64,000 nucleotides of DNA from Akkermansiaceae bacterium. Lineage in GTDB: Bacteria; Verrucomicrobiota; Verrucomicrobiia; Verrucomicrobiales; Akkermansiaceae. The position numbers were made by a program, and so were the translations under genes. Numbering within the stretch: the stretch's first letter is position 1; every line of letters begins with the position of its first letter. The notes below the pieces were generated by a model that did not search any database, had not been told where the DNA came from, and was given only the letters and a program-made list of their open reading frames with translations. Shown here in pieces: positions 1-64,000 of this stretch. The stretch spans positions 1 to 64,000 of the forward strand of contig JAPKCM010000003.1 of the NCBI GenBank assembly GCA_028822935.1, read 5' to 3'.

Positions 1-126
1 ACTTCAAAAAAGAAGAAGGATAAAAAGAAGAGCAGGACTAGGACTAGGACTAGGACTAGGAGCAGGAGCAGGAGCAGGAGCAGGAGAAGGAGAAGGAGAA
101 GGAAACACGCGAGCGCCACTCCTTGA
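1..126 (+). CDS. 3' end of an upstream gene: basic SR/RT-rich tail (partial)
   Basis: Frame 1 is open from the window edge to a TGA at 124-126. It encodes a lysine cluster followed by alternating Arg-Thr, Arg-Ser and then poly-Arg dipeptides, ending in KHASATP. The DNA under it is a tandem hexamer array. Such strongly basic tails are often appended to nucleic-acid-binding proteins such as helicases, but nothing of the main domain is visible, so the gene cannot be named. The next gene begins 31 bp downstream on the same strand, so the two may be co-transcribed. The reverse frame is also open (Ser-Phe/Ser-Cys repeats), which low-complexity DNA gives for free. Confidence 0.5.
   Translation, partial: TSKKKKDKKKSRTRTRTRTRSRSRSRSRRRRRRRKHASATP
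34..102 (+). repeat. Tandem hexamer repeat (AGGACT / AGGAGC / AGGAGA)
   Basis: Four AGGACT units run into four AGGAGC-type units and then three AGGAGA-type units. Every unit is a multiple of three, so copy-number change keeps the frame of the basic tail. Drift from ACT to AGC to AGA gives Arg-Thr, Arg-Ser and Arg-Arg dipeptides in order. Confidence 0.85.
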
Positions 127-157
127 CCTCCTGAGCCACCCCAGCTATTCCTAAAGC

Positions 158-862
158 ATGCGAGAGGACGTTCAACAACTCATCAAGATTCAAGACCTCG
201 ATCAACGAATTCAAGTCATTCATAAAGAGTTGGAGCGGATTCCCAAAGAGCAAGATCTCGCCCAAAAGCGTCTCGCAAATGATACCGCCGGACTCGCCTC
301 CGCGAAATCTGCCTACCAACAAAACGAGATCGCCACGAAAAATGTCGATCTCGATCGCGGCACCCGAAAAACCACCATCGAGAAGCTCAAAGTTCAACAA
401 TTCGAGACGAAAAAGAACGACGAATACGAGAAACTTGGAAGAGAAGTAATCCGCTACGAGGAAATGGTCGACGAACTCGAAACCCAGGAACTCGAGTTGA
501 TGGAAAAGTCCGACCAGTGTCGCGAAAATATCGTCGCAGCCGAAGCCTTGCTCGCCAAGACCCAGACCATTGTGGACGAAGAAATTTCCGTCCTCCATAC
601 CCGTTCCGATGAGCGCAAAAATGAACTCACCGACCTTCAGGAAACACGGATAACGGAAAACACGAAGGTCGAAGAAGATCTCCTCGCCGATTACACCCGC
701 TTGTTTATCAAATGCGAAGGCCACGCAATCGCCGCCGTCAACTCCGAGCGCATCTGCAGCTCCTGCCACCTTCAGGTCGTCAACTCTACCTTCATCGCCG
801 CTAAGTCCGGCGAAAGCATCGCCGAGTGCGACAACTGCGGTGCCATTCTCTATCTCACCTAG
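158..862 (+). CDS. C4 zinc-ribbon, coiled-coil protein (DUF164/CT398 type)
   Basis: This 234-residue protein has a long charged helical region (about residues 1-185, rich in E, K, Q and D with heptad-like spacing) followed by a C-terminal zinc ribbon with two Cys pairs, CSSC and CDNC, ending in GAILYLT. That layout matches the family of predicted nucleic-acid-binding proteins found widely in bacteria and known structurally from the chlamydial protein CT398. The exact molecular role is not settled for the family. The ATG at 158 is the first start in frame. A GC-rich hairpin at 873-890 closes the gene. Confidence 0.85.
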   Translation: MREDVQQLIKIQDLDQRIQVIHKELERIPKEQDLAQKRLANDTAGLASAKSAYQQNEIATKNVDLDRGTRKTTIEKLKVQQFETKKNDEYEKLGREVIRYEEMVDELETQELELMEKSDQCRENIVAAEALLAKTQTIVDEEISVLHTRSDERKNELTDLQETRITENTKVEEDLLADYTRLFIKCEGHAIAAVNSERICSSCHLQVVNSTFIAAKSGESIAECDNCGAILYLT

Positions 863-872
863 GCACCGTGGC

Positions 873-890
873 CGCGACCTCCGGGTCGCG
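873..890 (+). terminator. Hairpin after the zinc-ribbon gene
   Basis: CGCGACC and GGTCGCG form a 7-bp stem with a 4-base loop, 10 bases past the stop codon. No strong T run follows, so its strength as an intrinsic terminator is uncertain. Confidence 0.4.
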
Positions 891-921
891 TAGCCCATCA
901 CCCCCTCCAATCTGCTCACAA

Positions 922-953
922 AAAAGCGGCCCCTGTTTCCAGAGACCGCTTTT
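922..953 (-). terminator. Intrinsic terminator of the transketolase gene
   Basis: AAAAGCGG and CCGCTTTT pair, with a further inner stem around a GAAA loop. Read on the minus strand the hairpin is followed by six T residues. It sits about 20 bases past the transketolase stop codon. Confidence 0.75.
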
Positions 954-971
954 GAAAAATAGCATCACTTC

Positions 972-2948
972 CTAATCAAGCGCTTTCACGATCGTCTCGG
1001 TATTCATCCCGAGAGTGTTGAGAACAACATCGCCAGGTGCGGAAATTCCGAAGCGATCGATTCCCACCACCGCACCATCAAGTCCGGTATACTTGTGCCA
1101 GAGACCGCTAACGCCCGCTTCGATAGCAACACGCTTGCGACAAGCAGCAGGAAGAACCTCTTCCCGATACTCAGCCGACTGACGATCAAAACGCTCCAAG
1201 CAAGGTGCCGAAACAACCCGCGCACCTGCGCCAATTTGCTCGGCCGCATTCAGCGCCGCTTCAACTTCGGAACCAGTCGCCATGATAATACACTCGAGGG
1301 CACCTTCTTCCTTGCGGAGAATGTAAGCACCCTGACGCACTCCTTCGCGGCGGGTCTCTGCAGAAACTTGCTTCAAGGTCAGCACCTTCTGACGGCTCAA
1401 GATCAGTGCCGTAGGACCATCGATGCGCTGCATCGCTGAAATCCATGCGCCCGCAACCTCTTCCGGATCCGCGGGACGGATGACATCGAGATTCGGAACG
1501 ACGCGCAATCCACTCACCGTCTCAACCGGCTGGTGAGTCGGTCCGTCTTCACCTACTCCAACGGAGTCGTGGGTAAAGATGTAAGTGACAGGAAGCTTGG
1601 CGAGACCAGCAAGACGGATTGCAGGACGAAGGTAATCAGCAAAGACCAGGAAGGTCGCGCCGCTCGCGCGCACAAGTCCGTCATAAGCGATGCCATTGCA
1701 GATCGCGCCCATCGCGTGCTCACGAATTCCGAACCAAATGTTCCGGCCTGTAGGATTGCTCGCAGAATAGTCGCCCTCTCCCTTAAGGTAGTTTTTGGTC
1801 GATCCATAAAGATCGGCCGAACCGGTGATAAAGTTAGGCAGCGCCTTGGCCACGGCATTGATCACGACGCCACCAGCACCACGAGTGGCGTCGGCATAGT
1901 CAGCAGCAAACTCAGGAATCTGCTCGGAAAGATCCGTCGGAACCGCTTTGGAAACTCCACTGGTAAGCTCTTCTGAGAGTTCAGGATTTGCGGTAGACCA
2001 TGCCTCGTAAGTTGCTTGCCACTGACTAAACGTTTCAGCCTGCTTCGTAGCCTGCTCCGCAAAGTAAGTGCGAGTTTCTTCAGAGACGAAGAAAGTTCCC
2101 TCAGGAAGTCCCAGACCCGCACGAGCGGTCTCCGCAAAGTTTGCTCCACTTTCACCGTGCGCTGCGGCCTTGCCTGCAACTTCAGGAATGCCACGACCAA
2201 TCTCGGTCTTGGCGATAATCACCGTCGGCTTTCCGCTACTTGCCTTGGCGGCACTGAAAGCATTTAGGAAAGCAGCCTGATCGTGACCATCAACAGTCAC
2301 CGCATCCCAACCAAGAGACTGAAAATACTGCTCGGGGTTCCATCCTTGGGTGACGTCAGCCATGGCGTCGAGAGTGACGTCATTTGAATCATAAATCAGA
2401 ATGAGGTTATCGAGCTTGTTGTGTCCCGCGAAAGCAATCGCTTCTTGCGCGACTCCTTCCTGAAGGCAGCCGTCACCAGCGAGAGCGACGACATGATGAT
2501 TGAAAATAGTATATTCGGCCGTATTAAAGCGTGCTGCCGCACGTTTTCCGGAAAGAGCGTAACCCACTGCATTACCAACTCCCTGTCCGAGGGGCCCCGT
2601 GGTCGCTTCAACTCCGGGAGTCTCGTCATACTCGGGATGACCCGGAGTAATCGAGTGCAGCTTCCGAAAGCTCTTCACATCGTCGAGACTCACCGCGTAA
2701 CCAGCAAGATGTAGCCAGCTGTAAATGAACATCGAGCCGTGACCTGCAGAAAGAATAAAGCGGTCGCGGTTGAGCCACTTTGGAGCAGCGGGGTTGAAAT
2801 TGAGGGCGTTACCGAAAAGAACGGCGCCCATATCAGCGCAACCAAGAGGGAGACCAAGGTGACCGGACGAACATGCGTGGACGCCATCGATCGCGAGGCC
2901 ACGGGCCTCAGCTGCTACTCTAGCAAGTGCTTCTGTATTCATAAGCAC
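972..2948 (-). CDS. tkt: Transketolase
   Basis: Full-length 658-residue thiamine-diphosphate enzyme of the non-oxidative pentose phosphate pathway, moving two-carbon units between ketose and aldose phosphates in the cytoplasm. Visible family marks are the N-terminal [13 protein letters not shown] segment, AGHGSM, the TPP/Mg motif GDGCLQEG, and in the central pyrimidine domain [13 protein letters not shown] and [17 protein letters not shown]; a C-terminal transketolase domain follows. Length is normal for the family. It is transcribed alone, divergently from the YqgE gene, with about 165 bp between the two starts. Confidence 0.97.
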
Positions 2949-3114
2949 TATATCTTCGTTAAATAGGGCGATTCAATCAAGCCGTAATATAAGTAAGGGC
3001 TAATCTGATTTGTCTGGATTCGCGTTCGGGGATCTTCTCAGCGCCACTCTACATGAGGAATGCTCGCGAATTTTTTTCGCACTCCCACACGTGCTTCCTT
3101 GACTCACCGCAAAA

Positions 3115-3678
3115 GTGGAGCGATTCTACCGCGTGCGTAAATTATCCCCCCCCCTCACAGGAAAGCTTCTCCTTTCCAGCCCTACTCTCCGCGATAGCTC
3201 CTTCAACCACTCCGTGATTCTTCTCGCTGAGCACAGCCCCTCCGACGGAGCATTTGGGCTCATCATGAACCATCCCTCCGGACAAATGGTGGGCGATCTT
3301 CTCACCGCGAAAGAATTCTCCCCTATTTCACACGTGCAAGTTCATATCGGAGGTCCCGTATCGAAAGGCCATATGACCTTCGCTGCCTTCTGGGAAGAAG
3401 ACTCCCATCTCCGCTTCGCCACCCGCATCTCTGCCGAGCAAGCCATGGGACATGCCCAAAACTCCGGAGCACTCGTGCGAGCCTTCGTAGGTTACACCGG
3501 ATGGAGCAAAGATCAGCTGGAAGATGAAGTGGAGAGCGATTCCTGGGTCGTCGTTCCGGTGCCAGACTCGATTCTCAGCCTGAACCATGACCGCGACCTT
3601 TGGAAAACGATCCTCGCAGGACTCTCCCCCTTCCACAAGATACTCGCGGGAGCTCCTGGAAACATTCTCGCAAACTGA
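3115..3678 (+). CDS. YqgE/AlgH family protein (DUF179)
   Basis: The 187-residue protein carries family hallmarks in order: GKLLLSSPTLRD near the N terminus, FNHSVILLAEH, GAFGLIMNHPSG, and VHIGGPVS, followed by FVGYTGWSKDQLEDE. The biochemical role of the family is unknown; it was first named for a link to alginate gene control in Pseudomonas. The start is a GTG at 3115, which places the conserved GKLL motif about 15 residues in, as expected. It faces the winged-helix gene at 3798, and a hairpin repeat lies between the two 3' ends. Confidence 0.88.
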   Translation: MERFYRVRKLSPPLTGKLLLSSPTLRDSSFNHSVILLAEHSPSDGAFGLIMNHPSGQMVGDLLTAKEFSPISHVQVHIGGPVSKGHMTFAAFWEEDSHLRFATRISAEQAMGHAQNSGALVRAFVGYTGWSKDQLEDEVESDSWVVVPVPDSILSLNHDRDLWKTILAGLSPFHKILAGAPGNILAN

Positions 3679-3680
3679 CA

Positions 3681-3726
3681 AGGCCTGAAAGGCCGAAATA
3701 ACTCAGCCCAGGGCAACGCCCTGGGT
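3681..3726. repeat. Double-hairpin intergenic repeat between convergent genes
   Basis: AGGCCT-GAA-AGGCC is followed by CCCAGGGC-AAC-GCCCTGGG, an 8-bp perfect stem with a 3-base loop (3707-3725). From memory, near-identical intergenic hairpins recur in Verrucomicrobiota and Planctomycetota genomes; only one copy was noticed in this window. It lies between two converging stop codons and may serve as a two-way terminator. Confidence 0.6.
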
Positions 3727-3797
3727 GTCATCGTTTTGGAAAATTGTGCCAAGCTCTGCAGCTCGTAGTTCTATCATCCCCCCGCAAGCTGGCCCTT

Positions 3798-4088
3798 TCA
3801 CCTCCGCAGAATCTTCTCGAGCTCCGCAATGTAAGATGTGAAGGCACTTCGTCCCTCTTCCGTCAGCTCATAAAAGGTCTGAGGCCGTCCCACTCCTTCC
3901 ACCTTTTCGGAAACGAGAAAACTGGCCTTCTCCAAGGTCCGTAGATGAGTGATGAGATTCCCATCGCTCATCTTCAGCTCACTCTTGAGATCCTGGAAAG
4001 CCCATCGCTCGGCACGCGACGCCAGCAAGGACATAATGCCCAGCCGCGCCTTCTCGTGAATGAGCTTATCAAGCTTGGAAAGATCCAT
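3798..4088 (-). CDS. Winged-helix transcriptional regulator
   Basis: A 96-residue protein beginning MDLSKLDKLIHEKARLGIM. It has the pattern of small ArsR/MarR-like wHTH proteins: IHEKARLGIMSLLAS (helix 1), FQDLKSELKMSDGNLITHLRTLEKASFL (recognition helix region) and a wing with VGRPQTFYELTEEGR. A longer frame is open upstream to 4181, but the ATG at 4088 overlaps the stop codon of the preceding gene by one base (TAATG), which marks translational coupling. It probably controls its own two-gene operon; the ligand is unknown. Confidence 0.85.
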   Translation of the reverse strand: MDLSKLDKLIHEKARLGIMSLLASRAERWAFQDLKSELKMSDGNLITHLRTLEKASFLVSEKVEGVGRPQTFYELTEEGRSAFTSYIAELEKILRR

Positions 4089-4726
4089 TAAGAGCGCTTG
4101 TTCTCGATGAAGATGACGTAGAGGCCGTAGATGAGGTGGAAAATTCCAAAGGTTTTCGCCATTGCCATATTTGCGACCCACAAACTATCACCTATGCCAG
4201 TCCAGCTTTGTTCTACGCCACAACCATAGCTCGGCCAGAGTCTAAAGTGGTAGAGTCCAGCCACCACAAACGTGCATCCCAGCCACCAAAGCGATCTAGG
4301 AGCAAAACTCACTGTGGCCATGAGCGCAACACCGTAACAAAGCATCCAAATCCATGCCAAAATCACTGGATGAAAATTCGGGGGCTGCAACAGGCCAATC
4401 ACAAAACCGATCACCATCGCTGGCAAGATCGCCCGTAATCCCATTCGCAGTCCCGGCGAAAAGATGCTCTCTCCCTCTCTTTTTGCCTTAATAATTACCA
4501 GCACGGTATTAAAGATTATGATCGTGCCTACGACACCAAACCAAACCCATTTCCATTCCGAGGACAATTTCATCCCCTCGAACAATGGAACAATCCAAGG
4601 CAGCACCACCGCGAGCAATCCCGCAAACAAAGCCGTCGGCCCCGAGATCATGCGATACACCGTCGCCCGCTCCATCATCGAGCGGATCGTTTCGAGATTT
4701 TGCGCGGCCCGTTCCTTTTCGGTCAT
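4088..4726 (-). CDS. Multi-pass membrane protein coupled to the winged-helix regulator
   Basis: 212 residues with a short soluble N terminus (TEKERAAQNLETIRSMMERA) and about six hydrophobic segments, the first near residues 25-48 (GPTALFAGLLAVVLPWIV). No catalytic or transport signature is recognised. It is the first gene of a tight operon with the wHTH gene, a pairing seen in other bacteria for membrane proteins whose expression is set by a small partner regulator. The function is not known. Confidence 0.75.
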   Translation of the reverse strand: MTEKERAAQNLETIRSMMERATVYRMISGPTALFAGLLAVVLPWIVPLFEGMKLSSEWKWVWFGVVGTIIIFNTVLVIIKAKREGESIFSPGLRMGLRAILPAMVIGFVIGLLQPPNFHPVILAWIWMLCYGVALMATVSFAPRSLWWLGCTFVVAGLYHFRLWPSYGCGVEQSWTGIGDSLWVANMAMAKTFGIFHLIYGLYVIFIENKRS

Positions 4727-4948
4727 GAAGATTTCTATCTCACTTTGCCATCCAAAGCCAGCTCACTCTCTTGACAAAGCCCACATCATCCCCCATCACC
4801 CTGCCTTGATCAACTCTCACAAACTCATTCACCGACGCCGCGTCGCCCTATGGCTTCGCTCGGCCCTTCGGTAATGGTGTTTTGATCATTCCACTCGGAG
4901 GTGCCAGCAACGACACTTCCTTGAGTTCCCTTCTTTTTCGGATTTGTC

Positions 4949-5665
4949 GTGCGTGATTCCTCCACAGCCACCGGACCCATGGCATTCCAACCCAAGAACC
5001 TGCAAACAAGAGGCATAGTCCTCATGCTTCTCTCCATCGTATTTTTCGCAGCGAACACGCTCGCGATTCGTGGACTCGTGGAGTGGTTTCCTAACGTCAC
5101 CGGATGGCATGCGGTCATCTATCGGGGAGTCGCTGGACTTGTGGTGGTGATCACGGTTGGCTTTTTGGGCTTGGGCGTTTTCTTTATCGAAAGCGGCACA
5201 AATCAAGACGCCTCGCTTTTTGACGCCCTTGCCCTCTTGGTCGCCGTCATGTCCGCGGGAGTGATCGTCCTCATCAGGAAGCTTCACCAGACCGAACACG
5301 GTTCCACCATCTACGGATCGCAGGCATTTTATGGTCTCCTCTTCACAATCCCGGTGAGTGGCGAATCGACCTTGCTCCTCTCCGCCACCGCGACCGGACT
5401 TCTCCTGATCGCGGGGTTCGTCGTGGCTTGGGGTCAGCTCACCATGACCTTCGCCTACCGGCACCTCGACGTATCGACAGGATTTTCGCTGCAAATGATT
5501 CTCCCCGTCGTCACGGCACTCGGTTCCTGCCTCCTTTTTGGGGAGCGCTTTGGAATGATCGAGATCATCGGAGCCACGATCACGCTGGGCGCAACCTGGA
5601 TGATCAATCGTCAGGCTTCCCAAAAACCTCTCCCCGTGTCAACAATTCACCCCAAGAACTCATGA
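4949..5665 (+). CDS. EamA/DMT-type transporter, internally shortened
   Basis: About 238 residues from the GTG at 4949, or 228 from the ATG at 4979, both plausible. Hydrophobic helices of the drug/metabolite transporter family are visible, but after the second helix (WHAVIYRGVAGLVVVI) the chain goes straight to a segment resembling helix 5 (GFLGLGVFFIES) and then to the second EamA repeat. About 60-70 residues, helices 3-4 and their loops, seem to be missing without loss of frame. Complete relatives have ten helices and near 290-300 residues, as the other DMT protein here (42647-43531) does. The stop overlaps the start of argD (ATGA), so the gene still leads that operon. Confidence 0.7.
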   Translation: MRDSSTATGPMAFQPKNLQTRGIVLMLLSIVFFAANTLAIRGLVEWFPNVTGWHAVIYRGVAGLVVVITVGFLGLGVFFIESGTNQDASLFDALALLVAVMSAGVIVLIRKLHQTEHGSTIYGSQAFYGLLFTIPVSGESTLLLSATATGLLLIAGFVVAWGQLTMTFAYRHLDVSTGFSLQMILPVVTALGSCLLFGERFGMIEIIGATITLGATWMINRQASQKPLPVSTIHPKNS

Positions 5666-6876
5666 TCACTATCGAAAAAGACAGCCAATACGTTCTCCAG
5701 ACTTACGGAAGGTTCCCCCTCGCCCTCGCCAAGGGTCAAGGAACCCGCGTGTGGGATGAAGATGGTCGTGAGTATCTCGATTTCTGCGCCGGCATTGCGA
5801 CCTGCTCTCTCGGGCACTGCCATCCTGCGCTTACCTCGGCGATCACTGAGCAAGCGAACCAGCTCATGCATTGCTCAAACCTCTACTTCACGAAACAACA
5901 ATCCGATCTCGCGGAATTGATTGTCGAAAAAGTGGTGCAGCAACCAGGAAAAATCTTCTTCTCCAATTCAGGAGCAGAAGCCAATGACGGCCTCATCAAG
6001 CTCGCCCGGAGACATGGAGTCGAAAGCGGGCGTCATGAAATCATCACCTTCAATCAGTCCTTCCACGGCAGAACGATCGGAGCAATGTCTGCCACCGCTC
6101 AAGGAAATATCCACGATGGCTTCGGCCCTCTCTTCCCCGGTTTTGTCTATTCTCTTCTCAATGATCTGGAAGCGGTCGAGGCGGCGATTACGGAAAAGAC
6201 CACTGCTTTTTTGGTCGAACCCATTCAGGGCGAAGGCGGCGTAAAAGTGGCCACCAAGGAATTCCTCGAGGGCTTGGCCACTCTCGCGGAGAAACACGAC
6301 ATCCTCCTTCTACTCGACGAAGTCCAGTGCGGCATGGGCCGGACCGGAACGCTCAACGGCTGGGAGACGATCGCCCCCGGGCTCAAACCCGATGGCATAT
6401 CCTGGGCCAAGGGAATGGGCGGAGGTTTTCCCATCGGCTCCTTTTGGGTTGCAGAAAAACACGTTCCACTTCTCGGCCCCGGAAGTCATGGATCGACCTA
6501 CGGCGGCAACGCACTCGCCTCGGCCGCATCCGCAGCGGTCATCAAAACAATTATCGAGGACGATCTCGTCTCGAACGTTAACGCCCGGGAAGCGCAAATC
6601 CGTAAAACCATTTCCGAATGGAATCATCCCGCGATCACTGAAATCCGGGGAGCCGGACTCATCTTGGGAATCGGAATCGATACGAGTCAGCTATCGATCC
6701 CCGATGACGCCGTTCCTTCGATCCACCTTTGCAAGAAACTGATCAAGCTCGGACTCCTCGTGCCACCAGCGGGACCAGACACACTCCGCCTCCTGCCACC
6801 ACTCAATGTCACGGCGGATGAAGTCTCGCAAGCACTCGCTCTTTTCAAGCAAGTGCTGGACGCTCATCAGGCTTAG
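5662..6876 (+). CDS. argD: Acetylornithine/ornithine-family aminotransferase (class III PLP)
   Basis: 404 residues from the ATG at 5662; the frame is open further upstream but only inside the transporter gene. It shows the class III aminotransferase pattern: WDEDGREYLDFCAGIATCSLGH, FSNSGAEAND, FHGRTIGAMSAT, the PLP aspartate region LLDEVQCGMGRTG and the Schiff-base lysine in GISWAKGMGGGFPIG, then HGSTYGGNALA. This best fits acetylornithine aminotransferase of arginine synthesis; a related ornithine or succinyl-ornithine enzyme cannot be excluded. Its start overlaps the transporter stop (ATGA). Its 3' end overlaps the converging degenerate gene by four bases. Confidence 0.92.
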   Translation: MITIEKDSQYVLQTYGRFPLALAKGQGTRVWDEDGREYLDFCAGIATCSLGHCHPALTSAITEQANQLMHCSNLYFTKQQSDLAELIVEKVVQQPGKIFFSNSGAEANDGLIKLARRHGVESGRHEIITFNQSFHGRTIGAMSATAQGNIHDGFGPLFPGFVYSLLNDLEAVEAAITEKTTAFLVEPIQGEGGVKVATKEFLEGLATLAEKHDILLLLDEVQCGMGRTGTLNGWETIAPGLKPDGISWAKGMGGGFPIGSFWVAEKHVPLLGPGSHGSTYGGNALASAASAAVIKTIIEDDLVSNVNAREAQIRKTISEWNHPAITEIRGAGLILGIGIDTSQLSIPDDAVPSIHLCKKLIKLGLLVPPAGPDTLRLLPPLNVTADEVSQALALFKQVLDAHQA

Positions 6877-7530
6877 TCTTCGCGAAGAAGCTTCACGAGA
6901 TCGCCCCAGATATCGCTGGCCTTCTCGTCGAGTTTTTCGCGCTCGCGATCAGAGACTTCACCATTTGATTTCGCTGACTTTTTTTTTGAGGAAAGGCTAT
7001 CGAGCTTTCGCTTAAGGGAAGAAATACGACCTTTGGAAATATCTCCGGTATCCATGCCATAAAAGGCAACCTCGTTCATGAGCCACTGACGTTTGTTCAG
7101 CTTGGGCGTGAGCGCTTCGGCCTTCACGTCGTCTTTTTTGAGCTTCTGCACTGCTCCATCGAGGGCTTTGATACTCGTTTCGGTGTTGCTCGCTCCTTTC
7201 TTCGACCTCTTCCCGATCCCGATCAACTCAGCGAGGAATTTACGGCCATACTCTTCCGTAATGTGATCCTCGATGGTAGCCTGGCGGATCTTTTCAGAAA
7301 GCTCTTTGTATTGCTTACGAAGCTCGTCCTGATCCTTATTGAAAAAATCAGCTCCGTCGATTGAGGCAAGCTTCCAAGCGTCGATCTTATCGGCGATGCG
7401 ACCCCAGCTCTTTCATTGCGCCCTGCAGAGGAGGCGCTTCTTTTGGCAAAGGACGCGGAGGGCGGGGGCCCTGAGCAAAAACCGCACTGAAAATTGAACC
7501 CGTGAGAGCGAGGCAAAGAAGAAACTTTTT
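6873..7530 (-). pseudogene. Decayed gene for a secreted lysine-rich protein (lost start, frameshift)
   Basis: Read on the minus strand, 7530-7405 encodes a signal-peptide-like segment, KKFLLCLALTGSIFSAVFAQG, then a Pro-rich stretch ending MKELG. A run of four G (plus-strand CCCC at 7402-7405) breaks the frame; dropping one G joins MKELG to RIADKIDAWKLASIDG and a continuous reading to the stop at 6873. The expected ATG is also absent: the codon before KKF is the TAA that ends the upstream gene. The C-terminal part is rich in K, E and S and resembles no family I recognise. Two independent lesions suggest a pseudogene, though an assembly error at the homopolymer could explain one. Confidence 0.65.
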
Positions 7531-8286
7531 TTATAGGTCAGACCTTGTCCCTGGGATTGAACACCAGTTAGACGGCAAAGTCTCATTTAAAATTCGACGG
7601 GTAAAAGTCCGCTCCGCTTTCGTAATCCGGTCAAAAAACAGCACCCGCTCCACGCCAAGATCCTTGAAACAGCGACGATGATCGAGCCAAACGCCCCATT
7701 TGACGACTTTTAGGATCAGAGTGAACTGCCCTCGCCAGATCCGCCTCGACCATGGTGACCACGAAGCCATCCACGAATTAAAAAAGGCGGCATGAAAGCC
7801 CAAGTGTCCAATTTCATCCTTAAGGATCCGAGCACAGGATTTCTCGATCACGGGATCCCCCGAGAATCGCCTCAAGAGATCGTAATAAGCTTCCGCAATA
7901 ATCTCGGCAGTCAAAAATATCTGTAGATGGAATTCAATGTTGATTAGTTTTCGCCCCCAGCGGAAGAGGTCTGCGCTCCACTGCTTGCTCAAAAGATCTC
8001 CATCCAGACGCGCCACCATGCCTGCCAGCATACGCGCGTGACGGTGCTCTTCGTTTAGAAAAAGACGGAGAGCTTCGGGGTATCGCTCATAACCAGGAGT
8101 CGCCCCCACCTTTTCTGCATAGCGAAAAAGAGTCGATCCTTCGCCCGACTCTCCGAGTTGAAATATCGCTAGGCTAGCGGCGAGAGTGTGTCTGATGGAG
8201 GGATCGAGCGTCACCGGCGCGGACCAATCCAAGACCTCTTCATCTGAGTTTTTCCGAAAGCGCTCGATCCAGAGTTCAATCTTCAT
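7531..8286 (-). CDS. Ferritin-like di-iron family protein
   Basis: 251 residues from the ATG at 8286. Two helical metal-binding motifs are visible, EEHRHARML (ExxH type) and DEIGHLGFH (ExxH type), plus Glu in LTAEIIAEAYYDLL between them, as in ferritin-like carboxylate di-iron proteins. The substrate is unknown; storage-type, oxygenase-like and hydroxylase-like members share this fold. The start overlaps the ispH stop (ATGA), so the two are translationally coupled. The last residues (GTRSDL) come from a short sequence, GGGACAAGGTCTGACC, that also abuts the broken downstream gene, hinting that the native C terminus may have been altered. Confidence 0.75.
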   Translation of the reverse strand: MKIELWIERFRKNSDEEVLDWSAPVTLDPSIRHTLAASLAIFQLGESGEGSTLFRYAEKVGATPGYERYPEALRLFLNEEHRHARMLAGMVARLDGDLLSKQWSADLFRWGRKLINIEFHLQIFLTAEIIAEAYYDLLRRFSGDPVIEKSCARILKDEIGHLGFHAAFFNSWMASWSPWSRRIWRGQFTLILKVVKWGVWLDHRRCFKDLGVERVLFFDRITKAERTFTRRILNETLPSNWCSIPGTRSDL

Positions 8287-9233
8287 TTGACAGCCTTCCC
8301 CCCAAGATCTTCGAGCTTCCCGATCACCTTCTTGACACACCCCATCAGGGTCGAGGTCCCCGCAGTAACGCCTACCCGGGACATTCCCTCCAGCCAGCGC
8401 GGGTCAATCTCCTCTGCGGAAGCAATCCGCCGGGCAATACATCCCAACGCTTTTGCCGTCTCGGCAAGCTGGCGGGAGTTGTTTGAGTTCTCTCCCCCGA
8501 CAACCAGGACTAGGTCCACTTTCCGGGCAAGATCGTGGAGAGCTCGCTGTCGGTTTTTCGTCGGCTGACAAACGGTGTCGCGGAATCGGACTTCGCTCTC
8601 GGGATGATGCTTCTTAAGCAAATCAACAAGTTCACGAACACGGGCAATGGGCTGAGTCGTCTGAGAAACGACCCCAAAGCATTTCTGTTGGGGAAGCGCG
8701 ATGATATCATCGACGGATCGAACGACCCGGGCATCGGGAAAGTCCCCGATCAATCCGAGGACTTCAACATGATCCGCCTGCCCAATGACGACTGGAAATC
8801 CCCCCTCCGCCACGAGTGTCGCCAGAGCGGTATGCGCCTTCTTTACTAAGGGGCAAGTGGCATCGCGAACAAGATGGCCTTTTTGCTCCCAGCGCTCTTT
8901 TTGCTGATTGGAAGCTCCATGCGCCGTGATGAGGACCTCGGATGTCGATGCCTGCTCACCAAAGAGTTGCCCCTCCTTAGCTCCTGCTTTTCGGAGACTT
9001 TCACGAACCACCTCATTGTGAACGAGCTGTCCCAGAATGGTAACATTCCCCCCCTTCGCCAATCTTTCAGCAAGGTCAACCGCATCTCGAACCCCGAAGC
9101 ACATCCCCCAATGGTCCGCGAGGTGAACTTCGAAGGATTTTTCGCTTTGTCCAACAAAGTCATTTGGTAAAAAAATTGAACTTTCCGAAGAGAAGGCGGT
9201 CACCGTCGATTGCTGAATATTACTTTGCATCAC
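8283..9233 (-). CDS. ispH: 4-hydroxy-3-methylbut-2-enyl diphosphate reductase (LytB)
   Basis: 316 residues. The last enzyme of the MEP isoprenoid pathway, reducing HMBPP to IPP and DMAPP with a [4Fe-4S] cluster. The three cluster cysteines are at MCFGV, DATCPLV and DTVCQPT, with conserved LVHNEVV, TAHGAS, GENSNNS and TAGTSTL segments. The N-terminal 30 or so residues are extra relative to the core and may be partly untranslated. It heads an operon with the ferritin-like gene. Confidence 0.95.
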   Translation of the reverse strand: MMQSNIQQSTVTAFSSESSIFLPNDFVGQSEKSFEVHLADHWGMCFGVRDAVDLAERLAKGGNVTILGQLVHNEVVRESLRKAGAKEGQLFGEQASTSEVLITAHGASNQQKERWEQKGHLVRDATCPLVKKAHTALATLVAEGGFPVVIGQADHVEVLGLIGDFPDARVVRSVDDIIALPQQKCFGVVSQTTQPIARVRELVDLLKKHHPESEVRFRDTVCQPTKNRQRALHDLARKVDLVLVVGGENSNNSRQLAETAKALGCIARRIASAEEIDPRWLEGMSRVGVTAGTSTLMGCVKKVIGKLEDLGGKAVK

Positions 9234-9316
9234 AAAGTGAGCGCTATGAAATCTCTCTTTCGTCTGAAAATATTGTTTTTCCGATCTTCAGCCAGCAAGG
9301 ATCGCGAATAACTCGG

Positions 9317-10120
9317 CTAGAAGGAACGGTCGTAGCGCTCAATTCCTGCGACAATCGCTTGAGCAGCAGTCGATTGATAATTGGAAGTTTTACAGCGCTC
9401 CCGCTCCCAGGAATTACTGATAAATCCACACTCCACCAGCACAGCCGGGCAACGGGTTGCCGTCAGCACCGTAAACTTAGCAATCCGAGCGCCCCGATTC
9501 ACAACTTTCAGCTTCTTAACAAGCTCTGATTGAATAGAGGAAGCGAGGTAGTGGGCCTGCTTCCCGCCGGCGTAGAATGTTTCCGCACCATGCACCCTGG
9601 TGTCGGAAGACGCGTTGAAATGAACACTGACGAAAATAGAATTACGGTAACGGTTCCCAAACTTCGCTCTTTTTGCGAGAGAGATAAAAACATCGCTCGT
9701 CCGCGTCATTGCCACGTTGTACCCGCGAGCTTTCAGGCTTGCTTGGACCCGACTTGCGACCCGGAGATTGAGATCCGACTCACGCACCCCTTGCCAACAA
9801 GCCCCTTTATCTTTTCCACCATGGCCTGCATCGAGAACAATGCGGAGGGATTTCGTCGTCGGCTTGAAAGCTTTCTTACTGGAAGAAGAGGACTTGCTTG
9901 AGGGAATCGAGAGCCGCTGGCCAGCCCTAAGAGTGCGAGCATCGCTGAACTTATTGACCTTCATCAGTTGATCGACGTCGACACCGTGGCGTTTCGCAAT
10001 CGAGTAGAAGGTCTCAGAAGGCTTTACAATATAAGTCGCAGCTTGAGTTTCTCCCCCAATCAATAGGACGAGGAGCGCAATAATCCTAAAAAATTGAGTG
10101 GTTTGCATCAGGGTAAACAA
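9317..10120 (-). CDS. Secreted LysM N-acetylmuramoyl-L-alanine amidase
   Basis: 267 residues: signal peptide (FFRIIALLVLLIGGETQA), one LysM domain (YIVKPSETFYSIAKRHGVDVDQLMKVN, about residues 30-75), a Ser/Lys linker, and an Amidase_3 domain. Zinc and catalytic marks of the latter are LDAGHGGKD, the Glu in ESDLNL, SVHFNAS and ECGFISN. It should cleave the lactyl-amide bond between MurNAc and the stem peptide in the envelope, with LysM holding it to glycan. The start could be the ATG at 10108 rather than 10120. A second Amidase_3 protein lies at 57749. Confidence 0.93.
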   Translation of the reverse strand: MFTLMQTTQFFRIIALLVLLIGGETQAATYIVKPSETFYSIAKRHGVDVDQLMKVNKFSDARTLRAGQRLSIPSSKSSSSSKKAFKPTTKSLRIVLDAGHGGKDKGACWQGVRESDLNLRVASRVQASLKARGYNVAMTRTSDVFISLAKRAKFGNRYRNSIFVSVHFNASSDTRVHGAETFYAGGKQAHYLASSIQSELVKKLKVVNRGARIAKFTVLTATRCPAVLVECGFISNSWERERCKTSNYQSTAAQAIVAGIERYDRSF

Positions 10121-10204
10121 CTTCGGCCTGTGGTAGTTTACCTAAATAGGCATTTAGGGTCAATAAGTTTTTATAAAAACTTAACTTTACGGGAATAAGT
10201 AAGA

Positions 10205-11011
10205 TTAACACATCTCTTCCTTATGCTTTTCTTTATTTTTTCTGCGGAAAAGCGGAATCATGAGATACCCGATAAAGATCACTGAAGGTGCATAAAGTTG
10301 AAACTTAATCAAAATTCCTAGGAGAATTGCGGCTCCAAGAAGAGTCCAAATGTTCACCTTCGTCTTCAAATCAATTTTTTTGAAACTTGGATACGTGATA
10401 TTACTCACCATGAGAAAAGAGACACCCAGAATCATGAGGGCGAGAACATAGGACCATGGCCCCAAGGTGAGGCCGTCTTTCTTCTCAGCGATGCTGATAA
10501 TCAGATAAGTGAGGGACGCGACAAAGCCGGCTGCCATCGGAATTGGAATTCCCCGGAAGTCCGGTCCCCCACTCCCAGTGCGGGCGAGGCAATTGAAACG
10601 GGCCAAACGCACCGCTCCACAGAGAAGGTAGATGAAAGCAATAGCCCAGGTGATACCACTGCCGCCTGGATCGAGCGCATTGGGCCATTCCAAATCTGAA
10701 AGAACAGCCCGGGAAACCAACATCGCAGGGGCAATCCCAAAGGACACCATATCCGCCAACGAATCAAACTCTTGTCCGAAGGGCGACTCCTGCCCGCCAA
10801 GGCGAGCTAACCGCCCATCCAGCAGATCAAACAAACACGCTCCGAAGATGTAAAACATCGCACGCTCATAAAAGGGCTTGGCCGCGACGAGATCGATCGC
10901 TTGCATTCCCTTGAAGATCGTTAAAACCGCTAGAAAGCCGCAAAGCAAATTTCCAGCCGTCATCAAATTCGGCAACAGGTAGATTTTGGGTTCGTCGTCG
11001 TGCTCCTCCAT
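10205..11011 (-). CDS. pssA: CDP-diacylglycerol-serine O-phosphatidyltransferase
   Basis: 268-residue integral membrane enzyme with the CDP-alcohol phosphotransferase signature DG-RL-AR-x8-G-QEF-D-SLA-D (about residues 60-83) and several transmembrane helices. The gene is likely the phosphatidylserine synthase feeding phosphatidylethanolamine synthesis, judged from length and the PNLMTAGNLLCGFLAV N terminus typical of PssA; phosphatidylglycerophosphate synthase is less likely. It is divergent from the rhodanese gene. Confidence 0.88.
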   Translation of the reverse strand: MEEHDDEPKIYLLPNLMTAGNLLCGFLAVLTIFKGMQAIDLVAAKPFYERAMFYIFGACLFDLLDGRLARLGGQESPFGQEFDSLADMVSFGIAPAMLVSRAVLSDLEWPNALDPGGSGITWAIAFIYLLCGAVRLARFNCLARTGSGGPDFRGIPIPMAAGFVASLTYLIISIAEKKDGLTLGPWSYVLALMILGVSFLMVSNITYPSFKKIDLKTKVNIWTLLGAAILLGILIKFQLYAPSVIFIGYLMIPLFRRKNKEKHKEEMC

Positions 11012-11109
11012 GACAGGGCAGAGGCTGACAAATGAAGCCTCTTTTTAAAAGAACGAAGTCAGGTAGGACTCGCCTTGCTCTTCCGGCCATTCACACCCAT
11101 CGTCCCCTC

Positions 11110-11643
11110 ATGGATGGCCAACAAACCATGTCCTCTCTTCTTGAAGGCTACTCGGGAGCACGGCGCGCCCTTTTCTCCACCTTCCATATCGGCGGCTGCC
11201 AATCCTGCGCGTATGAACTCGATGATACCTTGGAAGAGGTGTGTCAGAAACATAAAATCGCGCTCGAAACGGCTCTTCTTTGCCTGGAAGAGAGTCAAAA
11301 GCACGACGCCGAAATGCTGATCGACGTCCACGACTTTGCCAAGCAGCTGAAAAATGACCCTCCTCCAGTCATCCTCGATTGCCGCACGCGCGAGGAATTC
11401 GAAACCATCAACCTCCCGGGGACGCAACTCATGACCCAAGAGATTCAGGAAAAACTCTTCGCCGAAGCTAAAGAGGAGACTCCCATTATCCTCTTCGATC
11501 ATCAGGGAAGAAGCGTCCTTGATCAATGCGCCTGGTTCCGCGGCCATGGCCTCAAGGGAACAGTAGGTCTCGATGGCGGTATCGACCGCTACGCAAAGGA
11601 AGTCGATACCACCATCCACCGCTATCGTCTCGAGTTGGACTAA
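11110..11643 (+). CDS. Rhodanese-fold protein with GGCQSC N-terminal motif, catalytic Cys missing
   Basis: 177 residues from the ATG at 11110 (11128 is also possible; the open frame reaches 11032 but enters the divergent promoter region). The N-terminal 60 residues hold a cysteine pair in HIGGCQSCAYELDD, reminiscent of small metal or Fe-S binding modules. The C-terminal 105 residues are rhodanese-like: VILDCRTREEFETINLPG and then LFDHQGRSVLDQCAWFRGHG. The usual nucleophilic Cys just before xxGxRS is Asp here, so sulfur transfer is unlikely and a binding role is more probable. Confidence 0.75.
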   Translation: MDGQQTMSSLLEGYSGARRALFSTFHIGGCQSCAYELDDTLEEVCQKHKIALETALLCLEESQKHDAEMLIDVHDFAKQLKNDPPPVILDCRTREEFETINLPGTQLMTQEIQEKLFAEAKEETPIILFDHQGRSVLDQCAWFRGHGLKGTVGLDGGIDRYAKEVDTTIHRYRLELD

Positions 11644-11702
11644 GTGCCGTCTTTTCCCTTGCGGGAGCACCTTCAGCCACTCATTTTCATCTCTATTAAT
11701 CC

Positions 11703-12458
11703 ATGAGCGGGATTCCCATACTCACCCTGATCCTTTTGGGGAGCTGCCTTCTGCCCGCTCAGAAAAGCGACCCCGAACCCACCACTCCAACACCTGAAGT
11801 TCTCAAAGAGCGGGTCTCACTCGCTCTCGGACATCAAGCGGGAAAGCGGGCCTCTCTCAAACGCGTCGAAAAAGACGATGTCGCCAGTGAGCACTTCACT
11901 AAAGGTTTTGAAATGGCGCTTCGAGGAGAACCTCTCCCCTTTTCCGGGGAAGAGCTCCGCGAAGCCTTCTCACTTCTCCAGAAGGAAATCACGAGACGAG
12001 AGTCCCTCCTCGCGGAAACGAACGAGAAGGCGCAAAAAGAATTCCTTGCCATCAACGCGCAGATTGAAGGAGTGACAACCTTAGCGAGCGGATTGCAATA
12101 TCTCGTCCTCGAAGCTCCCAAGAAAAGGGAAGAGCCTGATCTCAAACACGACGAAAAAACATCCTCATCCGTGCCTCCGGATCTTGCCGAGGTCCACTAT
12201 GTCGGCACCTTAATTAACGAAAAGGAGTTCGATGCCCCGGTAAATGCCAAGCCGGTTTCCTTGGCTCTCGATGAAATCATCCCGGGATTTAGGGAAGCCA
12301 TTCTTAAGATGCCCGTAGGCGCCCGCTGGAAAATATTTGTCCCTTCGGATCTTGGATACGGTGAAGTGAGACGCAGCGACCTCATCGGGCCCAACGAGCT
12401 CCTGATTTTCGAAATTGAGTTAGTCGCCCTCAAAAGCAGCAAGAAAAAAGAGCCGTAA
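11703..12458 (+). CDS. FKBP-type peptidyl-prolyl isomerase, lipoprotein
   Basis: 251 residues. The N terminus ends in a lipobox (LLGSC, Cys15), so it is probably lipid-anchored. Residues 30-130 resemble the helical FKBP N-terminal domain of Mip/FkpA proteins (VSLALGHQAGKR, SGEELREAF), then GLQYLVLEAPKK leads into the FKBP fold with PPDLAEVHYVGTL, IIPGFREAILKMPVGARWKIFVPSDLGYG and a final FEIELV strand. It should speed proline isomerisation of exported proteins. It follows the rhodanese gene by about 60 bp. Confidence 0.9.
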   Translation: MSGIPILTLILLGSCLLPAQKSDPEPTTPTPEVLKERVSLALGHQAGKRASLKRVEKDDVASEHFTKGFEMALRGEPLPFSGEELREAFSLLQKEITRRESLLAETNEKAQKEFLAINAQIEGVTTLASGLQYLVLEAPKKREEPDLKHDEKTSSSVPPDLAEVHYVGTLINEKEFDAPVNAKPVSLALDEIIPGFREAILKMPVGARWKIFVPSDLGYGEVRRSDLIGPNELLIFEIELVALKSSKKKEP

Positions 12459-12459
12459 A

Positions 12460-12488
12460 AAAGGCGACCTCACAACGAGAGAGCCTTT
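12460..12488. terminator. Hairpin between convergent FKBP and PDZ genes
   Basis: AAAGGC and GCCTTT flank an inner CTC/GAG pair. It lies 2 bases after the FKBP stop and about 25 bases after the PDZ-gene stop on the other strand, as a two-way terminator would. Confidence 0.45.
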
Positions 12489-12512
12489 GCTAAATTGTCT
12501 CTAGCGGAAACC

Positions 12513-13457
12513 TTACTCGTCTGTCTTCAATCCTTCTCCAGGGAGAATATTGAACTGAAAAGGAAAGCGGCCTCCATCGGAGCTGGTCACTGAGTCAAGC
12601 CGCTCGCGCAGTTCCTCAGGAACCTTTTCCTTATCCTCTTTACTCGAATAAGGTCCTTCAAAAAGCACCTTACCTTGACGGTCGGTAACCTTCACCTGCT
12701 TCTCCTTCCCCTTGTGAGCCACCTCGACCGTTCCCTCTTCATTCGTGAAGCTCAGGGAACCGTTGGTGACACTTTCAAGGCTGAGATTGAAGTCTTTGGC
12801 GTCGGGAGACATTCCATGAAGCAAGTCTCTCAGATTAAGTTCCATTCGGCGCTGGGTCATTCCACCTGTTGCAAATTGTCCATTCAATGCTTCTTCAACG
12901 CGCTCCATGAGCTCTTCCTGAAGATTCTCAGCGTCCTCCATTCCTTGCGGGAAGGCGGGCTTAAATCCGGGAGGAACACGCTCAGCAAGCGGAGCTTGAT
13001 GAGCTAGCGGAAACTGCTCACGTCCTCCCAAAATCACCTTCTTATCAAGCGCAACACCCTGACGAATGATCTTCAGCAAGGTTTCTTCTCCCGGTTGATG
13101 AGCCCTAATTGACGCTTTAACTTGATCGCGATTCTGAACAATCTTTCCATCCACTGCGATGATGATATCCCGCTCCTGAACTCCTGCCTCAGCAGCCGGG
13201 CTATTCGGATCAACGACCCGCACGATTACTCCGGAATCAAGTTTAAGATGCCAAGACAGATCCGCGCTCAAGGGCTCGGCCAGGACACCCAACCAAGCTG
13301 CTTTTTTCTCAGCCGCGATCTCCTCATTTTTTGGCAAACTCTCGGTCGAGAGCCTTTCGGCACCCTCTCCCTTTAAGCGTTCGATTGCGGCAGCCGGAAG
13401 GAGCCCCAGGGCTACAGCGAACCCTGCCGTCGTTCTAATTAATGGTGATGATTTCAT
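12513..13457 (-). CDS. Secreted PDZ-domain protein
   Basis: 314 residues with a signal peptide (GFAVALGLLPAAA) and one PDZ domain around residues 55-145, recognised by WLGVLAEPL, VIVRVVDPNSPAAEAGVQERDIIIAVDGK and a following RxGV segment. Unlike DegP or HtrA it has no trypsin-like protease domain; the C-terminal half is charged with a short repeat-poor region of unknown fold. It is the last gene of the sigma/anti-sigma-like operon, 34 bp past the anti-sigma-like stop, which suggests an envelope-stress sensing or scaffolding role. Confidence 0.75.
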   Translation of the reverse strand: MKSSPLIRTTAGFAVALGLLPAAAIERLKGEGAERLSTESLPKNEEIAAEKKAAWLGVLAEPLSADLSWHLKLDSGVIVRVVDPNSPAAEAGVQERDIIIAVDGKIVQNRDQVKASIRAHQPGEETLLKIIRQGVALDKKVILGGREQFPLAHQAPLAERVPPGFKPAFPQGMEDAENLQEELMERVEEALNGQFATGGMTQRRMELNLRDLLHGMSPDAKDFNLSLESVTNGSLSFTNEEGTVEVAHKGKEKQVKVTDRQGKVLFEGPYSSKEDKEKVPEELRERLDSVTSSDGGRFPFQFNILPGEGLKTDE

Positions 13458-13491
13458 TCGTTGTAGGAGCGTTCAGTAATATCAAATTTGT

Positions 13492-14154
13492 TTAATCAAC
13501 ATTCACTGGTACGAAAATTACTTTATATTGTGGTTTTTCAACCGTAACCGTTTCGCCTTTGGCGTTTTGAAAGCTGATCTCGTTGGCAACTTTGACAGCG
13601 ACACAGCGTAACGTTTGGCCTTTTCCATCGGAGATCACGCCGCCCTCTTTGTAGTCAAGAACACGGGAAGTGGCATTGTGGGGCTGGAAGGTCGCGAGAG
13701 AAACACCGGCCTGATGCACCGGAATTTTATGCGATGCTTGAACTGGAGGCTTTCTTTCCTGTGTCGCATAGAGAGCAGCAGAGGCACCAATCAGAGAAAC
13801 CGCTGCCACCTTACGCCACTGAAAAACTCTTTCCTTGGGAGCCGCTTCTTCTTCCAAAGAAATCACCTTTTCCTCCACGGGCACAGACTCGTGCCAGCGA
13901 CTCATCGCAGCATCCAGCCTCTCGATCATATCGTCAGGAGCGACGAGAGGAACGAGCTCTAAAAGCTCAACCTCGGGATCCGCATGAGCAATCACAAGGG
14001 AATGGTTCCAGGAGCACATTGCCGCATCCAAACGATCCAACAAAGAATCAGAAATCTTCTGTGGAGAGAGCTTCTGTAACTCGGTTTCGATCATGATAAA
14101 TTCCTTATCCATCTCTATTTCTAAATCAGAAGTTGAAGATCTAAATGTCGCCAT
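13492..14154 (-). CDS. Single-pass membrane protein, probable anti-sigma factor
   Basis: About 220 residues from the ATG at 14154, which overlaps the sigma gene by 14 bp (the ATG at 14112 is an alternative). The cytoplasmic part contains an internal duplication, LLDRLDAAMCSWNHSL and MIERLDAAMSRWHESV, followed by a basic-flanked transmembrane helix (VAAVSLIGASAALYA) and an extracytoplasmic domain of about 90 residues. Sequence does not match a named anti-sigma family I can recognise; the call rests on position right after an ECF sigma gene and on topology. Confidence 0.7.
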   Translation of the reverse strand: MATFRSSTSDLEIEMDKEFIMIETELQKLSPQKISDSLLDRLDAAMCSWNHSLVIAHADPEVELLELVPLVAPDDMIERLDAAMSRWHESVPVEEKVISLEEEAAPKERVFQWRKVAAVSLIGASAALYATQERKPPVQASHKIPVHQAGVSLATFQPHNATSRVLDYKEGGVISDGKGQTLRCVAVKVANEISFQNAKGETVTVEKPQYKVIFVPVNVD

Positions 14155-14713
14155 TGAGACGAGCGGTCGCAAGCTGCTTCCGCAGGGCTTCGATACCATA
14201 GCGGTATCGTGATGCGGCCGTGTTTAACGAAATATCGAGCGCCTCACCGATCTCAGCAAAAGTTCGTTCACCCCAGAGCTTCATGGTGATGACTTCAGAG
14301 AACTTCTTCGGCAATGATTTAAGACCCTCAACAAGAATTCTGCGCGTCTCGCCATTTCCTTCGCCCTCATCGAAGAGCGGAAGATCGATGTCATTCCCGA
14401 GCCCCTTCGTGTCATCAATCACCGCGACTTCACGGCGCTTGCGACGATCATCCTTGCGCCCAAGATCAATCGATTCGCGGCGGATCTGAGTGTAGATGAA
14501 TGGCAACCACGATTCCTGACCTCCAACAAATGTTCCTTCCTCGACCTTCCGGGCTAGTTTTACCACGGCCTCTTGCAGAACATCTTCCGCATCTGCAAGG
14601 GAGCGGGTTTGTTGACGGGCAAACAGCAGAAGTTTAGAGCCGTTCTCGGTGAGCCAAGGCCTCCAACGGGTAGGCTGGGATGCTTTCAAGGGGGTTCGTT
14701 GTGCGATCGACAT
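14141..14713 (-). CDS. ECF-type RNA polymerase sigma factor
   Basis: 190 residues from the ATG at 14713; the frame is open upstream to 14839 but overlaps the uvrA end. Region 2 is visible as ADAEDVLQEAVVKLARKV with WLPFIYTQIRRESID, and region 4 as LPKKFSEVITMKLWGERTFAEIGEALDISLNTAASRYRYGIEALRK. Together these identify a group 4 (ECF) sigma factor that redirects RNA polymerase to a small regulon, commonly including its own operon. The downstream membrane protein and PDZ gene probably make up its signalling unit. Confidence 0.9.
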   Translation of the reverse strand: MSIAQRTPLKASQPTRWRPWLTENGSKLLLFARQQTRSLADAEDVLQEAVVKLARKVEEGTFVGGQESWLPFIYTQIRRESIDLGRKDDRRKRREVAVIDDTKGLGNDIDLPLFDEGEGNGETRRILVEGLKSLPKKFSEVITMKLWGERTFAEIGEALDISLNTAASRYRYGIEALRKQLATARLNGDI

Positions 14714-14792
14714 GTTACTTACTGGGGAAGCGATGACAAATAAGGCGTTTGTCTCTGGTTTTCGATAGAAATTACCAGCGATTCTTAGATTT

Positions 14793-17630
14793 TCAATCCC
14801 TCTCCTCACGAAGCGCCCTTCCGGTCGCAGAATCCGCAATCTTCATCACCTCTGCCGGGGCTCCGCTTGCCACCAATCTTCCTCCCAAATCCCCTCCTTC
14901 GGGGCCCAGATCGATCAGATGGTCGCAGGCCGCGATGACATCCAGATTGTGCTCTACCACCACGAGCGAATGCCCCGAATCACGGAGCTTTACCAGCACC
15001 TTAAGCAGCACCTGCACATCCTGAAAATGCAGGCCTGTGGTGGGTTCATCCAGAAGGTAGAGAGTAGGTCCGACCGCACTCTTGGCCAGCTCACAGGCCA
15101 GCTTGACCCGCTGAGCCTCTCCTCCTGAAAGGGTATTTGCCGCTTGCCCGAACCGCACATAGCCGAGCCCCACATCGTCGAGCGCGTTCGTAATAATACT
15201 CAGCTTGGGCACTTTCGCAAAAAATGCCCGTGCTTCCTCAATCGTCATCGTGAGAATATCGGCAATATTTTTTCCACGATAGCGGACCTCAAGCGTCTCC
15301 CAATTATACCGCTGCCCACGGCACGCCTCACATTCGATCCAGATATCGGGCAAGAAGTGCATATCGATCCGAATCGACCCTCCGCCCATGCACTTCTCAC
15401 AGCGCCCTCCCTTAACGTTGAAGCTAAAACGACCCGCCTTGTATCCTCGCTGACGTGAAATGGGCAACTTCCCAAAAAGATCTCTCACGAGATCAAAGGC
15501 ACCCGAGTAGGTTGCTGGGTTAGAGCGGGGACTTTTTCCAAGCGGACTTTGATCTACCACCACCACTTTATCGAGATACTCCAGCCCTTCGATGCGCTCA
15601 TGTGCTCCAGGAACCGCCTTTGCCCGATGAAAATGGCGGGCAAGCGCCTTGCGAAGCACGCCATCGATGAGCGTCGATTTCCCGCTTCCGCTCGGACCCG
15701 TGACTCCGACCAATTGACCCAGAGGAATATCGATCTGATCGCCTTTTAAATTGTGCTCGGTTGCACCGATAATTCTGAGTTCGCTCGCAGCCCTCCGGCG
15801 CTTGCCCGCTGGCACCCCTTTTTCGGCGCTTAGCCATCTCCCGGTAGGAGTATCCAGGGACGCAATCTCTTCCGGCGTTCCCTGCCCGACCAATTCTCCG
15901 CCATGAGGACCGGCAGCCGGACCAATTTCGATGACCTGATCAGCAGCCCGAACCATTGCCTCGTCATGCTCCACCACCACCACCGTATTCCCCGAATCAC
16001 GCAATCTCAACAGAGCTGAAATAAGACGATCGTTGTCCTGTGGGTGGAGGCCGATGCTGGGCTCATCGAGAACGTAAAGCACCCCGGCAAGTCCGGCCCC
16101 TAATTGCGTGGCCAACTTCACCCGCTGGAATTCCCCTCCCGACAGAGTGCCACTCGCCCGGCCCAAACTGAGATAGCCCAAGCCCACTTCATCGAGAAAC
16201 GAAAGCCGTTTCCCAATTTCACCCACCACCCCGGCCATCGCTCCCTGATGCGAGCCCGATAGTCGAATCTCCTGCATCCATTGAGAGGCTCCTGAAATGG
16301 ACAGATCGCAAAAACCATCGATCCCAAGTTCTCGCTGGGTCTTCCCTTCGCCACTGATCAAAGTCACCGCAAGAAATTCCGGTCTGAGTCGCTTCCCCGC
16401 ACAAGCCCGGCACTCCCGCGAAGTCATATAGCGAGCCATCTTCCGCTTCACAGAATCACTTTCGCTTTCCATGTAGTGCCGCTCAACCTGGCGACAGATC
16501 CCTTCAAATTCTTTTTTCCACAGCTGCGATCTCCCCTCCTTTTCCCACTCCACTTCGATCTTTTCTCCCCCGCTTCCAAAAAAGAGGGCCGCCTGAAAAT
16601 CCTCCGGGAGCTTGGAAAAGGGATCCTCCAAACTCACACGATAATATTTCGCGAGCGCTTCGATATGAATCTGGTTCCAACCCTTCTTTTTCTTCGAGCC
16701 ACTCGTCCAAACGGTGACTGCTCCCTCGCTGAGCGACTTACTTCGGTTCGGTACCACGAGGTTGGGATCACAAAAATCCTCGGTCCCCAATCCATGACAC
16801 ACCACGCAGGCCCCCAAGTGACTGTTGTAAGAAAAATGACGGGGACTCAACGCCTCCAACTCAAAGCCCGTTCCAGGGTTTCGAAAACTCGTTGCAAAAG
16901 CGACCTCAGTCCATTCCTTCTCGCCTCGCTTCTGCGTAATCGCCCTTACTTCCATACCGCAAATGCGTAGGGCAATTTCAACGCTATCCGCCATCCGACT
17001 CTCCACGCCTTTTTTGACGATAAGCCGATCCACGACAATCTCGATCTCTCCTCCATCCCGGGGCCATTTCTCAGCAGCCTCCTCCAGTTCCATCACCCCA
17101 CCTCCGATCCGAACACGCACAAATCCCTGCCGCTGCAGATCCGCTATCATCCCCGCCGCTTCTCCCTCCGTGGCCATGGGAGCCAGAATCATGACCTTTG
17201 TCCCCTCTTCTCTCGAAGCAAGACTGGCCACAATATCTGCCGTCGTCATTTTCTCCAGACGCTCACCCGTTTGCGGGTCATGCGGGACCCCGGACGCCGC
17301 ATAGAGGATCCGGAGAAAATCATGAATCTCCGTCACGGTCGCGATGGTCGAACGCGGATTGCCACCACCACTTTTTTGCTCGATAGCAATCGCAGGGCTC
17401 AGCCCTTCAATTGAATCCACTTCCGGCTTCTCAAATTGATCCAAAAACTGCCGCGCATAGGTCGAAAGCGATTCTACATAGCGGCGCTGCCCCTCGGCAT
17501 ACAGGGTATGAAATGCGAGGCTCGATTTCCCACTTCCACTGACTCCAGTGATCACGATCAACTTCCCCCGGGGAAGATCGACATCGATTCCCTTGAGATT
17601 GTGCTGACGTGCGCCCCGGATTCGAATCAC
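14793..17630 (-). CDS. uvrA: Excinuclease ABC subunit A
   Basis: 945 residues, normal for the family. Damage-recognition ATPase of nucleotide excision repair. Two ABC modules are seen: GVSGSGKSSL with LSGGEFQR, and GPSGSGKSTL with LSGGEAQR. Zinc sites are CVVC...CRAC in the insertion and CEKC...CEAC in the second module (GGRCEKCMGGG). The gene begins RIRGARQHNLKGIDVDLP as usual. The ECF sigma gene follows downstream on the same strand with an 80-bp gap. Confidence 0.97.
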   Translation of the reverse strand: MIRIRGARQHNLKGIDVDLPRGKLIVITGVSGSGKSSLAFHTLYAEGQRRYVESLSTYARQFLDQFEKPEVDSIEGLSPAIAIEQKSGGGNPRSTIATVTEIHDFLRILYAASGVPHDPQTGERLEKMTTADIVASLASREEGTKVMILAPMATEGEAAGMIADLQRQGFVRVRIGGGVMELEEAAEKWPRDGGEIEIVVDRLIVKKGVESRMADSVEIALRICGMEVRAITQKRGEKEWTEVAFATSFRNPGTGFELEALSPRHFSYNSHLGACVVCHGLGTEDFCDPNLVVPNRSKSLSEGAVTVWTSGSKKKKGWNQIHIEALAKYYRVSLEDPFSKLPEDFQAALFFGSGGEKIEVEWEKEGRSQLWKKEFEGICRQVERHYMESESDSVKRKMARYMTSRECRACAGKRLRPEFLAVTLISGEGKTQRELGIDGFCDLSISGASQWMQEIRLSGSHQGAMAGVVGEIGKRLSFLDEVGLGYLSLGRASGTLSGGEFQRVKLATQLGAGLAGVLYVLDEPSIGLHPQDNDRLISALLRLRDSGNTVVVVEHDEAMVRAADQVIEIGPAAGPHGGELVGQGTPEEIASLDTPTGRWLSAEKGVPAGKRRRAASELRIIGATEHNLKGDQIDIPLGQLVGVTGPSGSGKSTLIDGVLRKALARHFHRAKAVPGAHERIEGLEYLDKVVVVDQSPLGKSPRSNPATYSGAFDLVRDLFGKLPISRQRGYKAGRFSFNVKGGRCEKCMGGGSIRIDMHFLPDIWIECEACRGQRYNWETLEVRYRGKNIADILTMTIEEARAFFAKVPKLSIITNALDDVGLGYVRFGQAANTLSGGEAQRVKLACELAKSAVGPTLYLLDEPTTGLHFQDVQVLLKVLVKLRDSGHSLVVVEHNLDVIAACDHLIDLGPEGGDLGGRLVASGAPAEVMKIADSATGRALREERD

Positions 17631-17881
17631 GGCAAGAATCTACCCAAGCTTCCAGCAAATGCCGAAAGCAATTTGACATTTCTCTAGCGCATCGAGACTA
17701 TTGGTATATTTTTCTATATTGTATCAGTTACATTTCGCTCTCTTATTACATTCTTAATTACAAGCCTTTGATTTCCCAGACCCCAAAAAGTCTTTAAATA
17801 CCAAAAATTCAAAAAAACAGCGCTGGTAATTTTATGCACCACCAAACCCTCACTCCCCCAAATTGGGTATATTCTCCTCCG

Positions 17882-18526
17882 ATGTTCACGGAATTCTGTT
17901 CACTGCCGGTTTCGTTAAAAATCTGCGGCATCACTTCCCCGCACGACGCTAAGCTCCTCGCTGACCTCGGGATCGAAGCCCTTGGGGTCAATTTTTGGCC
18001 ACCCTCAAAACGCTACTGCCCACCCGAACTCGCGGAGGAATTCCTCCGACCGCTCAAGGCGAAAATTTTGCGTGTCGGCGTGTTCGTCAATAATGCCATT
18101 CCGCTCGCCGACGAACTCGTCGAAAAAGATCTCATCGACGTCGTCCAACTCCACGGCGACGAGACCGATGATGACATCCGCCATTTTCTCGACAAAGGCA
18201 TTCCCGTCATCCGTGCGGTCTCCGCCGAAAACCTTCCCACCTCCGAACTTCCCTCGGAAAACTTTGCCCTCCTCATCGACACTCCCGCAGGAAAGGACTA
18301 CGGCGGGACCGGAAAAACCTTCGACTGGGCGCTCGCAAAAGACTTCATCGCCTCCCATCCCGGACTCCCGGTCATTCTCGCAGGAGGTCTCAACACCAAA
18401 AATGCGGTCGAAGCAATCGAGGCCGTCCAGCCAACTGCCATCGATGTCGCCTCGGGAGCCGAGAGTTCTCCCGGCATCAAGGACTCGACAAAGGTGCGCG
18501 CTCTGCTCGACTGCCTCACGTCATGA
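17882..18526 (+). CDS. trpF: Phosphoribosylanthranilate isomerase
   Basis: 214 residues from the ATG at 17882; an upstream in-frame ATG at 17834 would add 16 unconserved residues. TIM-barrel enzyme of tryptophan synthesis converting PRA to CdRP. Marks are LKICGIT (catalytic Cys), GVNFWPPSKRY, VGVFVNN, VQLHGDE, the Asp in LLIDTP and PVILAGGLN plus AIDVASGAESSPGIKD. It is separated from trpE/trpG (39637-41705) and is coupled instead to crcB by an ATGA overlap. Confidence 0.95.
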   Translation: MFTEFCSLPVSLKICGITSPHDAKLLADLGIEALGVNFWPPSKRYCPPELAEEFLRPLKAKILRVGVFVNNAIPLADELVEKDLIDVVQLHGDETDDDIRHFLDKGIPVIRAVSAENLPTSELPSENFALLIDTPAGKDYGGTGKTFDWALAKDFIASHPGLPVILAGGLNTKNAVEAIEAVQPTAIDVASGAESSPGIKDSTKVRALLDCLTS

Positions 18527-18903
18527 ATGCCCTTCTCGTCTTTCTTGGTGGCGGCCTCGGCTCCCTCGCTCGTTGGTCCCTGACTGCCTCCATCCAGTCC
18601 CTCGCTGAAAAGACGGCCCTTCATCGCTTCCCCATTGGCATCCTCACCTGCAACGTCCTCGGCTGCTTTTTAATCGGCTGTCTCTTTGGCTACTTCGCCA
18701 CCCGGAATACCCCTCCCTGGGTTTTCCCACTCCTAGCGACTGGTTTTCTGGGCGGATTCACCACCTTCTCCACCTTCGCCAAAGACACCCATTCCCTCTG
18801 GACCAGCGGCCTAACTTCTTTAGCGATCGCTAAGATCGTCCTCAGCATCCTCCTCGGACTCGCCGCAGTTTGGGCCGGTATTAGGCTCACTCATTCGGCT
18901 TGA
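18523..18903 (+). CDS. crcB: Fluoride efflux channel CrcB/Fluc
   Basis: 126 residues with four hydrophobic helices. Family marks are GGGLGSLARW near the N terminus, GILTCNVLGCFLIG (the conserved Asn in helix 2) and GFLGGFTTFSTF. It exports fluoride as a dual-topology dimer. Start overlaps the trpF stop (ATGA). No fluoride riboswitch is possible immediately upstream because of that overlap. Its 3' end overlaps the converging GNAT gene by 17 bp. Confidence 0.92.
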   Translation: MNALLVFLGGGLGSLARWSLTASIQSLAEKTALHRFPIGILTCNVLGCFLIGCLFGYFATRNTPPWVFPLLATGFLGGFTTFSTFAKDTHSLWTSGLTSLAIAKIVLSILLGLAAVWAGIRLTHSA

Positions 18904-19780
18904 TCCTTTTCCGCATCAGCACATGCGGGAGACCAATCTCGGTGAAGATTGACCCTACTTGCTCGAAGCCCAGCTTCTCGTAAAAGCCCACCACATCTTC
19001 CCGGGCATGAAGTTCGAATTCCTTAATCCCCTCACTCCCTAAGAGAGTCTCGATTTCCTTCATCACCATGCGCCCGTATCCTTTTCCGCGATGCTCATTG
19101 CTCACCGCAATTTGGCGTAAACGCACCACTCCATCGCGAAGCCTGCGTACCACCATGGTCGCTACCGGCTGATCGAGTAAGAAAACCCCAAAGTGACGTT
19201 CCAGCTGCTCCCGCTGGAGATCCTCAACAGTCCAGCGAAGCCCCAGTGGAGCCCGCAATTCTCGAAACCGAAGATCTAACAAGCCTTCGTATTCTTCGGT
19301 CGTGACCCGACATTCACGGAACTCAGCAGCATCTTCCATTGGTCTCCGGTAGCGTTTAAATGTTTCCTCGACCAATTCGATCGGCGCGCCCCTTCCTTCC
19401 ATTCTCAGGACAAGTAATCCCCGCTCTCCCCACGCCCTAACTTGCAATGAGGTTTGCTCGGTCCGGTAGCCCACCGGGCAAACCAAGGACAAGGTTTCCC
19501 CATCTCCCAGATGGGACATTTTCCCAATGAGGGTGTTGAGCTGCCCGGCCCGAAAAGACTTTTCAAAGGCCCCATCCAACTGCGCGATGAATGCTCGGAA
19601 TTCCTCCTTCTCCATCACCCCCGAAATCTGTCGATCTTCAGGGTCGGTTCGTTCTGGTGAAATTCGAATTTCGCCCTGCTCCCCTCCGGGATCGACCGGC
19701 GATCTCACAAATTGATTCTCCACACGCTCTAAAATAGATTTCGTAATTCGCGAAAACAATCCTCTCATCCCCTCCTGCAT
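18887..19780 (-). CDS. GNAT acetyltransferase with an uncharacterised N-terminal domain
   Basis: 297 residues. The C-terminal 145 residues are a GNAT fold: FGVFLLDQPVATMVVRRL, the acetyl-CoA loop IAVSNEHRGKGYGRMVMKEIE, and ELHAREDVVGFYEKLGFEQVG. Residues 1-150 carry a region (EEFRAFIAQLDGAFEKSFRAGQLNTLIGKM) I do not recognise. The substrate is unknown. The first residues (MQEGMRGLF) start in AT-rich DNA before priA, which is divergent. Confidence 0.82.
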   Translation of the reverse strand: MQEGMRGLFSRITKSILERVENQFVRSPVDPGGEQGEIRISPERTDPEDRQISGVMEKEEFRAFIAQLDGAFEKSFRAGQLNTLIGKMSHLGDGETLSLVCPVGYRTEQTSLQVRAWGERGLLVLRMEGRGAPIELVEETFKRYRRPMEDAAEFRECRVTTEEYEGLLDLRFRELRAPLGLRWTVEDLQREQLERHFGVFLLDQPVATMVVRRLRDGVVRLRQIAVSNEHRGKGYGRMVMKEIETLLGSEGIKEFELHAREDVVGFYEKLGFEQVGSIFTEIGLPHVLMRKRIKPNE

Positions 19781-20052
19781 AGCATCTCTTTTCTATTTCT
19801 TCATTTGCGAATTCCCAAAATCGTCTCTTTCTTCCAATGCCGCACTGATTTTGCAGACTCCGAACGACACCCTCAACAGCTCTTATCCAAGGTAATAAGA
19901 GCTTCCTATCCATGAACTCAAAGTAATTTTTTCGCATCAAATTCGACCTTAAATCAAAATAGCGATTTTCACTTGGATCTGTCTTCGCCCCTGACACCGT
20001 GCGCCTTACCATTCCCCTTCACTATTTAGCATTCACCATTCACCATCCATCC

Positions 20053-22269
20053 ATGTCTCTTTCCGCAAGTGTTCTCATCGATGGGCCTTCCGAGCTCGTC
20101 TTTGACTATGCTATTCCGGAAGACCTCCCCGTTGTCCCCGGTTGCCGCGTCCGCATCCCCCTCCGCAATCGCCCCGCCACCGGAACGGTCCTACGGGTCG
20201 CCGAGAAACCCCAAGGCGATTTTGCTCTTCGCTTTCTCACCGATCTCGTCGATCCTGAACCACTCGTCACTCCCGAACTCCTCAATCTGGCCGAGTGGAT
20301 CACCTCCTACTACGGCACGCCTCTTGAGCAGGTCATCCGCGCCTTCATCCCTGCCTCGATTCGAGGAGAAAAAACCTCCGCAAAAACCCAGCGGGCCGCC
20401 ATCATCGCTCAATTTCCTTCCGAGGAAGAACTCGAAAAGATTTCCAAACGAGCCAAGCGCCAGCACAGCATCCTTGAACTCCTAAAAGGATCTACCGAGC
20501 CCATTCCCGTCACCCAGCTCGGAGGAGCCTCTGCATCCGCCGCCTTAAAAGCTCTTTCCGAAAAGGGATACCTGAAGCTCATCGAGCTCAATGTCCGCCG
20601 CGACCCCGATGCCGGAGAAACCATCATTCCCACTGAGCCCTTCACTCTTAACCACGAGCAAGCTAAGGCCCTCGACGCCGTCTCAGACTCACTCGCTTCC
20701 GAAAAACCCGATCCTATTCTCCTCCACGGAATCACCGGCTCGGGCAAAACCGAAGTCTACCTCCAAGCCACTCAAAAGGTCCTCGATCTCGGAAAAAACG
20801 TCATCATTCTCCTACCCGAAATCGCGCTCGCCCCTCAAACCGTGCGCCGTTTCAAGGCTCGCTTTTCGGTGCTGGGCGATAAGATCGCGGTACAACATTC
20901 CCACCTTTCCCAAGGGGAGCGTTTCGACGAATGGAACCGTATCCGCTCCGGTGAGGCCCGCATCATCATCGGCGCCCGTTCCGCCATCTTTGCCCCACTC
21001 CGCGATCTGGGGCTCATCATCGTCGATGAAGAACACGAACCGGCTTACAAACAAGAGAACCCACCCAAATACCACGCCCGCGACCTAGCAGTCGTTCGCT
21101 GCCGCCTCGAAAAATGCTCCGTTCTTTTAGGTACCGCAACGCCCTCGCTCGAAACCTACAACAACACCCTTTCCGGAAAATACAAACTCGTCCGCATGAC
21201 CCAACGGGCCGATGGCGCCACCCTCCCCCTCACCCGCGTCGTCGATATGCGGATCGAATCACGGAAGCAAAAAGGCCGCGACGCCATCCTCTCGGACCGC
21301 CTCCGCTCCGCCATCGACGAACGCCTTGAAAAGGACGAACAAGTCATCCTCTTCCTCAACCGCCGTGGCTTCGCCCGCTCCCTCCAGTGCCCGCCCTGCG
21401 GCCACGCCATTGAGTGCAACCACTGTGCCATCCCCCTCACTTATCATCGCTCCGAGGAACGGCTCATCTGCCACATCTGCGGCCACCAAGCCATCGTCCC
21501 AAAACTCTGCCCCGAGTGCAAAGACCCCGCCATCCGCTTTCAAGGATACGGCACAGAAAAGGCCGAAATCATTCTCAATAAAATCTTCAAAGGCACCAAG
21601 ATTGCCCGACTCGACACCGACACCACCCGTCGCAAGAATGCCCTCCGCGACACCCTGCGCGACTTCCGCGCCAAGAAGATCAAGATCCTCCTCGGAACAC
21701 AAATGATCGCCAAGGGACTCGATTTCCCCAACGTCACCCTCGTCGGCGTCCTCAATGCCGACCTCTCGCTCTACGCCCCCGACTTCCGCGCTGGCGAACG
21801 CACCTTCCAACTCCTCACCCAGGTCGCTGGCCGTGCCGGTCGCGGAAAAATGGCGGGCGAAGTCATCATCCAAACCTCGACCCCTCACAGCCCTTCCATT
21901 CAATTCGCAAGGCATCACGACTTCTACGGCTTCGTCGATCAAGAGCTCGAAATGCGACGCCAGTTCTCCTATCCCCCATACACCCACTTGGCTCTCCTTC
22001 TCGCGAGATCGAGCCACGAACGTCGCGCCGAGTTCACCCTCGAAACCCTCCACCTCAAGCTCAAGGAAAATCTCCCTGAAGACATCATCCTCGGTGACCC
22101 CATCCCCTCCCCCCTCACCAGATCTCATTCCCAATTCCGCTTCCAGCTCCTCCTACGCGGCCCAAATGCTCGAGTCCTCTCCCGCCACATCAAATCCATT
22201 CTCGATGCCACTCCCACCCCGGAAGATGTCATCGTCACCTCCGACCTCGACGCCTACGACTTAGGATAA
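20053..22269 (+). CDS. priA: Primosomal helicase PriA
   Basis: 738 residues from the ATG at 20053; the open frame to 19999 adds only untranslated-looking sequence. 3'-5' helicase that reloads the replisome at stalled forks. Visible are the N-terminal DNA-binding domain, Walker A GITGSGKTEVY, DEEH box, ATPSLETY, and eight zinc-binding Cys in pairs (CPPC, CNHC, CHIC, CPEC). The C-terminal helicase motif LLTQVAGRAGRG is intact. Confidence 0.96.
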   Translation: MSLSASVLIDGPSELVFDYAIPEDLPVVPGCRVRIPLRNRPATGTVLRVAEKPQGDFALRFLTDLVDPEPLVTPELLNLAEWITSYYGTPLEQVIRAFIPASIRGEKTSAKTQRAAIIAQFPSEEELEKISKRAKRQHSILELLKGSTEPIPVTQLGGASASAALKALSEKGYLKLIELNVRRDPDAGETIIPTEPFTLNHEQAKALDAVSDSLASEKPDPILLHGITGSGKTEVYLQATQKVLDLGKNVIILLPEIALAPQTVRRFKARFSVLGDKIAVQHSHLSQGERFDEWNRIRSGEARIIIGARSAIFAPLRDLGLIIVDEEHEPAYKQENPPKYHARDLAVVRCRLEKCSVLLGTATPSLETYNNTLSGKYKLVRMTQRADGATLPLTRVVDMRIESRKQKGRDAILSDRLRSAIDERLEKDEQVILFLNRRGFARSLQCPPCGHAIECNHCAIPLTYHRSEERLICHICGHQAIVPKLCPECKDPAIRFQGYGTEKAEIILNKIFKGTKIARLDTDTTRRKNALRDTLRDFRAKKIKILLGTQMIAKGLDFPNVTLVGVLNADLSLYAPDFRAGERTFQLLTQVAGRAGRGKMAGEVIIQTSTPHSPSIQFARHHDFYGFVDQELEMRRQFSYPPYTHLALLLARSSHERRAEFTLETLHLKLKENLPEDIILGDPIPSPLTRSHSQFRFQLLLRGPNARVLSRHIKSILDATPTPEDVIVTSDLDAYDLG

Positions 22270-22368
22270 AAATCGCCGAAACGCAATTACCCCGAAGCTC
22301 ACCCGCTCCTCACTCTCCTGAGGAGGCTTATTATCTGAGGTTCCAATTCGTTAAAATAAATATCCTCC

Positions 22369-22701
22369 CTAAGGTGCTTTAGCGAAAAATGCCATCGCTA
22401 CCAATGCCACCAAGAGCGCTAAAAACACCAGAGCGATCCATGATCCAACTGACTTATAACGATTCACCTCGCCACAATCTCCGCAAACCGACGAGCGCCT
22501 CGCAAATGCTGCCCTCGCCAACAAAAAGATCCACCCAAACAAGATTACCGCTAAAACACTAGGTCGTGATCGCAATATTGAATCTCTCGATGTATTCGCG
22601 CTTTCACATGAAGGACAGGGACAACCGGCACGAATAACTTCTTCCTTTTGCGTTCCATTCTTAGCAACATCTTTTGCTGAGGGAGGTTCGCCTAGATTCA
22701 T
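22369..22701 (-). CDS. Small membrane protein with cysteine pairs
   Basis: 110 residues from the ATG at 22701 (open to 22749). A CPCPSC cluster precedes one hydrophobic helix (VLAVILFGWIFLLARAAFA), then CGDCGE and a second helix (WIALVFLALLVALVAMAFFA). The two Cys groups could form a zinc ribbon on the cytoplasmic side. I do not recognise the family. It lies between the priA 3' end and the large phosphoesterase gene. Confidence 0.6.
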   Translation of the reverse strand: MNLGEPPSAKDVAKNGTQKEEVIRAGCPCPSCESANTSRDSILRSRPSVLAVILFGWIFLLARAAFARRSSVCGDCGEVNRYKSVGSWIALVFLALLVALVAMAFFAKAP

Positions 22702-22808
22702 CGTTATTGTTACTGTCCTGAGATACGGTGCGTGGGCAAGCACATTCAAACTTGGATCACCGCCCCTCCCGAACAGTGACCGGAAGTCCGGCTATCAGCG
22801 GATCATGT

Positions 22809-25800
22809 CTACTTCCGCTCGATTTTTAGGCGCATATACTTCTCCGATTCCAAGTCAATCGGAAGCCTTGCTTCCCACCATTCCAACCCACTCGGATCAG
22901 CTTCTTGGATCAGCTCATTCAAGATTAAAGGCGAGCTAAAAAATGTTTCCAAATCACTGCTCGTTTCGATCTCAAAAGTCAGATCGTTCTTCTCGAGGAA
23001 CCGTGGATATCTGAGAATAATCGACTCCTCTGTCGCGTAACTCTCCAGCATATCTCTCCCCGGAAAGCTGGGATTCGTCCCAAGCGCATACTCCATCAAA
23101 TTGTCCACGCGATCCCCATCCGGATCACCTCGCCAATCACTCAAATAGGGTCGGGATCCATCTCCGAAATGCTCCTCCCACCAGCTCATCGCCGGGGAAT
23201 CAGGCCATTCCTTTTGAATCGTGAAGTCGTCCCTCACAACCCCGTTGTTATCTAAGTAGCGCGCATGAAGAGTGAGCCCATCAACATCGATCACCATGGA
23301 CCCCAAAACCCGCAAACTATTCACCATCACTGGGTGATTCAGGCTCCCGCTGGAAGAGAGAATACTTGAAGCGCCTGCAACCACTGAGACTTGGCCCTCA
23401 TGAGCCCTACCGGACCTTTTCTGATACGGGCCCGTTCCTCCCAACCATTGATATCGCCCGGTATCTTTATCCACGGAACCATTGATCGAACCATTTCCCG
23501 AATCGAGAGCGTGTTTCGCTTCATCAAAAGAACTTGAAAAACCATAGTGCTTATCGAGTAATTTTGAACGTTCATAACTATGGCTATGTCCGGAAAGAAT
23601 GAGATCCACCCCAAAGTCTTCCAGCAACGGGAGAATCTCCTTTCTCATCACAATGTGCTCCTGCTCTTGATCGGAATTATGGGAGCCAAAGGTGTAGGGT
23701 CCATGATGGAAAAAGGCGATAATCCAGTCCGAGCGACACTCCATCAAATCCAGCTCAAGCCACTCTTTCATTCCCTCGGGAAAAGTCGTCGAGTTCAGAC
23801 AAATGAAATGAATATTGCCATGATCGAAGGAGTAAAACTCCTCTGTCCCCGACGCGACTCCTCCAGCCTCTCCGTTCGAAGGTAAATCAAAGACATCAAG
23901 GTAGGCCGAGTCCATGAGTTCGTGGTTTCCCCGCGTCGTCCATAACGGCGCTCGCTTCAGCAACTCAGGATACATCTCGAACACCGCCTTCTGGTGTTGC
24001 TCATCTGTCCCATCTCCATAGGCATTATCTCCTAGCATCAACCACACATCAGGATTTCTTCCCTCGGTGTAGAATTTGAATGCTTCATAAACATCGCGAG
24101 CTCCTTGATTGGCACCACCCGAGTCCCCAATTGCCCAAATTCGCGTTGGTCTCGACTCTCCTGTTTCGGGAGCCGTCTTAAACGAACATTCTCCATCGAC
24201 CGTCACTGTGCCGACTGGATCGTGTTTTAAGATTCGATAGTAATACTGGGTCTCTGCCTCCAATCCCGATATTTCGACACCATGCTCTGTCACCAGATCA
24301 GGAGCGGAAATAATCTGATCCAAATCATCTGGGTCCTTGCCGTAAGCCAGCCTGGTTTCCAATGGAATCGAAGTGCGCCAATGCACCGTGACCCCTGTGG
24401 AATGCGCCTTTTGTAAATAAGGTCCCCGGAGAACTTCTCCGGTCTTAAACTCCGTCCAAAACGTCATCTCCTGCCCCCCGTCTCCAACTGCTTCAATGAG
24501 AACGTAATAAGTTTCCGCGCGCTCCAGATTTGACAGTAGGAGTTCATGGCTACTTAAAAAACCCTGGTCCGGCACGGCGACAAACTCAGGTTCCGTTCCC
24601 CACTTACCGTAGCTCACCGTTGCCTGACTCGGCCAATCTGTCTGCCATTGCACAAGCGCCTCTTCAAAAGAAATCATGGGCACTTCTGCGCTCTCGGAGC
24701 CACTCCCCACTGATCCGATAAAGGGTGGATCATAGGAATCTCCATTCTCATTGAGGATCTCATAATAGTAGGATTCATCTGCTTCAACCACCGGGAGCTG
24801 GACAAGATGCCGGTTCACAAGATCGGCACCAATCGGAAGGTCCGTCATCGCGAAAGGCGAACGTCCAAACCGAACTCTCGACTTTTCTACTTCCTCTGAA
24901 TACCACTGAAGGTCAAAGAGTGATCCTCGCGGACTGGTCCAAGAATAGCGACTAAGAGACCGCCCTTCATACCCACGCAAAAAAGCAGTTCCGTGGGCTC
25001 TCCCCACTTGCAAGCTGTGGGGATGAATCGAAATCGCCAAAAGGTTTGGACCCGGCAAAATCGAAATATTTTCGGAGAGCGGCACGGTAGTCCACAATTC
25101 GTCAGCCCCAAGTGCCAGCGCATCAAAGCCGGCTTCGCCAGCCGCGGGCATGTTTTTCTCTCCGATTTTTGCCCCATTCAGGTAGATCACGGCTCCATCG
25201 AGTGCCAAAACCATGAGAAGTAAATTGTGATAGCCCGACAAACCACCATCGATTTCCTTAAGCAACCAGATAGGGCCGATATGAGGAACCTCGGGAAGGG
25301 GCAACAGGTCTGTTCCAGGGAAATCCGAAGGTCCATAATGCACGGGCGCCTTCGCACCAGATTGGAATTCGGGACCATTATACAAACCATTCCCGGGATA
25401 GTTACCGAGAGGCTGATCATACCACGTTTGGTGAAAATCATCATCCTCAAGAGCCGGATCTTGCATCCGGTTTGCCTCGTCGATGGAATAAAGGATCGAC
25501 CATCCTTCAGCATTCGAAAAAAGAAGATTCGCCAAGAGAGGTCCGGCCGGACTTGCGCCAACTTGAAAACTCCCACGCGCCCGCGGCTCATGAGATTCAC
25601 CCGAGGGTTTCAAAATTTCATAATAATAGCGCTCACCGAGCTCGACGCCTGAGAGTTGCACAAAACTCTCCAGGGAGTTCACTCGTGTTGACGCAATTTC
25701 TTGATCAAGTTGACCGATCTTAGTCCCCCATCGCACTGTCCCGTCATCACCGAAGGCTGATTGCCAACTCAGCTTCACGGCCCCTTCTCCGAGATAGAAT

Positions 25801-27266
25801 TCGCGAAGATTGAAAAGGAGCGGAGCCTTCCGATCGCCCATGAGAGCCACATCGATTCCCTGCGACCAGAAATTGCCTTCGGCTGGGTGAACTGAAACCG
25901 CAATCGTGTTTCTACCCGGACGTAGTAGGGTTTGATTACCCAACTTGATCTGCAGTTCCTCCCCTGTCGAACGAGTCAACGCTTTCTCATCCCAACGACT
26001 CTGACTCACAGGATCAAGCCGAACTGAACCCAATTTTTCACCATTGAGGTAAATCACCGCTCCGTCACTCAAGCGCAACCGCAGCTCCAAATCAGTATAG
26101 ACAACCTCCTGGCCAATTTCGAATTCCTTCACGACCCAGAAAACCCCGCCGGTCTCGTTATTCGGTTCCACGAGATTGGTCGAACCTGGTCGCTGTCCCA
26201 GATCCCCGAATCCAATCGGCATCTCACCACTCATGAAAGAAGGGCCATCATAACTGGTGCCAGTCTCAAAAAGCGCCCTCCACGTTTCGTGGAAATCTGG
26301 ATCAAGTATACTTGGATCTACTCCTTCTCCCATTGCATCCAAGGAATGCAAGTAATGCCATCCTCCCGAACCACGGGGAATCACCACCTCAGAAGTCGTA
26401 GAAAAAGTCCCCACCTCTGGCGGCGTGAATGAATTTCCCTCTCCATCTAGAATTTCATATTGGTAAGTGGACTTCGGCGAAAGGTTGGACAAGTCAACGA
26501 GATGCTCAAATCCCACCCCGGTATTGGCAAACAAGTGAGGCTTCCCTTCGATCCCATAGACCACCATTCCAGCTTCTATATTTTTGGTCTCCCAGCTGAT
26601 TCGAGTAGTGGAATCAGCGACATCCGAGACACTCACCTGGTAAATCTCAGGAAGAGAACTGACACCTAAAATCGAAAAACTACCGCCAACATCTTTATGC
26701 GCTACTCCCGCGCTGTGGACCGATACCGCGAAGAAATTGGGCCCCGGACGAAGAACATGATCAGTCGTTAAATTGACGATGGTCTCAGGGGCACTCAGCG
26801 CATTTCTCGCCCAGCGGTCACGCGACCCCACTCCCATATTCACCGAACCAATTCTCTTTCCGTTGAGGTAAAAGTAAGCGCCCGCTTCAACCGACCCTTC
26901 GATCACGAGATTCGAGAACCCGCTCTCGCCGCCATCGACAACCTTCAGCATCCAAACGGCATGATGGTCTCCACCTGATGGAGTGGCTAAAACCGTGGGC
27001 CCTCCACCATCGAGATTTCGTGTCGACAAAGGCCCCACTCCATTGAGAGAGAAATTGGGCCCATCATAAGAACCATCTCCCTGAAACCCTCCAAGCGATT
27101 GCTTCATCCAAGTGTCATGAAAATCGGCATCATTGATCTCGGGATCAACTTCTTGTCCTCCTTGCAGCGATTGAAAATAAGCCCATCCTTCAGCGTCCAC
27201 CGGAACGATCACCTCCGCTGATGACGTGCGAAGTAACAAGATCAGTGCGAAAAAGTATTTCTTCAT
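22809..27266 (-). CDS. Giant secreted metallophosphoesterase with three repeated N-terminal modules
   Basis: 1485 residues with a signal peptide (KKYFFALILLLRTSSA). Three related modules start near residues 20, 297 and 583; each has a Trp-rich start, a DP...DFHxTW element, YDGPxF or YNGPxF, then YLNGxxIG and LxPGxNxxAVSVH, a galactose-binding-like jelly roll, followed by an Fn3-like domain. A purple-acid-phosphatase N-terminal Fn3 domain (about 950-1030) leads into a calcineurin-like domain with AIGDSGG, MLGDNAYGDG, RGNHE, FFHHGPY and SGHSHSYER. The tail (about 1370-1485) has the calcium-type DPDGDRVDNLMEYALGTNP motif. It likely removes phosphate from extracellular organic substrates; the modules may bind glycans or the surface. 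Confidence 0.88.
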   Translation of the reverse strand: MKKYFFALILLLRTSSAEVIVPVDAEGWAYFQSLQGGQEVDPEINDADFHDTWMKQSLGGFQGDGSYDGPNFSLNGVGPLSTRNLDGGGPTVLATPSGGDHHAVWMLKVVDGGESGFSNLVIEGSVEAGAYFYLNGKRIGSVNMGVGSRDRWARNALSAPETIVNLTTDHVLRPGPNFFAVSVHSAGVAHKDVGGSFSILGVSSLPEIYQVSVSDVADSTTRISWETKNIEAGMVVYGIEGKPHLFANTGVGFEHLVDLSNLSPKSTYQYEILDGEGNSFTPPEVGTFSTTSEVVIPRGSGGWHYLHSLDAMGEGVDPSILDPDFHETWRALFETGTSYDGPSFMSGEMPIGFGDLGQRPGSTNLVEPNNETGGVFWVVKEFEIGQEVVYTDLELRLRLSDGAVIYLNGEKLGSVRLDPVSQSRWDEKALTRSTGEELQIKLGNQTLLRPGRNTIAVSVHPAEGNFWSQGIDVALMGDRKAPLLFNLREFYLGEGAVKLSWQSAFGDDGTVRWGTKIGQLDQEIASTRVNSLESFVQLSGVELGERYYYEILKPSGESHEPRARGSFQVGASPAGPLLANLLFSNAEGWSILYSIDEANRMQDPALEDDDFHQTWYDQPLGNYPGNGLYNGPEFQSGAKAPVHYGPSDFPGTDLLPLPEVPHIGPIWLLKEIDGGLSGYHNLLLMVLALDGAVIYLNGAKIGEKNMPAAGEAGFDALALGADELWTTVPLSENISILPGPNLLAISIHPHSLQVGRAHGTAFLRGYEGRSLSRYSWTSPRGSLFDLQWYSEEVEKSRVRFGRSPFAMTDLPIGADLVNRHLVQLPVVEADESYYYEILNENGDSYDPPFIGSVGSGSESAEVPMISFEEALVQWQTDWPSQATVSYGKWGTEPEFVAVPDQGFLSSHELLLSNLERAETYYVLIEAVGDGGQEMTFWTEFKTGEVLRGPYLQKAHSTGVTVHWRTSIPLETRLAYGKDPDDLDQIISAPDLVTEHGVEISGLEAETQYYYRILKHDPVGTVTVDGECSFKTAPETGESRPTRIWAIGDSGGANQGARDVYEAFKFYTEGRNPDVWLMLGDNAYGDGTDEQHQKAVFEMYPELLKRAPLWTTRGNHELMDSAYLDVFDLPSNGEAGGVASGTEEFYSFDHGNIHFICLNSTTFPEGMKEWLELDLMECRSDWIIAFFHHGPYTFGSHNSDQEQEHIVMRKEILPLLEDFGVDLILSGHSHSYERSKLLDKHYGFSSSFDEAKHALDSGNGSINGSVDKDTGRYQWLGGTGPYQKRSGRAHEGQVSVVAGASSILSSSGSLNHPVMVNSLRVLGSMVIDVDGLTLHARYLDNNGVVRDDFTIQKEWPDSPAMSWWEEHFGDGSRPYLSDWRGDPDGDRVDNLMEYALGTNPSFPGRDMLESYATEESIILRYPRFLEKNDLTFEIETSSDLETFFSSPLILNELIQEADPSGLEWWEARLPIDLESEKYMRLKIERK

Positions 27267-27449
27267 TTTTGTCTCAAAATTAAAAGCTTCTGCCGCATCT
27301 CAGTCATCGTGCGACGTTTCTGTATTTTTAAGGAAAGGGCATCGGAGGCGCTTCGATCATCGTCAAAAAACAATCGAAGCCAAAGAAAAATGATCGATTC
27401 GTTCGGTGCGCAAACCCCCAGGCGAGCTTTTTTGGCGTAAAACCAAAGC

Positions 27450-28001
27450 TCACTTCAGCGCCTTCACTCTAATTTTACGAAACGCGATTTTTCCTGTGTT
27501 CTTCTGAAGACCGATCAATCCAGCCGGCCGAGGATTTTTGGCGCTATAGGTCACGAGTTTTTTTCCATCAAGAATCACGGTAATTGTTCCTTTGTTCACC
27601 TTGAGCTTATAGCGGCGCCATGCGTCCTTTTCTCCCTGCCCCGTTACTTTGTGGTGCTTCACGATGCTGCCGGTCGGGAAAGGATTAGCCGGGCCTGCAA
27701 TGTTGATTTCATAGCAATCGACTGCCTCGTTTTTCACCTTTTCTTCCGTGTTGAGAAACACCCCGCTGTTTGCACCGATCGCCGCCTTAAATTCGAGCTC
27801 TAGCTCATAGTTTTCGTATTTCTTATCGGTCGTCAGCAGGCAGACCTCACCTTCACTTGCTGTGAGAGCTCCGTCTTCTACATGCCAATTGGCATCTCCT
27901 TGATTCGTCCATCCTTTCATCGTCTCACCATCGAAAAGAGGGACCCAGTCCCCTGCGAAAACAGGACCGACAAGAAGGAATAGAAGCGCAATTAATTTCA
28001 T
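27450..28001 (-). CDS. Secreted DUF1080 (3-keto-disaccharide hydrolase-like) protein
   Basis: 183 residues: signal peptide (KLIALLFLLVGPVFAG), then a single concanavalin-like DUF1080 domain recognised by WVPLFDGETMKGWT, WHVEDGALTAS, NYELELEFK and SGVFLN, ending IAFRKIRVKAL. Members of this family in PVC and Bacteroidota bacteria act on carbohydrate; some are 3-keto-glycoside hydrolases. It is a one-domain form. It lies just upstream of, and may not be linked with, the phosphoesterase gene. NfeD is 32 bp upstream on the same strand. Confidence 0.87.
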   Translation of the reverse strand: MKLIALLFLLVGPVFAGDWVPLFDGETMKGWTNQGDANWHVEDGALTASEGEVCLLTTDKKYENYELELEFKAAIGANSGVFLNTEEKVKNEAVDCYEINIAGPANPFPTGSIVKHHKVTGQGEKDAWRRYKLKVNKGTITVILDGKKLVTYSAKNPRPAGLIGLQKNTGKIAFRKIRVKALK

Positions 28002-28033
28002 CGCGCGAGTTCTCCCATATCAGACAAGACAGC

Positions 28034-29461
28034 TCAAGCTCCCTTCACAACAACTCCCATCCCATCCTCTTTGATGATACGAACAGCGTCCCCTTTTTGA
28101 ACAAATTTCCCATCTGCCACGACGTCGAGAAGCCCTCCATCGATCTTCGCTTTCCCAGATGGTCTGAGGTCCGTAGTCGCCGTTCCGGTCATCCCGATGC
28201 GAGGACCAGTTTCCGATTCTTCACTGATTCCTGTTCCGAGGGCCACCGAGCCTGGGAGAAGATGTTTACTAAAAAAGGGTATATTCGGCAGAAAACGCAT
28301 CATTGCCCAGAGGATCAGAAAAGATCCAAAGATCCCAAACGAAAGATGCATCGCCGGTCCACTCAAGACCTCCCCCAGCCCTCCAATTCCTGGTGCTTCA
28401 AACTGTCGACGTTCCCATGCGACATTATCTACCATCGCGAAAACCAGCGAGCCGATTATGATCGTGAGTCCGATCAAACCTGCAATCCCAAATCCGGGTA
28501 GGACAAAGATCTCGATCGCGATAAAGACGATCCCAAGCACGAAAAGAGCAGCCAGTTCATATCCCGCCATATTCCCCGCGAGATAATTCCCAAAGAAGAA
28601 GATTCCGAACGCGGTCAGGGAGATGACGCCTCCGACCCCAAATCCTGGAGTTTTGATTTCAAAGTATCCTCCTGACAACCCGACCACGATCAAAAGTCCG
28701 GAGATTCCGGCCACCCACCATGCTAGACGCTCGAATCCTGTTGGAGTCGCCATCACTAAATCTGCCTTCTCCCATCCCTCACGCTCGAAAAGAGCATCCA
28801 AATCCTGAATTTCGGCAGTCGCCAGCAGAGTTCCCTCATTGAGCGGCTTAATCGCCTCCGAAGAATTCAGAGCGAGAAGCGCCCCGGCCTCCACAATGTT
28901 TCCCTCAATGTCGCGCTCCTTTTCCGAGACGATCATCATCGCCCGCAGAACGTCCTTCCGGTATCCCTTTTTCTCTGCGATCCAGCGCACGTGAGCATCG
29001 AAGAAGCTTTCCAGTTTCGCCCGCATCGTGTCCTCGATCTTGGCTCCGGTGCCATCGACAATCGCAGCCGACCCAATCGCCGACCCCGGCTTCATGTAAA
29101 TTCGATCCGTTGAGACGGCGACAAAGGTCCCCGCACTCAGCGCCTGGGGATTCACGAAGGAAATGGTGGGCGTCTTCAAATTCGCGATTTGAGTCATCAA
29201 CTCCGTCGTCGGAAAGGCGAGCCCTCCTGGAGTATTGAGATCAAAGACAATGGCCTTGGCACCGTCATCATCCGCTTTTTTCAAAACACGCTCCCAAAAT
29301 TTAAAACTCTGACTCACCGAGAGATCCTTCTTCCCCACCTCGATCACCACCACCTTATCAGCGTAGCTGCCCTCAACCGATTTTCCGAGAACCCGTTGAT
29401 CGGCCTCCTGCGCCGACATCAAGCCCATCAGAGCGCAAAAGAAAAGAATCACTGATTTCAT
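28034..29461 (-). CDS. NfeD family membrane serine protease
   Basis: 475 residues from the ATG at 29461. Signal peptide, then a ClpP-class protease domain (VVVIEVGKKDLS, LNTPGGLAFPT, and the Ser in NPQALSAGTFVAVS), four or five transmembrane helices (about residues 250-390) and a C-terminal OB-fold NfeD domain (GMTGTATTDLRPSGKAKIDG, GDAVRII). This is the long NfeD1b architecture. These proteins act with stomatin-type proteins in membrane quality control; no stomatin gene is adjacent here. It is divergent from dnaG. Confidence 0.92.
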   Translation of the reverse strand: MKSVILFFCALMGLMSAQEADQRVLGKSVEGSYADKVVVIEVGKKDLSVSQSFKFWERVLKKADDDGAKAIVFDLNTPGGLAFPTTELMTQIANLKTPTISFVNPQALSAGTFVAVSTDRIYMKPGSAIGSAAIVDGTGAKIEDTMRAKLESFFDAHVRWIAEKKGYRKDVLRAMMIVSEKERDIEGNIVEAGALLALNSSEAIKPLNEGTLLATAEIQDLDALFEREGWEKADLVMATPTGFERLAWWVAGISGLLIVVGLSGGYFEIKTPGFGVGGVISLTAFGIFFFGNYLAGNMAGYELAALFVLGIVFIAIEIFVLPGFGIAGLIGLTIIIGSLVFAMVDNVAWERRQFEAPGIGGLGEVLSGPAMHLSFGIFGSFLILWAMMRFLPNIPFFSKHLLPGSVALGTGISEESETGPRIGMTGTATTDLRPSGKAKIDGGLLDVVADGKFVQKGDAVRIIKEDGMGVVVKGA

Positions 29462-29546
29462 GTCTCCACTATAGCCCAAAGATGCCATTCTGCAAAATTC
29501 CCAAATTTCCTATTTCATCTTGGGAATTTCAGCCTTCAATTGCGCT

Positions 29547-31376
29547 GTGGGAAGAATTCCGGAAGAAACGATCCAACAGGTGCTCGCCGCAGCTGATATT
29601 GTCGACATCATCAACTCCTACGTTCCCCTCAAACGAATGGGCTCCGCTTATAAAGCGAATTGCCCCTTTCACAACGAAAAAACCCCATCTTTCAACGTCA
29701 ATACCTCTTGGCAAAACTTCAAATGCTTCGGCTGTCAGGAATCCGGAAATGCCATCGGTTTCATCATGAAATACGAGAACATCCCCTTCGTAGATGCCGT
29801 CCGAAAGCTCGCCCAGAGAGTTGGCGTCCCGATCACCGAAGAACAATCCAGCCCCGAAGAGGACCGCAAACGCCGAAAAATTTCCCGCTACAAGGAGATC
29901 AACAATATTGCTGCCCGTTATTACCACAAGGTCCTCCTCAAGTCGCCCGACGCCCAGCACGCCCGCGACTACATGAAATCTCGCGGCTTCACCAAGGAAA
30001 CTGCCGAGAAATGGCTCATCGGCTACGCCCCTCGCAATTCGAATGAATTCCTAGCCCTCGTGAAGGAAAAGGGGTTCAACGGCCGCGAGTTTATCAATGC
30101 CGGCCTCGGTGGCTTGAGCAAGGAAAACAATCCGGGCGCCGGGCTCTACAATAAGTTCTACGACCAATTAATGTTCCCCATCCTAAACCACTACGGCGAC
30201 GTCGTTGGATTCAGTGCACGCATTCTTCGTAAAGACGACAAGCGAGGGAAATACATCAACACCAACGAAACCCCCATTTTCAAAAAATCGGACATTCTCT
30301 TCGGTCTCGATAAAGCAACCAAGGCCATGGGCAAAGCCAAGTGCGCCATTCTCTGCGAGGGACAAAGCGATATTATCGCCATGCATGAAGCGGGCTTCGA
30401 AAACACCGTCGGCGGACTCGGCACCGCCTTCACCGAACAACACGCCGCCAAGCTCAAACGTTACACTGATAAAGTTGTCCTCTGTTACGATGGCGACTCT
30501 GCCGGTCACAAAGCCACGGATAAGGCTTTCGCTCACCTCGCCAAGCTCGGCCTCGCCGTCAACCGCATCAATCTTCCGGATGGCGATGACCCCGACACCT
30601 TTCTCAAGACCCACGGTGTCGAAAAATTCCAGGAACTCATTGAAAACTCGAAGGACTTCTTCGAAGCCAAACTCGACAAAGAGCTCCCCACCACAAACCT
30701 CTCCTCGCCCAACGACCGCGCCGCTTTCCTCCAGGGCCTCGGAGAACTCGTCAGCATCATCAGTGATGATCTTATAAGGGACGCCACCATCCAAACCCTA
30801 TCCACCCGCCTCCGACTAGGAGCCGATGAATTTCGCAAGGTCGTTGCCTCCTCTAAAAAGAAAGCCGAGTTCCAAAGTAAACGGCAAAACCGATACAAGG
30901 ACGCCGAAGAGCAGCCCGTCTTTATCGAACCCTCGCCGATGGACTCCTCCATCGCCTACCTCTGTCATCTCGCGCTCGCATCCCGAGAGGTTGCTGACTC
31001 CCTTTGTGAACAACTCGAAGCTCTTCACGAGGCTCTCGATCAGACCGCAGGAGGGAACCTGTTAAGAAAGATCCTCTCCCGCCGCCCCGAATCCGACTCC
31101 CCCGCCGCCCGAAATGCTTTCCTCACCACTTTTAGCGAAGGCGACCAACTAGCTCTAGAGAAGGGATTTAGCCAAGATCTCCCCGACGACCTTCAAAAAG
31201 CCTGCTCGGAGACGATGACCTTGCTCCTGGCCACTCATTTTCAGAGAAAAGAAGCCTCTCTACGAGCGCAGCTGGGCGATCCAAACCTCCCTCGCGAGGA
31301 GATCATGACCCTTCTCCAAGAGATCAAAGACCTCCAAGAGTTCTTAAGTAACCTCAATTCCCGCTTTATAAGATGA
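29547..31376 (+). CDS. dnaG: DNA primase
   Basis: 609 residues from the GTG at 29547, which gives the family N terminus GRIPEETIQQVLAAADIVDIINSYV; the TTG at 29520 would add nine unconserved residues. The CHC2 zinc finger is CPFHNEKTPSF...CFGC, the TOPRIM domain has AILCEGQSDIIAMHEAG and VVLCYDGDSAGHKA. It makes RNA primers at the replication fork. rpoD follows in the same direction about 120 bp later, the classical macromolecular-synthesis order, here with rpsU absent. Confidence 0.95.
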   Translation: MGRIPEETIQQVLAAADIVDIINSYVPLKRMGSAYKANCPFHNEKTPSFNVNTSWQNFKCFGCQESGNAIGFIMKYENIPFVDAVRKLAQRVGVPITEEQSSPEEDRKRRKISRYKEINNIAARYYHKVLLKSPDAQHARDYMKSRGFTKETAEKWLIGYAPRNSNEFLALVKEKGFNGREFINAGLGGLSKENNPGAGLYNKFYDQLMFPILNHYGDVVGFSARILRKDDKRGKYINTNETPIFKKSDILFGLDKATKAMGKAKCAILCEGQSDIIAMHEAGFENTVGGLGTAFTEQHAAKLKRYTDKVVLCYDGDSAGHKATDKAFAHLAKLGLAVNRINLPDGDDPDTFLKTHGVEKFQELIENSKDFFEAKLDKELPTTNLSSPNDRAAFLQGLGELVSIISDDLIRDATIQTLSTRLRLGADEFRKVVASSKKKAEFQSKRQNRYKDAEEQPVFIEPSPMDSSIAYLCHLALASREVADSLCEQLEALHEALDQTAGGNLLRKILSRRPESDSPAARNAFLTTFSEGDQLALEKGFSQDLPDDLQKACSETMTLLLATHFQRKEASLRAQLGDPNLPREEIMTLLQEIKDLQEFLSNLNSRFIR

Positions 31377-31429
31377 GGAATTGAGGGGGAAAATACTTGA
31401 CCCTAATCCGATCCTCCCAAACATACGCG

Positions 31430-31459
31430 TTCAGGCAAGACCGCTTGCTTGATTATACT
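31430..31459 (+). promoter_or_regulatory. Candidate rpoD promoter
   Basis: A TATACT hexamer at 31454-31459 lies 40 bp before the rpoD start codon. The -35 region about 17 bp upstream (TTCAGG/TCAGGC) is a poor match, so the call is tentative. Confidence 0.25.
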
Positions 31460-31499
31460 AGGTGAAGTGTGTCCACACCTTCCTCACTCCTCTTTTATT

Positions 31500-33335
31500 A
31501 TGGCGAAAAAGAAAACCGCAGCGAAGAAAGCAGCTCCTCAGACGAAAGCCCCCGCTAAGAAAGCTCCCGCTAAGAAAGCCCCCGCTAAGAAAGCTCCCGC
31601 TAAGAAAGCTCCCGCTAAGAAAGCTCCCGCTAAGAAAGCAGCACCCACGAAAAAGGCCGCTCCCAAAAAAGAATCTCCCAAAGCTGAAGCTTCTATTGAA
31701 GAGAACGCAGATGGATCCATTGTCATCGATGGCAAGAAATACAAGAATCGTATCGATACTCCTGAGATTCAGGAAAAGATCCGGGAACTGATCAAGCTCG
31801 CCAAGGAACAGGACTACCTGACCTACGATGACATCCACGAGATCCTCCCCAACAACATCGTCAACCCGGCAGACGTCGACGCTATTCTCGATCGTCTCCG
31901 CCAGATGGAGTTCGACATTATCGATGCCTCCGAGGTTGATCGTTACAAGGATAAGAAAAAAGGCGATCTCGATGGCGAAGAAGAGACCAAGGACCAGAAA
32001 CTCGATATTCTCGATGACCCCGTCCGCATGTATCTCAAGCAGATGGGCCAGGTTCCCCTCCTCACCCGTGAGCAGGAAGTTGAAATCTCCAAGCGCATCG
32101 AGGACGCGGAAATCGAAGTTCAGAAATACCTCCACCTCTTCGGCTTCACCGCCAGTGGCTACCTCGCCCTCGCTGACAAGCTCATGCGGGGTAAGGAACG
32201 TTTTGACCGCGTCATTCTCGATAAAAAGATCGAGTCCCGTGAGCGCTACATGAAAGCCCTCCCGAAACACTGCGAGCAAGTCCGCATCTTACACGAAGAG
32301 ACGACACAGGTTTGCAAAAAGCTTTCCGCCAAAACAGTGCGCGGAAAGAAGAAGCTCGAGACTTCTCTCGAAAAAAACCTTGAGTCCATTGCCAAGCTTT
32401 ATGGCAAGTTCTTCTTCAAGCAAAAGGTCATCGAAGACTTCTGCGATGTCGTCGATGACTACCAGCAGAAGATCTGGAAATACGACCGCAAGAAAACCGA
32501 AGAAGCCGAAACCGCCATCAAGGAACTTCAGCTCGAAGCCTGGCACGACACCGAAAGCTTTGAGGCTACCAATAAAAATCTCCACATCTGGATCGCCAAG
32601 GCTCGCAAGGCTAAAGATGAAATGGTCGAGGCCAACCTTCGTCTCGTCATCTCCATCGCCAAGAAATACACCAACCGTGGCCTCTCGTTCCTCGACCTGA
32701 TTCAGGAAGGAAACATGGGCCTCATGAAGGCCGTTGAGAAATTTGAGTATCGTCGCGGATACAAGTTTTCAACCTACGCCACCTGGTGGATTCGTCAGGC
32801 CATCACTCGCTCGATTGCGGATCAGGCTCGCACCATTCGTATCCCGGTCCACATGATCGAGACGATCAACAAGCTCATGCGCGTGCAGAAGCAACTTGTT
32901 CAGGAATATGGACGCGAACCGACCCCTGATGAAATCGCCGAGGAGATTCACCTCCCCGTCGAGCGTGTCCGCGCCGTCCTTAAGATGGCCCAGCAGCCCA
33001 TCTCCCTTCAGGCTCCCGTGGGAGACTCTGATGACACTTCCTTTGGTGACTTCATCGAAGATAAGGCCGCAGAGAACCCCATGGAAGAAGCTGGCTTCGC
33101 CATGCTCAAGGACAAGATCATCGAAGTCCTTGACACCCTTACCGAACGTGAGCGTGAAGTCCTCGAACAGCGCTTCGGCCTCAAGGATGGCTATTCTCGC
33201 ACCCTCGAAGAAGTAGGCCGCCAGTTCCAGGTCACCCGTGAGCGAATTCGTCAGATCGAAGCCAAAGCGCTTCGTAAGATGCGTCACCCGACCCGGATTC
33301 GGAAGCTCGAAGGCTTCATCGAACTTCCGATGTAA
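31500..33335 (+). CDS. rpoD: Primary sigma factor (sigma-70) with a lysine-rich histone-H1-like N terminus
   Basis: 611 residues from the ATG at 31500. Residues 1-60 are almost only Lys, Ala and Pro, including six KAPAK repeats. Region 1.1 ([25 protein letters not shown]), region 1.2 ([24 protein letters not shown]), a non-conserved insert, regions 2.1-2.4 ([37 protein letters not shown] and [17 protein letters not shown]), region 3 and region 4.2 ([20 protein letters not shown]) are all present. It is the housekeeping promoter-recognition subunit. The basic tail is unusual and could add unspecific DNA binding. Confidence 0.96.
31545..31634 (+). repeat. Six tandem 15-bp repeats inside rpoD
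   Basis: The unit AAAGCYCCCGCTAAG occurs six times head to tail without gaps, differing only at the Y. Each unit encodes KAPAK. The near-identity at the DNA level suggests recent expansion or ongoing homogenisation. Confidence 0.95.
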
Positions 33336-33444
33336 TACGAAGTTATTAGTTCTCAGTTTAAAGCACTGGGCTTCGCGATTAATCGCCGGAACCCGTTTTG
33401 CTTCCCGCTTGAAAACGTTGAACTTAAAACTTAAAACTTTCCTC

Positions 33445-33840
33445 ATGCAGCCCATCCAGCTCGAACAGGCCATCTCCGAGATCATCCAGAAGGAAACTCG
33501 CTTCGAGCCTAGTGCCTATTTTCTCGTCCGAGAAGCACTCGACTTTACGGTAGATCGACTCGCTACGGAAGACGGAGGAGAGAAGCGTCACGTGAGTGGC
33601 CCCGAGCTCCTCGAGGGGTTCCGCGAATTTACTCTAAAGGAATACGGCCCCATGTCCGCCACCCTCCTGGACGACTGGGGCCTTCAGAAATGCGAAGACG
33701 TCGGCCGCATTGTCTTCCTCTTCATCGAAAACGGAGTCTTCGGGAAACAGGACTCCGACACCATCGAGGATTTCTCAAACATCTACGAATTTGAAACCGC
33801 CTTCTCCGCCCCCTTCCTCCCGAAGAAGCAGGTTGGGTAA
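33445..33840 (+). CDS. PVC-restricted conserved protein (Minf_1886 / TIGR04138 type)
   Basis: 131 residues from the ATG at 33445. The sequence (AISEIIQKETRFEPSAYFLVREALD, HVSGPELLEGFREF, GRIVFLFIENGVF) matches what I remember of a small family restricted to Planctomycetes and Verrucomicrobia. The function is unknown. It follows rpoD by 110 bp in the same direction and is closed by a strong terminator. The assignment of the family name is from memory, not from a search. Confidence 0.75.
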   Translation: MQPIQLEQAISEIIQKETRFEPSAYFLVREALDFTVDRLATEDGGEKRHVSGPELLEGFREFTLKEYGPMSATLLDDWGLQKCEDVGRIVFLFIENGVFGKQDSDTIEDFSNIYEFETAFSAPFLPKKQVG

Positions 33841-33855
33841 GCAAACTCTTTTAAA

Positions 33856-33883
33856 GAGCGGAAAGCCTGAAAGCTTTCCGCTC
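33856..33883 (+). terminator. Strong hairpin after the Minf_1886-type gene
   Basis: GAGCGGAAAGC and GCTTTCCGCTC form a perfect 11-bp stem with a 6-base loop, followed by CTTGTT. It begins 15 bases after the stop codon and marks the left edge of the accessory region. Confidence 0.8.
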
Positions 33884-34060
33884 CTTGTTATCTGGCAGGC
33901 CATCAAGGAATGGGTCCCGGATGACGACCCGGATCTGAACTGGTTCAACTAGGAAAAAAACACTGGCAATGAGCCCGGGTGCTTCGACCAAAGCCCCGTC
34001 TGGCAGCCCAAAGAGATCCCGTTCGGCGCCGGCCGGGCTCTCGTCCTCTACGACAGCTGA
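33884..34060 (+). pseudogene. Possible gene remnant with one in-frame TAG
   Basis: One frame reads WQAIKEWVPDDDPDLNWFN, a TAG at 33950-33952, then GNEPGCFDQSPVWQPKEIPFG and on to a TGA at 34058-34060. The residue make-up on both sides of the TAG looks protein-like (Trp, Pro and acidic clusters), so this may be the tail of a lost gene. No start codon or family is recognised, and chance cannot be excluded. Confidence 0.3.
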
Positions 34061-34264
34061 CAGGTAAGAAGCTTGGTGACCTTAAAAACCGCTGGCGAAA
34101 AAGAACTTGGAAACGCGGGCTAGAAATCTACGCTCTCTTACAGTGAAGGTCGTGCTAAAATCTCCCAGTTCCAGTAAAATAGAGCGTGGATCAGGGACTT
34201 TTCCTGCCAAAATCTACACAACCGCCACACCAAACCACCGACTCCGCCCCTCTTTCCCCCGCAA

Positions 34265-34339
34265 CCCCCTTTCACGCCCCTCCGCTCCGGTCCAAAGGCG
34301 GCTTCAAAGCCCTCCCGCCAAAAGAAAATTCCTAGCAGT
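34265..34339 (+). repeat. 75-bp dispersed repeat, copy 1
   Basis: Aligns without gaps to the copies at 37025-37099 and 39540-39614. Shared blocks are CCCCTCCGCT, CCAAAGGCGG, CCCTCCC and AAATTCCTA. It ends 20 bp before the likely start of the glycerophosphodiesterase gene. Confidence 0.85.
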
Positions 34340-34358
34340 AGTAGCAAGACTCCATACG

Positions 34359-35204
34359 GTGACACTTCTCCTTTCGTGCTCCATGCTGGCAACCTCCGAG
34401 GGAAAAGCGGCTGAGCCCCGATTGATCAATTTCAATGATCCTGGAAACGTGGACGATCACAGGCCCATCATCGTCGCGCATCGAGGAGGCGTCGTTTCGG
34501 CGCAATCACACGAATGCTCCCTCACGGCGCTCCGTAGTGCTGGGGAAGCGGGCTATGACATGGTCGAGCTGGATATTCAAATGAGTAGCGATGGCGTTCC
34601 TATCGTCTTTCACGACCAAGATCTTACCAAAGCGTGTGGCAAGAGTGGCCGTATCGCGGACCACAACGCGACTGAACTTGAGGCGATCAGCTATCTGACG
34701 GGAGGCGATTCGATCATTCGACTGGAAACGGCGCTTAAGTCCTGTCGACATCTGGGACTAGGTGTGATGCTGGATTTGAAAGCCGGTCGGGATTCTCGTG
34801 AATTTCTCGATCAGGTTGACCAACTGCTGGTGAAACATGAGTTGGAAAACTCCACTATTTCGATCTCGGTGAGCGAGGCAGCACGGAAGTCCCTCAAGCA
34901 TGTCCGCTTTACCCCGTCCAACGATGAGATGCGACGCCTCCGTGCAGGAGCAAAGCTAGATCTCAGTTCCCGTTTCTGGTTCGGACTTCCCAAGCAGCTG
35001 CAGCCTGGAGATATCGGCAAATTGAAATCAGCCGGAGCTCTGATCATTCCTGCTATCAATACCTTTCGCTATCCAGAGAAGCATCACCTGAAGCTAGCGA
35101 GAAAGGATATCAAGAAACTGACAGAACAAGGCGTCGACGGCTTCCAGATTGACTCGATCTATTTCTCCTCTTTTTCAGAAATAAAGAAGACGCGGCCAGA
35201 ATAA
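34359..35204 (+). CDS. Secreted glycerophosphodiester phosphodiesterase family protein
   Basis: 281 residues from the GTG at 34359, which starts a short signal peptide (TLLLSCSMLATSEGKA). The open frame extends to 34107, but that part runs through repeat copy 1 and is Pro/Arg-rich, so it is unlikely to be translated. GDPD motifs are IIVAHRGG, VELDIQMSSDGVPIVFHDQDL and VMLDLKAG, with C-terminal GVDGFQIDSI. It should hydrolyse glycerophosphodiesters to glycerol-3-phosphate and an alcohol outside the cytoplasm. The Glu after HRGG lies in HECSL rather than the usual ENT. Confidence 0.85.
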   Translation: MTLLLSCSMLATSEGKAAEPRLINFNDPGNVDDHRPIIVAHRGGVVSAQSHECSLTALRSAGEAGYDMVELDIQMSSDGVPIVFHDQDLTKACGKSGRIADHNATELEAISYLTGGDSIIRLETALKSCRHLGLGVMLDLKAGRDSREFLDQVDQLLVKHELENSTISISVSEAARKSLKHVRFTPSNDEMRRLRAGAKLDLSSRFWFGLPKQLQPGDIGKLKSAGALIIPAINTFRYPEKHHLKLARKDIKKLTEQGVDGFQIDSIYFSSFSEIKKTRPE

Positions 35205-35714
35205 GACAGAGGCCAGTTGTTCTTAGGAAGAACACTCCAAAGAAGAACGCGCCAGACGATTTACAGGATCTGCGGTGATTGGATCAAAGAGTTTTGTCGA
35301 CGGCGTGTTTCAGGCGAGCCGGAAACGGTTTGGCCCGAAGCGGAAGGACGGCGCGAGTAAACCGTGAGGGGCCCTCGATGAAATGGCAGCGTTTATCCTC
35401 AGTTGTGGTGTATGCACCACGCCTTCGTCCCGCCTTGCCTTTTCAAGAAATCACTCCGGTATTCGTCTCTTTTGAAACACTACTTGGTATTACATGATCC
35501 AAATGAGGGGAAACATGATGGCGTGCCCCCGTTCTTTGAGCCAACTCTTATGAGATTTGGCTCAAAGAACGGGGGCACGCCAACCGCATACCAACCGATC
35601 GAATCAGCGAGGCCATGGCATTATTAAATTCACAGCCGAACAATCTCACCGAATTTCGCGCCTCTTCCTTGATTTTGGAAGTTCAATTTGCCAACCTAAC
35701 TTACCACATCCCCC
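35205..35714. other. Gene-free stretch with a long perfect inverted repeat
   Basis: No open frame here resembles a known protein; the longest (35279-35497, plus) has no recognised features. Besides the 26-bp inverted repeat at 35519-35582, a short dyad GTGGTG-TATG-CACCAC is visible near 35405-35420. Confidence 0.5.
35519..35582. repeat. Perfect 26-bp inverted repeat (hairpin)
   Basis: The left arm at 35519-35544 (begins TGGCGTGCCCCCG, ends GAGCCAA) and the right arm at 35557-35581/82 are exact complements, separated by a 12-base spacer, CTCTTATGAGAT. No T run follows on either strand, so an intrinsic terminator is not the best reading. The structure resembles a REP-type or small MITE-like element. 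No second copy was noticed in the window. Confidence 0.9.
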
Positions 35715-36776
35715 ATGATAAACCTCTTACATTTACTCATCGCCCTTGGAGTAACCACCTTGCAATGTGTTGCCGAAGTTGAAGTCTCCTTAGAAAATCA
35801 TACACGCCCTACACCGAATATTTCGAGGGAACCGATTATTAAAGAATTCAATTATCAGAAGGCTGTGCGTTTCACTGACAACGCTGCGATGGCATGGCAA
35901 AACTCCAGGAAATGCGTCACCTGCCACACCAATGGCTTGTATCTAGTTACACGACCTGCTGCGGGAACCAATTCTCCTGCTTACAAGGCAGCACGACTTT
36001 TCACACAAGATTATCTGCGCAAGAATATTGATCTATTGAACAAACCAAAAAAGAAACGCGGAATCGAAGGTATTGTCGCCTCCACTGCCTTCCTTGCAAT
36101 TAGTGACATCAAGACTAATCAGAAGCTTGGTGAGGTGACGAAGCAAGCGCTCGACTATGCGTGGTCAAAACAGGATAACTCTGGGGCCTGGGAAAGCTGG
36201 CTAAAATGCAACTGGGGACCTTACGAATCTGATAATCATTTCGGTGTCACCCTGGTGGCTCTTGCTGCTGGGATCGCTTCAGACGCTCCTTATTTCAAAA
36301 CAGTCAAGGCGCGTGAAGGTGTCCAAAAAATAAAAGCCTATCTCGCCAAGCATGCGCCGGAGTCTCTTCACCAGATGGGTATGATGCTCTGGGCTAACGC
36401 CCATTTCCCTGCACTCGCCAACAAAGATCAAATCACACAGTGGCGCGCATCTCTGTTAAAAGCACAAAAAAAAGACGGCGGCTGGGTGCTCATCGAACTT
36501 GGGAATGGTGCATGGAAACGCGAGGATAACAAACCACAGAGTAAGGAAACCGATGGTTATGCCACGGCTTTCGCTGTGCATGTTCTCACAGAATCCGGAG
36601 TTGGTCGCTCTGATCCACGCCTCGTCAAGGGCCGCCAGTGGCTCAAAGACCATCAACGCGAAAGTGGACGATGGTATACAAACTCACCGCGACGAGATAC
36701 AAAAAATTACATCTCTCATGCAGCCACAAACCTTGCTCTACCAGCTCTAGCGAAAGACAAAGAGCCCGCGAACTAG
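35715..36776 (+). CDS. Secreted protein with a haem-c motif and a terpene-cyclase-like alpha/alpha barrel
   Basis: 353 residues with a signal peptide (INLLHLLIALGVTTLQCVA). One CVTCH haem-binding motif at residues 67-71 lies in WQNSRKCVTCHTNG. The rest looks like the helical barrel of prenyltransferase/squalene-oxidase repeats: QDNSGAW, QKKDGGW and QRESGRW resemble QW motifs, and GIEGIVASTAFLAISD and HFGVTLVALAAG are typical helices. The DxDD motif of hopene cyclases is not seen, so cyclase activity is doubtful. Related proteins occur in planctomycetes beside redox genes. The function is unknown; export plus CxxCH suggests a c-type cytochrome-like role. Confidence 0.7.
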   Translation: MINLLHLLIALGVTTLQCVAEVEVSLENHTRPTPNISREPIIKEFNYQKAVRFTDNAAMAWQNSRKCVTCHTNGLYLVTRPAAGTNSPAYKAARLFTQDYLRKNIDLLNKPKKKRGIEGIVASTAFLAISDIKTNQKLGEVTKQALDYAWSKQDNSGAWESWLKCNWGPYESDNHFGVTLVALAAGIASDAPYFKTVKAREGVQKIKAYLAKHAPESLHQMGMMLWANAHFPALANKDQITQWRASLLKAQKKDGGWVLIELGNGAWKREDNKPQSKETDGYATAFAVHVLTESGVGRSDPRLVKGRQWLKDHQRESGRWYTNSPRRDTKNYISHAATNLALPALAKDKEPAN

Positions 36777-37024
36777 CCAGCTAACAACGAACTAAGTCAT
36801 ACCGCCTCCCTCATCAAAACGATTCAAAGTAGGCGTGCTCCTGGATTTCTGGTTATGTTTCTCGACTATTCGAAGGCTTTCTCGATTTCCAGCGCACAGG
36901 AGCAGCCATGGAGCTGTACTTTGACCAGCCGACGAGCGGAGATATACTATCCCATCGGCAAGGATTGAAACGAAGACGGCTTGCTCGTTTACCGATATAC
37001 CGAGAGCGAAGCAAAGGTGGTGCG
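36777..37024. other. Intergenic region before repeat copy 2
   Basis: Between the haem-motif protein gene and repeat copy 2 nothing convincing is seen. The minus-strand open frame over 36792-37067 runs through the repeat and lacks any recognised motif. Confidence 0.4.
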
Positions 37025-37099
37025 CCTCCGTTCTCCCCCCTCCGCTTCGTTCCAAAGGCGGGCTCAAGACCCTCCCACCAAAAGTAAATTCCTAACAGT
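37025..37099 (+). repeat. 75-bp dispersed repeat, copy 2
   Basis: Gap-free alignment with copies 1 and 3. The last base overlaps the stop codon of the nitric oxide synthase gene (37099-37101, minus strand), so the repeat abuts that gene exactly. Confidence 0.85.
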
Positions 37100-38181
37100 C
37101 AGTAAGGTGATTTCTGATAGAGAAAATTGGGAAGCTCCACTTTTAGCTCAAAGCTTTGCGAGAATATCGGGCTGGCCGCGCCAGATATCGGCGGCACTAG
37201 CCATGCCCAATCGCCCCTGACTTCGCGATTATTGCTGTTTTCTTTTTTACAAAAACTCACAAACTCAGAGCTCACCGTATGATGATCCACGATGCGGTAT
37301 CCCTCTTTTTTGAATGACCAGAGCACCGCTTCATTCAAAGCGATCAATGCGTGATCGATCCAATGACGTGATTTCTTGCTTGGTTCGATTCCCATTGCAG
37401 AGGCGATCTGAGGTAATTGGTTGTAACGATTTTTATCTGAGAAATTCCTCGCTGCGATCTCAGTAGATACGTAATACCCGCTAAAAGGTGCCGCAGGGTA
37501 GATCGCCTTCTCGGTAGCAAAAAGCATATCTGAAACTATTGGCGTGGCATACCAACGCAAGCCCAGGGCCTCTACCTTAGGGTGCTCCGGATGGCGAATG
37601 GCCACTTCCGCCACTGCCCCTGCGGGCAATGGGCGCAGGTGAAGCTTGCCTCCACATTGAAGTATAATGGGTAATATATCGAAACGCGTGCGCTGGCTAG
37701 GCGGCTGCCACCCTAAATCAATTGCAATTTGAGTAAGTTGGCAATTCGCAGGATCGCCCAAGACCGTGCCGTCTGCCGCGAGGTAGCCCGCATAGCTGAT
37801 CAGTTGGTGGTTCCATATCCTAATCTCGGGCTGAAGCGGGTCGAACTCAGGGAATACTGACATGAAGGGCTGCGCGGCACGGCTCTCGGTAGCGAGGCTG
37901 AGGAGTTCGAATAAAGCATCAAAGATCTCATCTGCGCTGGAAACACTTCTGCCATCAATCACTTTTAGCGAGCGCCACCGGGCTCGACCACTACAACGAA
38001 CGGAATTTCGCCATGCCTGCCGAGCCGCTTCCTCCAATCCGACCAAAAGACCCCGACTTTGCCCTAGAAGCTGATGAAGGTCAGATGCATCCCAGCGCTT
38101 TTCCACAGGTAGGCTTGGCCCCTCGGAGTCAATCGGTTGAGCAGAATAAGGGCAACTTGCTTTAGGGGTTTCAGGATTCAT
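37099..38181 (-). CDS. nos: Nitric oxide synthase oxygenase
   Basis: 360 residues, the usual length of bacterial NOS, and without a reductase domain. It should make NO and citrulline from arginine via N-hydroxyarginine with haem and a tetrahydropterin or folate, using borrowed flavodoxin-type electrons. The haem-ligand Cys63 is in VRCSGRARW with the stacking Trp after it; the substrate-binding Glu241 is in YYVSTEIAARN; NRYNQLPQIA follows; the pterin-side GDWAWLVPPISG (around Trp326) is present. A CPY near residue 10 does not form the animal zinc site. No pterin or reductase gene is adjacent. It sits between repeat copies 2 and 3, in a mosaic region, so horizontal acquisition is likely. Confidence 0.95.
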   Translation of the reverse strand: MNPETPKASCPYSAQPIDSEGPSLPVEKRWDASDLHQLLGQSRGLLVGLEEAARQAWRNSVRCSGRARWRSLKVIDGRSVSSADEIFDALFELLSLATESRAAQPFMSVFPEFDPLQPEIRIWNHQLISYAGYLAADGTVLGDPANCQLTQIAIDLGWQPPSQRTRFDILPIILQCGGKLHLRPLPAGAVAEVAIRHPEHPKVEALGLRWYATPIVSDMLFATEKAIYPAAPFSGYYVSTEIAARNFSDKNRYNQLPQIASAMGIEPSKKSRHWIDHALIALNEAVLWSFKKEGYRIVDHHTVSSEFVSFCKKENSNNREVRGDWAWLVPPISGAASPIFSQSFELKVELPNFLYQKSPY

Positions 38182-38210
38182 GCACGAGCTTTGATAATTC
38201 CTTTCCGATA

Positions 38211-38239
38211 AATATGCTAAACATTAGTTGTATGGTCAA
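38211..38239 (-). promoter_or_regulatory. Candidate promoter of the nitric oxide synthase gene with an internal dyad
   Basis: On the minus strand TTGACC (38239-38234) and CATATT (38216-38211) are separated by 17 bp, a good sigma-70 fit, about 30 bp before the start codon. The spacer next to the -10 contains CTAA-TGT-TTAG (38217-38227), a small dyad that could be an operator. The Shine-Dalgarno-like AAGGAA lies rather far from the ATG. Confidence 0.45.
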
Positions 38240-38273
38240 AAGATAGGAGATGATTCTCACGAGCTTCGCGCCT

Positions 38274-38966
38274 TCAGGATACGTAGGCATACTTCGCAAG
38301 GGTCTCGTCTTTGAGTTTCTCTACAACATCAAGGATCACCGGAAGCGGTATCAGGAACCACTCCCTCGGCTCCACGCCGTGACCGAAGCGGTCTTTCAGC
38401 TCAAGATCCAGCCGGGCATCTGCGAAGAACTTGTGTAGCAGGGTTTCCAGCTTCTTGGGGCTGATGTTGGCTAGCTTGAAGGTCCGGACGATCTCCACGT
38501 CCGCCAGCAGGTAGGTCGGGTCTTTCTTCGCATTCGCCACCCGCTTCTTCACGTCTCCACCTGTCACTCCAATCTTATGAATCACAGAGCGGTTCTCTGC
38601 GATGAACGGTTCATCCGAGAGGCTGCGCAGGATATCGATGTATGCAGCCACCAGATCTTGCTCGTCTTCCTCATCGGAAAACAACGGCCTGAACACATCG
38701 AAGTCCTCGCAGATGTCCCGCTTCGCCACTTCCTCCGCATTCATCCCTTCCAGAACCTTGCAGCACTTCGCCGAACCCCGTATCTGATCCAGCCTCTCGG
38801 CGTAGATTCTTTCGCAAACATCCTCTTCTTCCCCGTGCTCTTTGGTGAAACGCACGAACTCCGCGATGATGCGTTGCTCCTTCGCGCTGCGCTCGACCTT
38901 CTTCGCCGGGGTGATGTCCACCCCCAGCGTGGCCAGCATCTTTTCATCAGACTTATCTTTAGACAT
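38274..38966 (-). CDS. GIY-YIG family protein, shortened and with the GIY tyrosine replaced
   Basis: 230 residues. The C-terminal part is a GIY-YIG (T5orf172-like) domain: DILRSLSDEP, HKIGVTGGDVKKR, KLETLLHKFFADARLDLELKDRFG and PREWFLIPL. The N-terminal part (RIYAERLDQIRG, KRDICEDFDVFRPLF) matches the start of a common family whose members are near 400 residues. About 100 residues expected between FRPLF and the nuclease domain are absent. The first-motif Tyr (GTIYVLRS in relatives) aligns with Asp in YIDILRS, so nuclease activity may be lost. It lies upstream of nos, with 92 bp between them, on the same strand. Confidence 0.75.
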   Translation of the reverse strand: MSKDKSDEKMLATLGVDITPAKKVERSAKEQRIIAEFVRFTKEHGEEEDVCERIYAERLDQIRGSAKCCKVLEGMNAEEVAKRDICEDFDVFRPLFSDEEDEQDLVAAYIDILRSLSDEPFIAENRSVIHKIGVTGGDVKKRVANAKKDPTYLLADVEIVRTFKLANISPKKLETLLHKFFADARLDLELKDRFGHGVEPREWFLIPLPVILDVVEKLKDETLAKYAYVS

Positions 38967-39133
38967 TTTTCCCTCTCTTGCCAGACGTTGAAGAAAGACT
39001 ACACCCTACGCCATCTTTTTCTCCCATGGATCGGCAGAGCTGAGAGAAGGAGCACGATCTTTCTACCATTGGAACTCAATCGCCCTCTTCACCCACCAAC
39101 GCCCGCGCATCGTCCAAGGACAAACTTACTTTT

Positions 39134-39491
39134 CTAAAATATGCAAGGCATCGTCGCGTTACAAAGGTCGCGAACGTAGTGCAGGGTAGATGTTGCACAA
39201 GAGCGGGGAGAGACTCCCTCCTTGTGGGGTTCCTGCCTGCAGATGCTGGCGCACCCCGTCTTCCATGACTCCGGCTTTGGGCCATTTGGCCATTTGCCGG
39301 AGCAGTCCTTTGTCACTGATGAGGTGCTCGGTGAAGCGCAACATCCAGTCGTGGTCGATGGCATCGAAGCAACCACGGATATCGGCGTCGAGCACCCAGG
39401 TGACCCTCTTTTTCATGAGATCCAAGTAAAGGGCATCAAGGGCACGGTGCTGGATCTCTTTGAACACATGACGATGGCTGGTTAAAAACTG
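39134..39491 (-). pseudogene. Group II intron reverse transcriptase fragment (frameshifted)
   Basis: Minus-strand reading has ALDALYLDLMKKRVTWVLDADIRGCFDAIDHDW, then KAGVMEDG and GTPQGGSLSPLLCNIY, which are RT domains 2-4 of intron-encoded proteins. One extra C near 39184-39186 shifts the frame; correcting it gives NIYLHYVRDL, the normal continuation. The fragment stops before the YADD catalytic box, and the N-terminal third, maturase and endonuclease domains are missing. No intron RNA domain V was recognised next to it. This is a remnant of a retroelement. Confidence 0.85.
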
Positions 39492-39539
39492 CTAGTTTTT
39501 GGGCCTTCGTTTAATCGCTCGCGGTTCTCTTCAGAGCAC

Positions 39540-39614
39540 CCCCCTTTCTCCCCCCTCCGCTCAGGCCCAAAGGCGGCTTCAAGGCCCTCCCACCATAAGT
39601 AAATTCCTAGCACT
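39540..39614 (+). repeat. 75-bp dispersed repeat, copy 3
   Basis: Third gap-free copy of the repeat, 22 bp before the trpG stop codon and 48 bp after the reverse transcriptase remnant. It marks the right edge of the accessory region. Confidence 0.85.
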
Positions 39615-39636
39615 TAGGAAGTGCCCCTACTCGAAC

Positions 39637-40200
39637 CTAGATCTCCAGAAAATTCTTCAGCAGTTGTTTCCCTGAGTTGGTCAGGATCGACTCCGGGTGA
39701 AACTGCACCCCATGGACATTCAGCTCTTTGTGCTTGAGTCCCATAATGACGCCATCATCGGTCCAAGCGGTCACCTCAAGGCAATCCGGCAAGGTCTCCT
39801 TTTTGACAATCAAGGAGTGGTAGCGTGTCGCCTCGAAAGGATTATCGAGCCCTTTGAAAACACTCTTTCCTTCATGATAAATCATCGAAGTCTTACCGTG
39901 CATCAACTTCTCGGCACGAACCACTTCTCCCCCATAAACCTGACCGATCGACTGATGCCCTAGGCAAACTCCGAAGACCGGAAGACTTGCACCAAAGGCC
40001 TTGATCACCTCGCGGGAAATCCCCGCTTCATTCGGCGTGCACGGTCCCGGAGAGATGCAAATTCGTGAAGGATTTAGCTCCTTCAATTGCGCCACCGTCA
40101 CCGCATCATTGCGCAGCACTTTCATCTCCGCCCCCAACTCGCCAAAATACTGAACAAGATTGTAGGTGAAGGAATCATAGTTATCGATAACGACTAGCAT
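39637..40200 (-). CDS. trpG: Anthranilate synthase component II (glutamine amidotransferase)
   Basis: 187 residues, class I glutamine amidotransferase. Catalytic triad: Cys in [12 protein letters not shown], His and Glu in [10 protein letters not shown]; the oxyanion region is [12 protein letters not shown]. It supplies ammonia to TrpE. It may double as PabA for folate synthesis, as in many bacteria with one copy. Its start overlaps the trpE stop by 7 bases (ATGCTAG). Confidence 0.93.
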
Positions 40201-41705
40201 GGCTTCATGTCTGTGAGGGTTTTTGCCAAAGCCACCGCACGCATCATTGCGGCAGCTTTATTGAGGGTCTCGTTGTATTCGTAGGTTGGATTACTATCCG
40301 CAACCACTCCTGCACCGGCCTGGATGTAGACTTTACCGTCTTTCAAGAGGCAGGTCCTCAATGCGATGCAAGAGTCATGACTTCCGTCCCAGCCGAAGTA
40401 ACCGACCGCGCCGGAATAACTTCCCCGCTTATTCTTCTCCAACTCGTTGATGATTTGCATCGCCCGAATCTTAGGCGCTCCGCTCACGGTCCCCGCCGGG
40501 AAGGTCGAGCGTAGGACATCATAGGAGCTGAACTCAGGTGAAAGTTTTCCACTCACATTGGAAACAATGTGCATCACGTGGCTGTATCGCTCAACGATCA
40601 TCATATCATCGACCGACACGCTACCGTGCGTGGAGATTCTCCCGACGTCATTGCGAGCCAGATCAATCAGCATCACGTGCTCTGCGCATTCTTTTTCATC
40701 GGCCAAAAGCTCAGCCGCAAGCGCATCATCCTCTTCCGGGGTCTTCCCTCTCCATCGAGTCCCCGCGATAGGGCGGATATCAATCTTCCCGTTGATCGCA
40801 CGCACGTGAACTTCCGGGGAACTGCCCACAAGAGAGAAGTCCGGAGTTTCGTAAACGAACATATAAGGCGAAGGATTAATGTGACGCAGCGCCCGATAAA
40901 GATCGATGGGGCTCCCTTCAAAATCTGCTTCAAATCGCTGACTCGGGACCGCCTGAAACACATCACCCGCGGTGATGTATTCTTGGACACGTGTCACCAT
41001 CGTCTCATATTCTTCCTGCGTGGTATTGCTCCGAGGTGCCGGCGGCTCGATCTCCGCGAGACCATTCAGAGGAGAAACATGGAGAGGCCGGTCAAGAACG
41101 TCCATGAGCGTCGCGATCCGTCCGCGCGCTGCGTCGTAGGCTTCCAGATCGGTCTCGTGTTCGTTCAAAAGAGCATTCGAGACCACCAACAATCGGCGCA
41201 ACTTGTGATCGAAGATCACCATCGTATCCGCGAGAAAGAAAATCGACTCTGGCAGCCCTAAATCATCTTCGGGAGATTCGGTCACCGCGGGTTCAAACTG
41301 CGAAACCGCGTCGTAGCCGACATAGCCCACGGCTCCGCCGAAGAATGGAGGCGCATCACCATGAGTCACGGGTTTATAAGCAGACATCAGCCGCTCCACT
41401 TCATCGAGAACATCGCCCTCACGAGCCCGCTCTTCAACTTCCCCGTCACGAACGATCGTCACTTGGTCACCCATCGATCGAAAAACCCACTTCGGTTGGC
41501 TTCCCACGATGGACCATCGACCACTCGCATCCGTACTTTCCGCGCTTTCAAAAAGAAAGGCGTGTTTTCCATCCCGAAGTTTCAAAAAGGCGGAAACCGG
41601 AGTTTCAAAATCAGCGGCCAATTGAGCGTAGACGGGCACGACGTTTCCGGACTTTGCCAATTCAACAAACTCCTCCGCATCTGGTTTGACTGGAACCTCC
41701 TTCAC
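40194..41705 (-). CDS. trpE: Anthranilate synthase component I
   Basis: 503 residues from the GTG at 41705. The frame is open to 41861, but family similarity begins at [33 protein letters not shown], and a longer start would run into the divergent accD promoter. The chorismate-binding domain shows [47 protein letters not shown] and [12 protein letters not shown]. It makes anthranilate from chorismate; Trp feedback residues were not assessed. It forms a coupled operon with trpG, while trpF lies at 17882. Confidence 0.94.
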
Positions 41706-41847
41706 GTGGAACGCAGTCTGACGATCCCTCCTCTGCTGGCAATGCGAAAGAGCGGCCCTTGAGTGGCAATTTTCGAATTTTGCAAAGAAAATATTGCTGA
41801 GAAATTTCAGTTCATTTTTGGAGATTCCGGCATTAGTCTGTTTGGCA

Positions 41848-42684
41848 ATGGGCATCTTCAATAGACCACAACTGAAGCGTCAGACCAAAAATCGCGATAG
41901 CGTTCCTGATGATCTCTGGAACAAGTGTCCCGAGTGCGGAGAAATGATTCACACTCTCGACCTCAAGCAACACAATCTCGTCTGCCCTCATTGCTCACAC
42001 CATTTCATGATGGGTGCCTATGAGCGATTTAAGCTCCTCGCCGATGAAGAGAGCTTTGAAGAAACTGAGGCCAATCTTATTTCCACCAATCCTCTGGGGT
42101 TCGAAAACTACAAGGAAAAGACGGCCACGCTCAGAGAAAAGACCGGCCTAAAGGATGCCGTGGTCACCGGACGTTTCTCCATGAATGGCCACCCCTCCAT
42201 GGCAGCGGTGATGGACTTCAAATATTTTGCTGGCTCGATGGGCTCAGTCGTGGGTGAGAAAATCACGCGGGCCATCGAAACCGCAACCACTGAGAAACGA
42301 GCAATGCTCATATTTTCCTCATCATCGGGGGCCCGCATGCAGGAAGGCATGCTTTCCCTCATGCAGATGGCCAAAACCTGCGGCGCGCTTGCCCGCCATG
42401 GAGAAGCCAAGCTCCCTTACATTTCCATTTTCACCCACCCCACCACGGGAGGTGTGACTGCGTCGTTCGCCACCATCGGGGATATCAATCTAGCCGAACC
42501 AAAATGCATGATCGGCTTCGCCGGTCCTCGGGTGATCAAAGAGACGACCCATCAGGATCTTCCTCCAGGCTTCCAAACAGCCGAATTCATGTTGGATCAT
42601 GGCCTCGTCGACGCCATCGTGGCCCGTCGCGATTTGAAGCAACAGCTCAGCGATCTTCTGGATTATATGATGCCTCAATCATAG
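41848..42684 (+). CDS. accD: Acetyl-CoA carboxylase carboxyltransferase subunit beta
   Basis: 278 residues from the ATG at 41848 (MGIFNRPQLKR), the usual form; the open frame to 41794 is leader. N-terminal zinc ribbon CPECGEMIHTLDLKQHNLVCPHC, then the crotonase-like carboxyltransferase domain with SSSGARMQEGMLSLMQMAK, THPTTGGVTASFA and GFAGPRVIKET. It joins AccA to transfer carboxyl from biotin to acetyl-CoA in fatty acid synthesis. Its 3' end overlaps the converging transporter gene by 38 bp. Confidence 0.95.
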   Translation: MGIFNRPQLKRQTKNRDSVPDDLWNKCPECGEMIHTLDLKQHNLVCPHCSHHFMMGAYERFKLLADEESFEETEANLISTNPLGFENYKEKTATLREKTGLKDAVVTGRFSMNGHPSMAAVMDFKYFAGSMGSVVGEKITRAIETATTEKRAMLIFSSSSGARMQEGMLSLMQMAKTCGALARHGEAKLPYISIFTHPTTGGVTASFATIGDINLAEPKCMIGFAGPRVIKETTHQDLPPGFQTAEFMLDHGLVDAIVARRDLKQQLSDLLDYMMPQS

Positions 42685-43531
42685 AGAACCGCCTCCGCAC
42701 CAGTGGATAGAGCGAAATCGCGATGACAATGACAGAGGCCCCGACGTAAAAACCCGGGCCCAAATGCTGGTAGTCTCTTAAAATAAGGGCTGCCAAAAGG
42801 ATCCCATAAACCGGCTCCAGATTGTTCATGAAGTTGATCGTGAACACGCTGAAGCGCTTAAGAAGATTCACATACTCTGAAAAAGCCACCACCGTGCACA
42901 GTCCTCCGAGGAGAAATAAGTAAGCCCAATCCATGAAACTCGGCACGAGATCGAGTTCATGAACGAGAAAGGGTAAACTAATCGTGGCAAAGAGACACGC
43001 GCCCATCATTTCGTAGCAGGTGATCAGATAGGGCCCCGCCTTCTTAATGTGGAAGCTGTTGATCACGGAAAAAATGGACGCAAAAAAGGCCGAGAAAATC
43101 GCGATCAAAAATCCCGCGCTATATTCAGATTCGCTTTTGAAGATCATCGAAACTCCGATGATAACCACCGCTCCGAACACCAAATCAATCGGACGGAATC
43201 TTCTTCCCCGGACGATCATGGGTTCAAGAATGGCAGTCCAGAGCGAGAGGGTCGCCATCCCGACCATGCAAATCGAAACATTGGCCACCTTAACCGCGAG
43301 GAAAAAAGTCACCCAATGAGCTCCAATAACAAGCCCCGTCGCAGTAAAATTCAGGGCATCACGAAGGGGAATGCGAAGCTTGCGCCGAAGGATCAGGACT
43401 AGAATCACCGAAGCAATCGCGGTCCGAAAGACCACAATCTCCGGAGCAGGCAGCATGATCAAGGCGCCCAAGACGGCCGTAAATCCCCAGAGGATCACCA
43501 CACCCTGAAGTTTTAAATGGTCTCTGATCAC
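42647..43531 (-). CDS. DMT (EamA) family transporter
   Basis: 294 residues with ten hydrophobic helices in two EamA repeats (first around VVILWGFTAVLGALIMLPAPEIVVFRT, second around FSAFFASIFSVINSFHIKK). The substrate is unknown; relatives carry small metabolites outward. It is complete, in contrast to the shortened paralogue at 4949. It lies just beyond the rpoC terminator. Confidence 0.82.
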   Translation of the reverse strand: MIRDHLKLQGVVILWGFTAVLGALIMLPAPEIVVFRTAIASVILVLILRRKLRIPLRDALNFTATGLVIGAHWVTFFLAVKVANVSICMVGMATLSLWTAILEPMIVRGRRFRPIDLVFGAVVIIGVSMIFKSESEYSAGFLIAIFSAFFASIFSVINSFHIKKAGPYLITCYEMMGACLFATISLPFLVHELDLVPSFMDWAYLFLLGGLCTVVAFSEYVNLLKRFSVFTINFMNNLEPVYGILLAALILRDYQHLGPGFYVGASVIVIAISLYPLVRRRFSMIEASYNPEDR

Positions 43532-43561
43532 AGAAGTTTAATTTCTTGGGCCCGATAGAAA

Positions 43562-43594
43562 AAAGCCCCGGTCGCTTTCGCGAACCGGGGCTTT
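43562..43594 (-). terminator. rpoC operon terminator
   Basis: AAAGCCCCGGT and ACCGGGGCTTT form an 11-bp stem, followed on the minus strand by a run of six T. It lies 23 bases past the rpoC stop and insulates the ribosomal/RNA polymerase operon from the transporter gene. Confidence 0.9.
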
Positions 43595-43616
43595 GAAGTT
43601 TTTCTAAGCGTTCAGC

Positions 43617-47762
<4,146 letters not shown>

Positions 47763-47809
47763 AATAGTAGTTACTAGGTTCTAGTGGTTGGGTTTGGGTT
47801 CTGTGTTGA

Positions 47810-50800
47810 TTAAATGGTGAGATCGTCGAGTGAGAAGTCGCCGGAAGGTTCGACCGCTCCTGCTTTTTTACCAGAACGTCCTGGCTTCACATCGAGACAG
47901 AGTGACTGCATTTCCTTGATGAGAACGTTGAAACTTTCAGGAGTGCCAGCCTCTAGGCTGTTATCCCCTTTTACGATCGCTTCATAGATTCGTGTCCGGC
48001 CTTGCACGTCATCTGACTTCACCGTCAGAAGTTCCTGCAGGGTGTATGCGGCACCGTAGGCTTCAAGAGCCCAGACCTCCATCTCACCGAATCGCTGACC
48101 ACCATACTGGGCCTTTCCACCGAGCGGCTGCTGGGTAACAAGTGAGTATGGACCAACGGCACGGGCGTGAATCTTATCAGCCACGAGGTGACCGAGCTTC
48201 AGCATGTAAATAATACCGACCACCACTGGCTGGTGGATTGCGTCTCCAGTGCGTCCATCATAGAGAGTAGACTTACCAGCGATTGAGCCGTCCTTACCAT
48301 CGCCGATCCAGGTGAAGCCCTCGACTTTTTTGGCCTCGGACATGTATTCCCAAATCTTGTCTTCGTGAATACCATCGAAAATTGGGGTCGCGACCTTGAA
48401 CCCGAGGGCCTTGGCTGCAACACCGAGGTGAGTCTCGAGAACCTGTCCCACATTCATGCGGGATGGCACACCAAGAGGGTTGAGGCAGATGTCAACCGGA
48501 GTTCCATCGGAAAGGTAAGGCATGTCAGCCTCAGGCACGATGACCGCGACAACTCCTTTGTTTCCGTGACGTCCAGCCATCTTATCACCGACGCTGAGCT
48601 TACGCTTAGCGGCAACGAAGACCTTTACTTCCTTAACGACGCCGGGATCGACTTCGTCACCACTCTCGAGTTGGTCGAGGCGGCGCTCACGATCTCCGTC
48701 AAGCTCACCAAAGCGGCTTTCGAATCCAGAGATGATTTCGAGGATTTTGTTACGGATCGGAGAAGGATCGATTTCGATGTGATCATAGACCGACGCCAAC
48801 TTACGCAGGAGGGTCTTGGTGATCTTACGGTTCGCGGGGATAATGATCTCACCAGACTGGGCATTCACCACGTCGAGAGGGATTTTTTCTCCAAGGAGGA
48901 TGTCGGAAAGTTTCTCAGTGAGCTGGTCAGTGAGTTGGTCTTTCTTCTTCTTGTGCTCGTCGTTGATCTTCTTGAGCTGCTTCTTGAGCTTCGCTGGATC
49001 TGCTTCGAGTTCCTTGCGACGGGCCATCCCGTGCGTCGCGATACGAATATCCTGCACGATTCCGGTGCAACCGGAAGGAACACGGAGGGAAGTATCCTTA
49101 ACATCAGCAGCTTTCTCACCGAAAATCGCACGAAGAAGGCGCTCCTCAGGAGCGAGCTCTGTCTCGGATTTCGGAGTGATCTTACCAACGAGGATGTCGC
49201 CAGGTTTCACCTCAGCACCGATACGAACGATACCGTCGTGATCGAGGTTCTTCAGAGCTTCTTCACCGACGTTTGGAATATCACGAGTGATTTCCTCAGG
49301 TCCGAGCTTGGTGTCACGAGCAGCAGCCTCGAATTCAGAGATGTGAATCGAGGTGTAAATGTCGTCCTTCACCATGCGCTCCGAGATTACAATAGCATCC
49401 TCAAAGTTGTATCCGTTCCATGGCATGAAGGCCACAAGGACGTTAGCTCCGAGAGCAAGCTCTCCAAACTGGGTGTTCGGACCGTCAGCAATGATGTCAC
49501 CGTTCTTGATCTTCTGACCGCTGCGGACGAGAGGCTTCTGGTTGATGCAAGAACCGGAGTTCGAACGCATGAACTTACGAAGCGGATAAACGAAGATCCC
49601 CTTTTCAGGATCCGACTTAATCGATTCGGGTTCACTCAGGAAACGTTCTTCCGAAACAGGAAGAGTTCCGTCCTTTGTTGTGATGATGTATTCCGCAGAA
49701 GATGCGGCAATGATGCCGTCGGCTTCTGCTACGATAACAGCTCGAGAGTCGCGAGCTGCTTTCTCTTCGAGACCGGTGCCGATGTATGGCGAGTCAGAGA
49801 CGAGAAGCGGCACACCCTGGCGCTGCATGTTTGATCCCATGAGTGCACGGTTGGCGTCATCGTGCTCGAGGAAAGGAATGAGACCCGCAGCAACTGAAAC
49901 AAGCTGTTTGGGAGAAACGTCCATGTAGTCAACCCGGTCAGGATCAACCTCGAGGAATTCACCACGCTCACGAGCAGTGATGCGCTCCGTCAAGAAAGCT
50001 CCCTTTTTATCAATCGGGTTACTCGCTTGAGCGATGAGGAAGCCTTCTTCCTGGTCAGCCGTGAGATACTCGATGGTATTGGTAACCTTCCGCTTCTTAA
50101 CGACGCGGTAAGGAGTCTCAATGAAACCAAACTCGTTGATACGAGCATAGGTGCACATCGAGTTAATAAGACCAATGTTCGGTCCTTCCGGAGTCTCAAT
50201 CGGGCAGATCCGGCCGTAGTGAGAGGTGTGAACGTCCCGGACTTCGAAACCAGCACGGTCGCGATTGAGTCCACCCGGTCCAAGAGCCGAAAGACGGCGC
50301 TTGTGGGTAAGCTCGGCGAGCGGGTTAGTCTGGTCCATGAACTGGGAGAGCTGGGAACGACCGAAGAAGTCACGCACGACCGCGGAAAGCGCCTTCGGGT
50401 TGATCAGCTTCTGAGGCGTCATTCCTTCGATGTTCACATCGAAGAGAGTCATGCGCTCTTTCACCAGACGCTCGGTGCGGGCAAGACCCACGCGGCACTG
50501 GTTTGCAAGAAGTTCACCCACAGCTCGAACACGACGGGATCCGAGGTGATCAATATCATCAAGGACACCCTCACCCTTCTTCAGGTTGAGAATATACTGA
50601 ACAGCCGCAAGGAAGTCCTTACCGACCATGATGCGCTCGTTGGGGTCAACATCGATCTTAAGCTTCTGGTTGATCTTGTAACGACCAACACGAGTCAGGT
50701 CATATTTTTTAGGATCAAAGAAGAGACGCTTCAGGAGTGCGCGAGCGTTAGCTGCCGTTGGCGGATCGCCAGGGCGGAGCTTGCGGTAGATGTCCTTGAG

Positions 50801-51682
50801 TGCAGACTCCTCATCGAAGGCAGGGTCCTTCTTGAGTGACTTGACGAGAATTTCGTCTTCAGCAGCGTCGATGACCTCGATAGACTTCTGCCCAAGAGCA
50901 ACAAGTTGACGAACAACTCCAATGGAAAGTGGCTCATAAGCACGGGCGACGACGACATCACCATCCATTACATCCTCGAAAGCCATGAGGGAAGCGAGGG
51001 ACTCTTCGTCCATCTTTTCGCTGAGCTTGAGCTTCTGGATCTTGTAGAAGTTCTCAACCAATTGGCGCTCTTCGGGGTAGCCGAGAGCACGAAGGAAAGT
51101 AGTAGCAAGGAACTTACGACGACGACGACGGCGGTCGAGGTAGACATACATGAGGTCGTTCGTGTCGAACTGAACCTCGAGCCACGATCCGCGGTCTGGA
51201 ATGATGCGGAAAGAGTGAAGGATTTTACCATTCAGGTGAATTGACTTCTCGAAGCAGATACCTGGAGAACGGTGAAGCTGGGAAACGATCACACGTTCCG
51301 CGCCGTTGATCACAAAAGTGCCACGGCGGGTCATCATGGGAAGTTCACCCATGTAGACACGCTCTTTTTTCGTTCCTGTGTCATCCTTCAAGTTGAAGGT
51401 GACATAAAGTGCAGCGGAGAAAGTCTCGCCACTACGGAGGGAATCAAGTGCAGATGCTTTGGAATCCTCGATATCGTAGGAACCAAAAGCAAGTTCAATG
51501 GTGTCGTCGTAGCTTTTGATGGGAAAAACTTCTTGGAACACAGCCTGAAGGCCTGTTTCTGTGCGCTGGGCTGGCGGCACGTCTTTTTGCAGGAAGTCCT
51601 CGTAGGACTTGCTTTGCACCTCAATCAGGTTTGGAGGTTCGATGACCTCCTCAATAGTTCCAAAGTATTTTCGCTTCAACAT
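47810..51682 (-). CDS. rpoB: RNA polymerase subunit beta
   Basis: 1290 residues from the ATG at 51682 ([23 protein letters not shown]), which fits the family start; the frame is open to a TTG at 51766. Marks include the rifampicin-region [47 protein letters not shown] and [12 protein letters not shown]. The leader to rplL is nearly 200 bp and holds a GC-rich dyad near 51842-51857, a possible attenuation or processing site. Confidence 0.97.
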
Positions 51683-51876
51683 GATCTGATCCGGATAAGA
51701 GTTTTCGCCAGTCCTATATGGGGCTGACGATTGGGTTTTTGAATTGGCTTTCGCCGATGATTGCAATCCCGTTTGTATGCGGCACGAACGGAGGGAAACT
51801 TTTAGAAATCTAAATTCGCTTTCCTCCGACCGGGCCAGATCCGACTCGGGTGAGTCGAACCTGGGGGAAAGGTCGG

Positions 51877-52251
51877 TTACTTGAGCTCAACTTTGGCTCC
51901 AGCTGCCTCGAGCTTGCCCTTAGCGGTCTCAGCATCGTCTTTATTGGCACCTTCGATAACCGCTACTGGAGCGGACTCAACAAGCTTCTTGGCGTCTGCA
52001 AGACCAAGTCCGGAAGCAACTTCGCGAACAGCCTTAATAACGGCAATCTTGTTTCCACCAACTTCAGCGATGATGACGTCAAAGTTAGTCTTCTCTTCAG
52101 CGGGAGCCGCATCACCACCTGCGGGTGCTGCTGCTGCTGCAGGCGCTGCGGCGCTAACGCCCCATGCCTCTTCAAGGTGCTTAACCAATTCGGCTGCTTC
52201 CAATACGGAAAGTTTACCGAGCTCTTCTGCTATTTTTGTAATGTCTGACAT
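51877..52251 (-). CDS. rplL: Ribosomal protein bL12 (L7/L12)
   Basis: 124 residues: N-terminal dimerisation domain ([29 protein letters not shown]), an Ala/Pro/Gly hinge ([16 protein letters not shown]) and the factor-binding C-terminal domain [40 protein letters not shown]. It forms the ribosomal stalk with L10 and recruits GTPase factors. A hairpin precedes the start. Confidence 0.97.
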
Positions 52252-52276
52252 TGTATTTTTTTGTCGGTATCGTCGC

Positions 52277-52293
52277 GTCCGGAGCTTCCGGAC
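52277..52293. promoter_or_regulatory. Hairpin in the rplJ-rplL gap
   Basis: GTCCGGA-GCT-TCCGGAC, a perfect 7-bp stem with a 3-base loop, lies about 26 bases before the rplL start. A CCCAGCTGGG palindrome lies further upstream (52304-52313). In many bacteria this gap shapes L7/L12 output; whether that holds here is inference. Confidence 0.4.
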
Positions 52294-52398
52294 ATTTCAG
52301 ACCCCCAGCTGGGAGGCCGACGAGGAACCAGTTTTGTGTTTTCCAGGAATTCCCTCCCCCGTTAGACCGAGCTTGGGAAGACCATCCGTTCAAATTAT

Positions 52399-52908
52399 TT
52401 ACTCTTCGTTAAATTTCGCCTTGATGACGCGAGCGAGGCTAGTCGCCGGCTCGTTAATAACGCGAGCCAGCTGGGTGGCCGGTGCGTTGATGGTGGCGAG
52501 AAGCTGTCCGAGGAGAGCTTCGCGGGTTGGAAGAGCTGCCAGAGCCTTCACCTGCGCAGGATCAAGGACATCTCCATCGAGGATCCCTGCTTTGATCTCA
52601 GGCTTACTAAATTCCTTTTCGAAGTTTGCGACGACCTTTGCGACGGCGCAGACATCAGCATCTCCAGTAACGAAAGCGGTCTGACCCACGAGGCTCTCTC
52701 CGAGATCGGGGAGACCAGCATCAGCAAGGACGCGCTTCATAAAGGAATTCTTTGCCACGTGGCACTCGGCTCCATTTTCTTGAAGACGATTGCGAAGTTC
52801 ATCGAACTCAGAAACAGTCGTTCCTGTGTAGTCTACCACGAGCACGAAAGGAGAAACGTCAACGCGCTCCTTGATCTCATCGAGAATGTATTTCTTATCG
52901 GGATTCAT
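52399..52908 (-). CDS. rplJ: Ribosomal protein uL10
   Basis: 169 residues with the globular RNA-binding part (DEIKERVDVSPFVLVVDYTGTTVSEFDELRNRL, AKNSFMKRVL) and the C-terminal helix that docks L7/L12 dimers. Only 5 bases separate it from rplA, so the usual L10 autogenous leader is not present between these two genes. Confidence 0.96.
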   Translation of the reverse strand: MNPDKKYILDEIKERVDVSPFVLVVDYTGTTVSEFDELRNRLQENGAECHVAKNSFMKRVLADAGLPDLGESLVGQTAFVTGDADVCAVAKVVANFEKEFSKPEIKAGILDGDVLDPAQVKALAALPTREALLGQLLATINAPATQLARVINEPATSLARVIKAKFNEE

Positions 52909-52913
52909 GGTGG

Positions 52914-53618
52914 TTATTGCTTGGTGGTGTATAGGGCGGGATCGATGGTGATACCGGGAAGCATGGAAGCTGCTAAGGTGACAGAATTGATGTAGATTCC
53001 CTTAGCTGAAGCGGGCTTTGCCTTGACGATGCTATCGACGAGCGCAGCAACGTTTTCGCCAATTTGCTTAGCATCGAATGAAAGCTTACCGACAGCAGCG
53101 GCGATGTTACCACTTTTGTCAACTTTGTAGTCGATACGACCAGCCTTCACTTCGGAAATCGCGGCAGCGGGATCAGCGGTGACAGTGCCGGTCTTTGGAT
53201 TTGGCATCAAGCCACGTGGCCCAAGGACACGAGCAACCTTCCGCACTTCCGTCATGGCATCAGGAGTGGCAATGGCAACATCGAAATCGACCCAACCTTC
53301 TTGAACTTTCTTAATGAGATCTTCGTATCCGACTTCGTCAGCTCCGGCATCGGTAGCTGCCTTAGCGGCATCTCCAGTTGCGAAGACGATCACACGAACC
53401 TTCTTACCAGTTCCGTGTGGAAGGGGGACGCTTCCGCGAACCATCTGATCACTTTTACGTGGATCAACGCCAAGGTGGGCGGAGATGATCACGGTAGCGT
53501 CAAACTTAGGTGCGGGAAATTTCTTCAGCAGATCAACGGCTTCGTCGAGGGAATAACTTTTCCCTACTCCGACGAGAGCGGCGGCCTGCTCGTATCTTTT
53601 ACTTCTTTTACTACTCAT
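52914..53618 (-). CDS. rplA: Ribosomal protein uL1
   Basis: 234 residues with the L1 signature (FDATVIISAHLGVDPRKSDQMVRGSVPLPHGTGKK, RGLMPNPKTGTV). It binds 23S rRNA at the exit-site stalk and in other bacteria represses its own operon by binding mRNA. It lies between rplK (88-bp gap) and rplJ. Confidence 0.97.
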   Translation of the reverse strand: MSSKRSKRYEQAAALVGVGKSYSLDEAVDLLKKFPAPKFDATVIISAHLGVDPRKSDQMVRGSVPLPHGTGKKVRVIVFATGDAAKAATDAGADEVGYEDLIKKVQEGWVDFDVAIATPDAMTEVRKVARVLGPRGLMPNPKTGTVTADPAAAISEVKAGRIDYKVDKSGNIAAAVGKLSFDAKQIGENVAALVDSIVKAKPASAKGIYINSVTLAASMLPGITIDPALYTTKQ

Positions 53619-53706
53619 TGTTTTTTGCAGTGCAATCGGGCGGGAAAAATCCGGCCTCCTGCTATTTGGATTCCCCTACCCGATGCAGGCAGAGGTGAAA
53701 AATAAT

Positions 53707-54132
53707 CTAGCCTTCGATCTCAAGCCCCATCTGCATGGCGGTACCTGCGAGAATCTTAGCGGCTTGCTCGGGGTCGTTTGTGTTGAGATCAACAATCTTA
53801 CGATCGACAACTTCCATGAGCTGGGCTCTGGAAATCTTGCCAACCTTAATCTTATTAGGCTCACCGGAGCCAGACGCAAGACCGGCGGCCTTCTTCAAAA
53901 GAACGGCTGCAGGTGGCTGCTTGGTGACGAAAGTGAAACTCTTGTCCTTATAAACTGTGATGACAGTCGGAAGAAGGTCACCGGAAGACTGCTGAGTCGC
54001 GGCGTTGAATTCCTTACAGAATCCCATGATATTCACTCCGGCTTGGCCGAGTGCAGGACCAACTGGGGGAGACGGATTAGCTTGTCCTGCATTAATTTGC
54101 AGTTTCAGAACGGATGTTACTTCCTTGGCCAT
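53707..54132 (-). CDS. rplK: Ribosomal protein uL11
   Basis: 141 residues with the family start [35 protein letters not shown] and the C-terminal rRNA-binding domain. It forms the GTPase-associated centre. It follows nusG by about 105 bp. Confidence 0.97.
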
Positions 54133-54237
54133 GATATTGAGGTGGTAGAGGTGGGTTGCCGGGAACGGCGAAGATCTAGAAGAGCGCTATTACGCGAAAT
54201 TTGGGTTTTGGCAAGAATTTGCGAGAAATTTGGGCTA

Positions 54238-54807
54238 TTAGGCCTTCTCAACCTGCCAGTATTCGAGTTCGACAGGGGTAGAACGACCAAAAATGGTAAC
54301 AGCAACACGGAGTTTGCCGCGCTCGGGATCAATTTCCTCGACAATTCCATTTTGACTTTCGAAGGGACCATCGGAGACTTTGACGGTATCGCCAACCTCG
54401 AATTCCATGGCGGGGCGGACTGCCCCTTCCCTTTCGTTGATTTGACCCAGCATGCTCTCGACCTCGCGAGCACGCATTGGAATCGGAAGATTTTTGCTTC
54501 CTGCGAAGCCGATCGATCCGTCGAGTTCCTGCATAAAGGACCATGTATCCTCGACCACATTGTTCTCAGGAGTGAGAAGATGCATGTTGACGATGACATA
54601 ACCGGGAAAGAACTTCTTCTTGCTCTCGGTTTTTTTACCAGCCCGGACCTCGGAAACCAATTCCGTAGGGACGAGAACCTGGAAAACCTTATCCGCCAAA
54701 TCTTCTGCCTCAACAACGCGCTCAATACGGGCTTTCACCCTCTGCTCCTGTCCGGAGAGAACGTGCACCACGTACCATTGGTCTTTAGGGGCGGGAATGG
54801 TGGGCAT
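54238..54807 (-). CDS. nusG: Transcription termination/antitermination factor NusG
   Basis: 189 residues from the ATG at 54807; an open frame to 54879 overlaps the secE end region and is not conserved. The NGN domain starts WYVVHVLSGQEQRVKARIE and has FFPGYVIVNM; the KOW domain is FEVGDTVKVSDGPFESQNGIVEEID. It couples RNA polymerase to Rho or ribosomes. It lies downstream of secE. Confidence 0.96.
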   Translation of the reverse strand: MPTIPAPKDQWYVVHVLSGQEQRVKARIERVVEAEDLADKVFQVLVPTELVSEVRAGKKTESKKKFFPGYVIVNMHLLTPENNVVEDTWSFMQELDGSIGFAGSKNLPIPMRAREVESMLGQINEREGAVRPAMEFEVGDTVKVSDGPFESQNGIVEEIDPERGKLRVAVTIFGRSTPVELEYWQVEKA

Positions 54808-54865
54808 AATTGTGAGGAAAAATATTAGGGATAAGAAAAAGGAAAATAATAGGCGAGGTCGTGAC

Positions 54866-55090
54866 TTAGACAACTTCACTAAGGAATCTGACAGCCTTTG
54901 TGTTGATCAGGTCCCACAGTCCGACGTAGGCAGCCATGAGGATAATCGCGATCAAGACCACCACTGTAGAATCAATAAGCTCTTTATACTTTTTGAAGCC
55001 TTTCACCTTGGGATCTGGATCCCAGGGCCATGAAGCTTTGCGCAGTTCGGCTTTTACTTCGCCGATGAATCTAAAGATTTTTTGAAACAT
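54866..55090 (-). CDS. secE: Preprotein translocase subunit SecE
   Basis: 74 residues with the amphipathic helix FRFIGEVKAELRKASWPW and one transmembrane helix (STVVVLIAIILMAAYVGLWDLI), the short bacterial SecE form. It clamps SecY in the translocon. It lies between tRNA-Trp and nusG in the common bacterial order. Confidence 0.93.
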   Translation of the reverse strand: MFQKIFRFIGEVKAELRKASWPWDPDPKVKGFKKYKELIDSTVVVLIAIILMAAYVGLWDLINTKAVRFLSEVV

Positions 55091-55109
55091 GATTTTTTTT
55101 AGTTGAAAG

Positions 55110-55185
55110 TGGCAGGACAGATAGGACTTGAACCTACAACCCTCGGTTTTGGAAACCGATGCTCTACCAATTGAGCTACTGTCCT
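55110..55185 (-). tRNA. tRNA-Trp (anticodon CCA)
   Basis: On the minus strand AGGACAG opens the acceptor stem, closed by CTGTCCT, then discriminator G and an encoded CCA. The D arm is AGCTCAATTGGTAGAGC, the anticodon loop is TTCCAAA, and the T arm is AGGTTCAAGTC. All arms pair. It sits between tuf and secE. Confidence 0.97.
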
Positions 55186-55307
55186 AGAACTTTTTCAAAG
55201 ATGAGTTTTGGAGGCGACTGAGGGGCAACCCCGCTAAGGGTGCCCCATTTTGAAACCAGCCAAAAAGAATTTTCGAGATAAATCCGTCTAATTCCTGAGT
55301 TGTGCAA

Positions 55308-56492
<1,185 letters not shown>

Positions 56493-56550
56493 TTTTTTGG
56501 ATTGGTTTAGTAGCTGGTTTCTTAGCTGGGTTGTCGTCTCGAAAATCTAC

Positions 56551-56625
<75 letters not shown>

Positions 56626-56729
56626 GATTTCAGTTGATTTTCGAAGCTTTCAGAAGCGGTTGGAAGGTGCGTGGAACCTTATTTATAATAGGTCCCACAA
56701 AGCCCGCCCCGATACCGGAAGCGAGCGGG

Positions 56730-56757
56730 AAGCTAGCAAAGACGACCCCTCTGTCAA
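56730..56757 (-). promoter_or_regulatory. Candidate promoter of the tRNA-Thr/tuf/ribosomal operon
   Basis: A consensus TTGACA (minus strand 56757-56752), a 16-bp spacer and TAGCTT (56735-56730) lie about 105 bp upstream of tRNA-Thr. The -10 is only a partial match. A TATTAT (56690-56685) closer to the tRNA is an alternative -10 without a clear -35. Confidence 0.4.
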
Positions 56758-56879
56758 AAGTATTTTGATAAGAATGTGAGATTGTTTGAAAGCCCTGTAT
56801 TTCCGGAGGTTTCGCCAATATTCTAAGCATCATCAAGGCCCTCATCATCTTGGTTCAGTTAAAGAGGGAGCAATTAGAG

Positions 56880-57695
56880 TCAAAGAGATTCACTTTCATC
56901 AGGATTATCGCACTTAATAAGTTCGGAAAAGCGCACAATTGATTTTGCCTTTCCTGATTCTTCATCAAGATCGACAATCACCCCACAAAGACGAACAGGG
57001 CCCTTGGCAACAGGAAAACGAGTGGGCAGTCCGGTTTTAAAACGCCAAACAACCGAGGGAAATTCACGGCCCAACACGGATTCATCAGGGCCGCACATCC
57101 CAGCATCAGTCAAATATGCCGTTCCTCCGGGAAAAATCGATTCATCTGCGGTTTGAACATGCGTGTGAGTGCCTACAACAAGGGAAACCTGACCATCGAG
57201 CGCCCTGCCCATGGCGATTTTTTCACTCGTCGCCTCGGCATGGAAATCGACAACGATCATCCGAACGCCCTCTTCCCGAAGGCGGGCAATTTCTTTATCA
57301 AGCATCGTGAAGGGGTTTTCCAGAGGTGGATTCATGAAGGTGCGGCCCATCGCATTGACTACTGCAACCTTTCCTTTCGCGGTCTCTAGCACGACCGAAC
57401 CGGCACCAGGCGCATCCTTTTCAAAGTTGATCGGACGCAACAGGCGAGGCTCCGTCGGAAAATACTCCTGAATCTCCCGTTGATCCCAAACGTGATCACC
57501 CGTGGTAATAACGGCAGCCCCGGCACGAAGCAGATCGATAGAGATCTTCGGGGTAATCCCCCGCCCTCCGGCAGCATTTTCGCCATTCACGATAATGAAT
57601 TCGATCTTATTCTCCTCCTTAATACGGGGAAGATTTCCAATCACCGCACTCCGCCCGGGCGAGCCCACTATATCTCCTAAAAATAAAATTCTCAT
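56880..57695 (-). CDS. ymdB: YmdB family metallophosphoesterase
   Basis: 271 residues from the ATG at 57695 (RILFLGDIVGSPGR); the frame is open to 57776 with non-conserved residues. Metal and catalytic marks are GDIVG, VNGENAAGG, TTGDHVWD, DFHAEATSEK and GTHTHVQTADE. YmdB of Bacillus hydrolyses 2',3'-cyclic nucleotides and affects biofilm fate. The role here is presumed from family. It is divergent from the amidase gene. Confidence 0.92.
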   Translation of the reverse strand: MRILFLGDIVGSPGRSAVIGNLPRIKEENKIEFIIVNGENAAGGRGITPKISIDLLRAGAAVITTGDHVWDQREIQEYFPTEPRLLRPINFEKDAPGAGSVVLETAKGKVAVVNAMGRTFMNPPLENPFTMLDKEIARLREEGVRMIVVDFHAEATSEKIAMGRALDGQVSLVVGTHTHVQTADESIFPGGTAYLTDAGMCGPDESVLGREFPSVVWRFKTGLPTRFPVAKGPVRLCGVIVDLDEESGKAKSIVRFSELIKCDNPDESESL

Positions 57696-57748
57696 TCTTG
57701 CGATTTTTTTACATTGTCCCCCACTCGGCGGCGCTCCTTCATTAGACC

Positions 57749-59041
57749 ATGAGCAGCGGAAAAGGGAAAACGCCATTTCGAATCGTCGTCATTTTACCAC
57801 TCCTCCTTCTGACGTTCGCCTTGGCCAGCTACTTTTGGCCTGATTCTCCCGGCGAAGATCATTCCTCAGAGCAGTCTGAGACCAATTTAGAGCCTCCTCT
57901 TTTGACTCCGTTCCCTCAAACTCTGGAGACGAAGAGTAAGACGACTGGACTTTTTGCTCCAGCCCTTTCCTCTCTCGGTCGACTCCCCGAGTGGTCTCAA
58001 CTCGATCGTTTTCAACAAACCATCACGCGTGAAGAATTTCTTCATCGGCTCGATACGATCTATTCCAAAAACGAAGGATGGAAACGCTGGATCGCCACCA
58101 ATGACAAACTGGCATTGATTAATACCGGGAATTCCGTCTATACCCTGAAATTCACGTCCGTCCCCCTCCGCTCCCCGGGAGCAATCTTTCCCTTTCAGAA
58201 AAAGTCCGACCTCACTCCTTTCAAGTCCCACCGTCTCACCGGACTCCACATCGCGATTGACCCGGGGCATATCGGTGGCGACTTTGCAAAAATCGAAGAG
58301 CGCAATCTGCGCTACGGTGATCACGAACCAATTCAGGAAGGAACGATGACCCTTCTTACCTCAACGCACCTAAAAGCTCTCTTGGAAGACCTTGGAGCAC
58401 AAGTCACTCTCGTCAGAAAAACGACAACTCCTGTGACCTCACTTCGTCCTCGCGACTTTACCGGGCGCGACCAAAAATCCGCCGAGAAACTCTTTTACCG
58501 CAGCGCCGAAATCCGGGCCCGCGCTGATCTTATCAACCAATCCATTCAGCCCGATCTTGTCCTCTGCCTCCACTTCAACGCTTCAGGATCCCCAGTCCCT
58601 CTTGCGGGCCAAAACTTCCACATCATTTTGAACGGAGCCTATCATCCTGCCGAGATTGCCCATCAGGACGAGCGCTTTGAAATGCTCCAGCACCTCCTCG
58701 CCGGAACGATTACCGAAGAGCTTCCTCTTGCCAAAAAAATCGCTGAGATCTTCGCCTCTCAAACCGGACTCCCTGCCTACGAGTATCGGCCAAACCACCC
58801 TTACGCCACCAAGCTCGCGCCCTACATCTGGGGACGCAACCTCCTCGCAAACCGGCTCTACCAATGCCCGGTCATTTTCATGGAACCTTACACCATGAAC
58901 AGCACGGACTTCATCGCTCGACACAAAGCGGGCGACTACGAAGGCCAGCGCTTGGTCGATGGAAAAATGCGCCTCTCGGTTTACCGCGAATACGCCAAGG
59001 CTTTAGCCGACGGAGTGGCGGCTTACTACCGGGAGCAATAG
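57749..59041 (+). CDS. Membrane-anchored Amidase_3 family N-acetylmuramoyl-L-alanine amidase
   Basis: 430 residues. One N-terminal transmembrane anchor (FRIVVILPLLLLTFALASYFW), a Pro-rich linker, a region of unknown fold (residues 60-155), and an amidase core with HIAIDPGHIGGD, a zinc Glu in IQEGTMTLL, LCLHFNAS and a C-terminal FMEPYTM. It should cut peptidoglycan stem peptides. It differs strongly from the LysM amidase at 9317 in anchor and length. Confidence 0.85.
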   Translation: MSSGKGKTPFRIVVILPLLLLTFALASYFWPDSPGEDHSSEQSETNLEPPLLTPFPQTLETKSKTTGLFAPALSSLGRLPEWSQLDRFQQTITREEFLHRLDTIYSKNEGWKRWIATNDKLALINTGNSVYTLKFTSVPLRSPGAIFPFQKKSDLTPFKSHRLTGLHIAIDPGHIGGDFAKIEERNLRYGDHEPIQEGTMTLLTSTHLKALLEDLGAQVTLVRKTTTPVTSLRPRDFTGRDQKSAEKLFYRSAEIRARADLINQSIQPDLVLCLHFNASGSPVPLAGQNFHIILNGAYHPAEIAHQDERFEMLQHLLAGTITEELPLAKKIAEIFASQTGLPAYEYRPNHPYATKLAPYIWGRNLLANRLYQCPVIFMEPYTMNSTDFIARHKAGDYEGQRLVDGKMRLSVYREYAKALADGVAAYYREQ

Positions 59042-59213
59042 AGTCTTACTTGATCAACTTGAGCATTTCTTCACCTCCCTTCTTTCCGACCCTGCCATTC
59101 CAAATTTCATTTCCGCAGTAGTGGTAAGGACGGTCTGAGCCAACCTTTTGCCATTCCTCAAAGAAACCTTTGCAGAAGTTGCTGATCCCCAAAAATATCT
59201 TATGCTCTGCCTC

Positions 59214-60029
59214 ATGAAGCCTTCACTGCTCATCGCCGGAGCCGGCTACCTTGGCTCCGAAATCGAACGGATCGCAGAGCCCCGTTACCAGGTCTACACC
59301 CTGACCAAATCCGGAACCGGAGGCTCCATGGTTTGTGACCTTTCAGACGATGCCGAAGTTGCTCGAATCGCCGTCACGATCCCCTCACCTGATCTCGTTA
59401 TTCACTGCGCTTCTTCCGGTCGGGGCGGCCCTAATGCTTACCGTGGCGTCTTCGTGAAAGGATGTCGCTCTCTCGCCGATCATTTTCCCAAAAGCCACCT
59501 CCTCTTCACTTCGAGCACCTCCGTCTACCACCAAACCGACGGATCCAACGTCACCGAAGACTCACTCACCGAACCTGAACGTGAAACAAGCCAACTCCTG
59601 TTAGGTGCCGAAAATATTGTTCTAAACCGAGGTGGAACCGTCGCGCGTCTTGCTGGAATTTACGGGCCGGATCGCTCAGTTGTTTGGCGCAAATTCCTTG
59701 CTAACGAGGCTTCCATTGAGGAAGATGGAAGACGCATCCTAAATCAAATCCACGTCATTGATGCCGCTCGAGCGGCCTTGTTCTTAGCAGAGCAAAAAAT
59801 GTCAGGCATTTTTAACGTGTCCGACAACACTCCATTGAGCCAATTGGAAACCTACCAAGGTCTCGCATCCCTTTTAGAGAAGCCCCTTCCCCCGACCGGA
59901 GAGAAGAAGACCTCCCGGAAACGAGCATGGACCCACAAACGAGTTATCAATGACAAGCTCACATCCCTCGGCTGGAAACCCACCTATCCCAGCTTCTTGG
60001 ACGCCGCCCGCGAGTTTGCTTCAAGCTAA
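59214..60029 (+). CDS. NAD(P)-binding epimerase/dehydratase-like protein (extended SDR)
   Basis: 271 residues from the ATG at 59214 (LLIAGAGYLGSEIERIA, a Rossmann GxGxxG). The strand DLVIHCASSGRG, LLFTSSTSVYH and the segment VARLAGIYGPDRSVV resemble extended SDR proteins such as YeeZ-type NAD-binding proteins. The canonical YxxxK pair is not clear (the Tyr is in SVYH), so an oxidoreductase assignment is uncertain. It converges with the pyrophosphatase gene. Confidence 0.78.
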   Translation: MKPSLLIAGAGYLGSEIERIAEPRYQVYTLTKSGTGGSMVCDLSDDAEVARIAVTIPSPDLVIHCASSGRGGPNAYRGVFVKGCRSLADHFPKSHLLFTSSTSVYHQTDGSNVTEDSLTEPERETSQLLLGAENIVLNRGGTVARLAGIYGPDRSVVWRKFLANEASIEEDGRRILNQIHVIDAARAALFLAEQKMSGIFNVSDNTPLSQLETYQGLASLLEKPLPPTGEKKTSRKRAWTHKRVINDKLTSLGWKPTYPSFLDAAREFASS

Positions 60030-60044
60030 GGAGAAAGAACGTGA

Positions 60045-61721
60045 TCAGGAATGACGCTTCCGTAAGGCCTCACAGACGGCCGGGAAAAGTTGCTTCTTCC
60101 GCGAAACGATCGCTGGCGCCGCGAATTCATTGTCTCCAATCCGCTCGAAGGGAAGCTTACGCAAAATGCTCTCCTCTCCCACCGCTAGCAACACGCTCTG
60201 GTGGCGGCTAATGTCCGTCACCAAAATGGCGCAAAGAGAATACGAGGCCAGCTCGCTCAATCGCGTTAATTCGGCAATCAACTCGTCCTGCTTCGAAGCC
60301 AGCCCTTTGAGACTCGTCTCTTCAACTTGGGACAAACTTAGGATCACCCCATCTTCCGAAAACTCTTTTCGGTCTGTCCCGACAATCGCCCTGGCATCGG
60401 CATTCACGAGAAGAGAGCCTGATGCAAAAAAGTCCTCCGCGAATTGATCCGGATCGACTTCCGCAAGCCCAGCAAGCCACGAAAGCAATTGTCGATCCAC
60501 ATCTGTCGTCGTGGGCGAAGTGAGATTCAAGGTATCAGACACAAGTCCCGCGCACAGAAGAATGGCAGTCGCGCAATCCGGCTCCAATCCTCTTTCGCGA
60601 AAGCGCCGCGCCACGATGGTCGACGAACTCCCGACAGGTTCATTGATGAAACGCACCGGTTCACGTGAGATGAGATCTCCAGAGAGCCTGTGGTGATCAA
60701 TAATCTCGACAACCTGGGCATCTTCCACGCCTCTGACCGCTTGAGAAAATTCATTATGATCCACCAGCGAAAGCCGCACCCGTGGAGGATCCACTAGATC
60801 CGACTTCGAAAACACACCACTCAGTCTTCGCGTCCCGGGTTCAACCACCGGGAAGAGATCCTGCGTCGAGCTTGCGATCCGTTTTGCAAAGCCTTCCGCC
60901 ACTTCATTGGAAGCCAAGCAGATGAAATCATCAGATAAAATGTTCCGCACCTTTCGCGCGCAGAGGGCGAGTTTCACCGCCGTCGCCGTGTCATGCGGAC
61001 TACAGAGAATCACCATTCCGGCTTCTTTCGCTTTTTGAGCCAGTTCAGCTTCAGGCTGATATCCACCTGTCACGAGCAACGCTCGCACCCCGTAATCAAA
61101 GGCCTGTTGATGAACATGCGGACGATCACCGCAAATCACGAGGTACTTGCTCACCGCGCCTTCTTCTTGAGCAGCCTTCAGCCTCTTCTCTACCGTGTTC
61201 TGACTGGATGCTCCCACCATCATGATGAGATCTTCTTCATCGCCAGGGAGAGTCGCCCCATTCTGGGAACCTGCACCCAAAGTCGCCGAAAGATTTTCCA
61301 GACTTGCATGCAGAAGCTTCACATTCCGACCGTCGGTAGCCGGAGGAAGAAGCAGCTGCAAGAGATCCAAAAAATGGAGAAGGCCACAAACTTCTCCACC
61401 ATTGTTGAGAACCGGTACGGAACGGATACTGTGGTCCACCATCAATCGGTAAGCCATGAGAAAGGTGTCATCCTGACGGACAGTCACCACGTTCTTACGC
61501 GAAATCGACCCTGCCGTCGGGCGGACGTCCTCGATTAACTTGGGGGCTTCCAGGCCCGCTTTTTCCAAAACAATTTTCACCCGTGGGGGAACCTCCCCGC
61601 AGCGCGCGGCTTCCACGTCCTCATCCCCCATTGCCCGCAGATAGGCCGCATGGCCCATCGCCGCACAAATAGCATCCGCATCCGGATTCTGATGCCCAAT
61701 CACATACCAGGGTTGAATCAT
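60045..61721 (-). CDS. Family II inorganic pyrophosphatase with CBS and DRTGG domains
   Basis: 558 residues. DHH fold with GHQNPDADAICAAM, DHNE, IIDHHRL, GSSSTIVARRF and the DHHA2 segment SRKKQLFP. A CBS domain pair (VRQDDTFLMAYRLMVDHSIRSVPVL and AIASSTQDLFPVVEPGTRRLSGVFSKSDLV) brackets a DRTGG region (around HQQAFDYGVRALLVTGG). This is the nucleotide-regulated CBS-PPase architecture, hydrolysing PPi with Mn or Co. It is followed by the membrane gene at 61731, which lies upstream on the same strand. Confidence 0.92.
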   Translation of the reverse strand: MIQPWYVIGHQNPDADAICAAMGHAAYLRAMGDEDVEAARCGEVPPRVKIVLEKAGLEAPKLIEDVRPTAGSISRKNVVTVRQDDTFLMAYRLMVDHSIRSVPVLNNGGEVCGLLHFLDLLQLLLPPATDGRNVKLLHASLENLSATLGAGSQNGATLPGDEEDLIMMVGASSQNTVEKRLKAAQEEGAVSKYLVICGDRPHVHQQAFDYGVRALLVTGGYQPEAELAQKAKEAGMVILCSPHDTATAVKLALCARKVRNILSDDFICLASNEVAEGFAKRIASSTQDLFPVVEPGTRRLSGVFSKSDLVDPPRVRLSLVDHNEFSQAVRGVEDAQVVEIIDHHRLSGDLISREPVRFINEPVGSSSTIVARRFRERGLEPDCATAILLCAGLVSDTLNLTSPTTTDVDRQLLSWLAGLAEVDPDQFAEDFFASGSLLVNADARAIVGTDRKEFSEDGVILSLSQVEETSLKGLASKQDELIAELTRLSELASYSLCAILVTDISRHQSVLLAVGEESILRKLPFERIGDNEFAAPAIVSRKKQLFPAVCEALRKRHS

Positions 61722-61730
61722 GACCGAAAT

Positions 61731-62348
61731 CTAGTGTCCGCTCCAAAGAGTGAAGGAGAAAACGAGAATCGTAAGCCCCAAGATAAGCCCTCCGGTAGTC
61801 GCCATTTTAAAACGGCGATCATTGGCCACGAGCCAGTTCGCGCCATCACGAAAGACGTAGGGCATGCCCACGAAGAAAAGGCCTTTCAAAATCATCGCAT
61901 AGGCAACAAAGGACACGAGATTCTTGAAAGGAGCCACTTCAAAGTCAGCGGCATAAAGCAAGGGCGCAGCGGCCATCAAGAGCGTCAAGCCGAGCCCGCG
62001 CACGAAAAGAAACTCTCGCACATAAGTAATCATTCCCAAGCAAGCGAGCGGAACTCCCACCTGAAGGTAGGGCTTCATTTTCGAAAAGTCCGCAAAGTCC
62101 ATGCTCAAGGCTCCAAGAAAAGAAAAGGTGCCCCGCAAATCCGGAGCAACCAAAAGCCAGAACCATATCATGCCAATCGACATCGTATAAATGCCTGCCT
62201 GATGATGCCGTGGTAACTTCACCACCCACTCCTTGGCAGCAACTGGCTTCAAAAGCATCACGCCATAAAGCACCGTCAGGAATATCCCCAAGACGGTTCC
62301 AGCAGAACTCAAAGTAATTTCCTGATAAGGATGAGGGCCTGATGTCAT
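61731..62348 (-). CDS. Uncharacterised multi-pass membrane protein
   Basis: 205 residues with about six hydrophobic segments (TVLGIFLTVLYGVMLL, IGMIWFWLLVAP, GLTLLMAAAPLLYAA, MATTGGLILGLTILVFSF). No known transport or enzyme motif. It lies just upstream of the pyrophosphatase gene (9-bp gap), so the two are likely co-transcribed. Confidence 0.7.
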   Translation of the reverse strand: MTSGPHPYQEITLSSAGTVLGIFLTVLYGVMLLKPVAAKEWVVKLPRHHQAGIYTMSIGMIWFWLLVAPDLRGTFSFLGALSMDFADFSKMKPYLQVGVPLACLGMITYVREFLFVRGLGLTLLMAAAPLLYAADFEVAPFKNLVSFVAYAMILKGLFFVGMPYVFRDGANWLVANDRRFKMATTGGLILGLTILVFSFTLWSGH

Positions 62349-62487
62349 GCGGCGCTAAGCTAAGCTTCCTTTAGCATCGGTAAAGCCTAAACACGTCAAC
62401 TTCCACGATCAAATTCCGCCGTAAAGTGGCCAATCACGAACATCGAATGGGATTTGCACTCACTGGAAAATTTCGCAAAGCTCTCTC

Positions 62488-62676
62488 GTGCTCAGGAAAT
62501 TCTGGCTGACTCTCATTCTCCTCCTCACCAATCTCGGCATCGAATGCGCCCAGGTTTCAGCCCTCGTCACCGCATGGATCGTGACCATCCCTTTGGCAAG
62601 ACGTGAAGGGTATCAACCCTTCCGTAAATTAGGAAACCTGGCGATCCTGGCCCTCGCATTAAGTTGGACCATCTAA
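62488..62676 (+). CDS. Small hydrophobic ORF (doubtful)
   Basis: A GTG-started frame of 62 residues with two hydrophobic stretches (LTLILLLTNLGIECAQVSALVTAW and LGNLAILALALSWTI). Nothing in it is recognised. It sits in a 350-bp gap between genes on the minus strand and could be chance, since the GTG has no clear ribosome site. Confidence 0.3.
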   Translation: MLRKFWLTLILLLTNLGIECAQVSALVTAWIVTIPLARREGYQPFRKLGNLAILALALSWTI

Positions 62677-62699
62677 CGCATCATTGCAGTGCTCTAAAG

Positions 62700-64000
62700 T
62701 CACTCAAGCATCGGTGTCCCATAAAGGGTAAATCCGGTGGAGTCCTCGATAATGACATCGAAGATTTCGCCCGTCATGCGCTCGGCATCGCCATCGAAGA
62801 TCACGATCTTATTCTGCGAAGTCCGCCCACAGAGCCGTTCTTTATTTGTCTTACTCGGGCCTTCACAGAGCACGGCCTGCCTTGTCCCGATGAACGTCTC
62901 ATTCTTCGCCATCGTCATCTCATCTTGCTGTGCCAGCATTTCCTGATTTCGACGCTCTTTGGTCGCCTCATCAAGCTGCCCCTCCATCTCGGCAGCAGGC
63001 GTATCCTTCCGTATTGAATAACGGAAGATAAAGCTATTATCGAAGCCAATCTCGCGCATGCACTTCATCGACTCTTGAAAGTCCTCCTCGGTCTCCCCCG
63101 GGAAACCCACGATGATATCCGTCGTGATCGAGAGATCCGGACGAGCCGCTTTCATCTTAGCGCAGATCGCGAGAAACTTCTCGTTCTTATACGGACGCCG
63201 CATCTTCTTTAAAATGCGATCCGAGCCACTTTGCATCGGGAAATGAATGTGCGAACAGAGCTTAGGGAGATAGGTAAACGCCGCCACGAGGTCGTCGCGG
63301 AAGCCGATCGGGTGTGGACTGGTGAAGCGGATGCGCTCGAGTCCTTCGATCGCATGCACCGCTTCGAGCAGCTGCACGAAGGGGCTTTTTCTATCCACAT
63401 TTTTAAATTCCGTCCGTCCGTAAAGATTCACGATCTGGCCGAGAAGCGTGACTTCTTTCACCCCTTCGGAAACGAGACCCTCGACCTCCTGCACGATATC
63501 GGCGATGGGCCGGCCCCGCTCTTTTCCGCGCGTGTCCGGCACGATGCAGAAGGAACAGCGCATATTGCAGCCCTGCATGATACTCACGAAGGCCTTGGCA
63601 CGACGCGTCTCTCGCGGGACGTGATCACGGATCGTGTTCTGGCTCCCGACTTCTTCATCGGTATCGACCACACGAGCCGAAATCACCTTATGCGCATTTA
63701 CCTGCACCACCTCGTCCTCCACCCGGTTGGTCACCATCTCGGCACCAACCTCATCCATACGGCCTCTAAGGCGCCGCGTCAACACGCTATCGACGTAGTC
63801 GAAAACACGATGATATTTCTGCGTTCCCACCACGACATCGAGGTGCGGGATGCGCTTAAAAAGTTCCTCACCACGGCTCTGCGCCATACAGCCCATGAAG
63901 CCAAAGACGACATGCGGGCGCTCCTCACGGTGCTTCCCCATGATGCCCATTTTACCCAAAGCTTTCTGCTCCGCCTGATCCCGCACACTGCAGGTATTGA
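62700..64000 (-). CDS. miaB: tRNA-2-methylthio-N6-dimethylallyladenosine synthase (partial, 5' end beyond the window)
   Basis: 433 codons are visible, and the reading frame stays open to the edge as NTCSVRDQAEQKAL, the methylthiotransferase N-terminal domain. The radical-SAM motif CNMRCSFC follows, then EVTLLGQIVNLYGR. A C-terminal TRAM domain is seen (RTSQNKIVIFDGDAERMTGEIFDVIIED). It adds ms2 to i6A37 in tRNAs reading UNN codons. The family assignment MiaB rather than RimO is supported by NTCSVRDQAEQK and by the SIMQGCNMRCSFCIVPDTRG form. Confidence 0.93.
   Translation of the reverse strand, partial: NTCSVRDQAEQKALGKMGIMGKHREERPHVVFGFMGCMAQSRGEELFKRIPHLDVVVGTQKYHRVFDYVDSVLTRRLRGRMDEVGAEMVTNRVEDEVVQVNAHKVISARVVDTDEEVGSQNTIRDHVPRETRRAKAFVSIMQGCNMRCSFCIVPDTRGKERGRPIADIVQEVEGLVSEGVKEVTLLGQIVNLYGRTEFKNVDRKSPFVQLLEAVHAIEGLERIRFTSPHPIGFRDDLVAAFTYLPKLCSHIHFPMQSGSDRILKKMRRPYKNEKFLAICAKMKAARPDLSITTDIIVGFPGETEEDFQESMKCMREIGFDNSFIFRYSIRKDTPAAEMEGQLDEATKERRNQEMLAQQDEMTMAKNETFIGTRQAVLCEGPSKTNKERLCGRTSQNKIVIFDGDAERMTGEIFDVIIEDSTGFTLYGTPMLE

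Follow-up and report, generated by a model that had tools for sequence, protein, structure and literature searches.

The window, by which we mean the whole stretch of 64,000 nucleotides that was analysed, carries a gene that we read, with a probability of about 0.87, as an oxygenase-only bacterial nitric oxide synthase (NOS) whose active site is intact, which is predicted to convert arginine to NO and citrulline together with a separate reductase, and which belongs to a lineage (lineage A) with a replaced N-terminus. This reading is built on homology, a fold match, the catalytic residues, purifying selection, the distribution of the gene and an N-terminal signature. The gene is located as follows:

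37099..38181, minus strand: NOS oxygenase of 360 residues, with the ATG start at 38181 and the stop codon at 37099-37101

An earlier sequence-only reading had given these coordinates exactly and had omitted the strand; on the plus strand, the first frame over 37099-38181 is full of stops. The Pfam family PF02898 (NO_synthase) matches the protein with an E-value of 1.2e-113 and 380 bits (cut-off 22.7), residues 49-359 being aligned to positions 51-360 of the 362 profile positions. In a sequence search of the PDB the best matches are Bacillus subtilis NOS chains (first E-value 1.6e-88), which align from residue 47 or 48 to residue 360. The structure predicted from a 5-row alignment has a mean pLDDT of 60, which is modest, and the best 50 of the 428 matches that Foldseek retrieved with this model from the PDB are all NOS, with an E-value of 8.3e-28 for the top match and a TM-score of 0.70 to rat nNOS. 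The NCBIfam search gave no match at an E-value of 0.001. The resemblance of the open reading frame to NOS is far beyond chance, and by the sequence and fold tests, together with the conserved residues, the assignment as NOS oxygenase proposed in the earlier reading is well supported. That reading also held that the length equals that of bacterial NOS. This is correct as a number, but residues 1-48 match neither the family profile nor the usual N-terminus. Like the window protein, B. subtilis NOS (PDB 2amo, 2fc2) is oxygenase-only and has the same catalytic residues, but its alignment does not extend before residue 47 of the window protein and it has Ile218 and His343 in place of Val216 and Ser341, respectively.

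The residues expected to build the active site are the following:

37993..37995, minus strand: Cys63, the haem thiolate ligand by homology; Cys in 92/92 other rows of the alignment
37459..37461, minus strand: Glu241, the arginine-binding glutamate by homology; Glu in 92/92 other rows
37201..37209, minus strand: Trp325-Ala-Trp327, the pterin-site tryptophans by homology; both Trp in 92/92 other rows

In addition, Trp57 (the proximal Trp) and Arg66 are identical in all 92 other NOS rows, and Arg245 (the pterin-site Arg) is common to the window and 91 of them. Cys63, Glu241 and the motif GDWAWLVPP, all named in the sequence-only reading, are thus present in the translation; its Trp326 needs to be corrected, because the tryptophans of the motif are residues 325 and 327.

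NOS is not confined to this one verrucomicrobial genome: it was found in 18 of a sample of 387 genomes from the phylum Verrucomicrobiota, in 73 of 260 Akkermansiaceae genomes, and in 14 of the 27 genomes of the window's genus, so that it is frequent in the family. The earlier reading knew of no described verrucomicrobial NOS, and none was found among the matches listed in searches of the open-licence literature (one review mentions only a verrucomicrobial hydroxylamine oxidoreductase); a description elsewhere is possible. NOS biology is thereby extended to the Akkermansiaceae, a family for which no such description was found in the open-licence literature and which offers many genomes to compare. 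For the alignments and trees, duplicates (L001, L050, L061, L062), fragments (L018, L019) and incomplete rows (L014, L089) were dropped.

Lineage A, which includes the window, forms a clade of 27 rows with an SH-aLRT of 100 in a quick 93-row tree. A careful 52-row tree, built from the core only, unites the 15 rows sampled from lineage A with bootstrap/SH-aLRT values of 100/100 and joins the window with ANT-87 and L017 (98/90). The nearest named relative of the window NOS comes from the Akkermansiaceae MAG ANT-87 (JAPKDJ010000028.1, L020), which is placed in the window's genus and marks the host as verrucomicrobial. The two proteins are 83% identical and share the Cys-Pro N-terminal segment and the same Val; the ANT-87 protein differs in having 373 residues, other gene neighbours, and Ile after the haem Cys where the window has Ser. 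A second verrucomicrobial clade, lineage B, is supported with 99/96 without L004 and 77/85 with L004 in the careful tree. Its NOS (e.g. L051) resemble that of the window in the catalytic residues and in the host family, but L051 is only 43% identical to the window protein, the N-terminus is often short, and some of the genes lie beside a histidine kinase and a response regulator. A third set of rows from the family (L022, L026, L027, L035, L038) falls outside A and B in the quick tree. Lineage A is patchy in Akkermansiaceae and is also met in certain further families of its class; among the NOS-bearing genomes of the window's genus, 10 of 14 carry lineage A and 4 of 14 lineage B. The window gene is thus placed inside NOS, in a clade with intact catalytic residues, and its own catalytic residues are kept; therefore, neither of the two outcomes named in the sequence-only reading as speaking against it, loss of the haem Cys or Glu or a position outside NOS in an inactive clade, was found. 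Some verrucomicrobial NOS copies may be broken or misread, as L014, L024, L029, and L041 have an in-frame stop within the NOS profile match and L076 has a stop in the N-terminal part of the frame.

What distinguishes lineage A is the part of the protein before the core, which the sequence-only reading had overlooked:

38038..38181, minus strand: residues 1-48, the lineage A N-terminal segment replacing the usual NOS N-terminus (the Pfam match begins at residue 49; alignments)
38149..38154, minus strand: Cys10-Pro11, resembling a haem-regulatory motif

Canonical bacterial NOS of the Bacillus type have the usual N-terminal segment before the core, whereas the window has the unrelated segment of lineage A. 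In most named plasmid rows and IMG/VR rows the usual segment ends in a pattern like TGTYxHTxEEL, and segments of this type are absent from the lineage A rows in the alignments. Residues 1-45 have a pLDDT below 50 in the model from the 5-row alignment. In all 24 lineage A rows counted, the segment contains a Cys-Pro, located 36-68 residues upstream of the core. Besides Cys and Pro (24/24), a Trp (23/24) and the preceding Arg (20/24) are kept before the core boundary, the rest being variable; rows were cut relative to Cys-Pro for this alignment, so that its alignment, not its presence, was imposed. The Cys-Pro count over all rows was limited to 75 residues or the first Met (L093 and L097 have a Cys-Pro beyond this limit) and omitted L054, whose frame is cut by the contig end, L059, which has the Cys-Pro and a cut C-terminus, and L076, where the Cys-Pro lies upstream of the in-frame stop.

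Cys-Pro was the first haem-regulatory motif to be recognised, and the version in Irr reads Gly-Cys-Pro-Trp-His-Asp (PMC11442138). It is tentatively possible that the Cys-Pro of lineage A is such a motif, which would bind haem transiently, either for loading or for switching activity or stability by haem supply, and that tags of this kind were added to the N- or C-termini of several NOSs independently. The persistence of Cys-Pro in an otherwise variable segment would fit, and so would its appearance at the termini of further NOSs from several phyla. At the N-terminus, a Cys-Pro is carried by all 4 rows of a further verrucomicrobial clade and, going by the annotated start, by the Rhizobium and Micromonospora NOS; at the C-terminus, it occurs in the NOS of L003, Nostoc, Deinococcus, Rhodococcus, and a single IMG/VR contig. 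Because these positions differ, they cannot all be one inherited feature. Of 308 neighbouring open reading frames, found mechanically and used as controls, 20 have any Cys-Pro in the first 60 residues, 6 have Cys-Pro followed by F, Y, V, L, H, I, or W within the same range, and 3 have any Cys-Pro within the last 20 residues. The C-terminal extensions, whose limits were set after looking, contain five Cys-Pro in 332 residues if lineages A and B are left out (Poisson P 8e-7), and five in 880 residues if they are included (P 8e-5). However, lineage B has an N-terminal Cys-Pro in no more than 3 of its 42 rows, the C-terminal extension is free of Cys-Pro throughout lineages A and B (66 rows), and five other rows (L091, L092, L096, L098, L104) have none at either end within the count limits. 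The motif is also short, some N-terminal cases (L005, L035, L038, L099, L105) look less like a haem-regulatory motif, and the lineage A rows are related and not independent.

In Irr, as in the NOS motif, Cys-Pro is followed by an aromatic residue; Irr itself is not a NOS. The start of Escherichia coli KatG (...GKCPFHQGG) is similar as well. Homology of the N-terminus with KatG was considered and rejected, the profile of the lineage A segment scoring KatG below two shuffled controls. Because the profile fails to separate KatG from these controls, the likeness of the NOS Cys-Pro to haem-regulatory motifs is to be taken as a motif resemblance and no more. Among the literature matches listed, none joins bacterial NOS with haem-regulatory Cys-Pro motifs. 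The wider proposal, that lineage A NOS are haem-responsive, with the N-terminal Cys-Pro taking up haem ahead of, or in addition to, the catalytic haem, that bacterial NOSs acquired comparable tags several times, and that NO production would be tied to haem supply, is doubtful. The conserved Cys-Pro offers a cheap and direct test of haem control over a NOS.

Alternatively, the N-terminal Cys could stabilise the dimer through an inter-subunit disulfide or a metal site, and so replace the Cys-X4-Cys zinc site of animal NOS. The segment lies directly before the catalytic core, as does the zinc site in animal NOS. Bacterial NOS are described as being without the latter site (PMC9500659). A dimer-stabilising role is nevertheless unlikely, given that Cys-X4-Cys is absent from the segment in all 24 lineage A rows and that neither the kept Pro nor the C-terminal versions of Cys-Pro would be explained by it.

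The core of the window protein has some peculiarities of its own. At eight columns where at least 90% of the 92 other rows agree, the window differs; six of these are shared with the nearest relative, and Ser64 and Tyr360 are found in the window only. Ser64, directly after the haem Cys, replaces Ile. The segment SPIFSQ, which the earlier reading had contrasted with PVFHQ of relatives, is present, and its Ser341 stands in place of a His that is kept in 89 of 92 other rows. Another of the eight columns has Arg in the window versus Gly104. The window and ANT-87 also share a long stem (0.70 in the careful tree). Between their two NOS genes, dN is 0.089 and dS 0.549 by NG86 (dN/dS about 0.16), and 0.096 and 0.414 by YN00 (about 0.23). 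The differences are distributed as 39, 28, and 99 over codon positions 1, 2, and 3. These ratios and the bias in codon position show that the gene is under purifying selection. It is very unlikely that the protein is a NOS paralogue in decay, or put to another use, that no longer makes NO. The long stem, the eight deviations, and the stops within the frame of a few other verrucomicrobial NOS genes could be cited for this, but the catalytic residues are retained, dN/dS is low, and this is the single NOS match found in a genome that is 96% complete.

For the preferred reading of an active oxygenase, NO production, the cofactor and the electron donor are what we infer. By homology, Cys63 would ligate the haem, Glu241 would bind arginine, and a reduced pterin or folate would lie against Trp327; arginine would then be converted to NO and citrulline in two oxidation steps. 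In the Pfam scan the 360-residue chain has one domain, with no fused reductase or globin domain. The electrons must come from a separate reductase, the candidates being two diflavin reductases of the CysJ type whose genes lie elsewhere in the genome. The NOS of Synechococcus PCC 7335 (SyNOS) also contains a bacterial NOS oxygenase domain but has fused reductase and globin domains (PMC6104048, PMC12922734), and the window gene is without either.

In agreement with the sequence-only reading, no linked reductase or pterin gene was detected among the 37 open reading frames of the window scanned with Pfam for flavin reductase, ferredoxin, and pterin functions. The genome contains two flavodoxin-domain genes, both on contigs other than that of the window. 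They encode the two diflavin reductases, which are closest to CysJ and just below the CysJ cut-off. One of them scores above the threshold set for a family of sulfite reductase subunits, and given this match and the closeness to CysJ both may simply serve sulfite reduction. There is one gene for GTP cyclohydrolase I in the genome, on another contig, a candidate for supplying the cofactor, and no match to the type IB enzyme. GTP cyclohydrolase takes part in folate synthesis as well. Within the genus, 13 of the 14 genomes with NOS have type IA or IB. In the same genus, lineage A occurs with type IA in 9 of 10 genomes, and lineage B with type IB in 4 of 4 and with type IA in 0 of 4. As to NO sensing, H-NOX was considered as a sensor and dismissed for the window genome, which gave no match. 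Among the 27 genomes of the genus, the two are rarely combined: H-NOX is present in 1 of 14 NOS-bearing versus 9 of 13 NOS-lacking genomes (Fisher P 0.0013, kinship being ignored).

A further residue bears on the expected kinetics:

37534..37536, minus strand: Val216, near the haem pocket, aligned with Ile218 of the B. subtilis chain and with Val in eNOS

Bacterial NOS are said to have Ile where animal NOS have Val, and the Ile has been tied to slow NO release (PMC6104048, PMC9500659). Of 94 rows, L089 included, 45 have Val in this column, 29 Ile, 19 Leu, and 1 Met; among the 11 non-verrucomicrobial rows, Val occupies it in 5. For the sequences compared the rule fails, and since just 29 of 94 rows have Ile, it is not a defining feature of bacterial NOS. 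The Val in this column bears on whether slow NO release should be expected from bacterial NOS in general.

Upstream of the NOS gene and on the same strand lies the following neighbour:

38274..38966, minus strand: T5orf172/MUG113 (GIY-YIG-type) protein, by Pfam

Between NOS and trpG, at 39159-39467, lies part of a reverse transcriptase/maturase gene from a group II intron, the remnant of a mobile element. Both the GIY-YIG neighbour and the maturase fragment were considered as operon or cassette partners and rejected, since neither recurs in any of 40 other NOS loci used for comparison. Nor was any other gene of the window locus found to be conserved beside NOS in these 40 loci. The adjoining trpE-trpG pair is retained in relatives. 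When 13 window genes were tested in 8-16 kb stretches of 12 relatives, only trpE, trpG, and, in one relative, accD were found, and NOS was absent from these stretches around trpG. With the neighbours of NOS differing also between the window and ANT-87, we infer that NOS genes moved or were replaced within the family.

No Rfam match was obtained in 34000-41000, no tRNA in 30000-46000, and no PADLOC match for NOS and its two neighbours. Promoter-like matches in 36600-38500 number five versus 1.3 expected, judged by consensus only. Further away, 35715-36776 encodes a protein with a CxxCH haem-c motif and a weak squalene-cyclase-like similarity under the Pfam cut-off, and 7531-8340 gives a weak match to AurF (p-aminobenzoate N-oxygenase family; E-value 2.9e-4, under the cut-off).

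Other NOS loci have neighbours of their own. The lineage B genes of L051, L052, L062, L067, and L083 lie near a PAS/GAF histidine kinase and a NarL-type response regulator (domains checked in L051), and that of L084 near a response regulator only; a two-component system linked to NO is possible there. At eight lineage A loci (L063, L064, L070-L073, L075, L089) NOS is accompanied by a methyltransferase, an FAD oxidoreductase, and a type III polyketide synthase-like gene (domains checked in L064), which suggests that NOS lies near a biosynthetic cluster. On the IMG/VR contigs L104, L105, and L106 (124-165 kb), NOS adjoins a globin or globin-reductase (flavohaemoglobin-like) gene. On the Novosphingobium and Jannaschia plasmids (L096, L098) it overlaps an upstream radical SAM gene by a few bases.
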